Below are positions 1 to 64,000 of a stretch of 64,000 nucleotides of DNA, piece after piece (positions within the stretch are counted from its first letter, which is position 1; the number at the start of each line of letters is the position of its first letter). A program made the translations under genes and the position numbers. The stretch is from Oceanisphaera profunda (lineage in GTDB: Bacteria > Pseudomonadota > Gammaproteobacteria > Enterobacterales > Aeromonadaceae): positions 744,001 to 808,000 of the forward strand of contig NZ_CP021377.1 of NCBI RefSeq assembly GCF_002157895.1, given 5' to 3'. The notes below the pieces were generated by a model that did not search any database, was not told the origin of the DNA, and worked only from the letters and a program-made list of their open reading frames with translations.

Positions 1-256
1 CCAGCAGCAAAATGACAGGTCCACCACCGTGCAACACCACCATTTGAGCGGCAAAAAATGCCTTTACCAAGGCTAGCCGGTTGCTTATTGCAACAAACTC
101 AACCGCAGAGGGTAAGCTTTCTGGCTGAGCGGTGCGCCCACTAATTACTACTTTATGCCCAAGCGCCGTTAGCTCTTGTGCTAACGACATATATCTAAGC
201 TCTGGTCCACGCAGCGCACTTACATAATCGCCTTTATACAACAGCAAAACATTCAT
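1..256 (-). CDS. Glycosyltransferase (GT4-like), N-terminal part, cut by window edge
   Basis: The first 85 residues of a protein that continues beyond the window. It begins MNVLLLYKGDYVSALRG and shows the alternating beta-strand/helix start (MNVLLLYKG, then a Leu/Gly region KVVISGR) typical of the N-terminal Rossmann half of GT-B glycosyltransferases. The ATG lies 30 bp downstream of the stop of the large glycosyltransferase gene, so it belongs to the same minus-strand polysaccharide operon. The acceptor and sugar cannot be read from this fragment, and the family call rests on fold-like pattern and context. Confidence 0.6.
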   Translation of the reverse strand, partial: MNVLLLYKGDYVSALRGPELRYMSLAQELTALGHKVVISGRTAQPESLPSAVEFVAISNRLALVKAFFAAQMVVLHGGGPVILLL

Positions 257-286
257 TAAAAAATCCTAAAACGGCGATAATATCAG

Positions 287-3091
287 TTATGTAAGATCTT
301 GCTGCCTTGGCGGCCATGCCAAACTAAAATCTTCATGTTGAAGAGTTAAATTGGGGCTATAATATGGGTCCTGCATTAGGACGCTACCCCATTTATTTTC
401 CATAAACCTTACTTCTTGCTGAAATCTTTTTATTTTTTCAGGAGTGTCCTCCGCACCACGACTAACTGACTCATGATGATAAAGCTCCGCATAAGGCGTC
501 CATAAATTACGATACCCAAGTTCCTGCACTTTCAAACAAAAATCAATATCATTAAAGGCTACCTTAAGATTAATTTCGTCAAACCCCCTTACCTCTTCAA
601 ATATATCTCGACGAATCAAAAGACAAGCAGCAGTCACCGCAGATAAATTTTGAATACAGGCCAAGCGAGCAAAATATCCAGGGTGTCCGTATGGATAATT
701 TTTGTGTGAATGGTTAGCCACCCCACCAACTCCTAATATTACACCACCATGCTGTAAAGTCCCGTCTGTGTAATAAAGCTTTGCTCCAACACAACCAATT
801 TCAGGCCTTACAACATGGCTTATCATGTTATTTAGCCAATCGGGACTAATTACCTCAATATCATTATTAACTAATCCAATGATACTTCCTTTGGCATGTT
901 CTACACCAAAGTTATTTATTGCAGAATAGTTAAAAGGATGGTTATATTGCAAAACTCTTACATATGAATATTCATCTTGTATAGTCTCAAAAAATTTAAT
1001 TGTATCTTCTTCAACACTACCATTATCAAGAATTAATATTTCGAAATTTCTATACAAGCTTTTATCTAAAATACTGCGAACACAAGTCTCAATCAAATGC
1101 AAATGATCACGTGTAGGGATAAGCAAGCTAACTAATGGCTCGGCTTCAGAGATTTCATAGCTAACATGATAAGTATTAGGTACTGCAGCTTGACTTACAG
1201 TTACTTTTTTATTTTGGCTTTCAAAATAATCACGTAATGATTTTATACCTGCTTCTGTAGTATAATTTTTTTCACCGGAGCTTAGTGCGGTTGACCCTTC
1301 AACCATACGCCAATGATAAAGCACATGTGGAATATGAATGATTTGCTCATCTTTTAAATAGGGTAAACATCGTAATAATAAATCTTGATCTTGGCTTCCT
1401 TCGACTCCAACACGAAAGCCACCGATTTTATCAAGAATACTTTTTTTATAAACACCTAAATGAGATACATAATTTTGCGAAAAGAATAAATCAGGGTTCC
1501 AGTCACTCTTAAAATGAGGTGAAAATCTATTTCCATGCTCATCAATCTTATCTTCGTCAGAGTAAATTACACCTACTCCTGGATGGTTAAGTATTGTCTG
1601 AGCTACATGATAAAGCGCATGCTCTGGCAACATATCATCGTGGTCCATCAGCGCAACCCAATCAGCGGTTACCAATTCAAGCGCACTGTTTGATGCCGCA
1701 GATATGTGACCATTTTTTTCACGAAATAAAATTTTTATTCGATCATCATTACGAGATAAATTTTCGAGTAGAGGCCGAATAGCAGGATCAGTTGAAGCAT
1801 CATCAGCAATACACAGATCCCAATGAGGGTAAAGTTGCTTTCTTATCGACTCTATCGCTTCTGTTAACAATTGTGGCTTAACATTATAAGTTGGCATAAT
1901 GACAGATATCAAAGGCGGATTTTGCATCTGATTTATAGCTGCTCGTATTTTATTGCGTTTATTATTATCTATCGTATCGTAACAACGCACCCACTTTGCA
2001 TAGTCATTACGTTCAAAAGTTCCAGAGCTCATCCGAAGTGAAAATAAATGAGCGTTTCGTATCAATCCTTTTACACCATCACGTTTATATAAATTTTTTG
2101 ACTTTCGAGCAATTGCAATTACACCACCCTCTGACTGCACAAAGTGGTAGATCGACTTAATAATATTACGAAGTTTATTAATCTGTTTTTTTAAAAAAAA
2201 CTTAGTAAATCGTAATGGAGCTGTTATACGCCAACTAATAGACTCACGGAACATTTTATCGAGTGTACGTAGGCTCTCTATTTCTATTTCCTGCTCAATA
2301 ATTTTTTTCTCAAACAGCTGCATATTATTACTAATTTCACGCACTTGATCCTTCTCATCTTGCTCACTAAATAATTTATCATTCAATAATTTAGCTTCAG
2401 CAGAAGTTTCAACGGGGGTAACTATGCATACATATTGAAAATCAAGTGAGTTACTATTATTTATAAATGATTGTAAGATACTGATAATTTCATTATCTAT
2501 TCCTACATCAAACATTTCCTCAAAATTTTCAGGAGACAATATCGTAGATTTAATATCAGTGACTTTATAAGCACTATTAGTAAAAAGTTCAATCAACGTC
2601 TTCTTAGTAAAAAAGCGAAGATGGGTACGATCCATTATTCCAAGATCTGTATAGTCCCAACGCCCCTCAAGTAGCATTGCTCGTACGCAAAGATGCGCGA
2701 CATTAGGAACAGAGGCAATAATGACTCCAGTAGGAGTCAAGTGATTACGAGTTAAGTCTAATATACTTCCGGGATCAGTTAGATGCTCGAGTACATCTCC
2801 ATAAATAACAACATCAAACTTTAAGCTTGGAAAGGCTATAAAGAAGTCCTCAACAAAGCCTTCAAATATATTATCTAACACTTCTGCAGCAGCTTGTGCT
2901 GCTTTATGGTTTGGTTCAACACCAAAAACATGATGACCGGCCTCTTTTAATGCAGCACCAAGATAACCAGAAGAGCAACCTACTTCTAAAATTCGTAAAG
3001 AGTTACCAGCTGATGCTTTACTTACCAAATTATAGGCTAGTGTATGAGAATTGTTTTTATTTGTAAGATCTATTTTTGTCAAATATTTCAT
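287..3091 (-). CDS. Fused SAM methyltransferase - tandem family 2 glycosyltransferase
   Basis: A 934-residue multidomain protein. Residues about 30-190 are a class I SAM-dependent methyltransferase: motif I LEVGCSSGYLG at residue 35 and a GDVLEHLTDP acidic-turn motif. Residues about 240-300 are charged and probably coiled coil. Two GT2 (GT-A) domains follow: the first starts near residue 391 (SVIMPTYN, later LMDHDDMLP and a YSDEDK stretch), the second near 648 (SLLIPTRDH, LVNNDIEV near 741, QHGGVILG). This layout is common in O-antigen loci exported by Wzm/Wzt, where methylation may cap the chain end; that role is inferred. It lies 53 bp downstream of wzt. The DNA is AT-rich compared with the rfb genes upstream, as is usual for exchanged O-antigen genes. 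Confidence 0.85.
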   Translation of the reverse strand: MKYLTKIDLTNKNNSHTLAYNLVSKASAGNSLRILEVGCSSGYLGAALKEAGHHVFGVEPNHKAAQAAAEVLDNIFEGFVEDFFIAFPSLKFDVVIYGDVLEHLTDPGSILDLTRNHLTPTGVIIASVPNVAHLCVRAMLLEGRWDYTDLGIMDRTHLRFFTKKTLIELFTNSAYKVTDIKSTILSPENFEEMFDVGIDNEIISILQSFINNSNSLDFQYVCIVTPVETSAEAKLLNDKLFSEQDEKDQVREISNNMQLFEKKIIEQEIEIESLRTLDKMFRESISWRITAPLRFTKFFLKKQINKLRNIIKSIYHFVQSEGGVIAIARKSKNLYKRDGVKGLIRNAHLFSLRMSSGTFERNDYAKWVRCYDTIDNNKRNKIRAAINQMQNPPLISVIMPTYNVKPQLLTEAIESIRKQLYPHWDLCIADDASTDPAIRPLLENLSRNDDRIKILFREKNGHISAASNSALELVTADWVALMDHDDMLPEHALYHVAQTILNHPGVGVIYSDEDKIDEHGNRFSPHFKSDWNPDLFFSQNYVSHLGVYKKSILDKIGGFRVGVEGSQDQDLLLRCLPYLKDEQIIHIPHVLYHWRMVEGSTALSSGEKNYTTEAGIKSLRDYFESQNKKVTVSQAAVPNTYHVSYEISEAEPLVSLLIPTRDHLHLIETCVRSILDKSLYRNFEILILDNGSVEEDTIKFFETIQDEYSYVRVLQYNHPFNYSAINNFGVEHAKGSIIGLVNNDIEVISPDWLNNMISHVVRPEIGCVGAKLYYTDGTLQHGGVILGVGGVANHSHKNYPYGHPGYFARLACIQNLSAVTAACLLIRRDIFEEVRGFDEINLKVAFNDIDFCLKVQELGYRNLWTPYAELYHHESVSRGAEDTPEKIKRFQQEVRFMENKWGSVLMQDPYYSPNLTLQHEDFSLAWPPRQQDLT

Positions 3092-3144
3092 TTAATTTAT
3101 CCGAGGTAACGAGACCGCTCTATATTTTCTATAATAAGAGAACT

Positions 3145-4473
3145 TTAGATAACAGAAAGTTTCATGCTCTCAAACTTTATACCAACTAATCCCCAGCGAA
3201 CTTTACTTGAGGATACCGTAATAACGGCCGCATCATGCAACCAATGATGCTGCACATGTTCATAAAGGTTTCCATTGGCAACCGAAGCTGTAAGAACATA
3301 CTGCCCATTGGGCAACATAGGCAACTGAAAGCAAAAACTACCCTCAAACTCTTCCCCTGGCTCAACAATTTTTTTATTGTAAGTTGTAAATGGTAAAGTG
3401 TTTTCACCAAACAAATCTTGTCCAAGGCGATCTTTTACAATAAAACCTATAATTGGAGCGTCAAGAGATGAGTAGGCTCGGGCACGAATTTTTAACCGTA
3501 CTGATTCTCCACCTTCAAATATATCGCCGTCATCATTATCGACTTTATTCATTCGTACATCAATAATTTCTGCCGATCCTGATTTCCAACCGTTTGCATC
3601 ATTAAGATTATTTTTAAAATTTATCTTGGTATCATAATCAACAATTTCATGATGGCTTTCATCTTTATTATCAGTTAATAATTCTTTTTCTTTTCCAGAC
3701 TTATTAATAGCGGAAAGAGTAACTTGTTCACCATAAACCTCTTGTAAGCTACTTTTAAGATAAGCCTCAGATATTTCTTTTGAAGTTCCGAAACCTTGGA
3801 CCTGACCATTTTCTAGCCATAGCGCTTTTTCACACAAGCTCTGTACTGCTGCAGTATCATGGCTGACAAAGAGTAGAGTGCCATGCTTTTGAAAAGCACG
3901 TATAAATCGCATACATTTTTGTGTAAATACAGCATCACCTACGGCTAATGCTTCATCCACTACTAATATATCTGCATCCACATGAGCGATTACAGCAAAC
4001 GCCAAACGCACATACATTCCACTTGAATAGGTTTTTACTGGTTGCTCAATGTGCTCTCCAATATCGGCAAATGCAGAAATAGAGGAAAACCGCTGGTCAA
4101 CTGTTTCTTTTGTTAAACCATATAATGCAGCGGCCATATATATATTTTCTCGGCCAGTAAATTCAGGGTTAAATCCAGCACCTAATTCAAGTAACGCAGC
4201 GACTCGACCATTAACTTTTATGGTGCCATTGGTCGGGTTCAGTGTAGAGCAAATCATTTGTAGTAATGTTGATTTCCCTGAACCATTTTTTCCTATTATT
4301 GCTAGTGTTTCACCTTTGTGAACTTTAAAGCCAACTTCTTTTAATGCCCAAAATTCTCGAAAGTATTTTTTATTTTTTCCTAAGAGCATTTGTTTTAAAC
4401 GATCGCGTGGCCGATCATATATCTGATAACACTTACTCAGATTTTCTACTTGAATAGCAATATCAGAGGACAT
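3145..4473 (-). CDS. wzt: ABC transporter ATP-binding protein Wzt with C-terminal glycan-binding domain
   Basis: ATPase subunit of a two-component O-polysaccharide exporter at the inner membrane. The 442 residues show Walker A GKNGSGKST at about 61, signature YSSGMYVRLAFA near 150, and Walker B ILVVDEALAVGD followed by an H-loop VSHD. The last ~170 residues form a beta-rich extension as in Wzt proteins, whose C-terminal domain recognises the finished glycan end. The ATG at 4473 overlaps the wzm stop by 11 bp, indicating translational coupling. Together with wzm this shows an ABC-transporter export branch in addition to the Wzx/Wzy genes further along. Confidence 0.93.
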   Translation of the reverse strand: MSSDIAIQVENLSKCYQIYDRPRDRLKQMLLGKNKKYFREFWALKEVGFKVHKGETLAIIGKNGSGKSTLLQMICSTLNPTNGTIKVNGRVAALLELGAGFNPEFTGRENIYMAAALYGLTKETVDQRFSSISAFADIGEHIEQPVKTYSSGMYVRLAFAVIAHVDADILVVDEALAVGDAVFTQKCMRFIRAFQKHGTLLFVSHDTAAVQSLCEKALWLENGQVQGFGTSKEISEAYLKSSLQEVYGEQVTLSAINKSGKEKELLTDNKDESHHEIVDYDTKINFKNNLNDANGWKSGSAEIIDVRMNKVDNDDGDIFEGGESVRLKIRARAYSSLDAPIIGFIVKDRLGQDLFGENTLPFTTYNKKIVEPGEEFEGSFCFQLPMLPNGQYVLTASVANGNLYEHVQHHWLHDAAVITVSSSKVRWGLVGIKFESMKLSVI

Positions 4474-5281
4474 CAGCAAATCCCTTCCTTGTCTTCTGGA
4501 ACCAAGCGAATCCCAACCAGGCTAATATAGTTGAAACTAGTGTATATGCACCCAGAATATAAAAATTAGGCATTACCCCCCAAAAAAGTACATCCCTAGC
4601 TTGCTCAATCACTACTGTAAGGGGATTTAAATATATAAAAGTACGATATGCTTCCGGTAGTGCTTCAGCAGGATAAAATATAGGCGAGAGAAACATTAAC
4701 ATAGTCGTAGCAATACCAATAAATTGTGATACATCACGCAGATATACCCCAAGTGAAGCCAATGCCCACGAAATACCCATAACAAGTAACATTAACGGCA
4801 GTAGAATAAATGGTAATAGAAAAACAGTTAGATGAGGAATTCCAAATAACACAACATATGCTATTAACCATACAAAAAGGCTAATAATAAAATGAAACGC
4901 AGCAGCTCCCAATGACACCCAAGGCAAAATATCAAGAGGAAACACTACTTTTTTAACATAATTGGCATTAGTCAGTATAAGACTAGGGGCACGATTTATG
5001 CACTCAGAAAAAAAACTAAACATCATCATGCCAGCAAATAAAACTAGCGCAAACTCTGTTTTAGAGCCTGCGCCCCCGGACCAACGAGCTTGAAATACAA
5101 CACTAAACACAAATGTATATACTGCCAGCATTAATAAAGGATTAAAGAAAGACCAAAACACACCAAGAAACGAACCTCGGTAACGTCCTACTACCTCTCG
5201 TTTAACAAGAGCATTAATAAGACTGCGATTTTTCCAAAAACTAGTAACCATTGCTCTAGGAGAAGTAGAAAAATCCTGCAT
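4463..5281 (-). CDS. wzm: Polysaccharide ABC transporter permease Wzm
   Basis: Inner-membrane permease of the ABC-2 type, 272 residues. Six hydrophobic segments can be followed, and the N-terminus carries the family pattern LVKREVVGRYRGSFLG before FWSFFNPLLMLAVYTFVF. It pairs with Wzt to move undecaprenyl-linked polymer across the membrane. The start codon overlaps the stop of rfbC (TAATG), so rfbBDAC, wzm and wzt form one tightly coupled minus-strand unit. Confidence 0.92.
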   Translation of the reverse strand: MQDFSTSPRAMVTSFWKNRSLINALVKREVVGRYRGSFLGVFWSFFNPLLMLAVYTFVFSVVFQARWSGGAGSKTEFALVLFAGMMMFSFFSECINRAPSLILTNANYVKKVVFPLDILPWVSLGAAAFHFIISLFVWLIAYVVLFGIPHLTVFLLPFILLPLMLLVMGISWALASLGVYLRDVSQFIGIATTMLMFLSPIFYPAEALPEAYRTFIYLNPLTVVIEQARDVLFWGVMPNFYILGAYTLVSTILAWLGFAWFQKTRKGFADVL

Positions 5282-5829
5282 TAATCAAAAACCTCTGCAT
5301 TAGAAAACAACGAAGCAACACTATCTTTTCCTGAAAGAGCTGGCTCAATATCCATCGGCCATTCGATATTGATATCTGAATCATTCCAAATAATGGCTCT
5401 TTCACTTTCAGGTGTATAGTAATTGGTCGTTTTATATAAAAACTCGGCACTGTCGCTCAAGGTTACAAAGCCGTGCGCGAAGCCTTCAGGAACCCACAAC
5501 TGTCGTTTATTTTCTGCCGACAAATTAACCCCGACCCACTGGCCAAAGGTAGGTGAGCTTTTACGAATATCAACGGCAACGTCGAACACTTCACCTTGCA
5601 CCACTCGCACTAATTTACCTTGTGCGTAAGGTGCCAGTTGATAATGTAAGCCGCGTAAGACGCCTTTGCTTGAGCGTGAATGATTATCTTGTACAAAACT
5701 CACGTCATAACCAACAGCTTGCTCAAATTGCTGTTGGTTAAAGCTCTCATAAAAGAAGCCGCGATCATCACCAAACACTTTAGGTTCAATGATCAATACA
5801 TCAGGAATAGCCGTTTTTATAATGTTCAT
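5281..5829 (-). CDS. rfbC: dTDP-4-dehydrorhamnose 3,5-epimerase, copy 1
   Basis: Third step of dTDP-L-rhamnose synthesis, 182 residues of normal length. The cupin motifs are intact: [34 protein letters not shown] (catalytic His in LRGLHYQ) and [11 protein letters not shown]. It overlaps rfbA by 4 bp (ATGA). It is nearly identical to copy 2 at 32519-33067 up to about residue 140; the last ~45 residues then differ strongly (here [18 protein letters not shown]). The identical part therefore reflects recent duplication or gene conversion with a boundary inside the gene. Confidence 0.96.
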
Positions 5830-6713
5830 GCGTGATACCCCGGCTTGATAAGGTTCAATAAATATTGACCATAGGCGTTTTTAGCCAAAGGTTTGGCCAG
5901 CTCTTTCACTTGCTCGGCATTAATAAAACCTTTGCGGTAGGCAATTTCTTCTGGGCAGGCCACTTTTAAGCCCTGGCGCTGCTCTATGGTTTGAATAAAA
6001 GTGCCCGCTTCCATTAAGCTGTCGTGGGTGCCCGTGTCTAACCAAGCATAGCCACGGCCCATGGTGGTCACCGCCAACTGGTTACGCTCAAGATATACCT
6101 TGTTAACATCGGTAATTTCTAGCTCACCACGATGAGAAGGTTTAATGTTTTTGGCAATCTCGACCACTTGGTTGTCATAAAAATACAATCCTGTAACTGC
6201 ATAATTACTCTTAGGCTGAGCGGGTTTTTCTTCTAGGCTAAGGGCTTGCCCCTGCTCGTTGAAATCCACCACCCCATAGCGTTCAGGATCTTGCACGTGA
6301 TAAGCAAACACGGTGGCACCACTCTTTTCGCTACTTGCCTGCTCTAATTGTTGCTGCAGGTTATGGCCAAAAAATATATTGTCGCCTAATACTAGTGCAC
6401 AGTTATCATCACCAATAAAGTCTTCACCAATAATAAAGGCTTGCGCTAGGCCGTCTGGGCTTGGCTGAACCGCATATTGCAGATTAAGGCCCCATTGGCT
6501 GCCATCACCCAGCAGTTGCTCGAAGCGCGGCGTATCTTGTGGCGTGCTGATAATTAAAATATCTTTAATACCTGCCAACATCAGCGTACTGAGCGGGTAA
6601 TAAATCATCGGCTTATCATACACCGGCAGTAACTGCTTGCTCACCGTCATGGTCACCGGATAAAGCCGAGTGCCCGAACCACCAGCCAGAATAATTCCTT
6701 TACGAGTACTCAT
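5826..6713 (-). CDS. rfbA: Glucose-1-phosphate thymidylyltransferase, copy 1
   Basis: First step of the dTDP-rhamnose pathway: Glc-1-P plus dTTP gives dTDP-glucose. With the ATG at 6713 the protein has 295 residues, the family length; the in-frame TTG 15 bp upstream is not needed. The nucleotide-binding signature [16 protein letters not shown] is at the N-terminus, with [10 protein letters not shown] and [20 protein letters not shown] further on. The protein is identical to copy 2 (33064-33951), and the DNA also looks identical, which points to very recent duplication or conversion. Confidence 0.97.
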
Positions 6714-6724
6714 TTGTTGTTGCT

Positions 6725-7640
6725 TCAAGAGTGTAGCTCCAAAATTTCAGTTAACATGCGGGTCACCCCTTGCTGCCAAGGCGGTAAATCCAGATTAAAA
6801 GCGACACTAAATTTGCTAGTGTTTAGGCGAGAATTAAGCGGTCGCGGGGCGGGTGTAACATAATCGGCACTGGCAATCGCATTAAGCGTGGTTAAGGTCA
6901 GCGTTTCACCTTGTTGGCGTGCCTGCGCAAATACCAAGGCCGCATAGTCATGCCAGCTGGTTTCGCCACTGGCAGATAAGTGATAAATGCCCGCCAAATC
7001 GCTTGTTGCCCCTGCTGGCTGCATTAGCATACGAATCGCGTGCGCGGTGCAATCGGCAATCGGCAATCAGTTCAGCACTGGTAGGTGCGCCAATTTGATC
7101 CTTGATCACCCCCAACTCACTGCGCTCTTTAGCTAGCCGTAACATGGTTTTCGCAAAGTTAGCGCCACGAGCGGCATACACCCAGCTAGTACGTAAAATT
7201 AAATAGCGAGAGCAATGGGTTTGAATGGCCTGCTCACCGGCCAACTTAGTTTTGCCATACACATTAAGCGGTGCGGGAATATCTTCTTCTTTCCAGGGCC
7301 GATTACCGCTGCCATTAAACACATAATCGGTTGAATAATGAATCAACCAAGCCCCTAACGCTTCAGCCTCTTTTGCCAGCACAGCCAGCGCATCCGTATT
7401 AATACATTGTGCCAGCTCGACGTCCGACTCTGCTTTATCTACCGCCGTATAGGCCGCTGCATTCACAATAATATCAGGTTTTAACTCTCGTATGGTGCGC
7501 GACAATTCATCAAGCTGACTCACATCACCACAATAGTCTGTTGAATGGCGATCCAACGCCGTCACTGTACCTAACGGCGCCAAGGCACGTTGTAGCTCCC
7601 ACCCTACCTGACCATTTTTACCCAATAATAATATATGCAT
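6725..7640 (-). pseudogene. rfbD: dTDP-4-dehydrorhamnose reductase, copy 1, frameshifted by a 7-bp duplication
   Basis: Last step of dTDP-L-rhamnose synthesis. The N-terminal part ([17 protein letters not shown], catalytic [19 protein letters not shown]) and the C-terminal part (residues after AELIADC) are in different frames. Against the intact copy at 33963-34871 the only length difference is one extra 7-bp unit: caatcgg occurs twice before caatcag at about 7049-7070, but once in copy 2. The 916 bp equal the 909 bp of copy 2 plus 7. The substrate-binding C-terminal half is lost unless slippage restores the frame. The ATG at 7640 overlaps the rfbB stop. Copy 2 can presumably supply the enzyme. 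Confidence 0.93.
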
Positions 7641-8770
7641 TATTCGGCTCCGTACTGTTGGCTGATCCAAGTTTGATAAGAACCACTTTGTACGTTTGCA
7701 ACCCAGTCTTGATTATCTAAATACCATTGCACCGTGCTACGGATGCCGGACTCGAAAGTTTCTTGGGGCGTCCAACCAAGCTCGCGTTCTATTTTGCTAG
7801 CATTAATGGCGTAGCGACGGTCATGGCCTGGGCGATCACTGACATGAGTTATGAGCTCTTTATAATGTTGAATGTTGAATTTTGAATGTTGAATGGGATA
7901 CAGGTCGTCTAGGATTTGGCAGATGGTTTGTACTACTTCTAGATTGGTTTTTTCGTTATGGCCGCCGATATTGTAGGTCTCGCCTATTTTGCCTTCGGTG
8001 ACTACTTTATAGAGTGCGCGGGCGTGATCTTCTACATGCAGCCAATCACGAATTTGATCGCCCTTGCCGTAGATAGGCAATGGCTTACCTTCTAGCGCAT
8101 TGAGGATCACCAGCGGGATCAGTTTTTCCGGAAAATGATACGGCCCGTAGTTATTAGAGCAGTTGGTGATCAGCGTCGGGAAGCCATAAGTGCGCAGCCA
8201 AGCGCGAACTAAATGATCGGAGCTAGCCTTGCTCGCAGAGTACGGCGAGCTGGGAGCATAAGAGGTGGTTTCGGTGAATAAAGGTAAGCCTTGTGTATTT
8301 AATTCATCATTCAACATTAAACATTCAACATTGCCGTCCGCCGGGTGCGGAAGGTCGCCATAAACTTCATCGGTGCTAATGTGATGAAAACGAAAGCTGG
8401 CTTTTTTAGCGTCAGCTAACTCGTTCCAGTAAGCGCGAGCGGCTTCCAGAAGATTATAAGTACCCACTATATTAGTTTGAATAAACTCAGCGGGGCCAGT
8501 AATCGAGCGGTCTACATGGCTCTCTGCCGCTAAATGCATCACCGCATCGGGCTGATGTTCAGCAAACACCGTATCTAGCCCAGCACGGTCGCAAATATCT
8601 AGCTGCACAAAATGATAACGTTCAGAGTCAGAAATAGACTTAAGCGACTCTAAGTTACCGGCATAGGTCAGTTTATCGAGATTAATAACCACATCTTGAG
8701 TGTTATTGATAATGTGACGTATCACAGCAGAACCGATAAAACCTGCACCACCCGTAATAAGAATCTTCAT
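7640..8770 (-). CDS. rfbB: dTDP-glucose 4,6-dehydratase, copy 1, with two heptad-repeat insertions
   Basis: Second step of dTDP-rhamnose synthesis. NAD-binding [16 protein letters not shown], catalytic region [22 protein letters not shown] and [14 protein letters not shown] are all present. ATG 8770 is preferred over 8776 because the AGGA box then has normal spacing. The protein has 376 residues against about 361 in E. coli. The excess lies in two places whose DNA is 7-bp repeats: after LPHP (peptide [12 protein letters not shown], 8302-8333) and after DDLYP (peptide [10 protein letters not shown], 7864-7898). Both stay in frame. An ops element lies about 45 bp upstream, making this the first gene of an RfaH-type operon. 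Confidence 0.95.
7864..7898. repeat. Heptad repeat (AATGTTG type) inside rfbB copy 1
   Basis: Five consecutive 7-bp units (AATGTTG, AATGTTG, AATTTTG, AATGTTG, AATGGGA on the plus strand), read as [10 protein letters not shown] in the rfbB frame. The same insertion sits at 35098-35132 in copy 2, so it predates the duplication. Confidence 0.88.
8302..8333. repeat. Heptad repeat (ATTCAAC type) inside rfbB copy 1
   Basis: Units ATTCATC, ATTCAAC, ATTAAAC, ATTCAAC between the LPHP and LPLFTE codons. Copy 2 carries a different heptad block at the same codon position (35522-35604). Confidence 0.85.
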
Positions 8771-8811
8771 TAACATTTGTCCTAGATAAGAAAATGATAT
8801 TTGCTGTAGCG

Positions 8812-8822
8812 ACGCTACCGCC
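8812..8822 (-). promoter_or_regulatory. ops element (RfaH recruitment) upstream of rfbB copy 1
   Basis: The minus strand reads GGCGGTAGCGT, the core of the ops/JUMPstart element that pauses RNA polymerase and loads RfaH in polysaccharide operons. It is followed by CGCTAC, so GTAGCG-A-CGCTAC forms a hairpin. Its place, about 45 bp before the rfbB start in the untranslated leader, is as expected. No confident -35/-10 pair was found upstream. Confidence 0.72.
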
Positions 8823-9094
8823 CGTAGGATTCAATAGGCCACTCCCCCACGGCCGTGCTTAGTGTTCACGCATACTAAAACTACTTGCATACAAAAAGCA
8901 GTTTTTAGTTAAAAGGTGCGTAAGTTTACGGGATTTAGCGGTGGGTTAAAACCCTCACAACAAGGGGGGTATTTTATGCAGTGCTTCGGGCTTGCGCCGA
9001 CATCCCTCCCTTGGCACCAAAAACCAAAGCCTTTTTCGCAACGCAATACACCGAAAAACACGGACGAAGGGCAAAGCAGCTCTTAGCCTGTCAT

Positions 9095-9330
9095 GCAGGT
9101 ACCGGGTCTTCGTCATGCTGATACTGAATCGAGTTCAGCATGACGGCCTCGGTATCTCTCTCTTGTTTCTAAAGACCAACAGCCAGATCCTGATGTTCAT
9201 CAGGGTGACGGTCTAGTGTAGATCCTGATGTTCATCTCGATGACGGCCTAGTGCAGATCCTGATGTGCGTCAGGAAGACGGCCTAGTGCGCAGATCCTGA
9301 TGTGCATCAGGAAGACGGCGTAACATCACA
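9095..9330. repeat. Palindromic ATCCTGA...TCAGGAT repeat cluster
   Basis: The gap 8771-9359 holds the rfbB leader (with the ops and an A/T-rich hairpin near 8876-8912) and then degenerate copies of the palindrome family: a GTACCGGGT-type arm near 9100, CTGAATCGAGTTCAG at 9123-9137, and several CCTGATG-N-CATCAGG hairpins up to 9330, some damaged. No credible gene lies here. Confidence 0.8.
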
Positions 9331-9359
9331 CATCGCCCTTTGTTTAGTCGAGCACGTGG

Positions 9360-11315
9360 TTAGTAATAAGTTGCCGCTCCAACTTGTTGCGTTAAATGCT
9401 GGAACACTCTGGGTGGCTCACCCGCCGCTAACTGCGTTTTTAACTGCTCTACTGCGGGGGCTTTAAACAATTTTTCATGCGGATATTCCAACTGTAATCG
9501 AGCAACTAGAGTATCAGCGGCTTTACCCTTTTCTACCACTAACGGCCCTGCCGCCAGCTCTTCGCTAGCAAACTTCTCAGTAGCAAACTTTTCTGCCGCA
9601 AATAAGGCCACCACATGGTTATGCAACAGCGTGGTACGTGGCAAACGAGCAATCACAGGGGTCGACCACTCTAAATAGGCTTGAATAGCCGCTGCGTCTT
9701 GCTCAGCCAAAGCCACTTTTAACACCCCGCTATGGCGATATAACGCCTGGCGATCACGCCAAAACCAAGGGTTCCACACCCTATCTAACCGCAGGTGCTC
9801 ACTAAACTGCCCACGCTGATATTGAGTTAACTGATACGCAGTTTGCAGCCCTGTCGCCATATACACCACCATAGCGCACCCAACTAACAACAACCCCACT
9901 CTCACAGCAGATTTTTTTGTCAGTTTAGCCTTAGCACTTACCCCTTCACCCTTCACCCTTAACACTTCACTGTTCTTGGTAACCCCTTCACTCTTAACCC
10001 TTAACACTTCACCCGCACAACTATCAAAATACCACAGCAGCACTAACAACCAAACCCAATGAACTGCAGAATGCCCTAACGGATATTCCGACATTAAATG
10101 GGCAAAAAGCGGCAAACATAGGGCAATCATGGCTAACCGCTCACCGGCACTTAGCCGCCAACCTACTCGCAATACGCCCCACGCTAGCAGCAGCCACGCC
10201 AGCAGAGTGATCACGCCACCTTCTACCCACCACATTAAAATTTCATTATGGGGGTGAGCTAAATTACCCGGCATTGCAGGTACTGCGCCACTTGTGGCCA
10301 ACAAGCGCCCAGCCTCCGCATAATAAGCGGGCTCAAACTGGCCATAGCCCACACCGAGCCATAAATTCTGGACAATCAGCCCTAAGGTAGTACGCCAAAT
10401 TTCATAACGCACACCCAACTCGCCATATACGGCCAACGCACGACGGTGTAAATCAAAATGCACCAATAACGCCAGTCCTGCACCGGCACCACATAGCACT
10501 AAGGCTAACAACACACCACGCTGTAAGCGGTTGGTCAAACGCATCCAACACACCGGTAATAACAAACACAATCCTGCCAGCAAGCTATATAAGCCAGCAC
10601 GACTTTGCAGTAACACTACCAACACCAAGCCTGCCACAGCGACCACCGTGCACCACAACCACCAGCGCCAATGGCCACGTCCCGTCTCGCCTGAACGGCT
10701 CACCAACAAATACAACGCCAGCAATACACCCGATCCCACAAAGCTAGACATCACATTACGTTGCATAAAAATACCGTAAGGGAAGCGTACCTTGGTGTTA
10801 AACATAAACCAGTTATCTGCAGGTAATACAAAAAATTGCACTAGCCCAAAGCCAATTTGCACCGTGGCCAGCATTAACAAAGTGCACAGCAAAAAATGCC
10901 GTTGCTCGGTGTTAAAACGACACTGCTGTAATAACCAAAACAACAGCACGCCTACCGTTAACGCCAGCAAACGCGGCAGCGCCTGCCAATAGGCTGCACT
11001 TGACTCGTAAATAACTAGATACCGGAGCGAGCCCGGCATGACGGCAGAAGAAAACAATGCAAACAACCACGGTAGCCACAACACCAAAGTAGCCAGGGCA
11101 AAGCACCGTCCTAACTCACTGTGGTATATCTCACCTTGCAACACTTTGGATCCGACAATAAACACCAAACCCACAAATAACCAAGTAATAGCATTAAACG
11201 GCAGGTCTAAATCACTACCGCCTAGGTGATGAATAAATACATGCTGGCCAACCAAAGCCCAAATAAAAAAAAGGGCCAGCACCCCACGGCCCGGCCCCTG
11301 AAAAATTCTATTCAT
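9360..11315 (-). CDS. O-antigen ligase / PglL-type oligosaccharyltransferase (Wzy_C family)
   Basis: A polytopic membrane protein of 651 residues with about a dozen hydrophobic segments and a large periplasmic loop containing LAHPHNEILMWWVEGG, the conserved His motif of WaaL/PglL/Wzy_C enzymes that transfer undecaprenyl-linked glycan to lipid A-core or to protein. The C-terminal ~190 residues (TGLQTAYQLTQYQRGQFSEHL onwards) resemble the extra domain of PglL-type enzymes more than classical WaaL. Between the last membrane segments, residues about 433-462 are heptad-repeat coded (EVLRVKS, EGVTKNS, EVLRVKG, EGV). It lies after pgi and galE on the same strand. Ligase versus protein glycosylation cannot be settled from sequence alone. 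Confidence 0.82.
   Translation of the reverse strand: MNRIFQGPGRGVLALFFIWALVGQHVFIHHLGGSDLDLPFNAITWLFVGLVFIVGSKVLQGEIYHSELGRCFALATLVLWLPWLFALFSSAVMPGSLRYLVIYESSAAYWQALPRLLALTVGVLLFWLLQQCRFNTEQRHFLLCTLLMLATVQIGFGLVQFFVLPADNWFMFNTKVRFPYGIFMQRNVMSSFVGSGVLLALYLLVSRSGETGRGHWRWWLWCTVVAVAGLVLVVLLQSRAGLYSLLAGLCLLLPVCWMRLTNRLQRGVLLALVLCGAGAGLALLVHFDLHRRALAVYGELGVRYEIWRTTLGLIVQNLWLGVGYGQFEPAYYAEAGRLLATSGAVPAMPGNLAHPHNEILMWWVEGGVITLLAWLLLAWGVLRVGWRLSAGERLAMIALCLPLFAHLMSEYPLGHSAVHWVWLLVLLWYFDSCAGEVLRVKSEGVTKNSEVLRVKGEGVSAKAKLTKKSAVRVGLLLVGCAMVVYMATGLQTAYQLTQYQRGQFSEHLRLDRVWNPWFWRDRQALYRHSGVLKVALAEQDAAAIQAYLEWSTPVIARLPRTTLLHNHVVALFAAEKFATEKFASEELAAGPLVVEKGKAADTLVARLQLEYPHEKLFKAPAVEQLKTQLAAGEPPRVFQHLTQQVGAATYY
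9935..10013. repeat. Heptad repeat (AGGGTGA/AGTGTTA type) inside the ligase gene
   Basis: On the minus strand about eleven 7-bp units run in phase: AGTGTTA, AGGGTTA, AGAGTGA, AGGGGTT, ACCAAGA, ACAGTGA, AGTGTTA, AGGGTGA, AGGGTGA and relatives. Because 3 x 7 = 21, the protein shows a 7-residue period. The insert keeps the frame. Confidence 0.88.
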
Positions 11316-11335
11316 AAAAACTCCAAAAGCTATTT

Positions 11336-11636
11336 TTTGCCACGGAATACACGGACGTACACGGAAAAATGAAAACTAACAAATTATTGGATAAGACCTT
11401 GTAACCACTCATGCCATATTCACAGTCAGCCTGATGAATACGCATCAACGCTCCGCCCATACTGCTCTTGCAATAGCCGTGGTAAAAATCATTAGTCTTA
11501 TGTCAAACACAGATTCTGGTACCCATCTACTATGATGGGTTACATGTAAACTACACACGATGCCCTGCAGTATTTCTTACCCAAAACAGTTTTTTATTAG
11601 CTTTTTCCGTGTTATTCCGTGTATTCCGTGGCTGAA
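11336..11636. repeat. CACGGAA element with inverted ends (long version)
   Basis: The left arm TTGCCACGGAATACACGG at 11338 and the right arm CCGTGTATTCCGTGGC ending near 11632 are inverted copies. The interior of about 220 bp is longer than in sister elements and carries unrelated sequence. Nothing coding is seen in this 340-bp gap between pgi and the ligase gene. Confidence 0.85.
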
Positions 11637-11657
11637 ATTTTTTAATCTTTAGGCGCT

Positions 11658-13298
11658 TTACCCCCAAAGCTTAATCTGTGCAATCAAGCCTTTGGTGGCA
11701 CTGTCGTGTGCTGTCGTTTCTTCGTCATCTGCTAAGTCGTCTATCAAGCGGGCGGCGAGTTTTTTTCCTAGCTCTACACCCCATTGGTCGAAGCTGTTAA
11801 TGTTCCACAACACGCCCTGTACAAAGGTTTTGTGCTCATACATAGCAATGAGTGCGCCTAAATTATAAGGCGTTAGCTCGTCACACAAAATGGTCGTGCT
11901 GGGTCTATTGCCTTCCATCACCTTATACGGTGCCAGCTTTGCTACCTCGAGAGCACTTAACCCTTCAGCAGTCAGCTCTTTAGCTACTTCGTCATAATCT
12001 TTACCAAAGGCCATGGCTTCGGCTTGAGCCAACATGTTGCCCAGTAACTTGCGATGATGCTCAGGGTAATCGTAACCAGAGCGGGCAAAACCAATAAAAT
12101 CACCGGGTACGACTTGGCTACCTTGGTGCAATAACTGAAAAAATGCATGCTGACCGTTGGTACCCACTTCGCCCCATACAATAGGGCCCGTGTTATAGGC
12201 AATTTTTTCGCCTTGGTTATTTACAGTCTTGCCATTAGATTCCATGTTCAGCTGCTGTAAATAAGCTGGAAAACGCTTTAAGTCATGGCAATACGGGAAC
12301 ACGCCTTCGCTACGCAGCCCCAACACATTAATGTTCCAAATGCTTAGCAGCGCCATCAGTACCGGAATATTTTGCTCAAAGGTGGTATCACGTACATGCT
12401 CGTCCATGGCATGGGCGCCGGCTAGCAACTGCTCAAAACGCTCAAAGCCCAGCGTGAGCGCTATCGGTAAACCAATCGCCGACCACAACGAGAAACGTCC
12501 GCCTACCCAGTCCCAAAACTCAAACATCTGCTCGGCGCCAATACCAAAGGCTTGCACCGCCTTCGCATTAGTCGACACCGCCACAAAATGTTTATTAACG
12601 TGGGTAGCATCGCCGCAAACTGCCAGCAACCAGTCACGTGCCGCATGCGCATTGGTCATGGTTTCGTCAGTCGAAAATGTTTTAGACGACACAATAAACA
12701 AGGTGCGCTCGGCATCCACTTGTTGCAAGACATGAGCTAACTGGGCGCCATCCATATTCGACACAAAATGCGCGCGAATACCTTGATCGTGATAACAAGC
12801 TAAAGCGTCGGTCACCATTGCAGGCCCAAGATCCGAGCCACCAATACCAATATTGACGACATCGGTAATCGTCTTGCCACTAAAACCACACCAGTCGCCG
12901 GCATGCACTTGCTGACAAAACGCTTTAACGCGTGCAAGCTCATGATGCACAAAAGGCACCACATTGGTGCCTTTTAGGTTAACACTGGCATCAGCCGGCA
13001 TCCGTAATGCGGTATGCAAAGCCGCCCGCCCTTCGGTATGGTTAAACAAGTTATCGCCAAACAGTGCTTTAATAGCCGTATGCAGATCCATATCTCGCGC
13101 CAACGCACACAACTGAGCTTTAACCTCAACCGACCAAAGCTGGCGAGAAAAGTCCACTTGCATATGCTCGCCAAACGGCACACTAAACGCAGAAAAGCGG
13201 TTTGCATCTTCTGCAAACCGCTCACTCAAACTTAACATCTGCTCTTGCGCTTTCATCCCCTGCAGCGCCAAAAACGCCGGTTGATCTAACAAACTCAT
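11658..13298 (-). CDS. pgi: Glucose-6-phosphate isomerase
   Basis: Interconverts glucose-6-P and fructose-6-P, feeding both glycolysis and sugar-nucleotide synthesis. With the ATG at 13298 the protein has 546 residues, close to E. coli (549); the open frame further upstream is only the CACGGAA repeat. Visible motifs: VNIGIGGSDLGPAMV, VSSKTFSTDETM, DWVGGRFSLWSAIGLPI, the catalytic Glu/His region MESNGK, and the C-terminal signature SFDQWGVELGKKLA. It is inserted between galE and the ligase gene, as is common in polysaccharide loci. Confidence 0.97.
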   Translation of the reverse strand: MSLLDQPAFLALQGMKAQEQMLSLSERFAEDANRFSAFSVPFGEHMQVDFSRQLWSVEVKAQLCALARDMDLHTAIKALFGDNLFNHTEGRAALHTALRMPADASVNLKGTNVVPFVHHELARVKAFCQQVHAGDWCGFSGKTITDVVNIGIGGSDLGPAMVTDALACYHDQGIRAHFVSNMDGAQLAHVLQQVDAERTLFIVSSKTFSTDETMTNAHAARDWLLAVCGDATHVNKHFVAVSTNAKAVQAFGIGAEQMFEFWDWVGGRFSLWSAIGLPIALTLGFERFEQLLAGAHAMDEHVRDTTFEQNIPVLMALLSIWNINVLGLRSEGVFPYCHDLKRFPAYLQQLNMESNGKTVNNQGEKIAYNTGPIVWGEVGTNGQHAFFQLLHQGSQVVPGDFIGFARSGYDYPEHHRKLLGNMLAQAEAMAFGKDYDEVAKELTAEGLSALEVAKLAPYKVMEGNRPSTTILCDELTPYNLGALIAMYEHKTFVQGVLWNINSFDQWGVELGKKLAARLIDDLADDEETTAHDSATKGLIAQIKLWG

Positions 13299-13336
13299 CC
13301 GCAACTCTCTTCTTATAATTAGACAAAGATCTTCTT

Positions 13337-13486
13337 GGCCACGGAATACACGGAACTGCACGGAAAAGTAAAGACCGACCCAAGTAATTTTTATGGGTAA
13401 GATTTTACACAACAATATGCACTTTTACTCTTATTTTTGCCCTACTCCCGTGTATTCCGCGACTCTCGTAGCAAAGAGACGTGGCA
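13337..13486. repeat. CACGGAA element
   Basis: The left arm GCCACGGAATACACGGAA is complete, followed by the conserved interior TTATGGGTAAGATTTTACA. The right arm ends in a variant, CCGTGTATTCCGCGACTC followed by a short fold-back to GTGGC. It lies directly upstream of pgi. Confidence 0.82.
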
Positions 13487-13513
13487 AAAATATCTTGGCC
13501 TGTAGGTCGGCGG

Positions 13514-13612
13514 TTTTGTAGGCGAACGTTTACTCTCGCATTTCGCCGCAGGCGGAACCGTTATTAACCTTCAACATCAACCCAAAAACCGCGAGAACAA
13601 GTGTTCGCCTAC
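13514..13612. repeat. REP/BIME element of the RAYT-associated family
   Basis: Starts TTTGTAGGCGAACG and ends CGTTCGCCTACAA in inverse orientation (as GTGTTCGCCTACAA), enclosing CTCGCATTTCGCC and a GGCGGAACC motif. It is the same family as the units around the RAYT gene at 49.8 kb, some 36 kb away. Confidence 0.82.
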
Positions 13613-13627
13613 AAAAGACCCGAAAAT

Positions 13628-13677
13628 TAATGAGTGTTGAGTTTTAACTCAAAACCAAAAACTCACAACTCAACACT
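13628..13677. repeat. Heptad repeat, fold-back pair
   Basis: TGAGTGT-TGAGTTT on one strand faces ACTCACA-ACTCAAC-ACT on the other, so the stretch can fold into a hairpin. It sits just past the galE stop codon. Confidence 0.7.
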
Positions 13678-13692
13678 GCACGAGGCTTCGCG

Positions 13693-14703
13693 CTAAAAAC
13701 CGTTCGGGTTCTGCTGCTGCCAGCGCCAGGCGTCTACCATCATTTGTTCTAGGCCGCGTTCTGCTTGCCAGCCTAGTTCGGCTAACGCTTTAGCAGGGTC
13801 AGCCCAGCACTCGGCTATATCGCCCGGGCGACGCGGCCCGATGTTAAACGGCACGGGTTTACCACTCGCCTGCTCAAAGGCTTTCACCATTTGTAACACT
13901 GAATAACCCTGCCCGGTGCCCAGATTATAAATGCTTACACCTGCATGTTCTGCAATGCGGTTTAGCGCTTTAAGATGCCCCAAAGCCAAATCCACTACAT
14001 GAATGTAATCACGCACACCGGTGCCATCTGTGGTTGCGTAATCGTCACCAAATACCGCCAGCGCTTTTAATCGGCCCACGGCTACTTGAGAAATATACGG
14101 CAACAGGTTGTTAGGAATACCGTTAGGATCTTCACCAATCAAACCCGATTCATGGGCACCCACCGGGTTAAAGTAGCGCAGCAAGGCGATCGACCAACGC
14201 TCGTCTGATTGAGCCAAGTCTTGCAGCATTTTTTCTACCATCAGCTTGGATGTACCATACGGATTAGTAGTACCACCCACCGCAAAGTCTTCGGTAATCG
14301 GCATCTGCTGTGGCTCGCCATACACAGTGGCTGACGAGCTAAACACCAGCTTGAATACACCCGCTTTTTGCATGGCATTCACCAGCACCAAGGTACCGTT
14401 TACGTTGTTATCGTAATAACGCAGCGGCTGTTCAATACTCTCGCCCACGGCTTTTAGACCAGCAAAATGCACTACCGCATCAATATTGTGCTCGCTGAAT
14501 AAGGTATCGAGCAAAGCCGCATCGCGAATATCGCCCTCAATAAATTCCGGCTGCTTGCCGGTGATGTTGGCCACCCGGCGCAACGACTCTGGTGAGGCAT
14601 TACACAAATTATCCAGCACCAGCACCTGCTGGCCATCGTTTAGTAGCTCAACCAACGTATGTGAGCCAATATAACCCGCACCACCCGTTACCAAAATTGT
14701 CAT
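13693..14703 (-). CDS. galE: UDP-glucose 4-epimerase
   Basis: Interconverts UDP-Glc and UDP-Gal. 336 residues with the ATG at 14703 ([17 protein letters not shown]); the upstream in-frame extension is repeat-derived. Motifs: the NAD-binding glycine loop, [11 protein letters not shown] (catalytic Ser) and [11 protein letters not shown] (YxxxK). Near-universal length for GalE. Supplies UDP-Gal for the neighbouring glycosyltransferases. It is flanked on both sides by repeats, so it probably has its own transcription start or relies on read-through. Confidence 0.97.
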
Positions 14704-14736
14704 TTGTTTACCTCTTATAAGACTTAAGACATTTCT

Positions 14737-14805
14737 CGCCACGGAATACACGGAAGCGCACGGAAAAGTAATAACCAAATCAATGAAATCTTATGGGTAA
14801 GACCA
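14737..14805. repeat. CACGGAA element, left half only
   Basis: GCCACGGAATACACGGAAGC plus the interior ATCTTATGGGTAAGA, then broken off without a right arm. It overlaps the region immediately upstream of galE. Confidence 0.75.
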
Positions 14806-14837
14806 AGCCTTTCGAGCTACGGTAAGCTTTCGGCTTT

Positions 14838-14955
14838 CTCTTTGCCGTCATACTGGTATCTCGCTCTTGTTTCTAAAGACTAAAACGAGATCCTGATGTT
14901 CATCAGGAAGACGGCTTAAGGGCGAGATCCTGACGTGCGTCACGATGACGGCTGT
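14838..14955. repeat. Palindromic ATCCTGA...TCAGGAT repeat
   Basis: One degenerate unit: ATACTGGTATCTCG arm, then GATCCTGATGTTCATCAGGA, then GATCCTGACGTGCGTCACGA with a broken arm, ending GATGACGGC. Confidence 0.78.
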
Positions 14956-15058
14956 TTTAACCCAATAAGAGCCCTTTTCGCACTTATCCCATCTTAATAG
15001 CAAAGATGTCTTTAGATTTTGGCGCTGGGAGCTAGGCGCAGGCTTATCACTCAACAAT

Positions 15059-15091
15059 GGATTGCCGCGTCGCTGCACTCCTCGCAATGAA
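15059..15091. repeat. Small palindrome at the 3' side of IS110 copy A
   Basis: Outer arms ATTGC and GCAAT enclose CGCGTCGCTGCACTCCTC. The same 32-bp sequence with one change (15073 C to T) flanks IS110 copy B at 62861-62892, but on the 5' side of that element. Such REP-like palindromes are known targets of IS110-family elements. Confidence 0.75.
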
Positions 15092-15103
15092 CTGTGCTTT
15101 TTT

Positions 15104-16057
15104 TCAAGCAAATTCTGGTGAATAGGCTGTTTTTTTAGTTGCCACTGCAAATGCTTGTCTAAGCAGTTTATGTGCGATGGCGATGCTAATGACTTTAGCT
15201 GGCTTGCCTAATGCTTGAAGTCGTTCATACAAAGCCACGCAGGATGGATTGCATTTTCTTGCTGTCCAGCTGCATAGATACAGCAGTTGACGTAGCCGGC
15301 CTTGCCCCATTTTGGCGATGCCACCTCGCCCTCTAACAGAGCTGCCAGATTCGTAAGTCGTGGGGCTTACGCCTACATAAGCGCTGAGCTGTTTAATACT
15401 AATAAACTTAGTAAATCCACCCGTAGATATAATCAACTGAGTCGCTGTTTTACTACCGATTGAGGGAATACTGTTGAGTAGCTTATACAACTCAGCAAAA
15501 TGCTTTTTTACTTGTTTTTCCAAGTGCGCTTCGCACTCTGTAATGTCCTGTTTAAGTTGCTCTTTGCGCCTTAAAAACTGCCTGTCTACCATTGCACTTC
15601 TGACCACTAAGTAGCTCTGTGCATGCCCACGATTAGACAAGCGTGTCATGTCTTCAGTGAGGTCGTCTAGCCAGCCTTAAGCGACTTTCAGCTCTTGTAT
15701 GTGGTGAGGCTCAGGCTTCCAGAGCATAAACTCCACGCTTTCGCCGTAGCTCAAAATCAAGCTTGCATCAGCGGTGTCTGTTTTAACGCGAGACAGCCTC
15801 ATTTGCCCATAGCGCTTAATTACTAACGGGTTTATCACCGCCACGTTACGCTCGGTTTCAAAGAGCGTGACAGCTAAGCGAGCATGATAAACGCCCGTGG
15901 CTTCCATCACGTAAATTGCGTCTGCTGGCGTGGCCTTCATAAGCTGATTTATTCCACTAGCAGTGGAGTCAAAGCGCTGAGTTTTAATGCGGTCATTTTC
16001 TTTCCAGGCAATATCAAACCAGTCTTTGCTAACATCTATACCTACAACCACTTTCAT
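15104..16057 (-). pseudogene. IS110-family transposase (DEDD), premature stop
   Basis: A 318-codon frame. The N-terminal RuvC-like domain begins MKVVVGIDVSKDWFDIAWKE (first catalytic Asp in GIDVSK), with MEATGVYH and RVKTDTADASLI following. The C-terminal Transposase_20 part shows IPSIGSKTATQLI, SAYVGVSPTTYESG and the conserved KPAKVISIAIAHKLL helix. Copy B reads GCG CAA where this copy reads GCT TAA (about 15676-15681), giving an in-frame stop after ELKVA at residue 126. Otherwise the frame is open throughout, so the damage is a nonsense change, not a frameshift. Confidence 0.9.
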
Positions 16058-16154
16058 TCTTGTTTCTCCTGTTGCACATACCGGTGCTTAAGCAGTTTCA
16101 GCAATCCTAAATACGAGGTCTTAGCCTCAATGAACTGTTCGAAATTTACTTAAA

Positions 16155-16226
16155 CAAGAGAGGGCGGCTATCATTGCGAACAGTCTTCAAAGACTAAAGA
16201 CAAATAAAGCCTCAGCCCCTCTCTTT
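16155..16226 (-). ncRNA. Candidate IS110 bridge-type RNA, copy A
   Basis: Upstream of the transposase start, AAGAGAGGG and CCCTCTCTT pair to close a ~70-nt structure. Inside is a smaller hairpin around GTCTTTGAAGAC-like sequence; copy B has the perfect palindrome GTCTTTAAAGAC. IS110 elements are known to encode such RNA in their non-coding end. Assignment here is by position and fold only. Confidence 0.42.
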
Positions 16227-16280
16227 TGGTTGTTGGATTATACGTCTATAACCAACAGGGAAAGCATAGGAAGACAGACC

Positions 16281-16603
16281 TCAACATTCAACATTCAACA
16301 TTCAACATTCAACATTCAACATTCAACATTCAACATTCAACATTCAACATTCAACATTCAACATTCAACATTCAACATTCAACATTCAACATTCAACATT
16401 CAAAAACATTCAACATTCAACATTCAACATTCAACATTCAACATTCAACATTCAACATTCAACATTCAACATTCAACATTCAACATTCAACATTCAACAT
16501 TCAACATTCAACATTCAACATTCAACATTCAACATTCAACATTCAACATTCAACATTCAACATTCAACATTCAACATTCAACATTCAACATTCAACATTC
16601 AAC
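16281..16603. repeat. (ATTCAAC)45 heptad tandem array
   Basis: Forty-five consecutive 7-bp units ATTCAAC: 16 perfect units, one expanded unit (ATTCAAAAAC at 16398-16407, three extra A), then 28 perfect units. Both long open frames that cross it merely repeat FNIQHST and are not genes. It begins about 6 bp beyond IS110 copy A and ends 34 bp before the wbpM stop codon. Near-perfect identity over 323 bp implies recent expansion or homogenisation. Confidence 0.98.
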
Positions 16604-16636
16604 ACTATTTAACCATCTTCCGTGGCAAAAATAGGC

Positions 16637-18610
16637 TTAAGCTAATGTTACTTCTTGCTTTTCACTTAACACTAAACATTCATCACTCAACACTGCTTTT
16701 TCAGCTCGGCGCTTCTCTTGCCCTTCCCGCCAAACCAAATCACATATCCCATCTTGGGGGTTAAACGCGGCAGGTGCACTGAGCAATAACTCACGAATTT
16801 TAGGTTGATCGTAGGCTTCGCAGGCCGTATTCAGCGCAGTTAACAGGCTGAGCATTTCATCCCAGGGCAAGAACACTTCATTCGCAGTGCGAATGCGCGG
16901 GTGTGCGGTAGTCGATTCATCGCCCCCTATTAGCAGCTCTTCATACAATTTTTCGCCAGGGCGCAGGCCGGTCACTTTGATCTCAATATCGCCTTTAGGG
17001 TTGGTTTGAGTTTTTTCTTCATAGCCCATTAAGCGGATCATCTTGCGCGCTAAATCAATAATGCGCACCGGCTCGCCCATGTCTAACACAAACACATCAC
17101 CGCCCTTACCCATGGCGCCGGCTTGGATCACCAACTGCGCAGCCTCGGGTATGGTCATAAAGTAACGGGTAATATCTTCATGGGTTAAGGTGATAGGCCC
17201 ACCGCCACGGATCTGGCGTTTAAACAACGGCACTACCGAGCCAGAAGAACCCAACACGTTACCAAAACGCACCATGCAAAAACGGGTGTTGTTTTGGCGT
17301 AATGCTAAGCCTTGTAACACCAGTTCTGCCAAGCGCTTACTGGTACCCATTACGTTAGTCGGCCTAACGGCTTTATCGGTAGAAATAAGTACAAAGGTTT
17401 CAACGCCACAGTTAATGGCGGCTTCGCCAGCGCGCCAAGTGCCAAACACATTATTGCGCACCCCTTCTACTACGTTGTATTCCACCAGCGGTACGTGCTT
17501 GCAGGCGGCGGCGTGATACACAGTTTGCACTTTAAAGGCATTCATGACCGCTTCTAAGCGATTTTGCCGTTGTACCGAGGCCATTACTGGCACTATGCGT
17601 ATCTTACAATCTTTTTCACGACACCAATTCGTCAACTCTTGGTCAATTTGGTAGAGCACAAACTCAGAGGTTTCAAACAACACCAAAGTACTCGGCTGCT
17701 GTTGCACAATTTGCCGACATAGCTCAGAACCAATAGAGCCACCGGCGCCGGTCACCATCACTACTTTGTTACGAATATTGGCGGCAATCAGCTCGGCAAA
17801 CGGTTCAACCGGATCACGGCCTAATAAGTCTTCTATGCTCACTTCGTGCAGTTCACTCACCTTAGATTTACCGCTGACTAAATCGGCAATGCCAGGAATA
17901 GTTAGCATTTCTACCGATAAACCATCCAAGCTTTCTACAATGTCTCGGCGACGTTGGCGAGAAATACTCGGCATGGCCAATAACAACTTGCGCGCACCAA
18001 AGCGGGCCACCAACTGTGGCAATTCACTCGCTGAAAACACGGTTAGCCCATGCAACATGGCACGCTGCAAGTTAGGGTTATCATCCACAAACGCCACCGC
18101 TCTATACTCATTACCAATTTGCATACTGGTATAAAGCTGGCGACCAGACGAACCCGCACCGTAGATAATCACCGGTATTTTTAATTTTTTAGTGCTCTGA
18201 CTATAAAGAGCACGGGCCAAGGTGCGTGCCCCGCCACATAACAGCAAGGCGAAGGCACAATAAATAATGGGTACGGTGCGCGGTAAAAACACATCTAAAT
18301 AATAGGCGACTAATACCATGGCAACCGCAGACAATACAGTGCCTAAAAACATGGTCACAATAGCGTGATAACCCAAATAGCGCAGCACGGCCCTATACAG
18401 CCCCAAACGCACAAAGCACACTAAGGTAACGGGTATGGTTGCCAGCAACACCAGCCAATGTGAACCCGAGCCCAGCATGGTTACTTCTTCTAGCCGCAAT
18501 ATAAATGCCGCCCAAAAGGCCACGCTAATAAAGAGTGCATCTAGCAACAGGCTAATAATACGCTTGATAGAGCGAGGTTGTTTAAATAACCATCTAATGG
18601 CGTCATTCAT
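16637..18610 (-). CDS. Membrane-bound nucleotide-sugar 4,6-dehydratase (WbpM/PglF family)
   Basis: Converts UDP-GlcNAc to the UDP-4-keto-6-deoxy sugar, first step to bacillosamine-, QuiNAc- or FucNAc-type residues. 657 residues: four membrane segments in the first ~115, a CoA-binding-like domain (IYGAGSSGRQLY), then the catalytic SDR domain (VMVTGAGGSIGSELCRQI near 287, LISTDKAVRPTNVMGTSKR). The C-terminus after REGQEKRR reads AVLSDECLVLSEKQEVTLA and is coded by heptad-like DNA (16660-16695), so the original tail was replaced or extended. It forms a pathway set with the DegT aminotransferase, GNAT, ATP-grasp and phosphoglycosyl transferase upstream. Confidence 0.93.
   Translation of the reverse strand: MNDAIRWLFKQPRSIKRIISLLLDALFISVAFWAAFILRLEEVTMLGSGSHWLVLLATIPVTLVCFVRLGLYRAVLRYLGYHAIVTMFLGTVLSAVAMVLVAYYLDVFLPRTVPIIYCAFALLLCGGARTLARALYSQSTKKLKIPVIIYGAGSSGRQLYTSMQIGNEYRAVAFVDDNPNLQRAMLHGLTVFSASELPQLVARFGARKLLLAMPSISRQRRRDIVESLDGLSVEMLTIPGIADLVSGKSKVSELHEVSIEDLLGRDPVEPFAELIAANIRNKVVMVTGAGGSIGSELCRQIVQQQPSTLVLFETSEFVLYQIDQELTNWCREKDCKIRIVPVMASVQRQNRLEAVMNAFKVQTVYHAAACKHVPLVEYNVVEGVRNNVFGTWRAGEAAINCGVETFVLISTDKAVRPTNVMGTSKRLAELVLQGLALRQNNTRFCMVRFGNVLGSSGSVVPLFKRQIRGGGPITLTHEDITRYFMTIPEAAQLVIQAGAMGKGGDVFVLDMGEPVRIIDLARKMIRLMGYEEKTQTNPKGDIEIKVTGLRPGEKLYEELLIGGDESTTAHPRIRTANEVFLPWDEMLSLLTALNTACEAYDQPKIRELLLSAPAAFNPQDGICDLVWREGQEKRRAEKAVLSDECLVLSEKQEVTLA
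16660..16695. repeat. Heptad repeat inside the 3' end of the wbpM-like gene
   Basis: Units TTCACTT, AACACTA, AACATTC, ATCACTC, AACACTG run in 7-bp phase and encode the last ~20 residues of the dehydratase. They lie 57 bp from the 45-unit array. Confidence 0.78.
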
Positions 18611-18626
18611 TTAACTCGTACCTCGT

Positions 18627-18708
18627 TAGTGGTGAGTGATGAGTTGTGAGTGATGAGTTGTGAGTGGCTCCACACAGTGTTTAGTGATGGGTTTTTAGTG
18701 TTGAATGA
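18627..18708. repeat. Heptad repeat downstream of four-helix-bundle gene 1
   Basis: GTGAGTG-ATGAGTT occurs twice plus a third GTGAGTG, followed by ACAGTGT, TTAGTGA, TGGGTTT, TTAGTGT, TGAATGA. All keep 7-bp phase apart from one break at GCTCCAC. It abuts the stop codon of the four-helix gene. Confidence 0.85.
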
Positions 18709-18710
18709 AT

Positions 18711-19094
18711 TCATGCCTTAGAGTTCGCTTTTAGATTCTGTTGTGTATTTTTGACTATTGTGGTGAGTATCTTTATGAGTTCATCGCTTTGCTCTAGTAG
18801 ACTCATAACGTGCGGTTCTAATTTATCTATGTAACCTGTTGCGCAAAGTAGCTCTAGCCAGTATTTTGTTTCTCTAGCTTCTTTGCTAGCAATGCTCATT
18901 TTTGAAGCAAAATCAGCTTTAGACTGACCCGCCTGAGCCTCATTGATATTAGCGCCAATAGAAGTACCAGAGCGCAGCAGCTGTTTAGAGAGCACATACT
19001 CCTTCTGCTCTTTTGACAAATGCTGATACAACTTAACTATTCTTATAGAAAACTCAAATGATTTGTTAAGTACATTATTGTCTTGCGCCATCAT
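18711..19094 (-). CDS. Four-helix-bundle protein (S23/Avd-like family), copy 1
   Basis: A 127-residue, all-helical small protein: FEFSIRIVKLYQHLSKEQKEYVLSKQLLRSGTSIGANINEA matches the four-helix-bundle family named after 23S rRNA intervening-sequence proteins, with relatives (Avd) in diversity-generating retroelements. The SGTSIGANINEAQAG segment is the family hallmark. ATG 19094 or 19091 is likely; an AAAAGGA box precedes. No function is proven for free-standing members. Both flanks are 7-bp repeats (18627-18708 and 19153-19223), and it interrupts the wbpM-DegT gene pair. Confidence 0.88.
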   Translation of the reverse strand: MMAQDNNVLNKSFEFSIRIVKLYQHLSKEQKEYVLSKQLLRSGTSIGANINEAQAGQSKADFASKMSIASKEARETKYWLELLCATGYIDKLEPHVMSLLEQSDELIKILTTIVKNTQQNLKANSKA

Positions 19095-19152
19095 CACATT
19101 CCTTTTGATGAAAATAACTCTCTTAACTCAAGACGATAAAGCTCGAAAACAC

Positions 19153-19223
19153 CATGTTGAGTTTTAAATGTTGAATGTTGAGTTTTTAACAATTCACCAC
19201 TAAACATTCATCACTCAACACTA
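19153..19223. repeat. Heptad repeat upstream of four-helix-bundle gene 1, fold-back
   Basis: ATGTTGA, GTTTTAA, ATGTTGA, ATGTTGA, GTTTTTA is followed by ACAATTC, ACCACTA, AACATTC, ATCACTC, AACACTA. The two halves are roughly complementary, so the block can fold back on itself. Confidence 0.85.
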
Positions 19224-19227
19224 TTTT

Positions 19228-20403
19228 TTAACGCTGTGCTTCAGTGAGTACTTTTGCTAACACTGCGGCAGTTTTTGTCATTTCGGCTTGCGTTAGCGTG
19301 GGGTGCACTAAAAACATTAAGCTGGTTTCGCCTAAAAGCTTCGCATTAGGTAAACGCTCAGTCGGTCTAAAGTCGGTATTATCAAAGGCTTTTTCTAAAT
19401 ACACCTCAGAACAACTGCCCTGAAAACACGGCACGCCTTCGGCGACCATAGCTTCTACTATGCGGTCGCGGCTCCAGCCGTCCGCTAGCTGCTCTGGGTT
19501 TACAAATAAGTAATGTTTATATTCGGCATGCTCCATGTGCGCAGGTACTGTTACGGTACGCACTACATTAAAGCCATTGGCGACTTCATCAATCAGCTGT
19601 GCATTAGCTTGGCGAGCGGCAGTCCAGTCTGTCATGCGGGTTAGTTGAATACGGCCAATGGCACCCTGCATTTCGGTCAGGCGCCAGTTGGTACCAAAGC
19701 TTTCGTGTAACCATCTAAAGCCGGGCGCATGCTCTGTTTCATAAACTGCTGCATAGCTTTTACCGTGATCTTTATAGCTCCACATTTTGCGCCATAGCGC
19801 TTCATCATTCGTAGTCACCATGCCGCCTTCGCCGCCGGTGGTCATTATTTTGTCTTGGCAAAAACTCCAAGCACCAATATGACCAATACTGCCCACCGCC
19901 TTACCTTTATATTTAGCACCGTGTGCTTGAGCGCAATCTTCAATCACATAAAAGCCATGCTCTTTACTTAACGCCATAATAGCATCCATTTCTGCCGGCA
20001 TGCCCGCTAAATGCACGACTACTACCGCTTTAGTATTCGGCGTTAATACAGCGGCAATCTGTTCGGCTTCTATATTTTGGCTATTCAAATCCACATCGGC
20101 AAACACCGGCGTAGCACCAGCGGTAACAATAGAGGATACAGAAGCTAAAAAGGTACGAGGAGTAACGATTACCTCATCACCCTCGCCTATTTCTAATACT
20201 TTTAAGGCCACGTCTAATGCCAAAGTACCGTTAGCCAGTGCCACCGCATATTTACTGTCAGCCCAAGCGGCAAACTCTTTTTCAAACAAGCGGCACTCTT
20301 GGCCAGTCCAGTAGTTTACTTTATTAGACAGCAGTACATCACGCACCGCATCGCCTTCTTCTGTAGTAAAAGAAGGCCAAGGAGAGAAAGGAGTATTTAG
20401 CAT
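19228..20403 (-). CDS. DegT/DnrJ/EryC1 family sugar aminotransferase
   Basis: A PLP-dependent enzyme, 391 residues, that would aminate the 4-keto sugar made by the WbpM-like dehydratase. The PLP-lysine motif IGAWSFCQDKIMTTGGEGGMV is present, with EDCAQAHGAKYKGKAVG before it and the N-terminal PWPSFTTEEGDAV start. Close in pattern to PglE/PglC-type aminotransferases of bacillosamine synthesis. It lies 54 bp after the ATP-grasp gene stop. Confidence 0.9.
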   Translation of the reverse strand: MLNTPFSPWPSFTTEEGDAVRDVLLSNKVNYWTGQECRLFEKEFAAWADSKYAVALANGTLALDVALKVLEIGEGDEVIVTPRTFLASVSSIVTAGATPVFADVDLNSQNIEAEQIAAVLTPNTKAVVVVHLAGMPAEMDAIMALSKEHGFYVIEDCAQAHGAKYKGKAVGSIGHIGAWSFCQDKIMTTGGEGGMVTTNDEALWRKMWSYKDHGKSYAAVYETEHAPGFRWLHESFGTNWRLTEMQGAIGRIQLTRMTDWTAARQANAQLIDEVANGFNVVRTVTVPAHMEHAEYKHYLFVNPEQLADGWSRDRIVEAMVAEGVPCFQGSCSEVYLEKAFDNTDFRPTERLPNAKLLGETSLMFLVHPTLTQAEMTKTAAVLAKVLTEAQR

Positions 20404-20457
20404 AAAGAGTAAGCCTTACAATAAAACAGGGTGAATAAAAAATACAACAGTTAACGT

Positions 20458-21474
20458 TTAACGAGCAGCAACTAGTGTATCGCATTTAGCAAAAGTTTCA
20501 CCTACACGATAGTTGATAGCAATTTCATTATCTCTACCTAATAAAGATAGCAATAAAGCTTTAACAAAGTTGCCACCTGCTTCATGAGTAAACGGATAGC
20601 CGCCACCAAATCTAGGGTTAAGCTCTAATAAATACATCTTATTATCGCGTTCTAAAAAATCGCAATCAAGATTGCCTTTGTGCTTAAGGTTCGTCGCTAT
20701 TTGTTGTGCATAATATGAAAACGGGGCATCATTAACTGTTACTGCTTTATCTGTTTCGCCAGATCGCATAGACAATTTCTTTTTACATACCACACCATGG
20801 TACTTGCCTTGCATATCATTAAAGATATCTACGCCGTACTCATCACCCACTATAAACTCTTGTATTAAAACTAAGTCATCAGAGCCAGCAAACTTAGCTA
20901 AATGAGATGCTAAAAACTCAGATTTACAAGTAGAAAATGCTTCTGCCAATTCATGATCAGCGTTAATCACGTACAAGCCGAAGGAAGCTGAGCCCCACCG
21001 TGGCTTTACAATAAGAGGATAAGATACTTCATGGTTAGCTATTGCCGTTAACGCAGAGTCAACTGTAAGATAAGATGCTGGTACGGGTATATTATGCTCA
21101 AGACCAAACTGCACAGTTGCCCATTTATCGGAACATAGTTCGATAGCTGCGCTCTCAGCTAACACTAACCGCACGCCTATATCACTGAAACGTTTTTCAT
21201 TAGCGGCTAATATGGGTAACTCCATATCATTCAAAGAAATCAAAGCAGTTACTGCTTCTTTTTTACAAATATCTAACACAGTATCGAGATAGCTTTCATC
21301 ATAAATACTGGGCACTTCGTACCAAGCATCACAGGCAGCTAGAGCTGGAGCAGTACGAGACATATCGGTGCCAATCAAGCGGCCATTAAATAGTGGTTCA
21401 GCTTTAAAATAGTCAATTAAATACTTACGACGACCCGCACAAGAAAATAAAATATTCAAATTACACTCCACCAT
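20458..21474 (-). CDS. ATP-grasp ligase, probable sugar N-acylating enzyme
   Basis: 338 residues from the ATG at 21474 (MVECNLNILFSCAGRR), overlapping the GNAT stop by 14 bp. ATP-grasp features: NMELPILAANE-like pre-domain, YPLIVKPRWGSASFGL as the nucleotide-binding lysine loop, VLIQEFIVGDEYGVDIF, and the metal-binding LLELNPRFGGGYPF. Such enzymes couple a carboxylate to an amine. In Neisseria an ATP-grasp domain fused to the phosphoglycosyl transferase (PglB2) makes a glyceramido-acetamido trideoxyhexose; here the same activities appear as separate adjacent genes. The substrate is inferred, not shown. Confidence 0.82.
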   Translation of the reverse strand: MVECNLNILFSCAGRRKYLIDYFKAEPLFNGRLIGTDMSRTAPALAACDAWYEVPSIYDESYLDTVLDICKKEAVTALISLNDMELPILAANEKRFSDIGVRLVLAESAAIELCSDKWATVQFGLEHNIPVPASYLTVDSALTAIANHEVSYPLIVKPRWGSASFGLYVINADHELAEAFSTCKSEFLASHLAKFAGSDDLVLIQEFIVGDEYGVDIFNDMQGKYHGVVCKKKLSMRSGETDKAVTVNDAPFSYYAQQIATNLKHKGNLDCDFLERDNKMYLLELNPRFGGGYPFTHEAGGNFVKALLLSLLGRDNEIAINYRVGETFAKCDTLVAAR

Positions 21475-22009
21475 GAAAATACTCATAAGCATTTAGTTCG
21501 TTATTAACATCATCTAAAAATATAGATAATATTAATCTATCAACATAACGACCTCTAAACCAAGAGTGTTTTAGCAGAGTACCTTCTAAAGAGAAACCAA
21601 TATTTTCATACAAGCTTAGAGCCGCTTCATTTCCTGCTGTCACAAACAAAGTAATCTTACGTAAACCTAACTCATCTTTAGCGAAAGTTAAAAGCCAATT
21701 AGTAATAAAGCGGCCACATCCTTTCCCTTGTATATCATTATCAATAAAAATATAAAACTCTGCCGTTCCATTTTTATGAGATATATTAACTAAACCTGAG
21801 AATCCTACTACGGCCTCACCTTCCAGAAATACAAAATCAGTCCTTACGGTAGACTTAATAATGCTATCACACCAAAGCTCAGTTTTTTCAACACTAACGG
21901 GCTGCTCCATAAATACGCCATTGATTACAGAAGGCTGACGTAGAATTCTGACTCTTTCAGGAGCGTATTTTTTGGTCATCGGTCGAACGACAATATTATT
22001 TCTCATCAT
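21461..22009 (-). CDS. GNAT family N-acyltransferase
   Basis: 182 residues, RimJ/RimL-like GNAT fold: the acetyl-CoA loop is seen in DIQGKGCGRFITNWLL and the late motif in NEAALSLYENIGFSLEG. Its first codons overlap the phosphoglycosyl transferase stop (ATGATGAG), so the two are translationally coupled. In this setting it probably acylates the amino group of a 4-amino-4,6-dideoxy sugar nucleotide. Confidence 0.85.
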   Translation of the reverse strand: MMRNNIVVRPMTKKYAPERVRILRQPSVINGVFMEQPVSVEKTELWCDSIIKSTVRTDFVFLEGEAVVGFSGLVNISHKNGTAEFYIFIDNDIQGKGCGRFITNWLLTFAKDELGLRKITLFVTAGNEAALSLYENIGFSLEGTLLKHSWFRGRYVDRLILSIFLDDVNNELNAYEYFHGGV

Positions 22010-22607
22010 TTATCTGCCTCTGTCTGTATTTATGAAATGCACCTTGAGGAGCAGCTTCTAATACGTCTTCTCGTTTAAATACTTTTTTAATTGTATCTAT
22101 AATGATAGATATATCTAAGAAAAGGTTTCTCTGATCAACGTACTTAACATCTAAGTGTAATTTTTGCTCCCAAGTAAGGGCATTTCGTCCTGATATTTGC
22201 GCTAACCCTGTCAAACCGGGTCTTACATCATGCCGACGCATCTCTTCTTCTGTATAGTAAGGCAAGTACTCCATCAGTAATGGTCTTGGCCCAACTAAGC
22301 TCATTTCACCTTTTAATACGTTCCATAACTCAGGTAACTCATCCAAACTAGTCGCACGCAGCTTTCTACCGAACGGTGTCATTCTTTCGCTATCTGGCAA
22401 TGGTTTACCCTGTGTATCTACCGCATCGCGCATACTTCTGAATTTAACCATTTCAAATGGCTTACCGCATTTACCAGGACGAACTTGACGAAAGAGTACC
22501 GGAGAGCCAAGGTTTTTACTAATTTTCCATGCCACAATAGCTATTACCGGACTAAGTAATATCAGCCCACATACAGAAGCAACAATATCAAATAAACGTT
22601 TAAACAT
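21996..22607 (-). CDS. Phosphoglycosyl transferase (PglC/WecA-independent initiating sugar transferase)
   Basis: 203 residues, the minimal monotopic PglC-type fold: a single N-terminal re-entrant membrane helix (IVASVCGLILLSPVIAIVAW), KFRSMRD, the catalytic Asp-Glu pair in SLDELPELWNVLKGEMSLVGPRPL, and RPGLTGLAQISGRN. It moves a phospho-sugar from UDP to undecaprenyl phosphate, starting repeat-unit assembly. Presence beside the WbpM, DegT, GNAT and ATP-grasp genes suggests that the first sugar is the modified amino-trideoxyhexose. Confidence 0.92.
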   Translation of the reverse strand: MFKRLFDIVASVCGLILLSPVIAIVAWKISKNLGSPVLFRQVRPGKCGKPFEMVKFRSMRDAVDTQGKPLPDSERMTPFGRKLRATSLDELPELWNVLKGEMSLVGPRPLLMEYLPYYTEEEMRRHDVRPGLTGLAQISGRNALTWEQKLHLDVKYVDQRNLFLDISIIIDTIKKVFKREDVLEAAPQGAFHKYRQRQINDEK

Positions 22608-22651
22608 AAACTAATCACCTATAACAATTGAACATTCAGAAAACAACAACT

Positions 22652-23923
22652 TCAAGGTGTATAGTTACAGATGGTTTTTTTGAATTTACCAGAACTCAAC
22701 ACAGGTATTTCATTAACATATACCACACCTATATTAGCGTCATTACCCAAAACAGGAACAAGAACACATCTAAAGTCTTCTTTAGTATATATCCCGTCGG
22801 CTCCAGATACTTTTAAGACATATGATTTTTTTTCTTCTTGAATAAACTGATATTGGGCTAGTTTATCAAACTTCCACATATACACGCTTAAGGTATGTGG
22901 TGTTAGCACATTTCCTTCAACATCGTAAATCACATCAACCTGTCGACCCTGCACTGCTTGAATGCTCTTTGAGAACTGCTCACTTCCGACTTTAACTGCT
23001 AAATCCCCTGTATCATATCGAATATATGGCATAGCATAATTAAATAAGTCTGTAATAACTATCCGGCCAACTTCTCCTTCACTAGCAGGCTCATCAGAAT
23101 TCTCTTTAAGTATTTCAACTAAATAACTAGGATGGTTAACTATAAATGTATCTGTACAGTCTAATGTTTGAGCTACAATACCATTCTCTTGATTTGAATA
23201 CCTGTCATAAACATTACATAACAGTACTTCTTTTATCTGACGCTTAATTTCAACAGGCATTACTTCAGAACTAGTTACAATTGACTTCAAACCAGCAGGT
23301 TTAATATCCGCATGCTCCTTTACAATATAACGGACAAAGTACTCATACGTAGAAGCATAACCCAAGCATGAGGTTAACTTCTTATCATTTTTAAGTAAAC
23401 TTACCGCCCCTTTAAAAACCTCATCATTAAACTTAAGAATATTAATACACACTATATTTTGTATTAGACGCACAAGCGATGACTTTGAATTGTTCTCATT
23501 CCAAACCCTAAAGAATATAAACTTATTACCTAGAACTTGCTCCGCTCGTTCATTAAAATATATCAACTCTGCTAAAACCCTATTTCTTTTCCTCTTGTCT
23601 TGATATGATTTAAAAGGGGTACCGGTAGAACCACTTGTCGACATTACATGTAACTGATCAAGCTGGTACCCACTACTGATGAACCCATCAAAATAATTTT
23701 TGATAGTGCTCTTATTTATAACAGGAAAAGTTGTTATATCTAATGAAGTCTTATACTCGCTATAGAAACTACAATTATTAGTGGCATGTTTAAGTAATCT
23801 ATCTAAACTTTCATTGTTGATTGGCTTATCAATATTATCCCTTATCGCCTTATATTGCCTTTTAATATCGCCGCCTTGCAACGTATCTTTTAGCCAAAAA
23901 GCAGTTTTTCTAAAATTAAACAT
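22652..23923 (-). CDS. CapK-like adenylate-forming enzyme (phenylacetate-CoA ligase superfamily)
   Basis: 423 residues with the AMP-binding P-loop-like motif STSGSTGTPF near residue 96, VTSSEVMPVEIKRQI, YSNQENGIVAQT and YIRYDTGDLAV, the order seen in CapK/phenylacetate-CoA ligases. CapK relatives occur in capsule loci and may activate a carboxylic acid for decoration of the polymer. The acid is unknown. The gene is AT-rich and 44 bp upstream of the phosphoglycosyl transferase gene. Confidence 0.83.
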   Translation of the reverse strand: MFNFRKTAFWLKDTLQGGDIKRQYKAIRDNIDKPINNESLDRLLKHATNNCSFYSEYKTSLDITTFPVINKSTIKNYFDGFISSGYQLDQLHVMSTSGSTGTPFKSYQDKRKRNRVLAELIYFNERAEQVLGNKFIFFRVWNENNSKSSLVRLIQNIVCINILKFNDEVFKGAVSLLKNDKKLTSCLGYASTYEYFVRYIVKEHADIKPAGLKSIVTSSEVMPVEIKRQIKEVLLCNVYDRYSNQENGIVAQTLDCTDTFIVNHPSYLVEILKENSDEPASEGEVGRIVITDLFNYAMPYIRYDTGDLAVKVGSEQFSKSIQAVQGRQVDVIYDVEGNVLTPHTLSVYMWKFDKLAQYQFIQEEKKSYVLKVSGADGIYTKEDFRCVLVPVLGNDANIGVVYVNEIPVLSSGKFKKTICNYTP

Positions 23924-23998
23924 TCTTACACCTCAGATATAAAGGCCGTTGTTTCCTAAATCAAGCGGCGATGGCAACTCCCGTAAGGCTTAGCATCA

Positions 23999-24277
23999 TT
24001 AACAGAATGGCTGTCGAACTGGCATACCCAGCTCTATGACTTTGTTCATTAGCTTTACTCCAGCTAAGATCTCACCTACTTAGCCGTTGTATTTACGTAG
24101 GCTTAGTATTGGACTAGGAAGCTGTTTGTATCGAGACATCGCTGTCTCTGATAGCGAACGGTTATGGTAACCAGACTCTGTTTTCCACTCAGCTAACTTA
24201 CCTGACTTTAGTACGGTTATTGCTGCGCTTCTTGGATTGTCATCTTCGCAGTACCCAGCATTTTTGCGGGGCGGAAC
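23999..24277 (-). pseudogene. IS5-family transposase remnant (C-terminal part)
   Basis: The 355-bp gap translates on the minus strand as GYCEDDNPRSAAI, LAEWKTESGYHNRSLSETA, MSRYKQL, LSLRKYNG, a stop, VGEILAGVKLMNKVIELGMP. This is the well-known C-terminal block of IS5-type transposases, with one internal stop and no N-terminal two thirds. It ends one base from the stop codon of the neighbouring glycosyltransferase gene, so the insertion or deletion that left it ended exactly there. Confidence 0.8.
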
Positions 24278-24278
24278 G

Positions 24279-25406
24279 CTATAACCCCATCCCTTTTAGC
24301 ATTTTCTCGTTAACTTTATGAACATTATATTTCTCTTCAGCCATTTCGCGGGAGCGTAGTCCCATTTGAGATATGAGTTCATGCTGTTCAATAAAACGCA
24401 GCATGGCTTTTTCTAAAGCATCAGCGTCTTTAACAGGAATCAGAAAACCATTATCACCATCAACTACAGTTTCACGACAGCCAGGTGCATCAGTAGTGAT
24501 GACTGCGCGCCCCATAGACATAGCCTCTAATACACTACGCGGAGTTCCTTCACGATAAGAAGGCAGAACAAATACAGAGCAAGCTGCAATACTAGGCTTT
24601 ACGTCTTTAAGTTGACCAATATAGTTCAAACGCTGATCACTAACCCAGCTATCTAATTCATCCTGCTTTATGGAGTCTGGATTAATATCTATTCCACCAA
24701 CCAAATAAAATTCAACATCGGGGTGTTTATTCTTAATTAATTCAGCAGCCTTGGCGTACTCCCTAACTCCTTTACCACCTAATAAACGACCAATAAAAAG
24801 AAACCTAGGAGATTTAAGGTCAGGCGTTGGAGTAAATGGGTACTCATTTAAACTTACACCTGACCCATTAACTACTATTGTGTCTTGCTTGGTAGATATT
24901 ATTTCTAGTTTTTTAAATAAAGCTACATCATCAGGATTTTGGAAAAAAACAATCTGACAACGTTTTAAAGACACTTGATATAGTTTTTGGGCAATAGCTC
25001 TAATTCTACTTCGCTTACTATCGTTATTGCTATCTTGAAAAGCGTAGCCTAAACCAGTAATTAAGGCAAAGCGATGCGGGACTCTAGCTAACCAAGCTGC
25101 AATTGAGCCATAAATAACCGGTTTTATTGTATAACCTAAAACATATTTAGGCTTTATTTTTCGCATCAATCGCCATAAAGAAAGCAATATTTTCATATCA
25201 GCAGTAGGGCTCATACCTGTGCGAGCCATCGGTATGCTATGGGTTATTACTCCCATGGAACTAAGTTCTTTAGCGGTTATGCAACCTGAAGTAAGTTCAG
25301 GAGCAGCGGCATGAACTGTCAAACCTTCATCTAATAAAGCTTGAATTAAAGGCTTACGAAAGCCTGTTAGTGATCCAGCTAAGCTGGCTATAATTAAAAA
25401 TGTCAT
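24279..25406 (-). CDS. Glycosyltransferase family 4
   Basis: 375 residues, GT-B fold: N-terminal GSLTGFRKPLIQALLDEGLTVHAA, an acceptor-domain GYTIKPVIYGS, and the C-terminal donor domain FLFIGRLLGGKGVREYAKAAELIK with the EX7E-type motif in REGTPRSVLEAMSMGRAVITTDAPGCRETV. Typical of WbpH/Cap-type GT4 enzymes adding one sugar of the repeat unit on the cytoplasmic face. Donor not predictable. An IS5 remnant touches its 3' end. Confidence 0.9.
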   Translation of the reverse strand: MTFLIIASLAGSLTGFRKPLIQALLDEGLTVHAAAPELTSGCITAKELSSMGVITHSIPMARTGMSPTADMKILLSLWRLMRKIKPKYVLGYTIKPVIYGSIAAWLARVPHRFALITGLGYAFQDSNNDSKRSRIRAIAQKLYQVSLKRCQIVFFQNPDDVALFKKLEIISTKQDTIVVNGSGVSLNEYPFTPTPDLKSPRFLFIGRLLGGKGVREYAKAAELIKNKHPDVEFYLVGGIDINPDSIKQDELDSWVSDQRLNYIGQLKDVKPSIAACSVFVLPSYREGTPRSVLEAMSMGRAVITTDAPGCRETVVDGDNGFLIPVKDADALEKAMLRFIEQHELISQMGLRSREMAEEKYNVHKVNEKMLKGMGL

Positions 25407-25489
25407 TTACTTAATCTACATGTTAAAGAGTAAAAGTGCATTTAACTAAAACTATACACTTGCTTAACGTTACCATTGCTCCCCTGCAG

Positions 25490-26587
25490 CTAACCATTCC
25501 AAACCTGATTATATCGTCCTACCATTGAATCAATGCTATAACTCTCAACAATTCTAGCGCGAGCAAACTCTTTTCTTTTCATCCACAAATTTGGAGATGA
25601 TGTCATTTCATCAATCGCTTTCATTATCGACATAGCTAAGCCATTTGAATCTTTAATTTTTACAACCCAACCAGTATCACCAACTATTGCTGCAGCATCG
25701 CCAGCATCAGTAGTTACACAAGGAGTGCCACAAGCCATGGCTTCAGCTAAAACATTAGGAAAACCTTCGCTAGAGCTTGAAAGCAAGTGAATATCTAACC
25801 CCCTCATAACACTTGGTATATCAACCCGAGCCCCCATCAAAAAAACATAAGAAGTCAACCCTAACTCATCTATTTTACTAACTATTGTATGATTATTTTT
25901 ATCCATCCCTGAGCCAACCAAGGCTAATGATAAAGAATAACCATTATCAACTAATATTTTTATAGCTTTGAGTAGATTAATATGATCTTTTTCTTGAGTA
26001 TATCTACCGACCATACCTAACTGAACAGGAAAATGAAACAAAGATGGCTGTGGTGCTGGCTTGAAACGGCTTAATTCATAGCCATTTTCTATGACTATCA
26101 TTTTAGATGAGTCATAACCATATTTTTTATGCGACTCACTCGCTGACTGAGCACAACAAATTATTTTATCTGGTATAAATCTACTTATCTTCCCACAAAG
26201 ATTAGCAATGATAATTGTTGAACGATTTGCTTTACCCGGCTCTAATGAGCTATGCCTTATATTCCAGACTATCATCTCCACTCGTAACAATTTAGCTAAT
26301 ACACCACCAATCAAATCTGAGTGATACATCCATGTTTGGACAACATTTGGTCTTATTTTTTTAATTAATCTATATAAATAAAACAACCCTTGTATAGACA
26401 TTCGTCCTTTCTTTTGGTTTAAAAGCTCAACTCTAATACCATTGTTAATTAAAAGGCTAGAGTACTTACCAGCTCCCATTAAAGATACTACAATATGAGT
26501 ATTGCTTTTATCTTGAGTGCAAAGCCTGTAAAGAACACCTTCGGCTCCACCATCTCCTAACCCTGTAATTATATGTAAAACTTTCAT
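25490..26587 (-). CDS. Glycosyltransferase family 4
   Basis: 365 residues from the ATG at 26587 (MKVLHIITGLGDGGAEGVL, the usual GT4 start). The donor domain shows LGMVGRYTQEKDHINLLKAI and SSSEGFPNVLAEAMACGTPCVTTDAGDAAAIV with the two conserved Glu. It lies 7 bp after the preceding glycosyltransferase stop. AT-rich. Acceptor and donor unknown. Confidence 0.9.
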   Translation of the reverse strand: MKVLHIITGLGDGGAEGVLYRLCTQDKSNTHIVVSLMGAGKYSSLLINNGIRVELLNQKKGRMSIQGLFYLYRLIKKIRPNVVQTWMYHSDLIGGVLAKLLRVEMIVWNIRHSSLEPGKANRSTIIIANLCGKISRFIPDKIICCAQSASESHKKYGYDSSKMIVIENGYELSRFKPAPQPSLFHFPVQLGMVGRYTQEKDHINLLKAIKILVDNGYSLSLALVGSGMDKNNHTIVSKIDELGLTSYVFLMGARVDIPSVMRGLDIHLLSSSSEGFPNVLAEAMACGTPCVTTDAGDAAAIVGDTGWVVKIKDSNGLAMSIMKAIDEMTSSPNLWMKRKEFARARIVESYSIDSMVGRYNQVWNG

Positions 26588-26594
26588 GAGTAAC

Positions 26595-27617
26595 TTAAAC
26601 AACCTTTCTAATTGCTCTATTCAATTCTTTAGAGATGACAGTTGACGAGTAGTTTTCACACACTACTTTCCTCCCCACCTCGCCCATTGAATAACATAAT
26701 GATTCATTATCAAGCAGAGATACTATAGCATCTTCCCACTCATAATTATTGTTAATCATGATACCTGACACACCAAAATCCATAACATCTACATTCATTC
26801 CAACTGCACTAACAATAACAGGAACTGACACTGCCATATAAGTTAGCATTTTATAGCTACATTTACCTCGAGCCCATAAAGAGTCGTCAAGTGGCATTAA
26901 CCCTACTGTAAAATCCTGTATATCTTCAACTTCAGTTTCTGAACTCCACTTTTTATATATTACTTTATTTTCTGGTATTAATTTAAATTCTGGTGGGGAA
27001 TTTGCTACTACCTTAAGCTTTACATTTGAATATTTATTTAATACTTTTAGTATTTGAGACTCAATACTATATAAATATTTAAATCCACTAGAACTACCAC
27101 ACCATCCAATTATGAGAAAACCTTCTGGATTATTAATAGTTTTAGACGGTATGAAATAATCAGTGTCTACTGATGTAGGCAATACCGTAACATCGCTATA
27201 TTTTTTATAATGCTCAGCTAAGAAATTATTGCCACAAATTACGTGGTCGGCCTTAGTCGCAATCCTTGTTGCATTATACCCCCTCGTTCCCAAATGAATA
27301 GCGTCATCTACATCAAAAACAAATGGTTTTTTTATTGCCCTCTCAAAAGAATAAAAAGTAGATATTAACGGTTTTTGTATAAAGCAAAGATCATAGTTAC
27401 TAGTTAAACTAACCCTACTTCTAGCTTCATTTAATATTTTAGGAAGCCACATCAATCTATTAAAAACACCAGATGGAGGATGAGAGCCATTTGTGGATAT
27501 ATTTTCTACAACATTAACCCCTAGCGAATTTAGACTTTTTATATGTTGGCGAACCCTAAATCGACTGCTAGGTACATTCTCACCTAATGTTAGAGCCAAC
27601 ATGTTAATCTCACTCAT
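26595..27617 (-). CDS. Glycosyltransferase (GT4-like)
   Basis: 340 residues. ENVPSSRFRVRQHIKSLN near the N-terminus, a donor-domain IGWCGSSSGFKYL, and GKCSYKMLTYMAVSVPVIVSAVGMN, where KxLxYMA replaces the usual EAMA motif, as in several polysaccharide GT4 relatives. The start overlaps the Wzy-like gene by 8 bp. Confidence 0.82.
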   Translation of the reverse strand: MSEINMLALTLGENVPSSRFRVRQHIKSLNSLGVNVVENISTNGSHPPSGVFNRLMWLPKILNEARSRVSLTSNYDLCFIQKPLISTFYSFERAIKKPFVFDVDDAIHLGTRGYNATRIATKADHVICGNNFLAEHYKKYSDVTVLPTSVDTDYFIPSKTINNPEGFLIIGWCGSSSGFKYLYSIESQILKVLNKYSNVKLKVVANSPPEFKLIPENKVIYKKWSSETEVEDIQDFTVGLMPLDDSLWARGKCSYKMLTYMAVSVPVIVSAVGMNVDVMDFGVSGIMINNNYEWEDAIVSLLDNESLCYSMGEVGRKVVCENYSSTVISKELNRAIRKVV

Positions 27618-28767
27618 TTACAACACCTTTAATACTTTTATATCCCATCAATAAAATCATAAAAACACCTATAAATCTATAATAATTAAAAATAGGATAA
27701 GCAACTGAAAAAAACATAAAAAACATAATAAAAATAAAATTAAGCACTTTATTATCAAACGAAGAGATACTGTTAAAAGCAAAAACATGGAATACTATAG
27801 AACCTATAATTCCAACCTTAAGCGCTACTGCTATATAAGAAGAGTCTGTATAATAGAAACCATCAGAGTAAGAAAAGCCAATCCCAATCAGTGGATTAGA
27901 TAATATATATTCAATTGTAGTTTGTAGGACACCCTCGAAATACCTAGAAGATAACCCATTACCTGAGCCACCTAATATTAATGGCATTATTTCCTCATGG
28001 TTTATAAGGAAAATTATTACAATAATAGAAAATAAAGTAAGGGTAGATGTAACAAAGAACTCCTTTTTCATTTTAAAAAATATAATGCATATACATGACA
28101 AGGCAAATAACACTGAAAAGGAAAGTGATGTATTAGATATTAGGCTAGCATTCATAGCTTGAAAATTTAAAATAAAAATAAAGTTAACCAATCTAAACTT
28201 AGACTGATTCCACATGAGATAAAAACAATATGTAGAAAATAAATTGTAATAAAAACCAGCAATTGAATGCGTACCAAATATTGAAACCGCTTTATCTGCA
28301 GCTATCATCCTTGACACCATTCCTTCATAACCACTTGAATAATAATGAACAACAAAGTAAGACAAAGGACCGTCAAATAAAGAAAACCAACCTAGCACCG
28401 AAACAAACAAAAAAAATAAAACAACATAAATATAATTAAATTTAAAATTAAAATTCTTAAAATTCAATGAAAAAACAAACAAAACAGGTAAAAAAGAAAT
28501 TAATTGCCCATAAGTATAATCTGAAAACCCACTCAAAACGGTAGATAAAAAATACAACCCTAAAATAAAAATTAATGTTATAGTTTTGTTTTTAGTGGTT
28601 CCATAAGACCAGAGGCAAATTAAATAAAAAAACACAGTTGCAATAAAATTTATAAAAATAAAAGAGCTTCCATCAGTTCCTCTTGAAGAAGGAACAACTG
28701 AAATAATAAAAACAATAAAGATTAAGTATATATTTTTATTCAATAAAAAATCATATTTAAATTTCAT
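27610..28767 (-). CDS. wzy: O-antigen/capsule repeat-unit polymerase (Wzy-like)
   Basis: 385 residues with about eleven hydrophobic segments and very low GC, no other recognisable domain. This pattern, together with its place between glycosyltransferase genes and wzx, identifies Wzy-type polymerases, which share little sequence. A periplasmic loop near SGNGLSSRYFEGVLQTTIEY and NPLIGIGFSYSDGFYYTDSS matches the late Wzy signature region. Would join repeat units in the periplasm. Confidence 0.75.
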   Translation of the reverse strand: MKFKYDFLLNKNIYLIFIVFIISVVPSSRGTDGSSFIFINFIATVFFYLICLWSYGTTKNKTITLIFILGLYFLSTVLSGFSDYTYGQLISFLPVLFVFSLNFKNFNFKFNYIYVVLFFLFVSVLGWFSLFDGPLSYFVVHYYSSGYEGMVSRMIAADKAVSIFGTHSIAGFYYNLFSTYCFYLMWNQSKFRLVNFIFILNFQAMNASLISNTSLSFSVLFALSCICIIFFKMKKEFFVTSTLTLFSIIVIIFLINHEEIMPLILGGSGNGLSSRYFEGVLQTTIEYILSNPLIGIGFSYSDGFYYTDSSYIAVALKVGIIGSIVFHVFAFNSISSFDNKVLNFIFIMFFMFFSVAYPIFNYYRFIGVFMILLMGYKSIKGVVNE

Positions 28768-28882
28768 TAAATTCTCTCTTCATACATTACCTAATCCTTG
28801 TGCAATAAAATGGAAATATGTACTCGCATATTTAGCATTCACACTATAACTCTTAAGAATTAAAAATATAACCCTTCTACAT

Positions 28883-30599
28883 CCGACATTCCGCACCTAA
28901 TTTTCTGATTTGTTTTTTTTGACACTGATCCGCCAGTTTGATCTATTACTTCTATTTGGCGGCAGTATCATGACCACTCCTTCTTATCGCATCAAGAATC
29001 TCGATCATCTAGGCTTGGTGGCTGGAATGTGCCGTGAGCTTGGGCTAGCACGGATGGTGGACGCTATCTTGCCGAAGCAGGCGGAGCATCATGTCACCCA
29101 TGGTGAAGCCCTTGTTGCTATGATAATCAATGGCTTAGGATTTCATAGTCGAACCTTACACATGGTGCCCCAGTTTTTCGCCGACAAGCCTACCGAACGC
29201 CTACTGCGTCCAGGGATCTTGCCTGAGCACCTTAATGATGATGCGTTAGGTCGGTGTCTCGATGCGCTGTTTGATGCCGATGTTTCCTTGCTCTACCAAG
29301 CTATGGCGGAGCAAGTCGTCACTCAATTAGGCTTAAATAGCAGCGCCGTTCACCTTGATATCACCAGCTTTCATGTGGATGGGGCTTATGCTCAGGATGA
29401 AGATTCGGCATGCATTCAGCTCGTTAAAGGCTACAGCCGCGAGCATCGGCCCGAGCTGAATCAAGTGGTGTTGGAGCTCATTTGCGAGAACGTAGCGGGA
29501 ATTCCCGTTTATATGCAGGCGATGAGCGGCAATACCAATGATCAGAGAGCCTTTTCTGACGTCATTCGCCACCACGTACAGTCTTTAAAGTCGGCACAAC
29601 AAAGCCGTTACTTTATCGGCGATGCCGCCTTGTATACTGCGGAGTCTATCTTAGCACTGCATCAGCAAGATCAATTGTTTGTTACCCGTGTACCGATGAC
29701 TTTAAAAGACTCAAAGCACGCCGTCTCGTCCCTCAAAGCAGACCAGCTGGAAGCGCTGGGAGAGGGCTATTATGGCTACTGGCTCGAGGCTGACTATGCC
29801 GGTGTTCCCCAACGTTGGTTGATGGTGCGTAGTGAGCAGGCCACTCACCGGGAACAAAAGACCGTGATCAAAAACCTGCTTAAAACGGGTACTCAAGAGC
29901 TCAAGCAGTTCCAAAAGCTCTGCAAAAAAGCCTTTGCCTGTCAGGAAGATGCAGAACAAGCGTTGGCTGATTTTTGCAGCAATCTCAGTGTATTACGGAT
30001 AGAAAATGGCGCATCAATAGCCCACCCAACCTTTAGTAGCAAAGGCCGACCTAAAAAAGGTCAAGCTCCGGATAGCATCGATTATCTTCTCACCGGACAG
30101 GCCGTGACGTGCCTCAAAAAAATGGCTAAGGCCCAAGAGCAGTCAGGCATTTTTATCCTGGCCACCAACGACATGAGCGATGATCTTGATATGGCTGGGT
30201 TGCTTGCCGCCTATAAGTCTCAACAGACAGTTGAGCGCGGCTTCCGGTTCTTAAAAAGCCCTGACTTTATGGTCTCTTCTCTGTTTCTGAAAAAGCCAGA
30301 ACGTATCGAAGCATTGTTGATGATCATGACCTGTAGTCTGATGGTTTACGCTGCGTTAGAGCACCGGATCCGCCAATCTCTGCGGCAGAAAGACCTGACC
30401 TTCCCCGATATGAAGAATAAGCCGAGTCAAACTCCTACTGCCCGCTGGGTATTCCAATGCTTCGGTGGCATTCATGAGCTTGGTGTAGGAGAAGCGCCAC
30501 CACTCATTGTGAACCTTCAGCCTCCGCAGCAGACTATCGTTAACGCTCTCGGGGAACACTACCTAACTATTTATTCTTAAATCAGGTGCGGAATGTCGG
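28883..30599 (+). mobile_element. Complete IS1634-type (IS4 superfamily) insertion sequence
   Basis: 1717 bp bounded by the inverted repeat CCGACATTCCGCACCT at 28883-28898 and its complement at 30584-30599. The six bases CTACAT occur directly outside both ends (28877-28882 and 30600-30605), a clean target duplication. One transposase gene fills it. GC content is clearly higher than in the flanking wzx and wzy genes. It sits in the gap between wzx and wzy and breaks no gene. Confidence 0.93.
28970..30580 (+). CDS. IS1634-family transposase
   Basis: 536 residues from the ATG at 28970 (MTTPSYRIKNLDHLGLVAG); the upstream frame is not needed and a GGCGGCAG box precedes. The N-terminal DUF4277-like region is followed by the DDE core: LDITSFHVDGAY (first Asp), ISGNTND-like AMSGNTND, YFIGDAALYT (second Asp), and QQTVERGFRFLKSP (catalytic Glu in the YREK-like block). 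Full length and apparently intact. Opposite in direction to the polysaccharide genes. Confidence 0.93.
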   Translation: MTTPSYRIKNLDHLGLVAGMCRELGLARMVDAILPKQAEHHVTHGEALVAMIINGLGFHSRTLHMVPQFFADKPTERLLRPGILPEHLNDDALGRCLDALFDADVSLLYQAMAEQVVTQLGLNSSAVHLDITSFHVDGAYAQDEDSACIQLVKGYSREHRPELNQVVLELICENVAGIPVYMQAMSGNTNDQRAFSDVIRHHVQSLKSAQQSRYFIGDAALYTAESILALHQQDQLFVTRVPMTLKDSKHAVSSLKADQLEALGEGYYGYWLEADYAGVPQRWLMVRSEQATHREQKTVIKNLLKTGTQELKQFQKLCKKAFACQEDAEQALADFCSNLSVLRIENGASIAHPTFSSKGRPKKGQAPDSIDYLLTGQAVTCLKKMAKAQEQSGIFILATNDMSDDLDMAGLLAAYKSQQTVERGFRFLKSPDFMVSSLFLKKPERIEALLMIMTCSLMVYAALEHRIRQSLRQKDLTFPDMKNKPSQTPTARWVFQCFGGIHELGVGEAPPLIVNLQPPQQTIVNALGEHYLTIYS

Positions 30600-30675
30600 C
30601 TACATTAGTAATGCTACGTATAAAAATACTGATAACATTGAAAAAAAGAAAACACCACTAGCAAGTGATATTAAA

Positions 30676-30699
30676 ACGGAGCCTCAATAGAGGCCCCTT
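30676..30699 (-). terminator. Intrinsic terminator after wzx
   Basis: On the minus strand GGGGCCTC-TATT-GAGGCTCC is followed by GTTTTAAT, 5 bp past the wzx stop. It would stop transcription before wzy and everything downstream unless antiterminated (RfaH) or bypassed by another promoter. Confidence 0.7.
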
Positions 30700-30703
30700 A
30701 AAT

Positions 30704-32137
30704 TTATTTTTGATACTGCTTAACACTTCCCAACAAGGTTTTAACTTCACCGTTAAGTAAAATTAACAGGCAAATACTAAAAACAATACACCCTGATAGT
30801 ACTTTAAATATTAACAGTGGAATAACGGGTAAAGTAACGGGCAGCATAGAAACTGAAAATGCCATTATTAGCCCCGAAACTACAACTTTAAGAGTGAAAA
30901 ACCAAGGAAATGCCGGTAAATTGAAAACCTTTCCAGATAAAAAAACAGTTACCATTAAATAAATAGAAAAAGACGCAAGTGTAGCATAAGCAGCACCAAC
31001 CAAACCAAATTTCAAAATTAAAATATAATTTAAGATGCAATTAAAAATAGCGGCAATTAAAGGAGGGATCGCCTGCAGCCAAGTTTGTTTAGTTAGCTGA
31101 AATGTGTAGTCAAAGTAATAAGATTTAATGGTCGAAAGTAAAATTGACAATGCTAAGATGGGCATAAGCGTTGTTGCCGTAGATGAGAACGCATCTCCAA
31201 GGATAAGTTCAGCTATCTCACTTTGAGTTGCTATAAAACCTAACGTAACAGGTATAATTAATAATAACAATATCTTTAAAGTAGTCGTTAATAGTATCTT
31301 AGTCTTCTTCTCACCTTCTTTTTCGTATACTTTAAGTATTATGGGAAATGCAGCAAGGTGTATTATAGATGCAACGAATCCAATTGTGTACTGAGTAAGA
31401 TCATAACCTGCTGAATAGATACCTACTTCAGAACTACCTAACATTATATCTATAAATATTCGGTCAGAAAAGCTGATTATCATCACAAAGAGATACAAAA
31501 GTGTTAACGGTGCGCCGTAAGCCCATAATTGCCTAAGAATACCTAAGTCAAAAAGCTTAAACGATATTTTCCCCCATAAACTTAGAGCTGGTAAAGAGGC
31601 AATTAGAGTCGCAGCAGCAAGGCTTGCTAAGACCGCTTGTGTACCTAATCCAAGTAGTAAGCTCCCCCCACCAAGAACCAGCAGCAATATATTTTTTAAT
31701 GCTAATGAAAGTCCATACCGCTTTGGTTGAAGGTTGGCATTGATTAGTTTTTGGCTTAACATCAATAGCAGTGTCACTTGAAAAAGCACTATAAGGAAAA
31801 AAAAGTTTATTGATAAACTAGGTAAAATATCGAGCAATGCTAGAAGCATCATGAAAAGTGTTACCGCGCAACTTAACACAACAGCTGTTGACGTAATTGT
31901 AGAGTGTAATACAGACTTTTCTAACTCAGATTTAACTGTAGGCTCAAAACGGCCAAGGCCAATAACTATAAAGTTTGCAAGAATAGCGACTAACGTAGCT
32001 GAAACATTAACCGTTAAGGAGTACTCACCAAACTGCTTAGGAGACATTAGTCTAGTAAATATCATTAATGCTGCTAGTGACGCCAAAGCAGGCAGAAACT
32101 TGACTCCAGTATAAACTAGTGTGTGCCGAAGAATCAT
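30704..32137 (-). CDS. wzx: Repeat-unit flippase (Wzx, MOP/PST family)
   Basis: 477 residues, 12-14 hydrophobic segments, starting MILRHTLVYTGVKFLPALASL and MSPKQFGEYSL, the usual beginning of Wzx-type flippases (a basic segment followed by the first membrane helix and FGxYS). Moves undecaprenyl-linked repeat units across the inner membrane. It is followed by a terminator, then IS1634, then wzy. Confidence 0.9.
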   Translation of the reverse strand: MILRHTLVYTGVKFLPALASLAALMIFTRLMSPKQFGEYSLTVNVSATLVAILANFIVIGLGRFEPTVKSELEKSVLHSTITSTAVVLSCAVTLFMMLLALLDILPSLSINFFFLIVLFQVTLLLMLSQKLINANLQPKRYGLSLALKNILLLVLGGGSLLLGLGTQAVLASLAAATLIASLPALSLWGKISFKLFDLGILRQLWAYGAPLTLLYLFVMIISFSDRIFIDIMLGSSEVGIYSAGYDLTQYTIGFVASIIHLAAFPIILKVYEKEGEKKTKILLTTTLKILLLLIIPVTLGFIATQSEIAELILGDAFSSTATTLMPILALSILLSTIKSYYFDYTFQLTKQTWLQAIPPLIAAIFNCILNYILILKFGLVGAAYATLASFSIYLMVTVFLSGKVFNLPAFPWFFTLKVVVSGLIMAFSVSMLPVTLPVIPLLIFKVLSGCIVFSICLLILLNGEVKTLLGSVKQYQK

Positions 32138-32293
32138 AAAACTCTCACTTAGTTACTTGTAATATTTACACAAATCAAAAGAACTTCTCTCTTCTTCTTT
32201 TTCAGATACAGGGCAAGATTACGAAATCCCTTGCCCCATAAGGACTCGCGATAGGTAATCATTATTGCGACCGGTCATTCTTAAAACATAATT

Positions 32294-32324
32294 TTGAGTG
32301 TTGAATGCTTAATGTTGAGTGAAA
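32294..32324. repeat. Heptad repeat joined to a transposase remnant
   Basis: TGAGTGT, TGAATGC, TTAATGT, TGAGTGA. It directly follows the truncated transposase reading frame described at 32325-32410. Confidence 0.75.
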
Positions 32325-32410
32325 GCATATTGCGCAAGCTCTTGCCATCGAGAGCAATCACTTCTCCTTCGGTGGCTATATGGCAAGGCAACACCATAAA
32401 GGGCTTTCTA
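32325..32410 (-). pseudogene. Probable ISAs1-family transposase fragment
   Basis: In the 380-bp gap between wzx and rfbC copy 2 the minus strand reads FMVLPCHIATEGEVIALDGK then SLRNM. EVIALDGKSLR closely resembles the first DDE block (xVIAIDGKTLR) of ISAs1/H-repeat transposases. The frame then runs into the heptad block. Only ~29 codons remain; the rest of the gap (32138-32293, 32411-32518) shows nothing I recognise. Confidence 0.5.
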
Positions 32411-32518
32411 ATTATTTATAAACTTCAGCCACTATGCTGCCCTTTTTCATACTGCAGCACAATGAATAAGCAAACACTACAAGATCGGCAACCAAAGCAA
32501 GATTGAGTTTTAATATTT

Positions 32519-33067
32519 TCACGCAAAGTAATCCGCGTTGGCAAATAACCCTCCTTGAGCATCTTTTTCAGACAAAGCGGGAGCTTGCTGCAACGGCCAA
32601 TCGATAGCAAGAATGGGGTCGTTCCAGATAATGCAGCACTCATATTTTGGTGTATAGTAATTGGTCGTTTTATATAAAAACTCAGCACTGTCAGTCAAAG
32701 TTACAAAGCCGTGCGCGAAGCCTTCAGGAACCCACAACTGCCGCTTATTTTCTGCCGACAAATTAACCCCGACCCACTGGCCAAAGGTAGGTGAGCTTTT
32801 ACGAATATCAACGGCAACGTCGAACACCTCACCTTGCACCACTCTTACTAACTTACCTTGTGCGTAAGGTGCCAGTTGATAATGTAAGCCGCGTAAGACG
32901 CCTTTGCTTGAGCGTGAATGATTATCTTGTACAAAACTCACGTCATAACCAACAGCTTGCTCAAATTGCTGTTGGTTAAAGCTCTCATAAAAGAAGCCGC
33001 GATCATCACCAAACACTTTAGGTTCAATGATCAATACATCAGGAATAGCCGTTTTTATAATGTTCAT
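32519..33067 (-). CDS. rfbC: dTDP-4-dehydrorhamnose 3,5-epimerase, copy 2
   Basis: Same enzyme as at 5281-5829, 182 residues, with LRGLHYQ and [10 protein letters not shown] intact. The first ~140 residues are almost identical to copy 1; the tail differs ([17 protein letters not shown], ending NADYFA). Which tail is original to which cluster cannot be told. Overlaps rfbA by 4 bp. Confidence 0.96.
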
Positions 33068-33951
33068 GCGTGATACCCCGGCTTGATAAGGTTCAATAAA
33101 TATTGACCATAGGCGTTTTTAGCCAAAGGTTTGGCCAGCTCTTTCACTTGCTCGGCATTAATAAAACCTTTGCGGTAGGCAATTTCTTCTGGGCAGGCCA
33201 CTTTTAAGCCCTGGCGCTGCTCTATGGTTTGAATAAAAGTGCCCGCTTCCATTAAGCTGTCGTGGGTGCCCGTGTCTAACCAAGCATAGCCACGGCCCAT
33301 GGTGGTCACCGCCAACTGGTTACGCTCAAGATATACCTTGTTAACATCGGTAATTTCTAGCTCACCACGATGAGAAGGTTTAATGTTTTTGGCAATCTCG
33401 ACCACTTGGTTGTCATAAAAATACAATCCTGTAACTGCATAATTACTCTTAGGCTGAGCGGGTTTTTCTTCTAGGCTAAGGGCTTGCCCCTGCTCGTTGA
33501 AATCCACCACCCCATAGCGTTCAGGATCTTGCACGTGATAAGCAAACACGGTGGCACCACTCTTTTCGCTACTTGCCTGCTCTAATTGTTGCTGCAGGTT
33601 ATGGCCAAAAAATATATTGTCGCCTAATACTAGTGCACAGTTATCATCACCAATAAAGTCTTCACCAATAATAAAGGCTTGCGCTAGGCCGTCTGGGCTT
33701 GGCTGAACCGCATATTGCAGATTAAGGCCCCATTGGCTGCCATCACCCAGCAGTTGCTCGAAGCGCGGCGTATCTTGTGGCGTGCTGATAATTAAAATAT
33801 CTTTAATACCTGCCAACATCAGCGTACTGAGCGGGTAATAAATCATCGGCTTATCATACACCGGCAGTAACTGCTTGCTCACCGTCATGGTCACCGGATA
33901 AAGCCGAGTGCCCGAACCACCAGCCAGAATAATTCCTTTACGAGTACTCAT
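33064..33951 (-). CDS. rfbA: Glucose-1-phosphate thymidylyltransferase, copy 2
   Basis: 295 residues, identical in protein sequence to copy 1 (5826-6713), with [16 protein letters not shown] at the start. The DNA of both copies also appears identical by eye along the gene, unlike rfbB and rfbD, whose copies differ at scattered sites. This marks rfbA as the centre of a recent conversion tract. Confidence 0.97.
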
Positions 33952-33962
33952 TTGTTGTTGCT

Positions 33963-34871
33963 TCAAGAGTGTAGCTCCAAAATTTCAGTTAACATGCGGG
34001 TCACCCCTTGCTGCCAAGGCGGTAAATCCAGATTAAAAGCGACACTAAATTTGCTAGTGTTTAGGCGAGAATTAAGCGGGCGCGGGGCGGGTGTAACATA
34101 ATCGGCACTGGCAATCGCATTAAGCGTGGTTAAGCTCAGCGTTTCGCCTTGCTGGCGGGCCTGCGCAAATACTAACGCCGCATAGTCATGCCAGCTGGTT
34201 TCGCCACTGGCAGATAAGTGATAAATGCCCGCCAAATCGATTGCTGCCCCAGCCGGCTGCATTAGCATACGAAGTGCGTGCGCGGTGCAATCGGCAATCA
34301 GTTCGGCACTGGTAGGTGCACCAATTTGATCCTTGATCACCCCCAACTCACTGCGCTCTTTAGCTAGCCGTAGCATGGTTTTCGCAAAGTTAGCGCCACG
34401 AGCGGCATACACCCAGCTAGTACGTAAAATCAAATAGCGGGAGCAATGGGCTTGAATGGCCTGCTCACCGGCCAACTTAGTTTTGCCATATACATTAAGC
34501 GGCGCGGGAATATCTTCTTCTTTCCAAGGCCGATTACCGCTACCGTTAAACACATAATCGGTTGAATAATGAATCAACCAAGCCCCTAATGCCTCAGCCT
34601 CTTTGGCCAACACGGCCAGCGCATCCCCATTAATGCATTGTGCCTGCTCGGTGTCCGATTCTGCTTTATCTACCGCCGTATAGGCCGCCGCATTCACAAT
34701 AATATCGGGCTTTAACTCTCGTATGGTGTGTGCCAATTCATCAAGCTGACTTACATCACCACAATAGTCTGTTGAATGGCGATCCAACGCCGTCACTTTA
34801 CCTAACGGCGCCAAGGCTCGTTGTAACTCCCACCCTACCTGGCCGTTTTTACCTAATAGCAAAATATGCAT
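33963..34871 (-). CDS. rfbD: dTDP-4-dehydrorhamnose reductase, copy 2 (intact)
   Basis: 302 residues from ATG 34871 ([20 protein letters not shown]). NAD(P)-binding [16 protein letters not shown] and [10 protein letters not shown] (YxxxK) are all in one frame, and the C-terminal [14 protein letters not shown] substrate-binding block is in frame too. This is the only intact rfbD in the window, so rhamnose supply depends on it if no further copy exists. The ATG lies 2 bp from the rfbB stop. Confidence 0.97.
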
Positions 34872-34873
34872 GA

Positions 34874-36034
34874 TTATTCGGCTCCGTACTGCTGGCTGAT
34901 CCAAGTTTGATAAGAACCACTTTGTACGTTAGTTACCCAGTCTTGGTTATCTAAATACCATTGCACCGTGCTACGGATGCCGGACTCGAAAGTTTCTTGG
35001 GGCGTCCAGCCAAGCTCGCGTTCTATTTTGCTAGCATCAATGGCGTAACGGCGGTCATGACCTGGGCGCTCACTGACATGAGTTATGAGCTCTTTATAAT
35101 GTTGAATGTTGAATTTTGAATGTTGAATGGGATACAGGTCGTCTAGGATTTGGCAGATGGTTTGTACTACTTCTAGATTGGTTTTTTCGTTATGGCCGCC
35201 GATATTGTAGGTCTCGCCTATTTTGCCTTCGGTGACTACTTTATAGAGTGCGCGGGCGTGATCTTCTACATGCAGCCAATCACGAATTTGATCGCCCTTG
35301 CCGTAGATAGGCAATGGCTTACCTTCTAGCGCATTGAGGATCACCAGCGGGATCAGTTTTTCCGGAAAATGATACGGCCCGTAGTTGTTCGAGCAGTTGG
35401 TGATCAGCGTCGGGAAGCCATAAGTGCGCAGCCAAGCTCTTACTAAGTGATCGCTAGATGCTTTTGATGCCGAGTATGGGCTACTTGGGGCGTAGGCAGT
35501 TTGCTCGGTAAATAAAGGTAAAGAGTTAAGGGTGAAGCGTGAAGTGTTAGGCACTGAGGACAGGCTCTCTCCCTTTACACTTTGCGCTTCACTCTTCACA
35601 TCACTTGGATGTGGTAGGTCGCCATAGACTTCGTCGGTACTAATGTGATGAAACCGAAACGCTTGCTTACGTTTATTATCCAGCTCGTTCCAGTAAGCTC
35701 GGGCTGCTTCTAGCAGGTTATAGGTACCGACTATGTTAGTCTGAATAAATTCAGCTGGCCCATCTATGGATCTGTCTACATGGCTTTCTGCTGCTAGGTG
35801 CATAACGGCATCAGGCTGATGTTCGCTAAACACTCGCTTTAATTCTGCGGCATCACAAATATCAACTTGTTCAAAGGCGTAGCGGTCGCTATCGCTCACT
35901 GCTACTAGATTTTCTAAATTGCCAGCGTAGGTAAGTTTATCTAGGTTAACGACGCAGTCTTGTGTATTGCTGATAATATGGCGAACAACGGCCGAGCCAA
36001 TAAAACCAGCACCACCGGTAACTAAAATTTTCAT
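34874..36034 (-). CDS. rfbB: dTDP-glucose 4,6-dehydratase, copy 2, with two heptad-repeat insertions
   Basis: 386 residues (E. coli about 361). Catalytic features as in copy 1. The insertion after DDLYP ([10 protein letters not shown]) is shared with copy 1. The insertion between DLPHP and LPLFTE is different: here residues [17 protein letters not shown], then [11 protein letters not shown], coded by a fold-back heptad block (35522-35604). N-terminal thirds of the two copies differ at many silent and several coding sites, so identity is confined to the 3' parts. The gene follows wbpP with 2 bp between. Confidence 0.95.
35098..35132. repeat. Heptad repeat (AATGTTG type) inside rfbB copy 2
   Basis: The same five 7-bp units as at 7864-7898, in the same codon position; part of the duplicated segment. 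Confidence 0.88.
35522..35604. repeat. Heptad fold-back block inside rfbB copy 2
   Basis: Plus strand: GAGTTAA, GGGTGAA, GCGTGAA, GTGTTAG, GCACTGA, then the complementary type TCTCTCC, CTTTACA, CTTTGCG, CTTCACT, CTTCACA. Two facing half-blocks occupy the codon position where copy 1 has ATTCAAC-type units. Confidence 0.85.
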
Positions 36035-36036
36035 GT

Positions 36037-37179
36037 TTACTTATCCTGATTAGTCAGAGATTGCACATACCAAGGCATCGCTTGGCTAATACCCTCGTAA
36101 ATACGATGACTAGGGGCATAACCCAACTTGTTCATCGCCTTACTGATGTCAGCCTGCGAGTGACGTACATCACCGGCACGAAAATCTCGATAAACAGGTG
36201 TTTTTATATAAGTAACACTATTGTCTGCCAGTGCGGTTTTGAGTGCATCAAACAAGGTGTTTAGTGAAGTTCTGTCACCCACCGCCACGTTATAAACTTC
36301 GTTTTTGGCTTCATCGGTTACCGTAGCTGCAAGAATATTCATTTGCACGGTATTTTCGATATAGCAAAAATCGCGGCTGGTTTCACCATCACCATTAATA
36401 AACAGATCTTCATCGTCAATCATGGCAGCGGTCCACTTAGGGATCACAGCTGCATATGCACCGTTAGGATCTTGACGCTTGCCAAATACATTAAAGTAGC
36501 GCAAACCGATGCAGTTAAAGCCATAGGTTTTAGCAAATACATCTGCATATAGCTCATTTACATATTTAGTAACAGCATACGGTGAGAGAGGTTTTCCTAT
36601 AGTGTCTTCAACCTTTGGTAGACCAGGATGGTCACCATAAGTAGAGCTGCTAGCGGCATAGGTAAAACTTTTGACTTCAGCATCCCGCGCGGCAACCAGC
36701 ATATTTAAGAAGCCGGTGATATTGGCGGCATTGGTGGTGATGGGATCAGCGATAGAGCGAGGGACTGAGCCTAATGCAGCTTGGTGCAGAACGTAATCTA
36801 CTTTCTTTGGGAGATGAGGGATGGGGGATGAGGGATTAGGGAACACCATGGCACGCTGGCAGTCTTCTAGGTTGCGGATGTCGCCTTCAACAAAATGAAA
36901 TCGCTGCCACTGTTGGGGCGAAACTAGCGATTGAACTTCGTCTAGATTGTGCTGGTGGCCGGTGGCAAAGTTGTCTAGGCCTACTACGGTTTGATTGAGC
37001 TTTAGCAGGTGTTCAAGCAGGTTGGAGCCGATGAAGCCTGCTACGCCGGTGATTAACCAAGTTTTTGGAGTTGCTTGTAGTTCAGCTTTTACTTGTTCAT
37101 ACCGCGTTGCTTCACTTGGGGATGAGGAATCGGTAATCGGGTATGGGGAATCAGGAATGAGGGATGTGGGATTAGTCAT
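36037..37179 (-). CDS. wbpP: UDP-N-acetylglucosamine 4-epimerase (WbpP/TviC family), heptad-modified
   Basis: 380 residues, SDR fold: [35 protein letters not shown] and [14 protein letters not shown] (catalytic Ser/YxxxK), [14 protein letters not shown]. Family members usually start just before YEQVKAEL. Here the ATG at 37179 leads into about 22 residues coded by 7-bp repeats ([20 protein letters not shown]), so the natural N-terminus has been replaced or extended. A second heptad insertion near residue 115 adds [15 protein letters not shown] before [10 protein letters not shown]. Pairs with the TviB-like dehydrogenase to make UDP-GalNAcA, or supplies UDP-GalNAc. Confidence 0.92.
36810..36845. 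repeat. Heptad repeat (GGGATGA type) inside wbpP
   Basis: GAGATGA, GGGATGG, GGGATGA, GGGATTA, GGGAACA in 7-bp phase; read as [10 protein letters not shown] on the coding strand. Confidence 0.86.
37118..37176. repeat. Heptad repeat (GGGATGA/GGAATCA type) at the wbpP start
   Basis: Eight to nine units in phase: GGGATGA, GGAATCG, GTAATCG, GGTATGG, GGAATCA, GGAATGA, GGGATGT, GGGATTA. They encode the N-terminal 20 residues of WbpP and lie 9 bp from the stop of four-helix gene 2. Confidence 0.88.
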
Positions 37180-37184
37180 GGTTC

Positions 37185-37550
37185 TCAACTTTTAATTGGT
37201 GCTGTATGTTTTTTATGTAAGCCAGTAATTAACCGCGAGGCTTGCTCTATATGTTCTTCAAGCTGGGAATTTTCACTTGCCATACCCAGCTGGGTTGCAA
37301 TGAGGTATTGAGTTTCTAGCTCACTTAATGAGCCTCTAGCAACACTTAAAAAATAAGCGAATTCTTTTGAACTGCTACGGGCTGCGCCTTCTGCAATATT
37401 GGAAGGTACAGAAACTGCCGCCCTTCTCATCTGCGACTGCAGACCATACTTTTCTTCAGTCGGGAAAATAGCTAACCAACGATAAATAATCTTCACTAAT
37501 TCCATACTGACAGACCAGGCGTGCAGCTTGTAATGCGGTCTTACTGTCAT
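37185..37550 (-). CDS. Four-helix-bundle protein (S23/Avd-like family), copy 2
   Basis: 121 residues from the ATG at 37550 ([19 protein letters not shown]), preceded by AAAAGGA; the longer open frame upstream is repeat sequence. [40 protein letters not shown] is the family core. It differs clearly from copy 1 (SGTSIGANINEAQ there), so the two are separate lineages, not a recent duplication. Both flanks are GGGATGA/GGAATCT-type heptads. It interrupts the tviB-wbpP gene pair. Confidence 0.9.
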
Positions 37551-37576
37551 AACAAATCCTTTTGTTACTCTAATTC

Positions 37577-37640
37577 GGGAATGAGGAATCTGGAATCTGG
37601 AATCTGGATTGAGGGATGAGGGATGAGGGATGAGGGAAAA
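37577..37640. repeat. Heptad repeat upstream of four-helix-bundle gene 2
   Basis: GGAATGA, GGAATCT (three times), GGATTGA, GGGATGA (three times), GGGAAAA: nine units in strict 7-bp phase with step changes of unit type along the block. Confidence 0.92.
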
Positions 37641-37674
37641 GACACTCAAACCTGAAGGTTCCGCGCTGTTTATA

Positions 37675-37745
37675 TCCTCCTGCTTCCTCATCCCTGTTTT
37701 CTATGTATTATCCTACTTCCTCATCCCCCTTCCCTGCTCCCTGTA
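37675..37745. repeat. Heptad repeat, opposite strand orientation
   Basis: C-rich on the plus strand (CTTCCTC, ATCCCTG ... CTCATCC, CCCTTCC, CTGCTCC, CTGTAC). It is opposed to the G-rich block at 37577-37640, so the pair forms an inverted arrangement with ~35 bp between. Confidence 0.75.
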
Positions 37746-37752
37746 CTTAGCT

Positions 37753-39030
37753 TTACAAGCGTAAATCGGACTCTTCAGCGCTTAATAGATACTTTAAGTC
37801 ATATAATATATGTTCTGGTTTACCTAGTGCACGAATAGTATTAACACCCATTTCTTTAAACTCATTGTGGCTAACCGCTAATACCATAGCATCGTAAGCG
37901 CTATGTTCTAGCTCTACTACTGGTGTAATACCGTACTCATGCTGTGCTTCTTTCGGGTTAACCCAAGGATCATATACATCAACTTGAATACCGTACTCAC
38001 CTAGCTCTTTTACGATATCAACCACACGGGTATTACGTAAGTCAGGGCAGTTTTCTTTAAAGGTTAAGCCCATGATCAATACGCGAGCACCTTGCACGTG
38101 AATGCGTTTTTTAAGCATAGCTTTAACTAGCTGGCCGACTACATACTCACCCATGCTGTCGTTTAAACGACGACCGGATAAGATAATCTCTGGTTGATAA
38201 CCAATACTTTGCGCTTTATGGGTAAGGTAATAAGGGTCAACACCGATACAGTGCCCACCAACTAAACCAGGCCGGAACGGTAAAAAGTTCCACTTAGTAC
38301 CTGCGGCTTCTAATACTGCTTCTGTATCAATATCTAGCTTGTTAAAGATAATGGCCAGCTCGTTTATCAAAGCAATATTTACGTCGCGCTGGGTATTTTC
38401 GATTACTTTGGCGGCTTCTGCTACTTTAATACTGGTTGCCTTGTGGGTACCCACGGTAATGATTTCGTTATATAAATCATCAACTAGATCAGCCACTTCT
38501 GGCGTAGAGCCAGCCGTTACTTTTTTGATATTTGTAACACGATGCTCTTTATCACCGGGGTTAATGCGCTCTGGGCTATAACCCGCGTAAAAGTCTTGGT
38601 TAAATTTAAGGCCAGAAACACGCTCTAATACAGGGACGCAATCGTCCTCAGTCGCGCCGGGGTACACAGTAGATTCATAAATAACAATGTCACCTTTACT
38701 CAAAACCTGACCAATTGTTTCTGAGGCTTTGATTAAAGGTGTCAAATCTGGTTGTTTATGCTCGTTAATCGGCGTGGGTACGGTAACTATATAAACATTA
38801 CAATTTTTTAGATCGTTAATATCTGAGGTATAAGTAAGTTGTGCAGCCTCAGCTAGCTCTGCATCGCTAACTTCAAGCGTACTATCATGGCCATCTTTAA
38901 GCGCATCAATACGCGGTTGATTAATATCAAAACCAACAACGGAGCGTTTTTTACCAAATTCAACGGCTAACGGCAAACCAACGTAACCCAAGCCAATTAC
39001 GGCAACTTTAAGTGTATCCAAACTGTGCAT
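37753..39030 (-). CDS. tviB: UDP-N-acetyl-hexosamine 6-dehydrogenase (TviB/WbpO family)
   Basis: NAD-dependent oxidation of UDP-GlcNAc/GalNAc to the uronic acid. 425 residues: [58 protein letters not shown], the catalytic-Cys motif [17 protein letters not shown], and the C-terminal [16 protein letters not shown]-type motif ([15 protein letters not shown]). Next to wbpP except for the four-helix gene. Together they are the Vi-antigen-like tviB/tviC pair. Confidence 0.95.
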
Positions 39031-39042
39031 CTATTAACCTAT

Positions 39043-39128
39043 AATGTTGAATGTTGAATGTTGAATGTTGAATGTTGAATGTTGAATGTTGAATGTTGAA
39101 TGTTGAATGTTGAATGTTGAATGTTGAA
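39043..39128. repeat. (AATGTTG)12 heptad tandem array
   Basis: Twelve near-perfect AATGTTG units just upstream of the tviB start, inverse orientation of the ATTCAAC array at 16.3 kb. It lies in the wzc-tviB gap together with two CACGGAA elements. Confidence 0.96.
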
Positions 39129-39152
39129 TTAAAATAAAACTCTAAAGCTATT

Positions 39153-39270
39153 TTTGCCACGGAATACACGAAAACGCACGGAAAAAACCAGAGAAAATAA
39201 TCTATATGGTAAGATCTTAAAAATAATATGTACTTTCACTTTTTGCTCCACTTCCGTGTATTCCGTGGCA
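39153..39270. repeat. CACGGAA element
   Basis: TTGCCACGGAATACACG left arm and TTCCGTGTATTCCGTGGC right arm, interior GGTAAGATCTTA. Confidence 0.9.
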
Positions 39271-39296
39271 GAAAGTTATTAAAGGCTAAAACTCCT

Positions 39297-39424
39297 TGGC
39301 CACGGAATACACAGAAGCGCACGGAAAAGTGAAGACTAAACCAAGTGAATCTTATCAGGTAAGATCTTACAACAATAAATATGCATTTTGGACTTTTTCT
39401 CTACGTCTGTGTTGTTCCGTGGCG
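39297..39424. repeat. CACGGAA element, tandem neighbour
   Basis: A second complete element 26 bp further: GGCCACGGAATACACAGAAG ... TCTTATCAGGTAAGATCTTA ... TGTTCCGTGGCG. It ends at the wzc stop codon region. Confidence 0.9.
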
Positions 39425-39434
39425 AATCTAGATC

Positions 39435-41633
39435 TTAAGATTTATATTCGTAATTGTAGTAACCGTAATTGCCGTAAGCAGATGCTTTGCGCTCTACGGC
39501 GTTGAAGACGATGCCTTTAACGTTTATGCCATTTTGCTGATAACGACGTTGGGCTACTTCTACTTCTTTAAGCGGGTTTTTAGCAAAGCGGCTAACCATT
39601 AGCGTGGTGCCTGCTTGGGCACTGATAATGACTGGATCGGTAACCGCTAAAATTGGCGGCGTATCGATAATGATTAAATCGTACTCTTGCTCAACTTGTG
39701 CCAGCAGTTGATTAAAATTGCTGTGCATTAGTAACTCGGACGGATTAGGTGGCACTTGGCCACGAGCCATAAAGTGTAAGTTATTAACTTCTGTGCTGTG
39801 TACGGCTTCAGCTAGCGTTAAACGGCCGGTTAGTAACTCAGATAACCCTTGTTCAGCTTGCTTATTGAATATTTTATGCAAGTAGCCTTTACGCATATCC
39901 GCATCTATTAACAACACCTTTTGCCCAGCTTGCGCACAAATGGCCGCTAGGTTTGAGCTGATAAAAGACTTACCCACTTCTGGGCTGGGGCCACCAATGG
40001 CAATTACCTTGTTATTAGCTTCTAACATGGCAAAGTGCAAACTAGTGCGTAGTGCGCGTAATGATTCTATCGCCAAGTCGGTGGGGTTATAAGCGGCTAA
40101 CAGCATATTGCCTTGTGTTGCTGCATTTTTACGCTTACTAAAACCGAGCATTTTCTTTTCGTGTGCTTCGCTTAGCGGCACACTGGCGTACACATTCATG
40201 CCTGCTTGCTCAAAGTCTTCGGGGTTTTCTACACCACGATTAAGTAAGCCACGCACCAGCACCAAACCCACACTGAACATACCGCCCAGCATAGTCGCCA
40301 ATACTACGATTAACGGTTTTTTTGGTTTAACGGGTGCGGGGGCAGTAACAGCATCGTCAATAATGCGCACGTTGCCCACGGTGCCCGCTTTAACAATGTT
40401 CAGCTCTTGCACTTTGTTTAACAGCTGAATATAAATCTCTTGGCTAACTTCCATGTCGCGCGTTAAACGCAAGATTTCTTGTTGAGTATTGGGCAGATTT
40501 TCTACTTTCTCTGACAGCTCATTTTTATCGCGTAGCAAAGACTGCTTTTTTTCTAGCAAAGCTTGATAGCTGGGGTGAGCACGAGTGTATAAGCGGCTTA
40601 GCTCAGACTCATTGAACGACAACTCGTTGAGTTGTTTTTCTAGATCCACTAACTGAGTGAGCACGCTTTGGGTTTCTAACCCTAAATCTACGGATTTATT
40701 CTGTTGGCGATATTGGTTGAGACGCTCTTCCGCTTTATCCAACTTACCCTTTAACTCTGGTTGTTGGTCAGCTAAAAATTGCAGGCTTTTTTCTGCCTCT
40801 GCCGATTGGCGCTGAATATTTTGCAGTAAATATTGCTGCGCCACCGCATTAAGGCTGCTGGTAATTTCTGCGGGATTAGTGCCAGTTAAGCTCAGTTCCA
40901 AGATGCCACTGGCTTTGCCTTTTTCGCTCGCGCCTAAGTTGCTCTTAAGTGCGTTAATGGCGTTTAAACGGCTGGCTTTAACTAGGGCGAATTCGGTGTT
41001 GGGGCGCGCCACTAAATCGGTAATTAAAACACTAATGCCGCTTTGCTCTGTCAGCTGATTGGCTTGGCCTTGTAGCAGTACTTCACCGCTTTCATTTAAT
41101 AGCTCAAAGCCCAGCTCGGTGGTGCGCAGCGTTAACGCTTTATTTAACAGATTATTGGGTACATCTAACCGACTAACGTTAATCTGCTCGCCCCCCCACG
41201 CGTAGCTGCTGAACATACCGGCATCCGCTGGTTGCTCGCCGGAGTAACGACGCGCCATAAACTTACCGATTAATGGGAAGTAGTTAGGAGTAACTATAAT
41301 GTCGCGCTTAACTTCGTCTACCGCTGCACCTAAAATTTTGCGCGAGGTAATAATGTTAATTTCCGCCTCGGCGTTACTTTTTTGCGAAAACATATCTGAT
41401 ACATCACCCAGCGCCGACAAACCACCGGATTTTTCTTCTACTTGTAGTAAGGCGTTGGCTTTATATTCCGGCGTAGCCAGCAAAGCATAGGCGACGCCTA
41501 ACATCATGGCAATAGCAGTAATACTAATGATGATCCATTTGCCATCCATAAGCAGGCCAAACAAACGGCCTAGATCTATTTCATCATCATTTGGCGCTGA
41601 GTTAGCAGAGAGAGTGTTAGATTGTTGTGTCAT
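39435..41633 (-). CDS. wzc: Polysaccharide co-polymerase / BY-tyrosine kinase Wzc
   Basis: 732 residues: N-terminal Wzz domain between membrane segments at about 35-55 and 440-460, a coiled-coil periplasmic part (LQFLADQQPELKGKLDKAEE), then the cytoplasmic kinase with Walker A GPSPEVGKSFISSNLAA near 548, Walker A' LLIDADMRKG and Walker B DLIIIDTPPILA. The tail YGNYGYYNYEYKS has six tyrosines, the autophosphorylation cluster removed by Wzb. Controls chain length and export through Wza. Confidence 0.96.
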   Translation of the reverse strand: MTQQSNTLSANSAPNDDEIDLGRLFGLLMDGKWIIISITAIAMMLGVAYALLATPEYKANALLQVEEKSGGLSALGDVSDMFSQKSNAEAEINIITSRKILGAAVDEVKRDIIVTPNYFPLIGKFMARRYSGEQPADAGMFSSYAWGGEQINVSRLDVPNNLLNKALTLRTTELGFELLNESGEVLLQGQANQLTEQSGISVLITDLVARPNTEFALVKASRLNAINALKSNLGASEKGKASGILELSLTGTNPAEITSSLNAVAQQYLLQNIQRQSAEAEKSLQFLADQQPELKGKLDKAEERLNQYRQQNKSVDLGLETQSVLTQLVDLEKQLNELSFNESELSRLYTRAHPSYQALLEKKQSLLRDKNELSEKVENLPNTQQEILRLTRDMEVSQEIYIQLLNKVQELNIVKAGTVGNVRIIDDAVTAPAPVKPKKPLIVVLATMLGGMFSVGLVLVRGLLNRGVENPEDFEQAGMNVYASVPLSEAHEKKMLGFSKRKNAATQGNMLLAAYNPTDLAIESLRALRTSLHFAMLEANNKVIAIGGPSPEVGKSFISSNLAAICAQAGQKVLLIDADMRKGYLHKIFNKQAEQGLSELLTGRLTLAEAVHSTEVNNLHFMARGQVPPNPSELLMHSNFNQLLAQVEQEYDLIIIDTPPILAVTDPVIISAQAGTTLMVSRFAKNPLKEVEVAQRRYQQNGINVKGIVFNAVERKASAYGNYGYYNYEYKS

Positions 41634-41668
41634 TGCTTACTTCTCAAGATTAAAAGACTAAAGATTTT

Positions 41669-41795
41669 TTGCCACGGAATACACGGAACAACACGGAAAA
41701 AGGCAAAACTAAAATTATTATTGGTAAATACTTATGTAGTATGGTTTCTGTTCGCTCTTGGTGTCTCTCCGCTGAGTTCCGCGTGTTCCGCAGCA
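41669..41795. repeat. CACGGAA element, 3' side of the GxxExxY gene
   Basis: TTGCCACGGAATACACGGAA left arm; the right arm is diverged (TTCCGCGTGTTCCGCAG). It lies between wzc and the GxxExxY gene. Confidence 0.83.
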
Positions 41796-41810
41796 GTTTT
41801 AGACTTAGGA

Positions 41811-42173
41811 TTAAAGAACGAGGCGTTTTATGGTTGCTTTAGGATGTGTAAAATTTATTAACAAACCAATTTTAATGCCTGTTGCTTTTAAGTAGTTTAC
41901 AAGTTGTGCGTCAGCCGTTGAATGCAACATAGTTTGAGACTTTAGCTCTAACAACACCATGTTATCTACAACTAGATCAGCTCTATACTCACCTACGACT
42001 TGCCCCTTATAAACGACTGATAAAGGCACTTCGGATTCAACAGAAAGTCCTAAATGACGTAATTCATACAATAGTGCGTTCTGGTAAACCGACTCTAAAA
42101 ATCCGTGCCCTAAGTTCCGGTATACCTCAAATACTGCACCGCGTATTTTATAGGTTAGTGCTTCTTCGTACAT
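41811..42173 (-). CDS. GxxExxY family protein (PD-(D/E)XK-like fold)
   Basis: 120 residues from the ATG at 42173 (a GGGAGG box precedes). The family name motif is seen as GHGFLESVYQNALLYELR, followed by a nuclease-like core VVGEYRADLVVDNMVLLELKSQ (D-x(n)-ExK arrangement: Asp in YRADLVV, ELKS) and LINFTHPKATIKRLVL at the end. The family is widespread and unassigned; the restriction-endonuclease-like core suggests nucleic acid cleavage, unproven. CACGGAA elements flank it on both sides, and it separates wzb from wzc, which normally adjoin. Confidence 0.88.
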   Translation of the reverse strand: MYEEALTYKIRGAVFEVYRNLGHGFLESVYQNALLYELRHLGLSVESEVPLSVVYKGQVVGEYRADLVVDNMVLLELKSQTMLHSTADAQLVNYLKATGIKIGLLINFTHPKATIKRLVL

Positions 42174-42222
42174 AAGAGCCTCCCTGCCCTGCATGCTCAA
42201 GAGATCCGAGACCAAAGCTTCT

Positions 42223-42367
42223 TAGCCACGCCTCTTTGCAACGAGAGTCACGGAAGCGCACGGAAAAGAGACAAGCCACTAAAAACAATTTTATGGTTAG
42301 ACCTTACAAATAATATGTACTTTCATTTTTTGCTCTACTTCCGTGTTTTTCCGTGTATTCCGTGGCA
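42223..42367. repeat. CACGGAA element, 5' side of the GxxExxY gene
   Basis: The left arm is interrupted: GCCACG, then CCTCTTTGCAACGAGAGT, then CACGGAAGCGCACGGAAAA. The right arm TTTTTCCGTGTATTCCGTGG is complete. The same small interruption in mirror form occurs at the 13.4-kb element. Confidence 0.85.
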
Positions 42368-42395
42368 GATGTAATTTAAAGACTAAAATCTCTCC

Positions 42396-42532
42396 CGCCA
42401 CGGAATACACGGAATCGCACGGAAAAATGCAGTTCAAACCAAGTGAACTTTATGGGTAAGATCTTACACAATAAAAGTCTTTTTATGTGTTATTGCTCTA
42501 CTTCCGTGTCTTTCCGTGTATTCCGTGGCAAA
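42396..42532. repeat. CACGGAA element
   Basis: A complete textbook copy: GCCACGGAATACACGGAA, interior TTATGGGTAAGATCTTACAC, TTCCGTGTATTCCGTGGC. 137 bp. Confidence 0.93.
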
Positions 42533-42550
42533 AAAAGGTTTTGATCTTCG

Positions 42551-42985
42551 CTATTTAGCGAGTTTCTCGGCCCAGAGTTTGCTGTTGTTGGCGATTAGCT
42601 GGTAGACGTGCTGGAACGCTTCTTCGCTTTTTTTGTAGGGGTCGGGTATTTCTTGGTTGCTGTTCCATTGGCCGAGCAAGAAGGTTTTGCCGCGGGCTTC
42701 GGGGGCTAGCCTAGTGATGCTTTCTTTGTGGCCTTGTTCCATGACCAAAATCACATCCGCTTCTCGGCATAGTTCTTTGGTTAACTGACGAGCACTGTGC
42801 GTGGGGCACGCCACATTATGTTGCTCGGCTATTTTTTTAGCCGTGGCGTCTATGTCGTGTCCGACTAATGCGCCCAGGCCTGCGGAGTGTACGGTTTTGT
42901 TCGGCAGCGCTTGTTTAAGTAGAAACTCGGCGGTAGGGCTGCGGCAAATATTACCCACACACACCACTAAAATATTATCAAACAT
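42551..42985 (-). CDS. wzb: Low-molecular-weight protein-tyrosine phosphatase Wzb
   Basis: 144 residues from the ATG at 42985; the longer frame upstream is heptad sequence. Catalytic CX5R loop VCVGNICRSPTAEF (Cys9-Arg15) and the general-acid Asp in EIPDPYKKSEEAF. Dephosphorylates the Wzc tyrosine tail. Confidence 0.96.
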   Translation of the reverse strand: MFDNILVVCVGNICRSPTAEFLLKQALPNKTVHSAGLGALVGHDIDATAKKIAEQHNVACPTHSARQLTKELCREADVILVMEQGHKESITRLAPEARGKTFLLGQWNSNQEIPDPYKKSEEAFQHVYQLIANNSKLWAEKLAK

Positions 42986-42997
42986 GGTAACAATCCA

Positions 42998-43070
42998 AAA
43001 TGTTGAATGTTGAATGTTGAATGTTGAATGTTGAATGTTGAATGAAAAGCTAAGATAAACACTCAACACT
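42998..43070. repeat. Heptad repeat, fold-back
   Basis: Six AATGTTG units followed after ~14 bp by ACACTCA-ACACTAA in the opposite sense. It lies just upstream of the wzb start. Confidence 0.88.
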
Positions 43071-43079
43071 AAAACCTAG

Positions 43080-43485
43080 TCCTTTTTGCAACGGAATCCG
43101 CTAAATCCACGGAAAATAGGGATCAGATCTGAAATGAAATTTTATGAGTAAGATCGATATATAGTGAAGAGTAAAGACGCAGTTCTTTGGCGTCATACTA
43201 AGCTCGCCCCAGTACCTCGTTCTTTGCCCTAAACCAAAAACGAGATCCTGATGTGCATCAGGATGACGACTTAAGTACGAACATCACCCCCTCTGCCGTC
43301 TTGCCGGTATCTTGTCTATGCAGTCTTGCCGGGTTCGCCCCGGTATCTCGCCCTTTGATCTAAAAACCAAAAGCGAGATCCTGATGTGCATCAGGATGAC
43401 GGCTTTTTTAACCCCAATATGATCCCTTTTCGTACTTATCCCATCTTAATTTTTCCGTGGGTTCCGTGGATTCCGTTGCGAAAGG
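43080..43485. repeat. CACGGAA-type element split by a nested palindrome cluster
   Basis: Outer arms GCAACGGAATCCGCTAAATC and its counterpart GGATTCCGTTGC (43472-43483) are inverted, with the conserved TTTTATGAGTAAGATC interior. Between them (about 43190-43410) sit two units of the ATCCTGATG-CA-CATCAGGAT palindrome family with ACCGGTA-type arms. The nesting shows that the palindromes moved in after the outer element. Confidence 0.78.
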
Positions 43486-43506
43486 GTTTGAATGTTAGTT
43501 TTTGAC

Positions 43507-43541
43507 CTTAACTCAACATTCAACACTCATAATTCAACATT
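43507..43541. repeat. Heptad repeat at the wza stop
   Basis: ACTCAAC, ATTCAAC, ACTCATA, ATTCAAC, ATTGC in phase, ending 5 bp before the wza stop codon. Confidence 0.8.
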
Positions 43542-43545
43542 GCTT

Positions 43546-44664
43546 TTACTCGCCTATGCGTGAGCCGGTGTATACGCCAGATAGAGTAGGGATTAACTGA
43601 CCGATTACGCGGTTCCAGCGGGCGATGGGGGCGGCGGTTACAAACACGATGTCGCGCTCTTGTAATCTAAAGCTGTCGGCCAGCACCAAGGCGGCGGCGT
43701 TTTTGGCATTTAGCTGGTATACATCGGCGATACGACCGCTCTCTTGCGGTGCGCGCCTAAACACAAAGATACCGGTGGCATCTGAGGTAATTTGGCTCAT
43801 GCCTTCGGCATCGGCCAGTGCTTCGGCCAGGGTTTTGCCGTTGCGGCCCATGGGTAGCGTTTGTTGCTTGCCCACTTCGCCCAGTACAAACACTTTGCTG
43901 TCGTCGTTGCGGTTAATGTTGATTACATCATTAGGCTGCAACAAAATGTTTTGGCTTACATCGCCGTCTTTATACAAGTCGCGCAGCGAGAAACGAAAGC
44001 TTTGGTCGCCGCGATTCAGCACTACGGTTTGCCAGTCGGCAAATTCAGTAACGCCACCCGCTTTGCTGACTGCATCTATTAACGTAAGAGGGATATTAGT
44101 AATAGGCAACGTACCCGGCTTTTCTACTTCGCCGGTGACGTATACCCACTTAGAGCGAAACGCCGCTATGGTGACGTCTACTTGCGGGCTTTCTACATAA
44201 CGCGCTAGGCGCTGGCTGATCAGGTCACGCACTTCACTGACTTTTAAGCCCGCTACCTGAATGTTACCTATATAGGGGTAGAACATGGTGCCGTCGGTGT
44301 GCACCCAGTTACCTGCTTCTTCTGAACTGCGATATTGCCCAGCTGGCGTGGTGAGCTCAGGGTGATCCCATACGGTAACGCTTAATACGTCGCCGGGGCC
44401 CACTCGATAATCGTATTCGGCAATTTGTTCACGCAGTGCTAGATCGGTAGCGGGTACCACAGGAGCGGGGGCAGACTGCGCCATAATGGATGCGGCGGTA
44501 ATGGGGTAAATATCAATCAGCTCACTCAAGTCGTCGTTTTGGTCGTGGTATTGATCCACTACAGTGCCGTATGAGCTAGAGAAATGAGAACCGGGGATCA
44601 CGGTGCAAGCACTGAGTAGTACTGTGCTTAATACTAAAACTGGAATGGAGTAAGCATATTTCAT
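43546..44664 (-). CDS. wza: Outer-membrane polysaccharide export lipoprotein Wza
   Basis: 372 residues from the ATG at 44664. Lipoprotein signal MKYAYSIPVLVLSTVLLSAC with acylated Cys20, then the polysaccharide-export domain (YRVGPGDVLSVTVWDHPELT) and SLBB repeats (VYVTGEVEKPGTLPI; KVFVLGEVGKQQTLPM), ending with the amphipathic barrel helix WNRVIGQLIPTLSGVYTG. First gene after the ops leader of the main operon. Confidence 0.96.
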   Translation of the reverse strand: MKYAYSIPVLVLSTVLLSACTVIPGSHFSSSYGTVVDQYHDQNDDLSELIDIYPITAASIMAQSAPAPVVPATDLALREQIAEYDYRVGPGDVLSVTVWDHPELTTPAGQYRSSEEAGNWVHTDGTMFYPYIGNIQVAGLKVSEVRDLISQRLARYVESPQVDVTIAAFRSKWVYVTGEVEKPGTLPITNIPLTLIDAVSKAGGVTEFADWQTVVLNRGDQSFRFSLRDLYKDGDVSQNILLQPNDVININRNDDSKVFVLGEVGKQQTLPMGRNGKTLAEALADAEGMSQITSDATGIFVFRRAPQESGRIADVYQLNAKNAAALVLADSFRLQERDIVFVTAAPIARWNRVIGQLIPTLSGVYTGSRIGE

Positions 44665-44804
44665 TAAGTTATATCTACTATTTGATATGTAAGAAACGAT
44701 ATAAAGCAAGCGTACCTAGCGAGCCGTGTGACTATTTTTGGCGCAAGTAAATTACTGCGCTGAAATAAGGGGGATTGCTGCGTAAAGCTGGGTTAACGGA
44801 ATGA

Positions 44805-44883
44805 GCTAAGCATTAACTCGTTATTAGCTAAGTGTTAACTCATTATTAGCTAGGCGTTAACTTACTATTGGCTAAGCGTTAAC
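44805..44883. promoter_or_regulatory. 22-bp direct-repeat array upstream of wza (operator-like)
   Basis: Three and a half copies with the core GCTAAGYGTTAAC start at 44805, 44827, 44849 and 44871, exactly 22 bp apart; a further GTTAAC lies one period upstream at 44791. Each carries the palindrome GTTAAC (ATTAAC in the first). Two helical turns of spacing puts all sites on one DNA face, as for cooperative regulator binding. It lies between the divergent wza and gfcA operons. Confidence 0.75.
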
Positions 44884-44960
44884 AGGGCACACCCAACTTG
44901 GCTTAAAGTAAACAAGTGTTTAAGCGCTTAAAAAACCAACTAATTAATGGTAATAGCCTT

Positions 44961-44979
44961 AAAAAGGCACGCTACCGCC
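44961..44979 (-). promoter_or_regulatory. ops element (RfaH recruitment) upstream of wza
   Basis: The minus strand reads GGCGGTAGCGTGCCTTTTT, an almost exact ops sequence, about 300 bp before the wza start. The rest of the 716-bp divergent gap 44665-45380 holds the 22-bp array and otherwise non-coding AT-rich DNA in which I could not fix a -35/-10 pair. Confidence 0.85.
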
Positions 44980-45380
44980 ACAAGGTTGCAGCCCCTCGAT
45001 GCTGATTCAAAGCTATTTACGCCGTTGATTTTTAAGATTTTTTTATTTAAAAAGCAACGATGATTTTTACTACTTAGCCCCTTCCTCTTAAAGTGCATGG
45101 CAATTTAAAATGAGTGACCAAGAAAAATTTGGACGTATGCTAGCATAAAAAAGTGTGATGGGTAGCACCTAACATGACTGAATAAATGCCGCTCTATTAG
45201 CATTAGCATTTAATAATGTTGCTTAAGAAAGGCTTTAGATTAAATTTTCGTTACCTAACTGGCTTTTAAATGGTAAATTAGCCGCCATTATGTATCATTT
45301 GAATACTTTACTACCGTCGGTTAACTCAGCCCTGCAGCGTGTTGTGCTAGGTTGTAAAACTCATTACTAGGAGAATCAAG

Positions 45381-45740
45381 ATGAAAAAAACAGCTATGGC
45401 TTTATTACTGGGTGCAGCTTTTGCTTTGCCCGCACAAGCACAAACAGAAACCGGTACTGGCACTGCAACCGCGACTAGCGGCACGGCAACTACGGGTACT
45501 GCAACAACGGGTGCTGCTGCTGGTACTGCGGGTGCGGGCACCGCAGCCGGTGGTGTTGCTGCTGGCACAGCAGTTGGTTTAGGCACGGCCGCGGTGGCTG
45601 TGGCAGGCGTTGCTGCTGCCGTAGCGGCGATTGCCGTTGCTGCGTCATCTAGTGGCAGTGATGACAATGGTGGTACCCCTGGTACTACCGGTGGCACTAC
45701 ATCCGGTACCACATCCGGTACTACTACTGGTACTAACTAA
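45381..45740 (+). CDS. Small secreted Thr/Gly/Ala-rich protein, GfcA/YjbE-like
   Basis: 119 residues. A clear signal peptide MKKTAMALLLGAAFALPAQA, then low-complexity TGTGTATATSG repeats, a hydrophobic Ala/Val segment (about 60-90) and a Thr/Gly tail (GTTGGTTSGTTSGTTTG). This is the pattern of YjbE/GfcA (YmcD), first gene of the exopolysaccharide operons yjbEFGH and gfcABCDE. RBS TAGGAG, 8 bp before the ATG. Followed by a terminator-like hairpin before the next gene, as in E. coli. Confidence 0.8.
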   Translation: MKKTAMALLLGAAFALPAQAQTETGTGTATATSGTATTGTATTGAAAGTAGAGTAAGGVAAGTAVGLGTAAVAVAGVAAAVAAIAVAASSSGSDDNGGTPGTTGGTTSGTTSGTTTGTN

Positions 45741-45769
45741 GTACTTGAGCTGTTTAACCGCTATTAATT

Positions 45770-45789
45770 AAGGGGCCTAGCCCCTTTTT
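45770..45789 (+). terminator. Intrinsic terminator/attenuator between gfcA and gfcB homologues
   Basis: AAGGGGC-CTA-GCCCCTTTTTATTT: a strong short stem with a T run. Probably lets gfcA be made in excess over the downstream genes. Confidence 0.85.
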
Positions 45790-45819
45790 ATTTGCCTTGT
45801 TTTCTTGCTGGTAAAATTT

Positions 45820-46503
45820 ATGAAAACCGCGTTTTATGCAGGCCTTGCTCGGGCTGCAGCCTTAACGGCTGTGTTATTGCTAACGGCCTGTAGCCAAAGA
45901 GCTGCCGACATCAATCACACCTTGCGAGTGGCAACCGTGGGCTATAAAGATGCGGTTATCACGAAAGAATACGTGACTGCCCTACCCTATGCCGCCATTC
46001 AGTTTAAATGGGGTGATGGCCCACGCGTGTTATCGGCCTTGGCGTTTGCCGAGAATGATGAGCTAAAGTGGGTGACGCAAGATAAAACCATGATAGTCAC
46101 TCAGCATGGCCGCTTGGTGCGCACATTGGGCTTTAGTCACGATCTCACCTATACCGCCAACATTAATCAAGATCCTTTGCCACAGTTGCTGCAATTATGG
46201 CAGCAAGGCAAGCATGAGTTACTGCGCTGGGGCACAGAGCACGACTGGCAACCGGGTTATTACAGTGGCTATCAGGCGATATCTCGCTTTGAATATCGTG
46301 GCCAAGAGCAAGTGTCCATTTTGGGTGAGCCCGTCACCTTAATTAAATTTAGTGAGCAAGTGGTTTACCCTAAGCTGAATATTGAACAAGAAAATACCTT
46401 TTGGTTAGCTGCCGACACGGGTGTCGTGATTAAAAGCCAACAGTTTATTGGCCCGGGTTTACCGGCGGTAGAAATTACCTTACTTAAGCCTTATCAACCA
46501 TGA
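45820..46503 (+). CDS. GfcB/YjbF family lipoprotein
   Basis: 227 residues from the ATG at 45820 (an upstream in-frame TTG is ignored). Lipoprotein signal ending LTAVLLLTAC. Downstream regions IQFKWGDGPRVLSALAFAENDELKWVTQDKTMIVTQHGRLVRTLG fit the YjbF/GfcB family of periplasm-facing outer-membrane lipoproteins in group 4 capsule and yjb loci. The stop overlaps the next start by 4 bp. Confidence 0.86.
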   Translation: MKTAFYAGLARAAALTAVLLLTACSQRAADINHTLRVATVGYKDAVITKEYVTALPYAAIQFKWGDGPRVLSALAFAENDELKWVTQDKTMIVTQHGRLVRTLGFSHDLTYTANINQDPLPQLLQLWQQGKHELLRWGTEHDWQPGYYSGYQAISRFEYRGQEQVSILGEPVTLIKFSEQVVYPKLNIEQENTFWLAADTGVVIKSQQFIGPGLPAVEITLLKPYQP

Positions 46504-47294
46504 AACATCTAGCTATTAGTATCTTTACGTTATTTTCTACTTTGTTATTACCCAGCCTGTTATTTAACTCACCGTTAGCGGCCACGGCAGAACCTATAAC
46601 TACCAATCGGGTAAGTATAGTGGTGCGCACTCCGACAACCGCTGACGCTTTGCAGCTGCAATTTAATCAGCCGGTGCGTTGGGAGCAAGTGTTAGGCCAA
46701 TTACAAGCCGCGGGCTTAGATGCTCGCTGGGGCCAGTTAACTAAGCCGAGTGAACAAGCAAGTCTTGAAATTCAGCGCACCTTGGTGATCACCGATTTAC
46801 AGGTATTGGGCCAGCGCTGGGCTCGCCAAGGCAAGCATGGCTTGCTACGCAGTAGCGTAGAGCTTATTGCGCAGTTAAAAACGCTGCCCTTAGTGGCGCG
46901 CCAGCCAGTCAACCTGGATATTGATCAAGTGCGGCTGCAGGCGCGCCTTAATCCCTTGTTAAGTGGCGCTTACCAATTGCATTTGCCACCCCGTTCTAAT
47001 GTGGTATGGACTCAAGGCTTAGTGCATTTAGCAGGTAAACGACCTTTTGTGGGCGGTGGTTTTGCTTATGACTATGGCCGGCGCTTAACCTTGCTGCCGG
47101 GGGCAGAAAAACAGCAGATTTGGGTTATTCAGCCCGATGGCCAAGTGATGAGCAGCCCCGTTGATCCCTTTGCCCCAGTATTTGTCGGTGTGGCACCGGG
47201 GGCCACTTTGTATGTGGGCTTTGCCAGCTTGCCGGCGCAATTTGCCAACCTTAACCAACGCATTATGACTCTTTTTGCCAACCGAGAAATTTAA
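46500..47294 (+). CDS. GfcC/YjbG family periplasmic protein
   Basis: 264 residues with an N-terminal signal (FTLFSTLLLPSLLFNSPLAATA), then a capsule-synthesis GfcC domain: LLSGAYQLHLPPRSNVVWTQGLVHLAG and a beta-grasp/SLBB-like FVGGGFAYDYGRRL. GfcC proteins act between the lipoprotein and the YjbH/GfcD barrel. Overlaps both neighbours by 1-4 bp. Confidence 0.85.
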   Translation: MKHLAISIFTLFSTLLLPSLLFNSPLAATAEPITTNRVSIVVRTPTTADALQLQFNQPVRWEQVLGQLQAAGLDARWGQLTKPSEQASLEIQRTLVITDLQVLGQRWARQGKHGLLRSSVELIAQLKTLPLVARQPVNLDIDQVRLQARLNPLLSGAYQLHLPPRSNVVWTQGLVHLAGKRPFVGGGFAYDYGRRLTLLPGAEKQQIWVIQPDGQVMSSPVDPFAPVFVGVAPGATLYVGFASLPAQFANLNQRIMTLFANREI

Positions 47295-49438
47295 TGAAAC
47301 AGCCTTTTCATTACAGCGCCCTGGGGTTAGCCATGGCGGCTGTATTACCTGCCCTTGCTTTTGCTGAACCGTTAACGCCCTTTGTGCCCATGCCGTCGCA
47401 GTCGGACTTTGGTGGCACAGGGTTGATGCAAATGCCTTCTGCCCGCATGAACAAAGAAGGTGAATTTAGCCTTAACTATTTTGATACCGACCAATATCGG
47501 CGGTATTCGTTGTCTTTGCAGTTGTTTCCTTGGTTAGAAACCACCTTTCGCTATGTGGATGTGCGCACACGGCTTTATAGCCCAGATAACAGTTTTAGTG
47601 GCGACCAAACCCTTAAAGATAAGGGCATGGACGCCAAGGTAAGATTACTGAAAGAGCGCCAATGGTTGCCGGAGTTCAGCTTAGGCATGCGCGACTTAGG
47701 GGGCACTGGCTTATTCGCGTCTGAGTTTTTGGCGGCCAGTAAGCGAGTCGGCCCTTTAGACTTTACCTTAGGCATGGGCTGGGGCTATTTAGGCACCCGC
47801 GGTAATATCAGCAATCCGTTTTGCGAAGTGGCAGATGGCTTTTGCACTCGCCCAACAGGCACCTCGGGCAGTGGCGGCAAGTTTGATGCTGACAAAATGT
47901 TTAAGGGCCCCGCCGCCTTGTTTGGTGGCGTAGAGTATCAAACGCCTTGGCAACCACTGCGCTTGAAGCTGGAATATGACAGTAACAACTATGTAAATGA
48001 TAAAGCCGGCACGCTAGACGTAGACTCACCGATTAACGTGGGCGCCGTATACAGAGCCTTTGATTGGCTAGATGTGCATGCCGGCCTAGAGCGTGGTAAT
48101 ACGCTCAATTTAGGCATTACTATGCGCACTAACTTTAACGAGCTTACGCCAAGTTGGAACGACGTGCCCCCTCCTGAATATGCGTTTACGTCTGACGAAA
48201 GTGTTGATGTAAACCAAGAATATGTCGTGCTCACTCTCGCACCCGAGCAAGCCGACTGGGGCCGTTTGCAGCAAGACTTAGCCAGTAATGCGGGCTATAG
48301 AAATGCCGAGATTTATCGCACGAATAATGAACTGATTATTAAGGCCGAACAGCGTAAGTATCGTGACCGTGATGAAGCTCAACAACGCGCGGCCATGCTG
48401 TTGGCTAATCAGGTGCCCGCAGATATTGAAACGGTACATTTAATTGAGCAGAAAAAAGGTTTACCGCTCATTGAGCAAACCTTTGATATGCCCGCCCTGC
48501 GCTTGGCGGCCAACAATGCTTATGTGGGCGCTGAGCTAGGCGATGCTTTTAGTACGCACGAACCGGGTAATTACCAAAGCGCCACTGTGGTGGCTGAGGC
48601 CAATAATCGGCTGCGCTTTGGTGTGTCACCGGTATTGCAACAGTCGTTTGGTGGCCCAGAATCGTTTTATATGTATCAGATTGGTTTGCTGGGTGATGTA
48701 GAAGCTAACATAACGGATCATTGGCTGGCTTCTGCTGCCTTATATGTGAACTTGCTAGATAACTACGACAAGTTGGATGAAGAGTATCGTGGCCAAGTAC
48801 AGGTGTTACCGCCGGTGCGTACTGATATCCGAAAATACGTGAAAGATACTCCAGTGCGGCTGGAGAACTTGCAGCTAACTTGGCTGGATCGAGTGGCACC
48901 TAATTGGTATGCCCAAGGTTACGGCGGTTATTTAGAGCTGATGTTTGCCGGTGTGGGGGGTGAAGTTTTGTATCGCCCTAGCGATACTAATTGGGCGCTG
49001 GGTGCCAACGCCAACTGGGTAAAGCAACGTGACTATGACTCCCAAACGGGTTTATTAGATTATTCTGTTAAAACCGGCCACGTGAGCGCCTACTACGACA
49101 TGCCTGGACTGAAGAACACCCTGCTGCAAGTGCATGCTGGCCAATATTTAGCCGGTGACAAAGGTGCCACTTTTGATATTTCGCACAAGTTTGACAGCGG
49201 TGTTATTGCCGGCGCATTTGCCACTTTCACTAATGTGTCGAGCGAGGATTTTGGTGAAGGCAGCTTTAATAAGGGTTTTTATCTGTCGATCCCATTCGAC
49301 ATTATGACGCTTAGCCCCAGCACCAGCCGCGCGAATATCAACTGGGTTCCGCTCACCCGAGACGGTGGCCAGATGCTAGGCCGCAGATACAACCTTTATG
49401 GCCTAGCCGATGTTAGAGCGCCGTATTATGGGCTTTAA
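47294..49438 (+). CDS. YjbH/GfcD family outer-membrane protein
   Basis: 714 residues. Signal peptide (LGLAMAAVLPALAFA), then QSDFGGTGLMQMPSARMNKEGEFSLNYF, the family start, a long beta-rich region with barrel-like alternating strands, and a C-terminal half with LLDYSVKTGHVSAYYDMPGLKNTLLQVHAGQYLAGDKGAT. Matches YjbH/GfcD, large predicted outer-membrane barrels for polysaccharide secretion. Last gene of the plus-strand operon. Confidence 0.9.
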   Translation: MKQPFHYSALGLAMAAVLPALAFAEPLTPFVPMPSQSDFGGTGLMQMPSARMNKEGEFSLNYFDTDQYRRYSLSLQLFPWLETTFRYVDVRTRLYSPDNSFSGDQTLKDKGMDAKVRLLKERQWLPEFSLGMRDLGGTGLFASEFLAASKRVGPLDFTLGMGWGYLGTRGNISNPFCEVADGFCTRPTGTSGSGGKFDADKMFKGPAALFGGVEYQTPWQPLRLKLEYDSNNYVNDKAGTLDVDSPINVGAVYRAFDWLDVHAGLERGNTLNLGITMRTNFNELTPSWNDVPPPEYAFTSDESVDVNQEYVVLTLAPEQADWGRLQQDLASNAGYRNAEIYRTNNELIIKAEQRKYRDRDEAQQRAAMLLANQVPADIETVHLIEQKKGLPLIEQTFDMPALRLAANNAYVGAELGDAFSTHEPGNYQSATVVAEANNRLRFGVSPVLQQSFGGPESFYMYQIGLLGDVEANITDHWLASAALYVNLLDNYDKLDEEYRGQVQVLPPVRTDIRKYVKDTPVRLENLQLTWLDRVAPNWYAQGYGGYLELMFAGVGGEVLYRPSDTNWALGANANWVKQRDYDSQTGLLDYSVKTGHVSAYYDMPGLKNTLLQVHAGQYLAGDKGATFDISHKFDSGVIAGAFATFTNVSSEDFGEGSFNKGFYLSIPFDIMTLSPSTSRANINWVPLTRDGGQMLGRRYNLYGLADVRAPYYGL

Positions 49439-49512
49439 ATTCAGTAAAGTGTGATGTGTTAAGAGTAAAGTGGACGACCTAAAACACCGCATAGAAAACT
49501 GAAAGTTAAATC

Positions 49513-49547
49513 AAAAAGCCCCGAATCAGATGACTCGGGGCTTTTTA
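49513..49547 (+). terminator. Intrinsic terminator after the yjbH-like gene
   Basis: AAAAAGCCCCGA-N11-TCGGGGCTTTTT, strong stem with T run on both strands. A weak heptad trace (AAGTGTG, ATGTGTT, AAGAGTA, AAGTGGA) precedes it at 49446-49472. Confidence 0.9.
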
Positions 49548-49576
49548 TTGGCGGTGAAGCCCAAAAGATCATCTTT

Positions 49577-49766
49577 GCCGCTTTTGTAGGCGAACGCTTG
49601 CTCTCGCATTTCGCCAAGGGCGGAACGATTTAAACCGCCGCGCATATTCAAACCAACACACCCCTTGTAGGCGAACGTTCACTCTCGCATTGCGCCAAGG
49701 GCGGAACGATTTAAACCGCCGCGCATATTCAAAATAAAACCGCGAGAACAAGTGTTCGCCTACAAC
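49577..49766. repeat. REP/BIME cluster, 5' side of the RAYT gene
   Basis: Two direct copies of a ~85-bp unit starting TTGTAGGCGAACG, with TCTCGCATTTCGCCAAGGGC and CGGAACGATTTAAACCGCCG inside, closed by CCGCGAGAACAAGTG and the inverse end GTTCGCCTACAA. Confidence 0.9.
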
Positions 49767-49855
49767 ACAATCGATATTGGTCTAGGCTAATCGCCTGCCC
49801 CGATAAAATACAACTAAACTGATGGGCATCTCATGCCCAACTTCAAGGATGATGT

Positions 49856-50305
49856 ATGACCTACCACAACGCCCTAACCGGTAGAATATCGATTCCTTTA
49901 CAAATCTATCACATCACCATTTGCACTCATCAACGCACACCGTTATTTAGGCAATTACGAACGGGACGCATGGTGGTGCAAGAGCTAAAATACATCCAAG
50001 ATTATAAATATGCTGATTCTCTGGCATGGGTGATCATGCCAGACCATCTACATTGGTTAATGCAACTGAACGAGACGGCATCTTTATCTAGCGTATTAAA
50101 ACGCTTTAAAGGCCGAACAACCTCGGTGGTGAATAGACACCTACAGAGAACAGGTGCTCTTTGGCAAAAAGGGTTTAACGAGCATGCATTGCGAAAAGAG
50201 GAAGACATAAAGCAAATTGCCCGCTATATAGTGGCTAATCCACTAAGAGCTAACTTAGTAAGCAAAGTTGGCGATTACCCACTCTGGGATGCGATATGGC
50301 TATAA
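49856..50305 (+). CDS. REP-associated tyrosine transposase (RAYT, Y1 HUH family)
   Basis: 149 residues. HUH metal site in VIMPDHLHWLMQL, the catalytic tyrosine in KQIARYIVANPLRANLVS, and the family pattern YHITICTHQRTPLF / TGALWQKGFNEHALRKEEDIK. RAYTs process single-stranded REP hairpins and are thought to spread them. Start ATG 49856 follows AAGGATGATGT. REP units lie on both sides (49577-49766 and 50333-50516), so the locus is a complete REPtron. Confidence 0.94.
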   Translation: MTYHNALTGRISIPLQIYHITICTHQRTPLFRQLRTGRMVVQELKYIQDYKYADSLAWVIMPDHLHWLMQLNETASLSSVLKRFKGRTTSVVNRHLQRTGALWQKGFNEHALRKEEDIKQIARYIVANPLRANLVSKVGDYPLWDAIWL

Positions 50306-50332
50306 CACGGCGAATATTGATATAAAAAGCTA

Positions 50333-50516
50333 TTTGTAGGCGAACGCTAAACTCTCGCATTTTGCCAAGGGCGGGATGGTTTAAACCGCGCGTACATTCA
50401 AACTAACATCGCCCTTGTAGGCGAACGCTTGCTCTCGCATTTCGCCAAGGGCGGAACTATTTAGCCACCAAGCCCCTCAGACCCAACACCGCGAGAACAA
50501 ATGTTCGCCTACAACA
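50333..50516. repeat. REP/BIME cluster, 3' side of the RAYT gene
   Basis: Two head units (TTGTAGGCGAACGCTAAAC..., CTTGTAGGCGAACGCTTGC...) and a closing inverse end GAACAAATGTTCGCCTACAA; same architecture as the 5' cluster. Confidence 0.9.
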
Positions 50517-50545
50517 CAAGCGTCCTTTGCCTATCTGGGTGCCAA

Positions 50546-50580
50546 ACTCTCGCATTTAGCCGAAAGCGGAATGGTTTAAA
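50546..50580. repeat. Partial REP unit overlapping the ung 3' end
   Basis: AACTCTCGCATTTAGCCGAA then AGCGGAATGGTTTAAA is the middle of a REP unit. On the minus strand it supplies the last eight codons and the stop of ung. Confidence 0.78.
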
Positions 50581-51236
50581 GTCCACTCAATCGGTGTTTT
50601 ACCTTGCTGTTGTAACAGCGCGTTGGTTTTTGAAAAGTGTTGGCAGCCAAAAAAGCCGCGGTAGGCGGATAAGGGGCTGGGGTGAACGGCGGTGAGGATA
50701 TGATGGCGCTCGGTATCTATTGCCGCGCCCTTTTTCTGGGCGTGACTGCCCCACAGTAAAAACACCACGCCTTCGCATTGCTCATTCACCGTTTGAATGA
50801 CCTTGTCGGTAAAGGTCTCCCAACCTAACTTGGCATGAGAATGCGCCTTACCTGCTGCTACTGTGAGCACGGTATTAATCATCAAGACGCCCTGCTCGGC
50901 CCACGCCGTTAAGTAGCCGTGATCTGGCGTAACAAAGCCTTCTATATCAGTGGTCAATTCTTTGTACATATTACGCAATGAGGGTGGCACCTTTACGCCT
51001 GGCAATACCGAAAAGCACAAGCCATGGGCTTGGTTAGGCCCGTGATAAGGGTCTTGGCCGAGTATCACCACCTTAACCTGGTTAAGCGGTGTGAGGGCAA
51101 AGGCATTGAATACCTCTAGAGCAGGCGGATAAATCACCTTACCCGCAGCCCGCTCTTGCTCAACAAATTCTAGGGTTTGCTGAAGGTAAGCCTGTTGTTG
51201 TTCTTGTTCGATGAGTTGCTGCCAGGTTAACGCCAT
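50556..51236 (-). CDS. ung: Uracil-DNA glycosylase
   Basis: Removes uracil from DNA. 226 residues from the ATG at 51236 ([15 protein letters not shown]); the longer upstream frame is a CACGGAA element. Motif [19 protein letters not shown] (catalytic Asp) and the leucine-loop motif [17 protein letters not shown] are intact. The C-terminal TLNHSAFG after GKTPIEW is unlike other Ung tails and is coded by a REP fragment. Confidence 0.96.
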
Positions 51237-51279
51237 TGGGATCCTTAGAGAGCTGAGATAAACATTTAAAGATTTCTTC

Positions 51280-51413
51280 GCCACGGAATACACGGAAACG
51301 CACGGAAAAATGAAGACCAACGCAAGAGATTTTTATGGGTAAGACCTTACAAAATAAAATTTATTATTATGTAATTGCCCTACGTCCGTGTTGTTCCGTG
51401 TATTCCGTGGCAA
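51280..51413. repeat. CACGGAA element
   Basis: Complete copy, GCCACGGAATACACGGAA ... TTATGGGTAAGACCTTACAA ... TTCCGTGTATTCCGTGGC, directly upstream of ung. Confidence 0.92.
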
Positions 51414-51435
51414 AAATAGGTTTAGGTTGTGAACT

Positions 51436-51474
51436 TGCTCTTAACTGACCATTCAACACTCACAACTCAACACT
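51436..51474. repeat. Heptad repeat beside the tesB stop
   Basis: CTTAACT, GACCATT, CAACACT, CACAACT, CAACACT in 7-bp phase, touching the tesB stop codon. Confidence 0.72.
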
Positions 51475-52336
51475 AGCCCCCTCGGGGCCGGATGATCCCT
51501 TCTTGCATGGTGCTGGCGATAAGTATGCCGTCGCGGGTGTAACAGCGGCCTTGTACTAGGCCTCGGCCACCGATGGCGCGCGGGCTTTCCATGACATATA
51601 AAATCCAGTCGTCGAAGCGAAAGTCCTGATGAAACCACATCGAATGATCGATGGTCGCTACTTGTAGCTCGCGTTCCCAATAGGAACGGCCATGGGGCAT
51701 AAGTGCCGTGGGTAAAAAGTTAAAGTCTGAAGCATAGGCCAGCAAATATTTGTGAATGCGCGGGTCATTGGGCAGCTCGCCGTTGGCTTTAAGCCAAATA
51801 TAGCGCAGCGGCTCGGCCTTTTCGGGCAGCATGGGATCCACGTAATTCACTTGCCGCATTTCGATAGGCTTAGGCGACAGCCACTTTTCTCTGATCTTGG
51901 GCGGCAAGTATTGCACCAGTGCTTTGATGTGCTCGCTCTCAGAGGTGAGACCTTCTGGCCCCGCTACTTCTGGCATCATCGCTTGATGCTCAAAGCCTGA
52001 CACCGGCTCTTGAAAAGACGCCGTCATGTAGAAAATGGGTTTGCCATATTGTAAGGCTTGCACGCGTCGCGTGGAGGTGGTTTTGCCATCACGGATGGTT
52101 TCTACGTCGTAAATAATGGGTTTATTCACATCACCCGGGCGCAAGAAATAAGAGTGAAAGGAATGGGCGGGACGATCTGTGGCCAAGGTGTATTTAGCCG
52201 CCGCTAAGGCCTGCCCCATCACTTGACCACCAAACACAGCGCCAAAGCCTAAGTCAGTACTTTGGCCACGATACAAGCCATCGTCTAACTGCTCCAGCGC
52301 CAGCAAGGCTAACAACTCATCTAATGCTTGACTCAT
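51473..52336 (-). CDS. tesB: Acyl-CoA thioesterase II
   Basis: Hydrolyses acyl-CoA. 287 residues from the ATG at 52336 (MSQALDELLALLALE). Double-hotdog fold: FGAVFGGQVMGQALAAAKYT in the first half and WFHQDFRFDDWILYVMESPRAIGGRGLVQGRCYTRDG in the second, with the TesB-typical SHSFHSYFLRPGD (AHSFHSYFLRPGD). Housekeeping gene unrelated to the polysaccharide locus. Confidence 0.94.
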   Translation of the reverse strand: MSQALDELLALLALEQLDDGLYRGQSTDLGFGAVFGGQVMGQALAAAKYTLATDRPAHSFHSYFLRPGDVNKPIIYDVETIRDGKTTSTRRVQALQYGKPIFYMTASFQEPVSGFEHQAMMPEVAGPEGLTSESEHIKALVQYLPPKIREKWLSPKPIEMRQVNYVDPMLPEKAEPLRYIWLKANGELPNDPRIHKYLLAYASDFNFLPTALMPHGRSYWERELQVATIDHSMWFHQDFRFDDWILYVMESPRAIGGRGLVQGRCYTRDGILIASTMQEGIIRPRGG

Positions 52337-52429
52337 TAATTTTGCTACCTGTTTATGCAACGAGTCTTATAAGTTATCACAAGGCGATATTACCAGCCTA
52401 GTTTGCTTTAAAGACCAAAGGCTTTCTTG

Positions 52430-52760
52430 TCACGGAAGAGCGAGATACCAGAGCCGTCATCCTGACGAACGTCAGGATCTCGCACTCCAGCCTTCATCCT
52501 GATGTACATCAGGATCTCGTTTTAGGCTCTAAGGCAAAGAGCGAGATACCGGGGCGAACCCGGTATGACGGCAAAAAGAGCGTATCCGAACCTAGCCCTT
52601 ATGCCGTCTTCCTGACGCACGTCAGGAACTCGCACTTCAGCCGTCATCCTGACGCACGTCAGGGTCTCGTTTTTATGACCTAAGACAAAGAGCGAGATAC
52701 CGGAGTAAATCCGGTATGACAAAAGACCGCCGTCATCCTGACGAAAGTCAGGATCTTTGC
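52430..52760. repeat. Palindromic repeat cluster, 5' side of the GIY-YIG gene
   Basis: The 532-bp gap between tesB and the GIY-YIG gene is almost wholly repeat: several ATCCTGACG-N2-CGTCAGGAT hairpins alternating with ACCGGGGCGAACCCGGT and ACCGGAGTAAATCCGGT hairpins, joined by GAGCGAGAT and GATCTCGTTTTAGG linkers. Upstream is a fragment CACGGAAGAGCGAGAT where two repeat families meet. Confidence 0.92.
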
Positions 52761-52868
52761 TTGGGTATTTAAGGAACGAGGTGGGGCTACACCTTAACGG
52801 ATAAAATTTGCACAGCATTGTGGCTAAACATGGCTAAGCTCGTTATAAACCCATTAACAACTATTCCT

Positions 52869-53162
52869 ATGCTTAAATCACCCGCTGTTTATATTCTTTC
52901 TAATAAGCCGCAAGGCGTACTGTATATCGGTGTCACTAGTGATCTTCTGCAACGAGTTTGGCAACACCGAAATCACGACATAGCTGGTTTTACCGCGCGC
53001 TACAACGTAAATAAGCTAGTTTACTTTGAAATGCTGAGTGATATGTACAGTGCGATTTCTCGTGAGAAACAGCTTAAAAACTGGCGAAGAGCTTGGAAGG
53101 TTGAGCTCATAGAACAAAGTAATCCTCAATGGCGGGATCTTTGGAATGATGTCTGTGGTTAA
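52869..53162 (+). CDS. GIY-YIG endonuclease domain protein
   Basis: 97 residues from the ATG at 52869. Core PAVYILSN...GVLYIGVTSDLLQRVWQHRN (GIY-YIG with Tyr-Ile-Leu / Tyr-Ile-Gly and catalytic Arg in LLQRVWQH), then the Glu-containing REKQLKNWRRAWKVELIE. Same short architecture as the YhbQ/SLX1-catalytic-domain group, with no added DNA-binding domain. Flanked on both sides by long arrays of the palindrome family. Function unassigned; a link to the repeats is inferred. Confidence 0.92.
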   Translation: MLKSPAVYILSNKPQGVLYIGVTSDLLQRVWQHRNHDIAGFTARYNVNKLVYFEMLSDMYSAISREKQLKNWRRAWKVELIEQSNPQWRDLWNDVCG

Positions 53163-53189
53163 TAAAAAGATATCATATCCGTACCTCGT

Positions 53190-53740
53190 CCTTCAGCCGT
53201 CATCCTGACGCACGTCAGGATCTCTCACTATGCCGTCTTCCTGATGAACATCAGGATCTCGTTTTAGGTTTTAGGTTTTAGGTTTTAGGTTTTAGAGCAA
53301 AGAGCGAGATACCGGAGCAGGTCCGGCATGACGGCATAGAGCGATGTTTGTATTTATGCCGTCATCCTGATGAACGTCAGGATCTCGCTTTAGGTTCTAG
53401 AGCAAAGAACGAGATACCGAGGCCGTCATGCTGAACTTGATTCAGTATCGGTATGACGGCAAAGGGCGGAGTACTATGTTATGCCGTCATCCTGACGCAC
53501 GTCAGGATCTCGCTTTAGGTTCTAGGGCAAAGAGCGAGATACCGGAGCACGTCCGGTATGACGGCAGCGTGCGTGATTTGTATTTCAGCCGTCATCCTGA
53601 TGCACATCAGGATCTCGTTTTAGGTTCTAAGGCAAAGAGCGAGATACCGGGGCGAACCCGGTATGACGGCAAAGGACGGTGTGCGATGTAACGTCGTCAT
53701 CCTGATGCCCATCAGGATCTCGCTGTTGGTCTTTAGAAAC
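53190..53740. repeat. Palindromic repeat cluster, 3' side of the GIY-YIG gene
   Basis: About six full units. Within one unit (53261-53295) the linker has expanded to (TTTTAGG)5, again a 7-bp tandem. Arms vary in pairs: CTGACGCACGTCAG, CTGATGAACATCAG, CTGATGCACATCAG. Beyond 53740 the gap to 53943 has a degenerate CACGGAA right arm near 53860-53905 and nothing else recognised. Confidence 0.92.
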
Positions 53741-53943
53741 AAGGGTCGTGCTTTCTGCGTTGTCGGCTAAACGCGTTTAATTCGAACAATATTTAACCGC
53801 GAAAGGTCAATCGCCCCTCATAAGCCTTCAGTCATGCTTCGATCTTAGGTAAGCTCGATTTTCCCGTATTCTTTCGTGCTTCTCGCAGTAAAGAGTTGTG
53901 GCAAAAACTTTAGGTCTCCATCTTACTGATAAAGCAGGTCGCT

Positions 53944-55092
53944 ATGCCTTCCCCCGAATTGGTTTTTATCCCCGCTATTACTCAAATTAATGCCAACCAC
54001 TGGGATGCGCTGTTTACCGACGGCTACCCCTTTACTCGCCACGGTTTTTTGCGGGCGCTGGAGGAAGGCGGCAGCCTGGGCAAAGACACCGGCTGGCTGG
54101 TGCAGCATGCCTGCCTGTATCAGGACGGACGGCTGATTGCCGCCATGCCCTGCTACATCAAGACCCACTCCTATGGTGAATACCTGTTTGACTGGGCCTT
54201 TGCCGAGGCCTACCAGCGCCACCAGCTGGACTACTATCCCAAGCTGGTCTGCGCCATCCCCTTTACTCCTGCCACCGGCCCCAGACTGGGGCTGGCACCC
54301 GGTTATCAGCCGGTACAGGTTATGCCCTGGTTTGAACAGGGCCTGCTTGCCCTGAGCGAGCGCATAGGCGCCAGCGGCTACCAGTGCCTGTTCTGCGAGC
54401 CCGATCTGGAAGAGCCGTTACAACGCCAGAATTGGCAACGGCGGGTCAATGTGCAGTTTCACTGGCTGAACCGGGGCTATAGCCATATGGACGATTTTCT
54501 TGCTCGCTTTAGCTCCCGCAAGCGCAAGAACCTGCTGAAAGAGCGAGCCCGAGTGCAGAATAGCGGCATCCGTTTTACCACCCTGAGCGGCGATGCGCTC
54601 ACCCCAGAAGTCTGGCAACAGTTCTACCAATTTTATCGGCGCACCTACCAGAAACGGGCCGGTCATAACGGTTACCTCTCCCAGAAAACCCTGCTGTTGT
54701 GGGGCGAATACTGCCGGGATCACTGCGTGCTGTTTGCCGCCTGGCAAGACCAGACCATGGTGGCTGGCGCCCTGTGTTTTCGCTCACACAACACTCTCTA
54801 TGGTCGTTACTGGGGCTGCGAACAGGAGCTGGAATTTCTGCACTTTGAGGCCTGCTATTACCAAGGCATTGAATACTGTATCGAACACGGCCTAACCCGC
54901 TTCGATGCCGGAGCTCAGGGCGAGCACAAACTGCAACGCGGCTTTGAGCCCCGTCTCTGCTACGGCTACTTCAAGCTATTCGAGCGGGGCTTCAATGACG
55001 CCATTGCCGACTACTGCCGACGGGAAGAACTGCAGATGCACCAATATCAGGCACAATGCCGGCAACAGTTGCCGTATAAGAGCGGGGATTAG
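53944..55092 (+). CDS. GNAT-fold protein of the DUF482/FemAB-like family
   Basis: 382 residues. NANHWDALFTDGYPFTRHGFLRALEEGGS near the start, MPCYIKTHSYGEYLFDWAFAEAYQ, KRKNLLKERARVQNSGIRF and GHNGYLSQ...YYQGIEYCIEHGLTRFDAGAQGEHKLQRGF near the end match the COG3146 (peptidogalycan/DUF482) family, predicted N-acyltransferases with a duplicated GNAT fold. Function unproven. Codon use is dominated by CTG and GC-ending codons, unlike neighbouring genes that prefer TTA/TTG, so it looks acquired. Palindrome arrays flank both sides. Confidence 0.86.
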   Translation: MPSPELVFIPAITQINANHWDALFTDGYPFTRHGFLRALEEGGSLGKDTGWLVQHACLYQDGRLIAAMPCYIKTHSYGEYLFDWAFAEAYQRHQLDYYPKLVCAIPFTPATGPRLGLAPGYQPVQVMPWFEQGLLALSERIGASGYQCLFCEPDLEEPLQRQNWQRRVNVQFHWLNRGYSHMDDFLARFSSRKRKNLLKERARVQNSGIRFTTLSGDALTPEVWQQFYQFYRRTYQKRAGHNGYLSQKTLLLWGEYCRDHCVLFAAWQDQTMVAGALCFRSHNTLYGRYWGCEQELEFLHFEACYYQGIEYCIEHGLTRFDAGAQGEHKLQRGFEPRLCYGYFKLFERGFNDAIADYCRREELQMHQYQAQCRQQLPYKSGD

Positions 55093-55104
55093 GGATTTGT
55101 TAAA

Positions 55105-55740
55105 GCCGTCATCCTGACGCACGTCAGGATCTCGGTTTAGGTTCTAGGGCAAAGAGCGAGATACCGAGGCCGTCATGCTGAACTTGATTCAGTATCGGTA
55201 TGACGGCAAAGGGCGGAGTACTATGTTATGCCGTCATCCTGACGCACGTCAGGATCTCTCACTATGTAGTCTTCCTGATGCACGTCAGGATCTCGTTTTA
55301 GGTTCTAGAGCAAAGAGCGAGATACCGAGGCGAGCTCGGTATGACGGCCTAAGGAAAAGAGCAAGTGCGAGATACTGGGGCCGTCATGCCGGGCTCGACC
55401 CGGTACCAGTATGACGGCAAAGGGCCGGTGTTTGCATTTACGCCGTCTTCCTGATGCACATCAGGATCTCGTTTTAGGTTTTAGAGCCAAGAGCGAGATA
55501 CCGGGGCGAACCCGGTATGGCGGCCTAAGGGCCGGTGTTTGCATTTACGCCGTCTTCCTGACGAACGTCAGGATCTCGTTTTAGGTTTTAAGGCAAAGAG
55601 CGAGATACCGGGGCGAACCCGGTATGACGGCAAAGGGCCGGTGTTTGCATTTACGCCGTCATCCTGATGCACATCAGGATCTCGCCCTTGGTTTTAGAGC
55701 AAAGAGCGAGATACGGTCGCACGTCCGATATGACGGATAG
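55105..55740. repeat. Palindromic repeat cluster downstream of the DUF482 gene
   Basis: About six tandem units in the 745-bp gap to thrC, with hairpins such as CTGACGAACGTCAG, CTGATGCACATCAG, ACCGGGGCGAACCCGGT and one diverged ACGGTCGCACGTCCGAT. A last half unit lies at 55795-55825 beyond the thr terminator. No gene seen. Confidence 0.93.
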
Positions 55741-55743
55741 TAA

Positions 55744-55777
55744 AAAAACACCGAGCTTTGGGGGCTCGGTGTTTTAG
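55744..55777 (-). terminator. Terminator of the thr operon
   Basis: AACACCGAGC-N7-GCTCGGTGTTTT with T runs on both strands, 60 bp after the thrC stop. Confidence 0.88.
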
Positions 55778-55837
55778 TTTTAGCTCGCCGCTACGCCCGT
55801 CATACCGGGCTTGACCCGGTATCGGTGCGGGGCGCTA

Positions 55838-57118
55838 TTACTTACCCATCATCTCAGCTTTCAGCGCTGCGAAGTCGGCGGGAATAACGCCGTTGAGCGG
55901 CTCCATGGCCATGTGCTTGGCGAGTGGGCCCGGCAGTGGCAGATCCTGACCTAAGATTTCATCGACGTTTTCTTTGAACTTGGCTGGATGAGCGGTGCAC
56001 AAGAAAATGCCCACTTCGTCTTTGCCACGCTCTTTGTTAAGCAAGTCCCAACCGATGGCACCGTGGGGCTCACACAAGTAACCTTTGGCGAACAAGCGCT
56101 GCAAGGCGTCTTTGGTTTGTGCATCGTCTAACGCGCCGGAGGCGATATCGGCCAAGTCCCAGCCTTTTACGCGGCACAACTCTTCGACTCGTGGCCAGTT
56201 GTTAGGGCGGCTTACGTCCATGGCGTTAGAAATAGTTGCCACCGTAGTCTTAGGATCCCAGCTGCCACTAGCTAAGTAACGCGGCACGGTATCGTTGGCG
56301 TTGGTGGCGGCCATAAAGCGTTTCACCGGTAAGCCCAGCGCTTTGGCGATAAGGCCAGCGGTTAGGTTACCGAAGTTGCCAGACGGTACGGCGATCACGG
56401 CTTTGTGGCGTTGCTCTGCTGGCAATTGTGCTACGGCTTCAAAGTAATAGCACACTTGTGCCACTAAGCGGCTGATGTTGATGGAGTTAGCTGAGTTTAG
56501 GCCCACGGCCGCTTTCAGCTCTTCATCATCGAAGGCTTGCTTCACTAATGCTTGGCAATCGTCGAAGTCACCTTTTACCGCTAAGGTACGAATGTTATCG
56601 CCCAAGGTGGTGAACAGCTTTTCTTGCAGCGGGCTAATTTTGCCCTCTGGGTACAAGATAACTACGTCTATGTTTGGCAGGCCATAAAAGGCGTGTGCCA
56701 CGGCGGCACCGGTATCACCGGAAGTCGCCGTTAATATAGTGATCTTCTTACCATCTGTGCTTAATGTCGCCAAGCACTGGGCCATAAAGCGGCCGCCAAA
56801 GTCTTTAAAGGCTAAGGTTGGGCCGTGGAACAGTTCAAGCGCATAAGTGTGCTCGTCGATTTTTACCAAAGGTGCGGGAAAGGTAAAAGCGCGCTCCACC
56901 ATGGCAGCCAGCGTGGATTCTGGAATTTCATCACCAATCAGATGCTTTAATACCGCCACCGAGCGCGGCACTAATGGCAGCTCGAGCAGTGCATCAATGT
57001 TCGCGATGGGGGTTAAGTTTTCTGGGAAAAATAAACCCTGACCACGACCTAAGCCTTGCTTAACGGCACCGGCAAAGTCGATGGTTTCCGAATTATCCTT
57101 AATGTTGTACAGCTTCAT
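55838..57118 (-). CDS. thrC: Threonine synthase
   Basis: PLP enzyme, O-phosphohomoserine to threonine. 426 residues (E. coli 428). PLP-lysine motif [22 protein letters not shown], phosphate loop [12 protein letters not shown] and [11 protein letters not shown]. Overlaps thrB by 4 bp. Confidence 0.97.
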
Positions 57119-58071
57119 AGTTCAGTTCCTGTTACTCGAGCACCTTGGGTATCGATTTTGCAAATATGGCAAAACCCATCCTGATTTTGAATAAAATTAT
57201 CGGTCAGCCAGTTTTTCAGCTTCTCGGCTTGGCCTAACTCTTTGAGCACGCAAAATACCGTGGGGCCACTGCCGGAAATACCGGTGGCCAAGGCACCCAT
57301 GGCGGCGGCTTGGTCGCGCACCGCATCAAAGCCTGGGATCAACTGCGCACGGTACGGTTCGGCAATCACGTCTTTCAACATGGCGGCGGCCAGTGGCTCT
57401 TGTTGGGTGTGGCAGGCATGCACGAAACCACCCAAACGACGGCCATAAGTTAAGCAGTCTTGACGACGATACTGGGCCGGCAAAATGCTGCGCGCCGCAG
57501 AGGTAGACACGTTGATGCCGGGATAGCAGAGCACCCAGTACCAATCATCAAAGCTCGGCAGCGTTTGACTCACTATGCCGGCTTCGTCTACCACTAATTG
57601 CAGGCCGCCAAAATGACAAGGGGCCACGTTATCGTAATGCAAAGAGCCGGATATCTGCCCTTCTAGCTCGCCCATTAGCAGCATTAATTCATGCTCGCTA
57701 AGCGGCGCATCATAAAAGGCATTCAGCGCCACAAAGGCCGCCACTATGCTGGTGGCACTGGAGCCAAGGCCAGAGCCCACGGGCATGCTTTTTTCCAGCG
57801 TCATCTTCAGCTTTTTGCTGGCAATACCTTTGTCATTAATGGCTTCTTCAAAGGCCACATAGCAGTCGTAAACGATATTTTGAGTAAAATCATCAGGCAG
57901 CTTATGGGCATAGGCGCCAACGGTATTGAGAGTAAACTCACCGTCAGTGTCACCTACCCAAACGCGGTCACCCAACATGGTGCCGTCTACGGGGGCCATG
58001 GCGGCCCCTAATACGTCAAAACCGACGCTAACGTTGGCGGTAGAGGCAGGGGCAAAGGCAACTACACTCAT
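57115..58071 (-). CDS. thrB: Homoserine kinase
   Basis: GHMP kinase, 318 residues. [22 protein letters not shown] at the start, the ATP loop [18 protein letters not shown] and the C-terminal [13 protein letters not shown]. Starts at the base after the thrA stop. Confidence 0.97.
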
Positions 58072-60530
58072 TTAAATCTCCTGCTTCCAGTTATGGGTAC
58101 GTAATAAGTCGGCAAATACGCCAGCGGCGGTGACATCGGCACCGGCACCATAGCCACGCAGTACCAGCGGGATGGGCTGGTAATACTGGGTGTAGAATGC
58201 CAGCGCGTTTTCGCCGTCTTTTACTTTGAACAGCGGATCATCGCCGTCTACGGCCTTAATGGCAACCTTGCAGTGACCATTTTCAATCTCGCCCACATAA
58301 CGCAACACTTTACCTTCGGCGGCTGACTCAGAGACCAACTTTTCGAAATAGGCGTTGGCTTCTGGCAGACGCGCCATAAAGGTTTCGATATCGCCGCTGT
58401 CGTCAAACTCCGGTGGCAAGCTGGCTTCCACTTCAATGTCGGTTAAGTCTAACTGCATGCCGGCTTCACGGGCTAAGATCAACAGCTTGCGCGCGACATC
58501 CATGCCGCTTAAGTCATCACGGGGATCCGGCTCGGTAAAGCCATTTTCACGGGCGATACGGGTGGCATCAGCAAAGCTCATGCCTTCGTCTAACTTACCG
58601 AAGATGTAAGACATGGAGCCGGATAAAATACCGCCAAAGGCGTTCAGCTCATCACCGGCGCGCAGTAAGTTCTGCAGATTTTCGATCACCGGCAAACCCG
58701 CACCCACGGTGGTTTCATACAAGAATTTACGGTGCGTACGCTGGGCCGCTCGACGCAGCTGACGGTAATAATCCAAGCTGGCAGTGTTGGCTTTTTTATT
58801 GGGGGTGACCACGTGGAAACCCGCCGCTAAGAAGTCGGCATATTGCTCGGCCACGCCATCGCTTGAGGTACAGTCCACTAATACGGGGTTGATCAGGTGG
58901 CTGTCGTCGACCATGCGCTGTAAGCGTGGCAAATTAAAGGTGTCGGTGGCTTGGCTGAGTTGCTCTTGCCAGTTAGACAAGCTGATACCGTCACGATTAA
59001 GCGTCATTTGGCGTGAGTTGGCGATGCCCACCACGCGAATGCCGATGTCTTGTTTTTCTAATACCGGCTGCTGGCGACGAATTTGCTCAAGCAAGGCCGC
59101 ACCCACGCCACCACAACCCACTAAGAACACATCGATAAAACGACGGCTAGAGAAGAAGTTTTGATGACAGGCTTTAATGGCTTCTGTGGTTTTCGCTTTG
59201 TGGATCACCGCAGAGATTGAGCGCTCGCTGGAGCCTTGGGCAATGGCCACGATATTAATGGAGGCTTCGGCCAGCGCATTAAAGAAGCGGGCGGATACGC
59301 CTTTCACCATGCGCATACGATCACCCACCAAAGAGATAATGGCCAAGTCTTCGATGATGTCTAACGGCTCAAGCAGCTTGTTTTTAAATTCCAGTGCAAA
59401 CTCGTTAGCAATGGCGATTTGGGCTTTGCGCTGATCAAAGTTATGAATACAAAAACTGACGCTGTATTCCGAGGAGCTTTGGGTGATCAACACGATACTC
59501 ACACCTGCACGAGACACACATGAGAACAAGCGCCCTGCCATGCCGACCATGCCTTTCATGCCCGGACCGGAAATATTAATCATGGTCATGCCGACCAAGT
59601 CAGAAATGCCTTTTACTTGCTGGTCGTCATCACTGCACTCTGGGCCAATTAACGAACCTTCGCCTTGAGGATTACCGGTGTTTTTAATCAAGCACGGAAT
59701 ATGGAACTGAGCGATGGGCGCGATGGTTTTTGGGTGTAATACCTTGGCACCAAAGTAAGACAGCTCCATGGCTTCTTTATAAGACAGTTGCTTAAGTAAC
59801 TTAGCGTCTGGTACCAAGCGTGGGTCGCAGTTGTACACGCCGTCTACGTCGGTCCAAATTTCGCAGCACTCAGCATTCACGCAAGCGGCCAACACGGCGG
59901 CGGAATAGTCAGAGCCGTTACGGCCCAAAATTACCGTCTCGCCTTTATCGTTACCGGCGGTAAAGCCGGGCATCAGGTAGATGCAATCATCACGCATGTC
60001 TGCATCTGCAAAACGCTGGCGCGAGGCTTCAATATTAACGGTGGCCTCCAAGTAGCTGCCCTCACCCAATAACATGGTCTGGGGGTAATGACTTCTACTT
60101 GCTCGCCGCGGGCTTTTAATAATTCGGCCATGGTGGCAATGGATAAGGCTTCGCCACGGCTTAAAATATGCGCTTGGGTGTTATCAGGGCACTGCTGTAG
60201 TAAACCGACCCCTTTTAACAAACGGGCCAGCTGGCCTAACTCGCGTTCAACGCGTCCCTTAACACCGCTATCGTCGAATGCAGGGTACTTCGTTTTTAGT
60301 CCGTCGATAATGCCATGAAAAATTTGTTCGATTTCTTGCAATACCGGAGCCGGATCCAGGCCACGAATGGTCTGCTCTACTACCGCCACCAAATGGTTGG
60401 TGACCTTGGCGGGGGCTGACAGCACCAGCGCCACCTGAGATTGCTGCTGATTATTGACCACGATATCGGCGACATTGTTAAATCGCTCGTTGTTGGCCAA
60501 AGAGGTGCCGCCAAACTTCAAGACTCGCAT
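58072..60530 (-). pseudogene. thrA: Bifunctional aspartokinase/homoserine dehydrogenase I, one-base frameshift
   Basis: Read in two frames it gives the whole ThrA: aspartokinase start MRVLKFGGTSLANNERF, kinase [25 protein letters not shown]-type region, two ACT domains, then homoserine dehydrogenase ([45 protein letters not shown]). The frames meet at a run of five G (60081-60085, five C on the coding strand: VEVITP then RPCYW instead of the expected continuation TMLLGEG). One added base restores an 819-residue protein (E. coli 820). A recent disabling mutation or a sequencing/assembly error in the homopolymer; the otherwise perfect conservation favours error or a very recent event. Confidence 0.9.
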
Positions 60531-60565
60531 TCATAACTCCCTGTGCAAAACTAAAAAACTAAACA

Positions 60566-60596
60566 AAAAAGCCCGCATCAATTAAGGACGCGGGCT
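60566..60596 (-). terminator. thr attenuator terminator
   Basis: On the minus strand GCCCGCGTCC-TTAA-TTGATGCGGGC followed by TTTTTTG, between the leader peptide gene and thrA. Stalling at Thr/Ile codons would favour an antiterminator. Confidence 0.88.
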
Positions 60597-60626
60597 TTAA
60601 GATTCTAATCATGTGTCGTTAGCGCA

Positions 60627-60713
60627 TCAGCCCGCTCCAGTGCCACGCGTGGTGGTGCTGGTAATAGTGCCGATAATAATAATGCTGGTGATGCGGTGTG
60701 CACTGAGCAACAT
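60627..60713 (-). CDS. thrL: thr operon leader peptide
   Basis: A 28-codon open frame, MLLSAHR then ITSIIIIGTITSTTTRGTGAG, with six Thr/Ile-rich control codon clusters and a C-terminus resembling the TTGNGAG end of E. coli ThrL. It precedes the attenuator stem and thrA. Weak AAGG ribosome site. Couples thrABC transcription to charged tRNA-Thr and tRNA-Ile levels. Confidence 0.88.
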   Translation of the reverse strand: MLLSAHRITSIIIIGTITSTTTRGTGAG

Positions 60714-60768
60714 AACGAACAACCTTGAATAGCGAATGGCATAGCAATAACCTGAGCGCGCATGCTTG

Positions 60769-61479
60769 TCAACCGCCCCTACGCTCAGACAGCGCTCTAT
60801 CAAGATCTTTATAGAGCAGATGCAACAGGTTTAAGTCCCGTTGTTCTAGCATAGGTAAACGGTCAAATACCCACTCAGCCAGTTTTTCCTGCTGCTCGAC
60901 ACCGATATCATCAAACAATTGTGCTGTTTTTTGTTGTAGCAGCCTTAATTGCTTATTTTCAGTATGAGCTTCGGCATCAGCGCCGGAATTTTCTGCTACT
61001 GGCTCTTGCACACCCTGACTAAACTCGTAGGCATAAAGCATGATGGCTTGGCCAAGATTCAATGAGGGATAACTCACTTTCAGAGGTAAGTAGCTGATAA
61101 TATCGGCAAGCGCCAAATCTTCGTTACTTAAGCCGGACTCTTCACAGCCAAATAACAGCGCCACTTTTTGTACTTGCTTGTTATTCACCTGCGCAATGGC
61201 TTGTTGGGGCGTGAGGTAATAACGATAACGGCCACGCTCACGCGCCGTGGTGGCGATCACTAAGTCCATATCAGCCAGTGCGGGGGCCAGCTCGGCAAAA
61301 TATTCGGCTTGGTCTAAAATCTCTTGGGCACCGTGGGCCACCCAGTGGGCTTTGTCTTCTTCATGTACGCGGCTGTTCACTAAGCGCATTTGGCTAAAGC
61401 CCATGGTCTTCATGGCCCGCGCCGCCGCACCGACGTTTTCTGCCCGCGCTGGCGATTTAAGTACAAAATACAGCTGCAT
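60769..61479 (-). CDS. lasT: SPOUT-class RNA methyltransferase LasT/TrmJ family
   Basis: 236 residues from the ATG at 61479 (MQLYFVLKSPARAENVGAAARAMKTMGF). The SpoU/TrmJ core NVGAAARAMKTMG, LLFGCEESGLSNEDLALADI and YPSLNLGQAIMLYAYEF (knot region) is intact. In E. coli lasT (yjtD) is likewise beside thrL, which supports this name over trmJ itself. Target RNA unknown. Confidence 0.88.
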   Translation of the reverse strand: MQLYFVLKSPARAENVGAAARAMKTMGFSQMRLVNSRVHEEDKAHWVAHGAQEILDQAEYFAELAPALADMDLVIATTARERGRYRYYLTPQQAIAQVNNKQVQKVALLFGCEESGLSNEDLALADIISYLPLKVSYPSLNLGQAIMLYAYEFSQGVQEPVAENSGADAEAHTENKQLRLLQQKTAQLFDDIGVEQQEKLAEWVFDRLPMLEQRDLNLLHLLYKDLDRALSERRGG

Positions 61480-61610
61480 CACCACCCCACCCTCACCTAA
61501 TTCTCGCCCAACAAAACGGCGCACATTCTGCCATAAAAGGCGCTGCAGCGATAGCGGGTAAAGGCCTGCGTCTGAGGCCCAGCATCAGGGAAAACAAAGG
61601 GCTAAATATT

Positions 61611-61762
61611 TTGCAACGGAAGAACACGGAACGCGCGGAAAAATTAACATGAGATAAGAGCAAAAACTGACTATAAATTTTTATTTTCAGGTCTTAACAG
61701 CAAGATATGTCTATTCAGATTCAATCTTTATTTTTCCGTGGATTTAGTGGATTCCGTTGCAG
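61611..61762. repeat. CACGGAA-type element (GCAACGGAA variant)
   Basis: The left arm TTGCAACGGAAGAACACGGA and right arm TCCGTGGATTTAGTGGATTC then CGTTGCA are inverted; same variant ends as the 43.1-kb element. Confidence 0.82.
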
Positions 61763-61789
61763 AGAAGATCTCGCTCTAGCTCTTAAATG

Positions 61790-62108
61790 GAGATACCGGG
61801 GCCGTCATCCTGACGCACGTCAGGATCTCGAGCGAAGAGCGAGATACCGGGGCGAGCCCGGTATGACGGCAGAGAACGGGATTTGGCTTTATGCCGTCAT
61901 CCTGACGCACGTCAGGATCTCGCTTTAAGCTTTAGTGATAAGAGCTAGATACCGAGGCCGTCATGCTAAACTTGATTCAGTATCGGTATGACGGCAGGGT
62001 GCGGGATTTGTATTTTTGTCGTCATCCTGACGCACGTCAGGATCTAGTTTTAAGTTTGTAAGACAAAAAGCGAGATACGGTCGCAGGTCCGGTATTCCGT
62101 GGCAAAGA
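61790..62108. repeat. Palindromic repeat cluster upstream of lasT, 3' of rraA
   Basis: About four units: repeated ATCCTGACGCACGTCAGGAT hairpins, ACCGGGGCGAGCCCGGT and the variant CTAAACTTGATTCAG. It ends with a hybrid, GCGAGATACGGTCGCAGG then GGTATTCCGTGGCAAAG, where a CACGGAA right arm replaces the expected end. Confidence 0.9.
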
Positions 62109-62119
62109 GGGGGTGATTT

Positions 62120-62611
62120 TTAAAAAGAGTGGTGACTCAAGGCTTCTTGAGAGACCAAAATGCCGTTGATATCTGCATAGATATAATCACCGGTATTAAT
62201 GGTCACTCCGGCGAAGGTGACGGCTATGTCAGTGTCGCCTAAGCCGCGTTTCTCGGTTTTCATGGGGCTGGCGGCCAGTGCTTTAACCCCGATCGCCATG
62301 GTGCTAATGGTAGCTGCATCGCGAATTGCGCCATTGATTACCACGCCAGCCCAGCCGTTTTCCAGTGCGGTGGCGGCCACTTGATCGCCCATTAGCGCGC
62401 GACTTACAGAACCGCCGCCATCCACCACCAATACTTTGCCCGTGCCAGGCGTGGCGACGAGCTCGCGAACCCGTGAGTTATCTTCAAAACAGCGCACCGT
62501 CACGACTTTGCCCCAAAAGGTGGTTTGTGCGCCAAAGTCTTTAAATATTGGCGCTAATATCTCAACCTTTTCTGGGTGTTCATCACATAAATCTGGTAAT
62601 AAATCCAACAT
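62120..62611 (-). CDS. rraA: RraA family protein (RNase E regulator / aldolase-like fold)
   Basis: 163 residues, E. coli RraA length. DLLPDLCDEHPEKVEILAPIFKDFG, VVTVRCFEDNSRVREL, KVLVVDGGGSVSRALMGDQVA and ENGWAGVVINGAIRDA follow RraA closely. RraA binds RNase E and dampens RNA decay; related proteins are HMG/CHA aldolases and the two are hard to separate by sequence. Confidence 0.88.
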   Translation of the reverse strand: MLDLLPDLCDEHPEKVEILAPIFKDFGAQTTFWGKVVTVRCFEDNSRVRELVATPGTGKVLVVDGGGSVSRALMGDQVAATALENGWAGVVINGAIRDAATISTMAIGVKALAASPMKTEKRGLGDTDIAVTFAGVTINTGDYIYADINGILVSQEALSHHSF

Positions 62612-62679
62612 TTCTTACTCCTATATACATGTCTTAAATATATTAACTAAATAAAAACACTAAGCTTTAAAGCTATCTT

Positions 62680-62760
62680 GCCACGGAATACAGATTTTAA
62701 AAACTAAAGCTCCTTGGCCACGGAATACACGGAAGAACACGGAAAATGAAGATAAAATCT
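62680..62760. repeat. CACGGAA element fragments
   Basis: Two left arms in a row (GCCACGGAATACAGATTTTA at 62680 and GGCCACGGAATACACGGAAG at 62717) without right arms. Confidence 0.82.
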
Positions 62761-62772
62761 GAATAAATATGT

Positions 62773-62812
62773 TTAGGGTGAAGCGTAAAGAGTGAAGGGT
62801 AAACCCTAAGCC
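62773..62812. repeat. Heptad repeat, fold-back
   Basis: GGGTGAA, GCGTAAA, GAGTGAA, GGGTAAA, then CCCTAAGCCC; the first TTTAGGG-like and last CCCTAAG parts can pair. Confidence 0.82.
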
Positions 62813-62860
62813 CTTTCTCGGCGCAGGGCACTATGTTTATCATTCAACATTAAAAACCAT

Positions 62861-62892
62861 GGATTGCCGCGTCGTTGCACTCCTCGCAATGG
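62861..62892. repeat. Small palindrome at the 5' side of IS110 copy B
   Basis: Same 32-bp sequence as at 15059-15090 with one base changed. Its GCAAT end faces the IS, as in copy A, but at the opposite end of the element. Confidence 0.75.
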
Positions 62893-62950
62893 CCAAGGAG
62901 TCTTCCTATGCTTTCCCTGTTGGTTATAGACGTATAATCCAACAACCAAA

Positions 62951-63020
62951 AGAGAGGGGCTGAGGCTTTATTTGTCTTTAGTCTTTAAAGACTGTTCGCA
63001 ATGATAGCCGCCCTCTCTTG
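62951..63020 (+). ncRNA. Candidate IS110 bridge-type RNA, copy B
   Basis: AAGAGAGGG (62951) pairs with CCCTCTCTT (63012-63020) around an internal palindrome GTCTTTAAAGAC and a loop containing TCGCAATGA (62997-63005). These nine bases also occur in the palindrome next to IS110 copy A (15082-15090), and eight of nine match that beside copy B. IS110 bridge RNAs carry target-matching loops, so this is a candidate target-binding segment. Limits are approximate and no promoter was identified. Confidence 0.45.
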
Positions 63021-63117
63021 TTTAAGTAAATTTCGAACAGTTCATTGAGGCTAAGACCTCGTATTTAGGATTGCTGAAACTGCTTAAGCACCGGTATGTG
63101 CAACAGGAGAAACAAGA

Positions 63118-64000
63118 ATGAAAGTGGTTGTAGGTATAGATGTTAGCAAAGACTGGTTTGATATTGCCTGGAAAGAAAATGACCGCATTAAAACTCAGCG
63201 CTTTGACTCCACTGCTAGTGGAATAAATCAGCTTATGAAGGCCACGCCAGCAGACGCAATTTACGTGATGGAAGCCACGGGCGTTTATCATGCTCGCTTA
63301 GCTGTCACGCTCTTTGAAACCGAGCGTAAAGTGGCGGTGATAAACCCGTTAGTAATTAAGCGCTATGGGCAAATGAGGCTGTCTCGCGTTAAAACAGACA
63401 CCGCTGATGCAAGCTTGATTTTGAGCTACGGCGAAAACGTAGAATTTATGCTCTGGAAGCCTGAGCCTCACCACATACAAGAGCTGAAAGTCGCGCAAGG
63501 CTGGCTAGACGACCTCACTGAAGACATGACACGCTTGTCTAATCGTGGGCATGCACAGAGCTACTTAGTGGTCAGAAGTACAATGGTAGACAGGCAGTTT
63601 TTAAGGCGCAAAGAGCAACTTAAACAGGACATTACAGAGTGCGAAGCGCACTTGGAAAAACAAGTAAAAAAGCATTTTGCTGAGCTGTATAAGCTACTCA
63701 ACAGTATTCCCTCAATCGGTAGTAAAACAGCGACTCAGTTGATTATATCTACGGGTGGATTTACTAAGTTTATTAGTATTAAACAGCTCAGCGCTTATGT
63801 AGGCGTAAGCCCCACGACTTACGAATCTGGCAGCTCTGTTAGAGGGCGAGGTGGCATAGCCAAAATGGGGCAAGGCCGGCTACGTCAACTGCTGTATCTA
63901 TGCAGCTGGACAGCAAGAAAATGCAATCCATCCTGCGTGGCTCTGTATGAACGACTTCAAGCATTTGCAGTGGCAACTAAAAAAACAGCCTATTCACCAG
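63118..64000 (+). CDS. IS110-family transposase, internal 20-codon deletion, 3' truncated by window
   Basis: Starts MKVVVGIDVSKDWFDIAWKE after CAGGAGAAACAAG. The stop found in copy A is absent (ELKVAQGWLDD). However, near the end it reads YERLQAFAVATKK where copy A reads YERLQALGKPAKV...LLRQAFAVATKK. Sixty bases between two CAAGCATT repeats are missing, which removes the conserved KPAKVISIAIAHKLL helix of the Transposase_20 domain. The protein is therefore probably inactive despite its open frame. Confidence 0.88.
   Translation, partial: MKVVVGIDVSKDWFDIAWKENDRIKTQRFDSTASGINQLMKATPADAIYVMEATGVYHARLAVTLFETERKVAVINPLVIKRYGQMRLSRVKTDTADASLILSYGENVEFMLWKPEPHHIQELKVAQGWLDDLTEDMTRLSNRGHAQSYLVVRSTMVDRQFLRRKEQLKQDITECEAHLEKQVKKHFAELYKLLNSIPSIGSKTATQLIISTGGFTKFISIKQLSAYVGVSPTTYESGSSVRGRGGIAKMGQGRLRQLLYLCSWTARKCNPSCVALYERLQAFAVATKKTAYSP

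Follow-up and report, generated by a model that had tools for sequence, protein, structure and literature searches.

A small gene of the GxxExxY family and the repeats that surround it in Oceanisphaera profunda, here called CACGGAA elements, are probably two parts of one genetic system. The gene and its inverted ends travel together and differ together, and gene-less copies fill gaps that are empty in relatives. Together, the gene and its repeats have the look of a mobile or self-spreading DNA system that had not been recognised before. The window analyzed is a stretch of 64,000 nucleotides from contig NZ_CP021377.1.

According to the original prediction, wzb and wzc normally adjoin, and a GxxExxY gene and three CACGGAA elements have come to lie between them. 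Both points were confirmed. The wzb stop and the wzc start are 14 bp apart in the congeners G015 and G021 versus about 917 bp in the window genome, and the gene and the three elements fill this interval (Table 1). The full ORF of the gene runs from 41811 to 42215 (-), and the likely ATG trims it to the tabulated length. The elements had further been described as having 18-bp inverted ends and a conserved interior. Inverted ends are indeed present, but the elements extend about 20-25 bp further out; elements 2 and 3 have good inverted ends of 28-34 bp, whereas in element 1 the right end is worn and the TTATGGGTAAGATCTTACA interior is missing. Hairpin-like small inserts were seen within element ends in this genome (ACTCTCGTAnCAAAGAG, 13459-13483 and 42225-42255), and loci of other genera (L043-L049) carry AGCGAAGCGCTTCG or GACGCTTCGCT inserts at a similar position.

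Table 1. Coordinates of the GxxExxY locus and of the CACGGAA elements in the window.
Feature	Position	Strand	Remarks
Insertion, wzb stop to wzc start	41634-42550		about 917 bp; 14 bp in G015 and G021
GxxExxY gene (TIGR04256; PF13366 PDDEXK_3)	41811-42173	-	120 aa, likely ATG
Wzc	39435-41633		neighbour of GxxExxY
Wzb	42551-42988		neighbour of GxxExxY
Wza	43546-44709		neighbour of GxxExxY
CACGGAA element 1	41671-41795		3' of GxxExxY; left end intact (GCCACGGAATACACGGAACAACACGGAA), right end worn
CACGGAA element 2	42225-42366		5' of GxxExxY; right end intact, ~20-bp insert in left end
CACGGAA element 3	42397-42529		best-preserved copy; long hairpin fold (z = -7.7)
Long CACGGAA element	11340-11632		other interior sequence
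Solo element, pgi-galE gap	13339-13490		orthologous gap clean in G009 and G013, occupied by a GxxExxY unit in G002 and G012
CACGGAA element, left half only	14739-14806		upstream of galE
Two adjacent CACGGAA elements	39157-39422		downstream of wzc
CACGGAA element, GCAACGG subtype	43088-43480		between wza and wzb
Solo CACGGAA element	51281-51411		upstream of ung
Degenerate CACGGAA/GCAACGG element	61610-61762
Partial CACGGAA ends	62681-62750

The window contains 51 copies of CACGGAA, whereas shuffled sequences gave 5.5 ± 2.5; the excess over chance is about ten-fold, and no shuffle out of 100 attained the observed count. Across the genome we counted 220 tandem CACGGAA pairs, compared with 1 for the reversed control, and one GxxExxY gene. 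The 49 elements taken from stretches of this genome are 111-362 bp long (mostly 111-190) and have inverted ends; short, high-copy, bounded by terminal inverted repeats and without a gene, they have the make-up of MITEs. Each end holds up to three units at 9-10 bp spacing plus an AT-rich outer arm. The end consensus, AAAnccAAAAncTTTTTTGCCACGGAA, contains three units and is free of a GTAG tag. Outwards of the first unit, conservation is lost gradually at 20-26 bp, so that the outer boundary is diffuse. Folded as single strands, two elements form long hairpins (z -7.7 and -5.5). The arms matched no better within an element than between different elements (p=0.65), so we draw no structural claim from them. 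Target duplications, for which the original prediction had proposed a search, were looked for in 48 elements and not detected (shared-word test, p=0.09), and no Rfam family was matched by the CACGGAA ends.

Other repeats also populate the window. Heptamer arrays (AATGTTG)n of up to 46 copies lie at 7864-7895, 16281-16604, 35098-35129, 39043-39129 and 42999-43044, one of them overlapping the upstream region of wzb and a possible N-terminal extension. Another abundant palindromic family (core ATCCTGATGTGCATCAGGAT) forms tandem arrays of ~105 bp at 9184-9319, 53449-53724 and 55409-55714, and is found at 43250-43400 and 61770-62100 as well. A Y1_Tnp gene (49856-50305, +) has its own repeat family, TTGTAGGCGAACGCTCACTCTCGC..., on both sides; this family also occurs at 13512-13615 and is widespread in the genus.

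The GxxExxY protein scored 143.7 bits against TIGR04256 (cut-off 35) and about 138 bits against PF13366 PDDEXK_3 (cut-off 22). Its AlphaFold2 model (pLDDT 93.8) was compared using Foldseek and VIA-align; the best structural match was SSO0001 (Z 10.3), which we take to be a Cas4/RecB-type protein, and the model was also placed with Hjc, lambda-type exonucleases and restriction enzymes. The predicted catalytic residues are E27, D66, E76-x-K78 and Q90xxxY94. E27, D66, E76, Q90 and Y94 are present in 80 of 80 GxxExxY sequences and K78 in 78 of 80, and with residues so nearly invariant, catalysis is very likely under selection, judging from conservation. Both the modelled fold and the E, D and ExK residues place the protein in the PD-(D/E)XK superfamily, and we are confident in predicting a RecB/Cas4-like fold. 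To call the family unassigned, as had been done, was too strong: this holds for its function but not for its fold class. By sequence, the PDB contained no match, PADLOC gave none, and PHROGs gave one weak match only (function unknown). Plasmids held 8 GxxExxY matches, all typed non-mobilizable, and no relatives were found in phages or viral contigs. The openly licensed PMC literature contained no account of a GxxExxY-repeat association; an earlier description elsewhere is possible.

We then examined 80 GxxExxY loci from 84,980 species genomes, selected by protein similarity alone and covering many phyla, with two archaeal loci among them; as the best matches of one query, they are biased towards its relatives. 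When the upstream flank was compared with the reverse-complemented downstream flank at 67 loci, independently of any motif, the median score was 42, against 20 both for far controls on the same contigs and for mismatched loci, and 57 of the 67 loci scored above the 95th percentile of the control. Inward tandem units stood on both sides of the gene in 50 of 74 loci and on at least one side in 63 of 74, compared with 37/925 and 26/925 far control windows; the unit regex was written after the ends had been seen, so these counts are descriptive rather than independent. Flank windows with units amounted to 79.5% at 0-250 bp from GxxExxY and to 2-8% beyond. The arms are mostly triple units with a period of 8-10, which match within a locus and not between loci; the unit types comprise CACGGAA, CACAGAG, CACGAAT, CGCAGAT, CGCTGAT, CGCCAAG, CGCAAAG, ACAGGAT and others. 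These loci from other phyla, where inverted ends bracket GxxExxY, greatly strengthened the proposed partnership of gene and elements.

GxxExxY units were often seen beside polysaccharide or sugar-nucleotide genes (L001, L036, L038, L058, L049-L051, L308), namely wzb/wzc, SLBB export, galE/pgi, phosphomannomutase-like and mannose-1-phosphate guanylyltransferase genes, although a link of position with polysaccharide genes is anecdotal. Inside the polysaccharide locus of the window lies a four-helix-bundle gene (23S rRNA IVP/TIGR02436) at 37185-37691 (-), and an ORF related to this gene is found near GxxExxY at L059.

Loci with more closely related proteins tend to have more similar ends (Mantel r=0.27, p=0.0002, n=59), and the end distance between nearest protein neighbours was 0.17 versus a mean of 0.35. 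Paralogs within one genome have different ends, as observed in G012 (GCAACGGAA versus GCAACGAAA types), G389 (L040 and L055) and G440 (CGCCAAG versus CGCAAAG). Nuclease and repeats thus co-vary, as they do in RAYT-REPIN systems. In the 400 kb sampled from G012 (20 stretches), 27 of 28 type-B ends lay in three stretches, one of which holds the B gene while the other two probably adjoin, judging from wzb-wzc synteny; the stretch with the A gene held 15 A ends. Similarly, the GxxExxY stretch of G021 has 20 ends and its other 19 stretches 0-6 each. Enrichment of elements near GxxExxY was modest in the window genome (random centres, p 0.03-0.04). Genomes whose gene has CGCAGAT ends contained a median of 20 CGCAGAT pairs (upper middle value) versus 1 elsewhere (p=8e-5); the exceptions, G443, G438, G418 and G449, may contain further paralogs.

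The original prediction had named GxxExxY as candidate partner of the elements, and the co-occurrence counts supported this. Among 23 genomes of the genus, GxxExxY was present in 4/5 element-bearing genomes (at least 20 CACGGAA pairs) and in 0/18 others (Fisher p=0.0006). Among 394 genomes of the order, it was present in 11/14 element-rich genomes (those in which a degenerate CACGGAA pattern exceeded its reversed control by 20 or more) and in 7/380 others; the resulting p=1e-14 is too small because related hosts are non-independent, and the count by genera, 3/4 element-rich versus 3/114 others (p=0.0003), is safer. The opposite idea, that element abundance is unrelated to GxxExxY, was tested by these genus and order counts and did not hold. 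Four genomes had elements with no detected GxxExxY gene (G018, G183, G271, G312), and six had the gene with few countable elements (G035, G124, G332, G356, G364, G381). The closest protein pair in the genus (82%) sits at different loci, wzb-wzc in one case and galE-pgi in the other.

Empty sites, a check proposed in the original prediction, were found in relatives. The galE-pgi gap is clean in G009 and G013, where it measures about 100 bp, contains one element and another repeat in the window genome, and holds a GxxExxY unit in G002 and G012. At both wzb-wzc and galE-pgi, orthologous sites are occupied in some species and empty in others, as for mobile elements; with a single genome for each species, the exact junctions could not be read. 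Those five dispersed copies of the window genome that look most recent, which are nearly identical (L014 1453-1749, L024, L172, L237, L246), were considered as recent CACGGAA movement and rejected as such. They are chimeras, in which a CACGGAA element of the GCAACGG subtype lies within an IS630-type MITE with TACCAATC...GGTA ends; the junction of the MITE carries TA, and a DDE_3 domain is present in an element related to it. Since the chimeras moved in this MITE, they were not counted as evidence for movement by CACGGAA ends, on which their spread is uninformative. Related chimeras were noticed in G018 and G021.

We weighed several other explanations. Another enzyme might mobilise the elements, with GxxExxY a passenger or a tamed regulator that, for example, processes or represses hairpins. 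The subfamily of five chimeric copies carried by the IS630-type MITE, the persistence of elements in some genomes lacking a detected GxxExxY gene, and the synteny of GxxExxY kept within some families, as for a tamed gene, are in line with this. However, that subfamily was the only link to a classical transposase; as the description of the elements as MITE-like with no known transposase implied, no other transposase with matching ends was found, and GxxExxY is the gene that has such ends. Moreover, the type of end goes with the individual GxxExxY gene that it surrounds, paralogs of one genome included, which would not be predicted for a passenger, and we consider this explanation unlikely. Still less probable is that the IS200-like gene of the window has the CACGGAA elements as its REPs, a reading we regard as barely credible. 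It could draw on the Y1_Tnp gene at 49856-50305 and on three Y1_Tnp genes in the genome, but the repeats beside the gene in the window belong to another family (49579-49765, 50415-50514). Of 18 congeners with few or no elements, 14 have Y1_Tnp, whereas the element-bearing genome G002 lacks it, and we rejected RAYTs as partner, their genes showing no co-occurrence with the elements (p=1). No HUH/Y1 transposase flanked by these repeats was found, and the ends are without a GTAG-tagged short palindrome.

The inverted ends could also be immobile features surrounding a small gene, either plain hairpin terminators or RNA elements, given that each element can form a long hairpin. The ends are not terminator-like and have no Rfam match, they occur by hundreds away from the gene and co-occur with GxxExxY across genomes, and their dispersal and the occupied and empty gaps disfavour this view, which makes it very improbable. 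A defence or conflict system, where the nuclease polices the repeats or is restrained by them following a restriction-modification or toxin-antitoxin logic, would suit the PD-(D/E)XK fold, common to restriction enzymes. Yet PADLOC gave no match, no methylase or antidote gene lay beside GxxExxY in the annotated loci viewed, relatives in phages or viral contigs were not found, and the ends bracket the gene like an element; we judge such a system to be improbable.

We therefore favour a single system of GxxExxY and CACGGAA elements, which might work as follows. The gene for a predicted RecB/Cas4-like nuclease sits between inverted ends, each typically with three units at a spacing of roughly one helical turn, and the shorter gene-less copies with the same ends would be dispersed, non-autonomous relatives of this unit. 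The GxxExxY protein may recognise its own ends, binding either their phased units or the hairpin or cruciform that these units form, and may cut at the ends, which would help copies to spread; host repair or recombination would complete the process. The outcome would be a gene that stays in the chromosome, is passed on vertically and is mostly single-copy, and on which many small elements depend, as with RAYTs and REPINs. Mobilisation of the elements by GxxExxY, which we infer, is the least secure step of this scheme. We give an even chance to the broader proposal of a new minimal class of mobile DNA in many phyla and in archaea, in which a ~120-aa RecB/Cas4-like PD-(D/E)XK nuclease would recognise helically phased, co-evolving triple-unit ends and spread not only its gene but also gene-less copies by the hundred, using no DDE, HUH, serine or tyrosine chemistry.

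Although GxxExxY genes are common, they have had no explanation, and in many host genomes the repeats that bracket them are dispersed. The link between the two provides a first testable role for the family and accounts for a group of 'orphan' palindromic repeats seen in different phyla. GxxExxY proteins and their ends form natural enzyme/site pairs in which the site changes as the protein does. Movement of the elements by the nuclease would amount to a transposition route that relies solely on PD-(D/E)XK cutting. Should the nuclease not move them, its co-evolution with its own flanking repeats in bacteria and archaea would still call for an explanation.

Compared with known systems, the CACGGAA elements resemble DDE MITEs such as the IS630-type in being short, AT-rich, intergenic and present in many copies with inverted ends. 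Unlike for these, no parental DDE transposase with such ends and no target duplication was found, and their type of ends co-varies with a nuclease gene of another fold. The ends of Tn7 and Mu comprise several phased repeat units, suggesting repeated protein-binding sites, whereas GxxExxY is a single gene of ~120 aa without a DDE integrase or ATPase partner. Intervening sequences of 23S rRNA (IVP/S23) likewise comprise a long inverted repeat whose loop contains a small gene; GxxExxY differs in fold, is not confined to rRNA genes, and has elements dispersed by hundreds. The predicted fold, the E...D...ExK core and the QxxxY motif are shared with Hjc and Cas4/RecB, but GxxExxY has no PDB sequence match, Fe-S domain or helicase partner, and it is bracketed by its own repeats. 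The ends of the published CGTC class of REPs, which is reported to lack a dedicated transposase (PMC3733652), differ from GxxExxY-linked ends. RAYTs are likewise encoded by a single chromosomal nuclease gene, mostly present once, that has the repeats it acts for on either side, and REPs and REPINs are many non-autonomous, palindromic, intergenic copies that co-vary with the enzyme (PMC3116915, PMC8266576, PMC3733652). The GxxExxY enzyme is a RecB/Cas4-like PD-(D/E)XK protein rather than an HUH/Y1 one, its ends usually have three phased 7-nt units per arm (period 8-10) rather than short GTAG-tagged palindromes, and its elements are mostly about 110-190 bp. Enzyme class and end structure thus exclude assignment to the RAYT system, while the working logic, one chromosomal nuclease gene and many palindromic copies, is alike.
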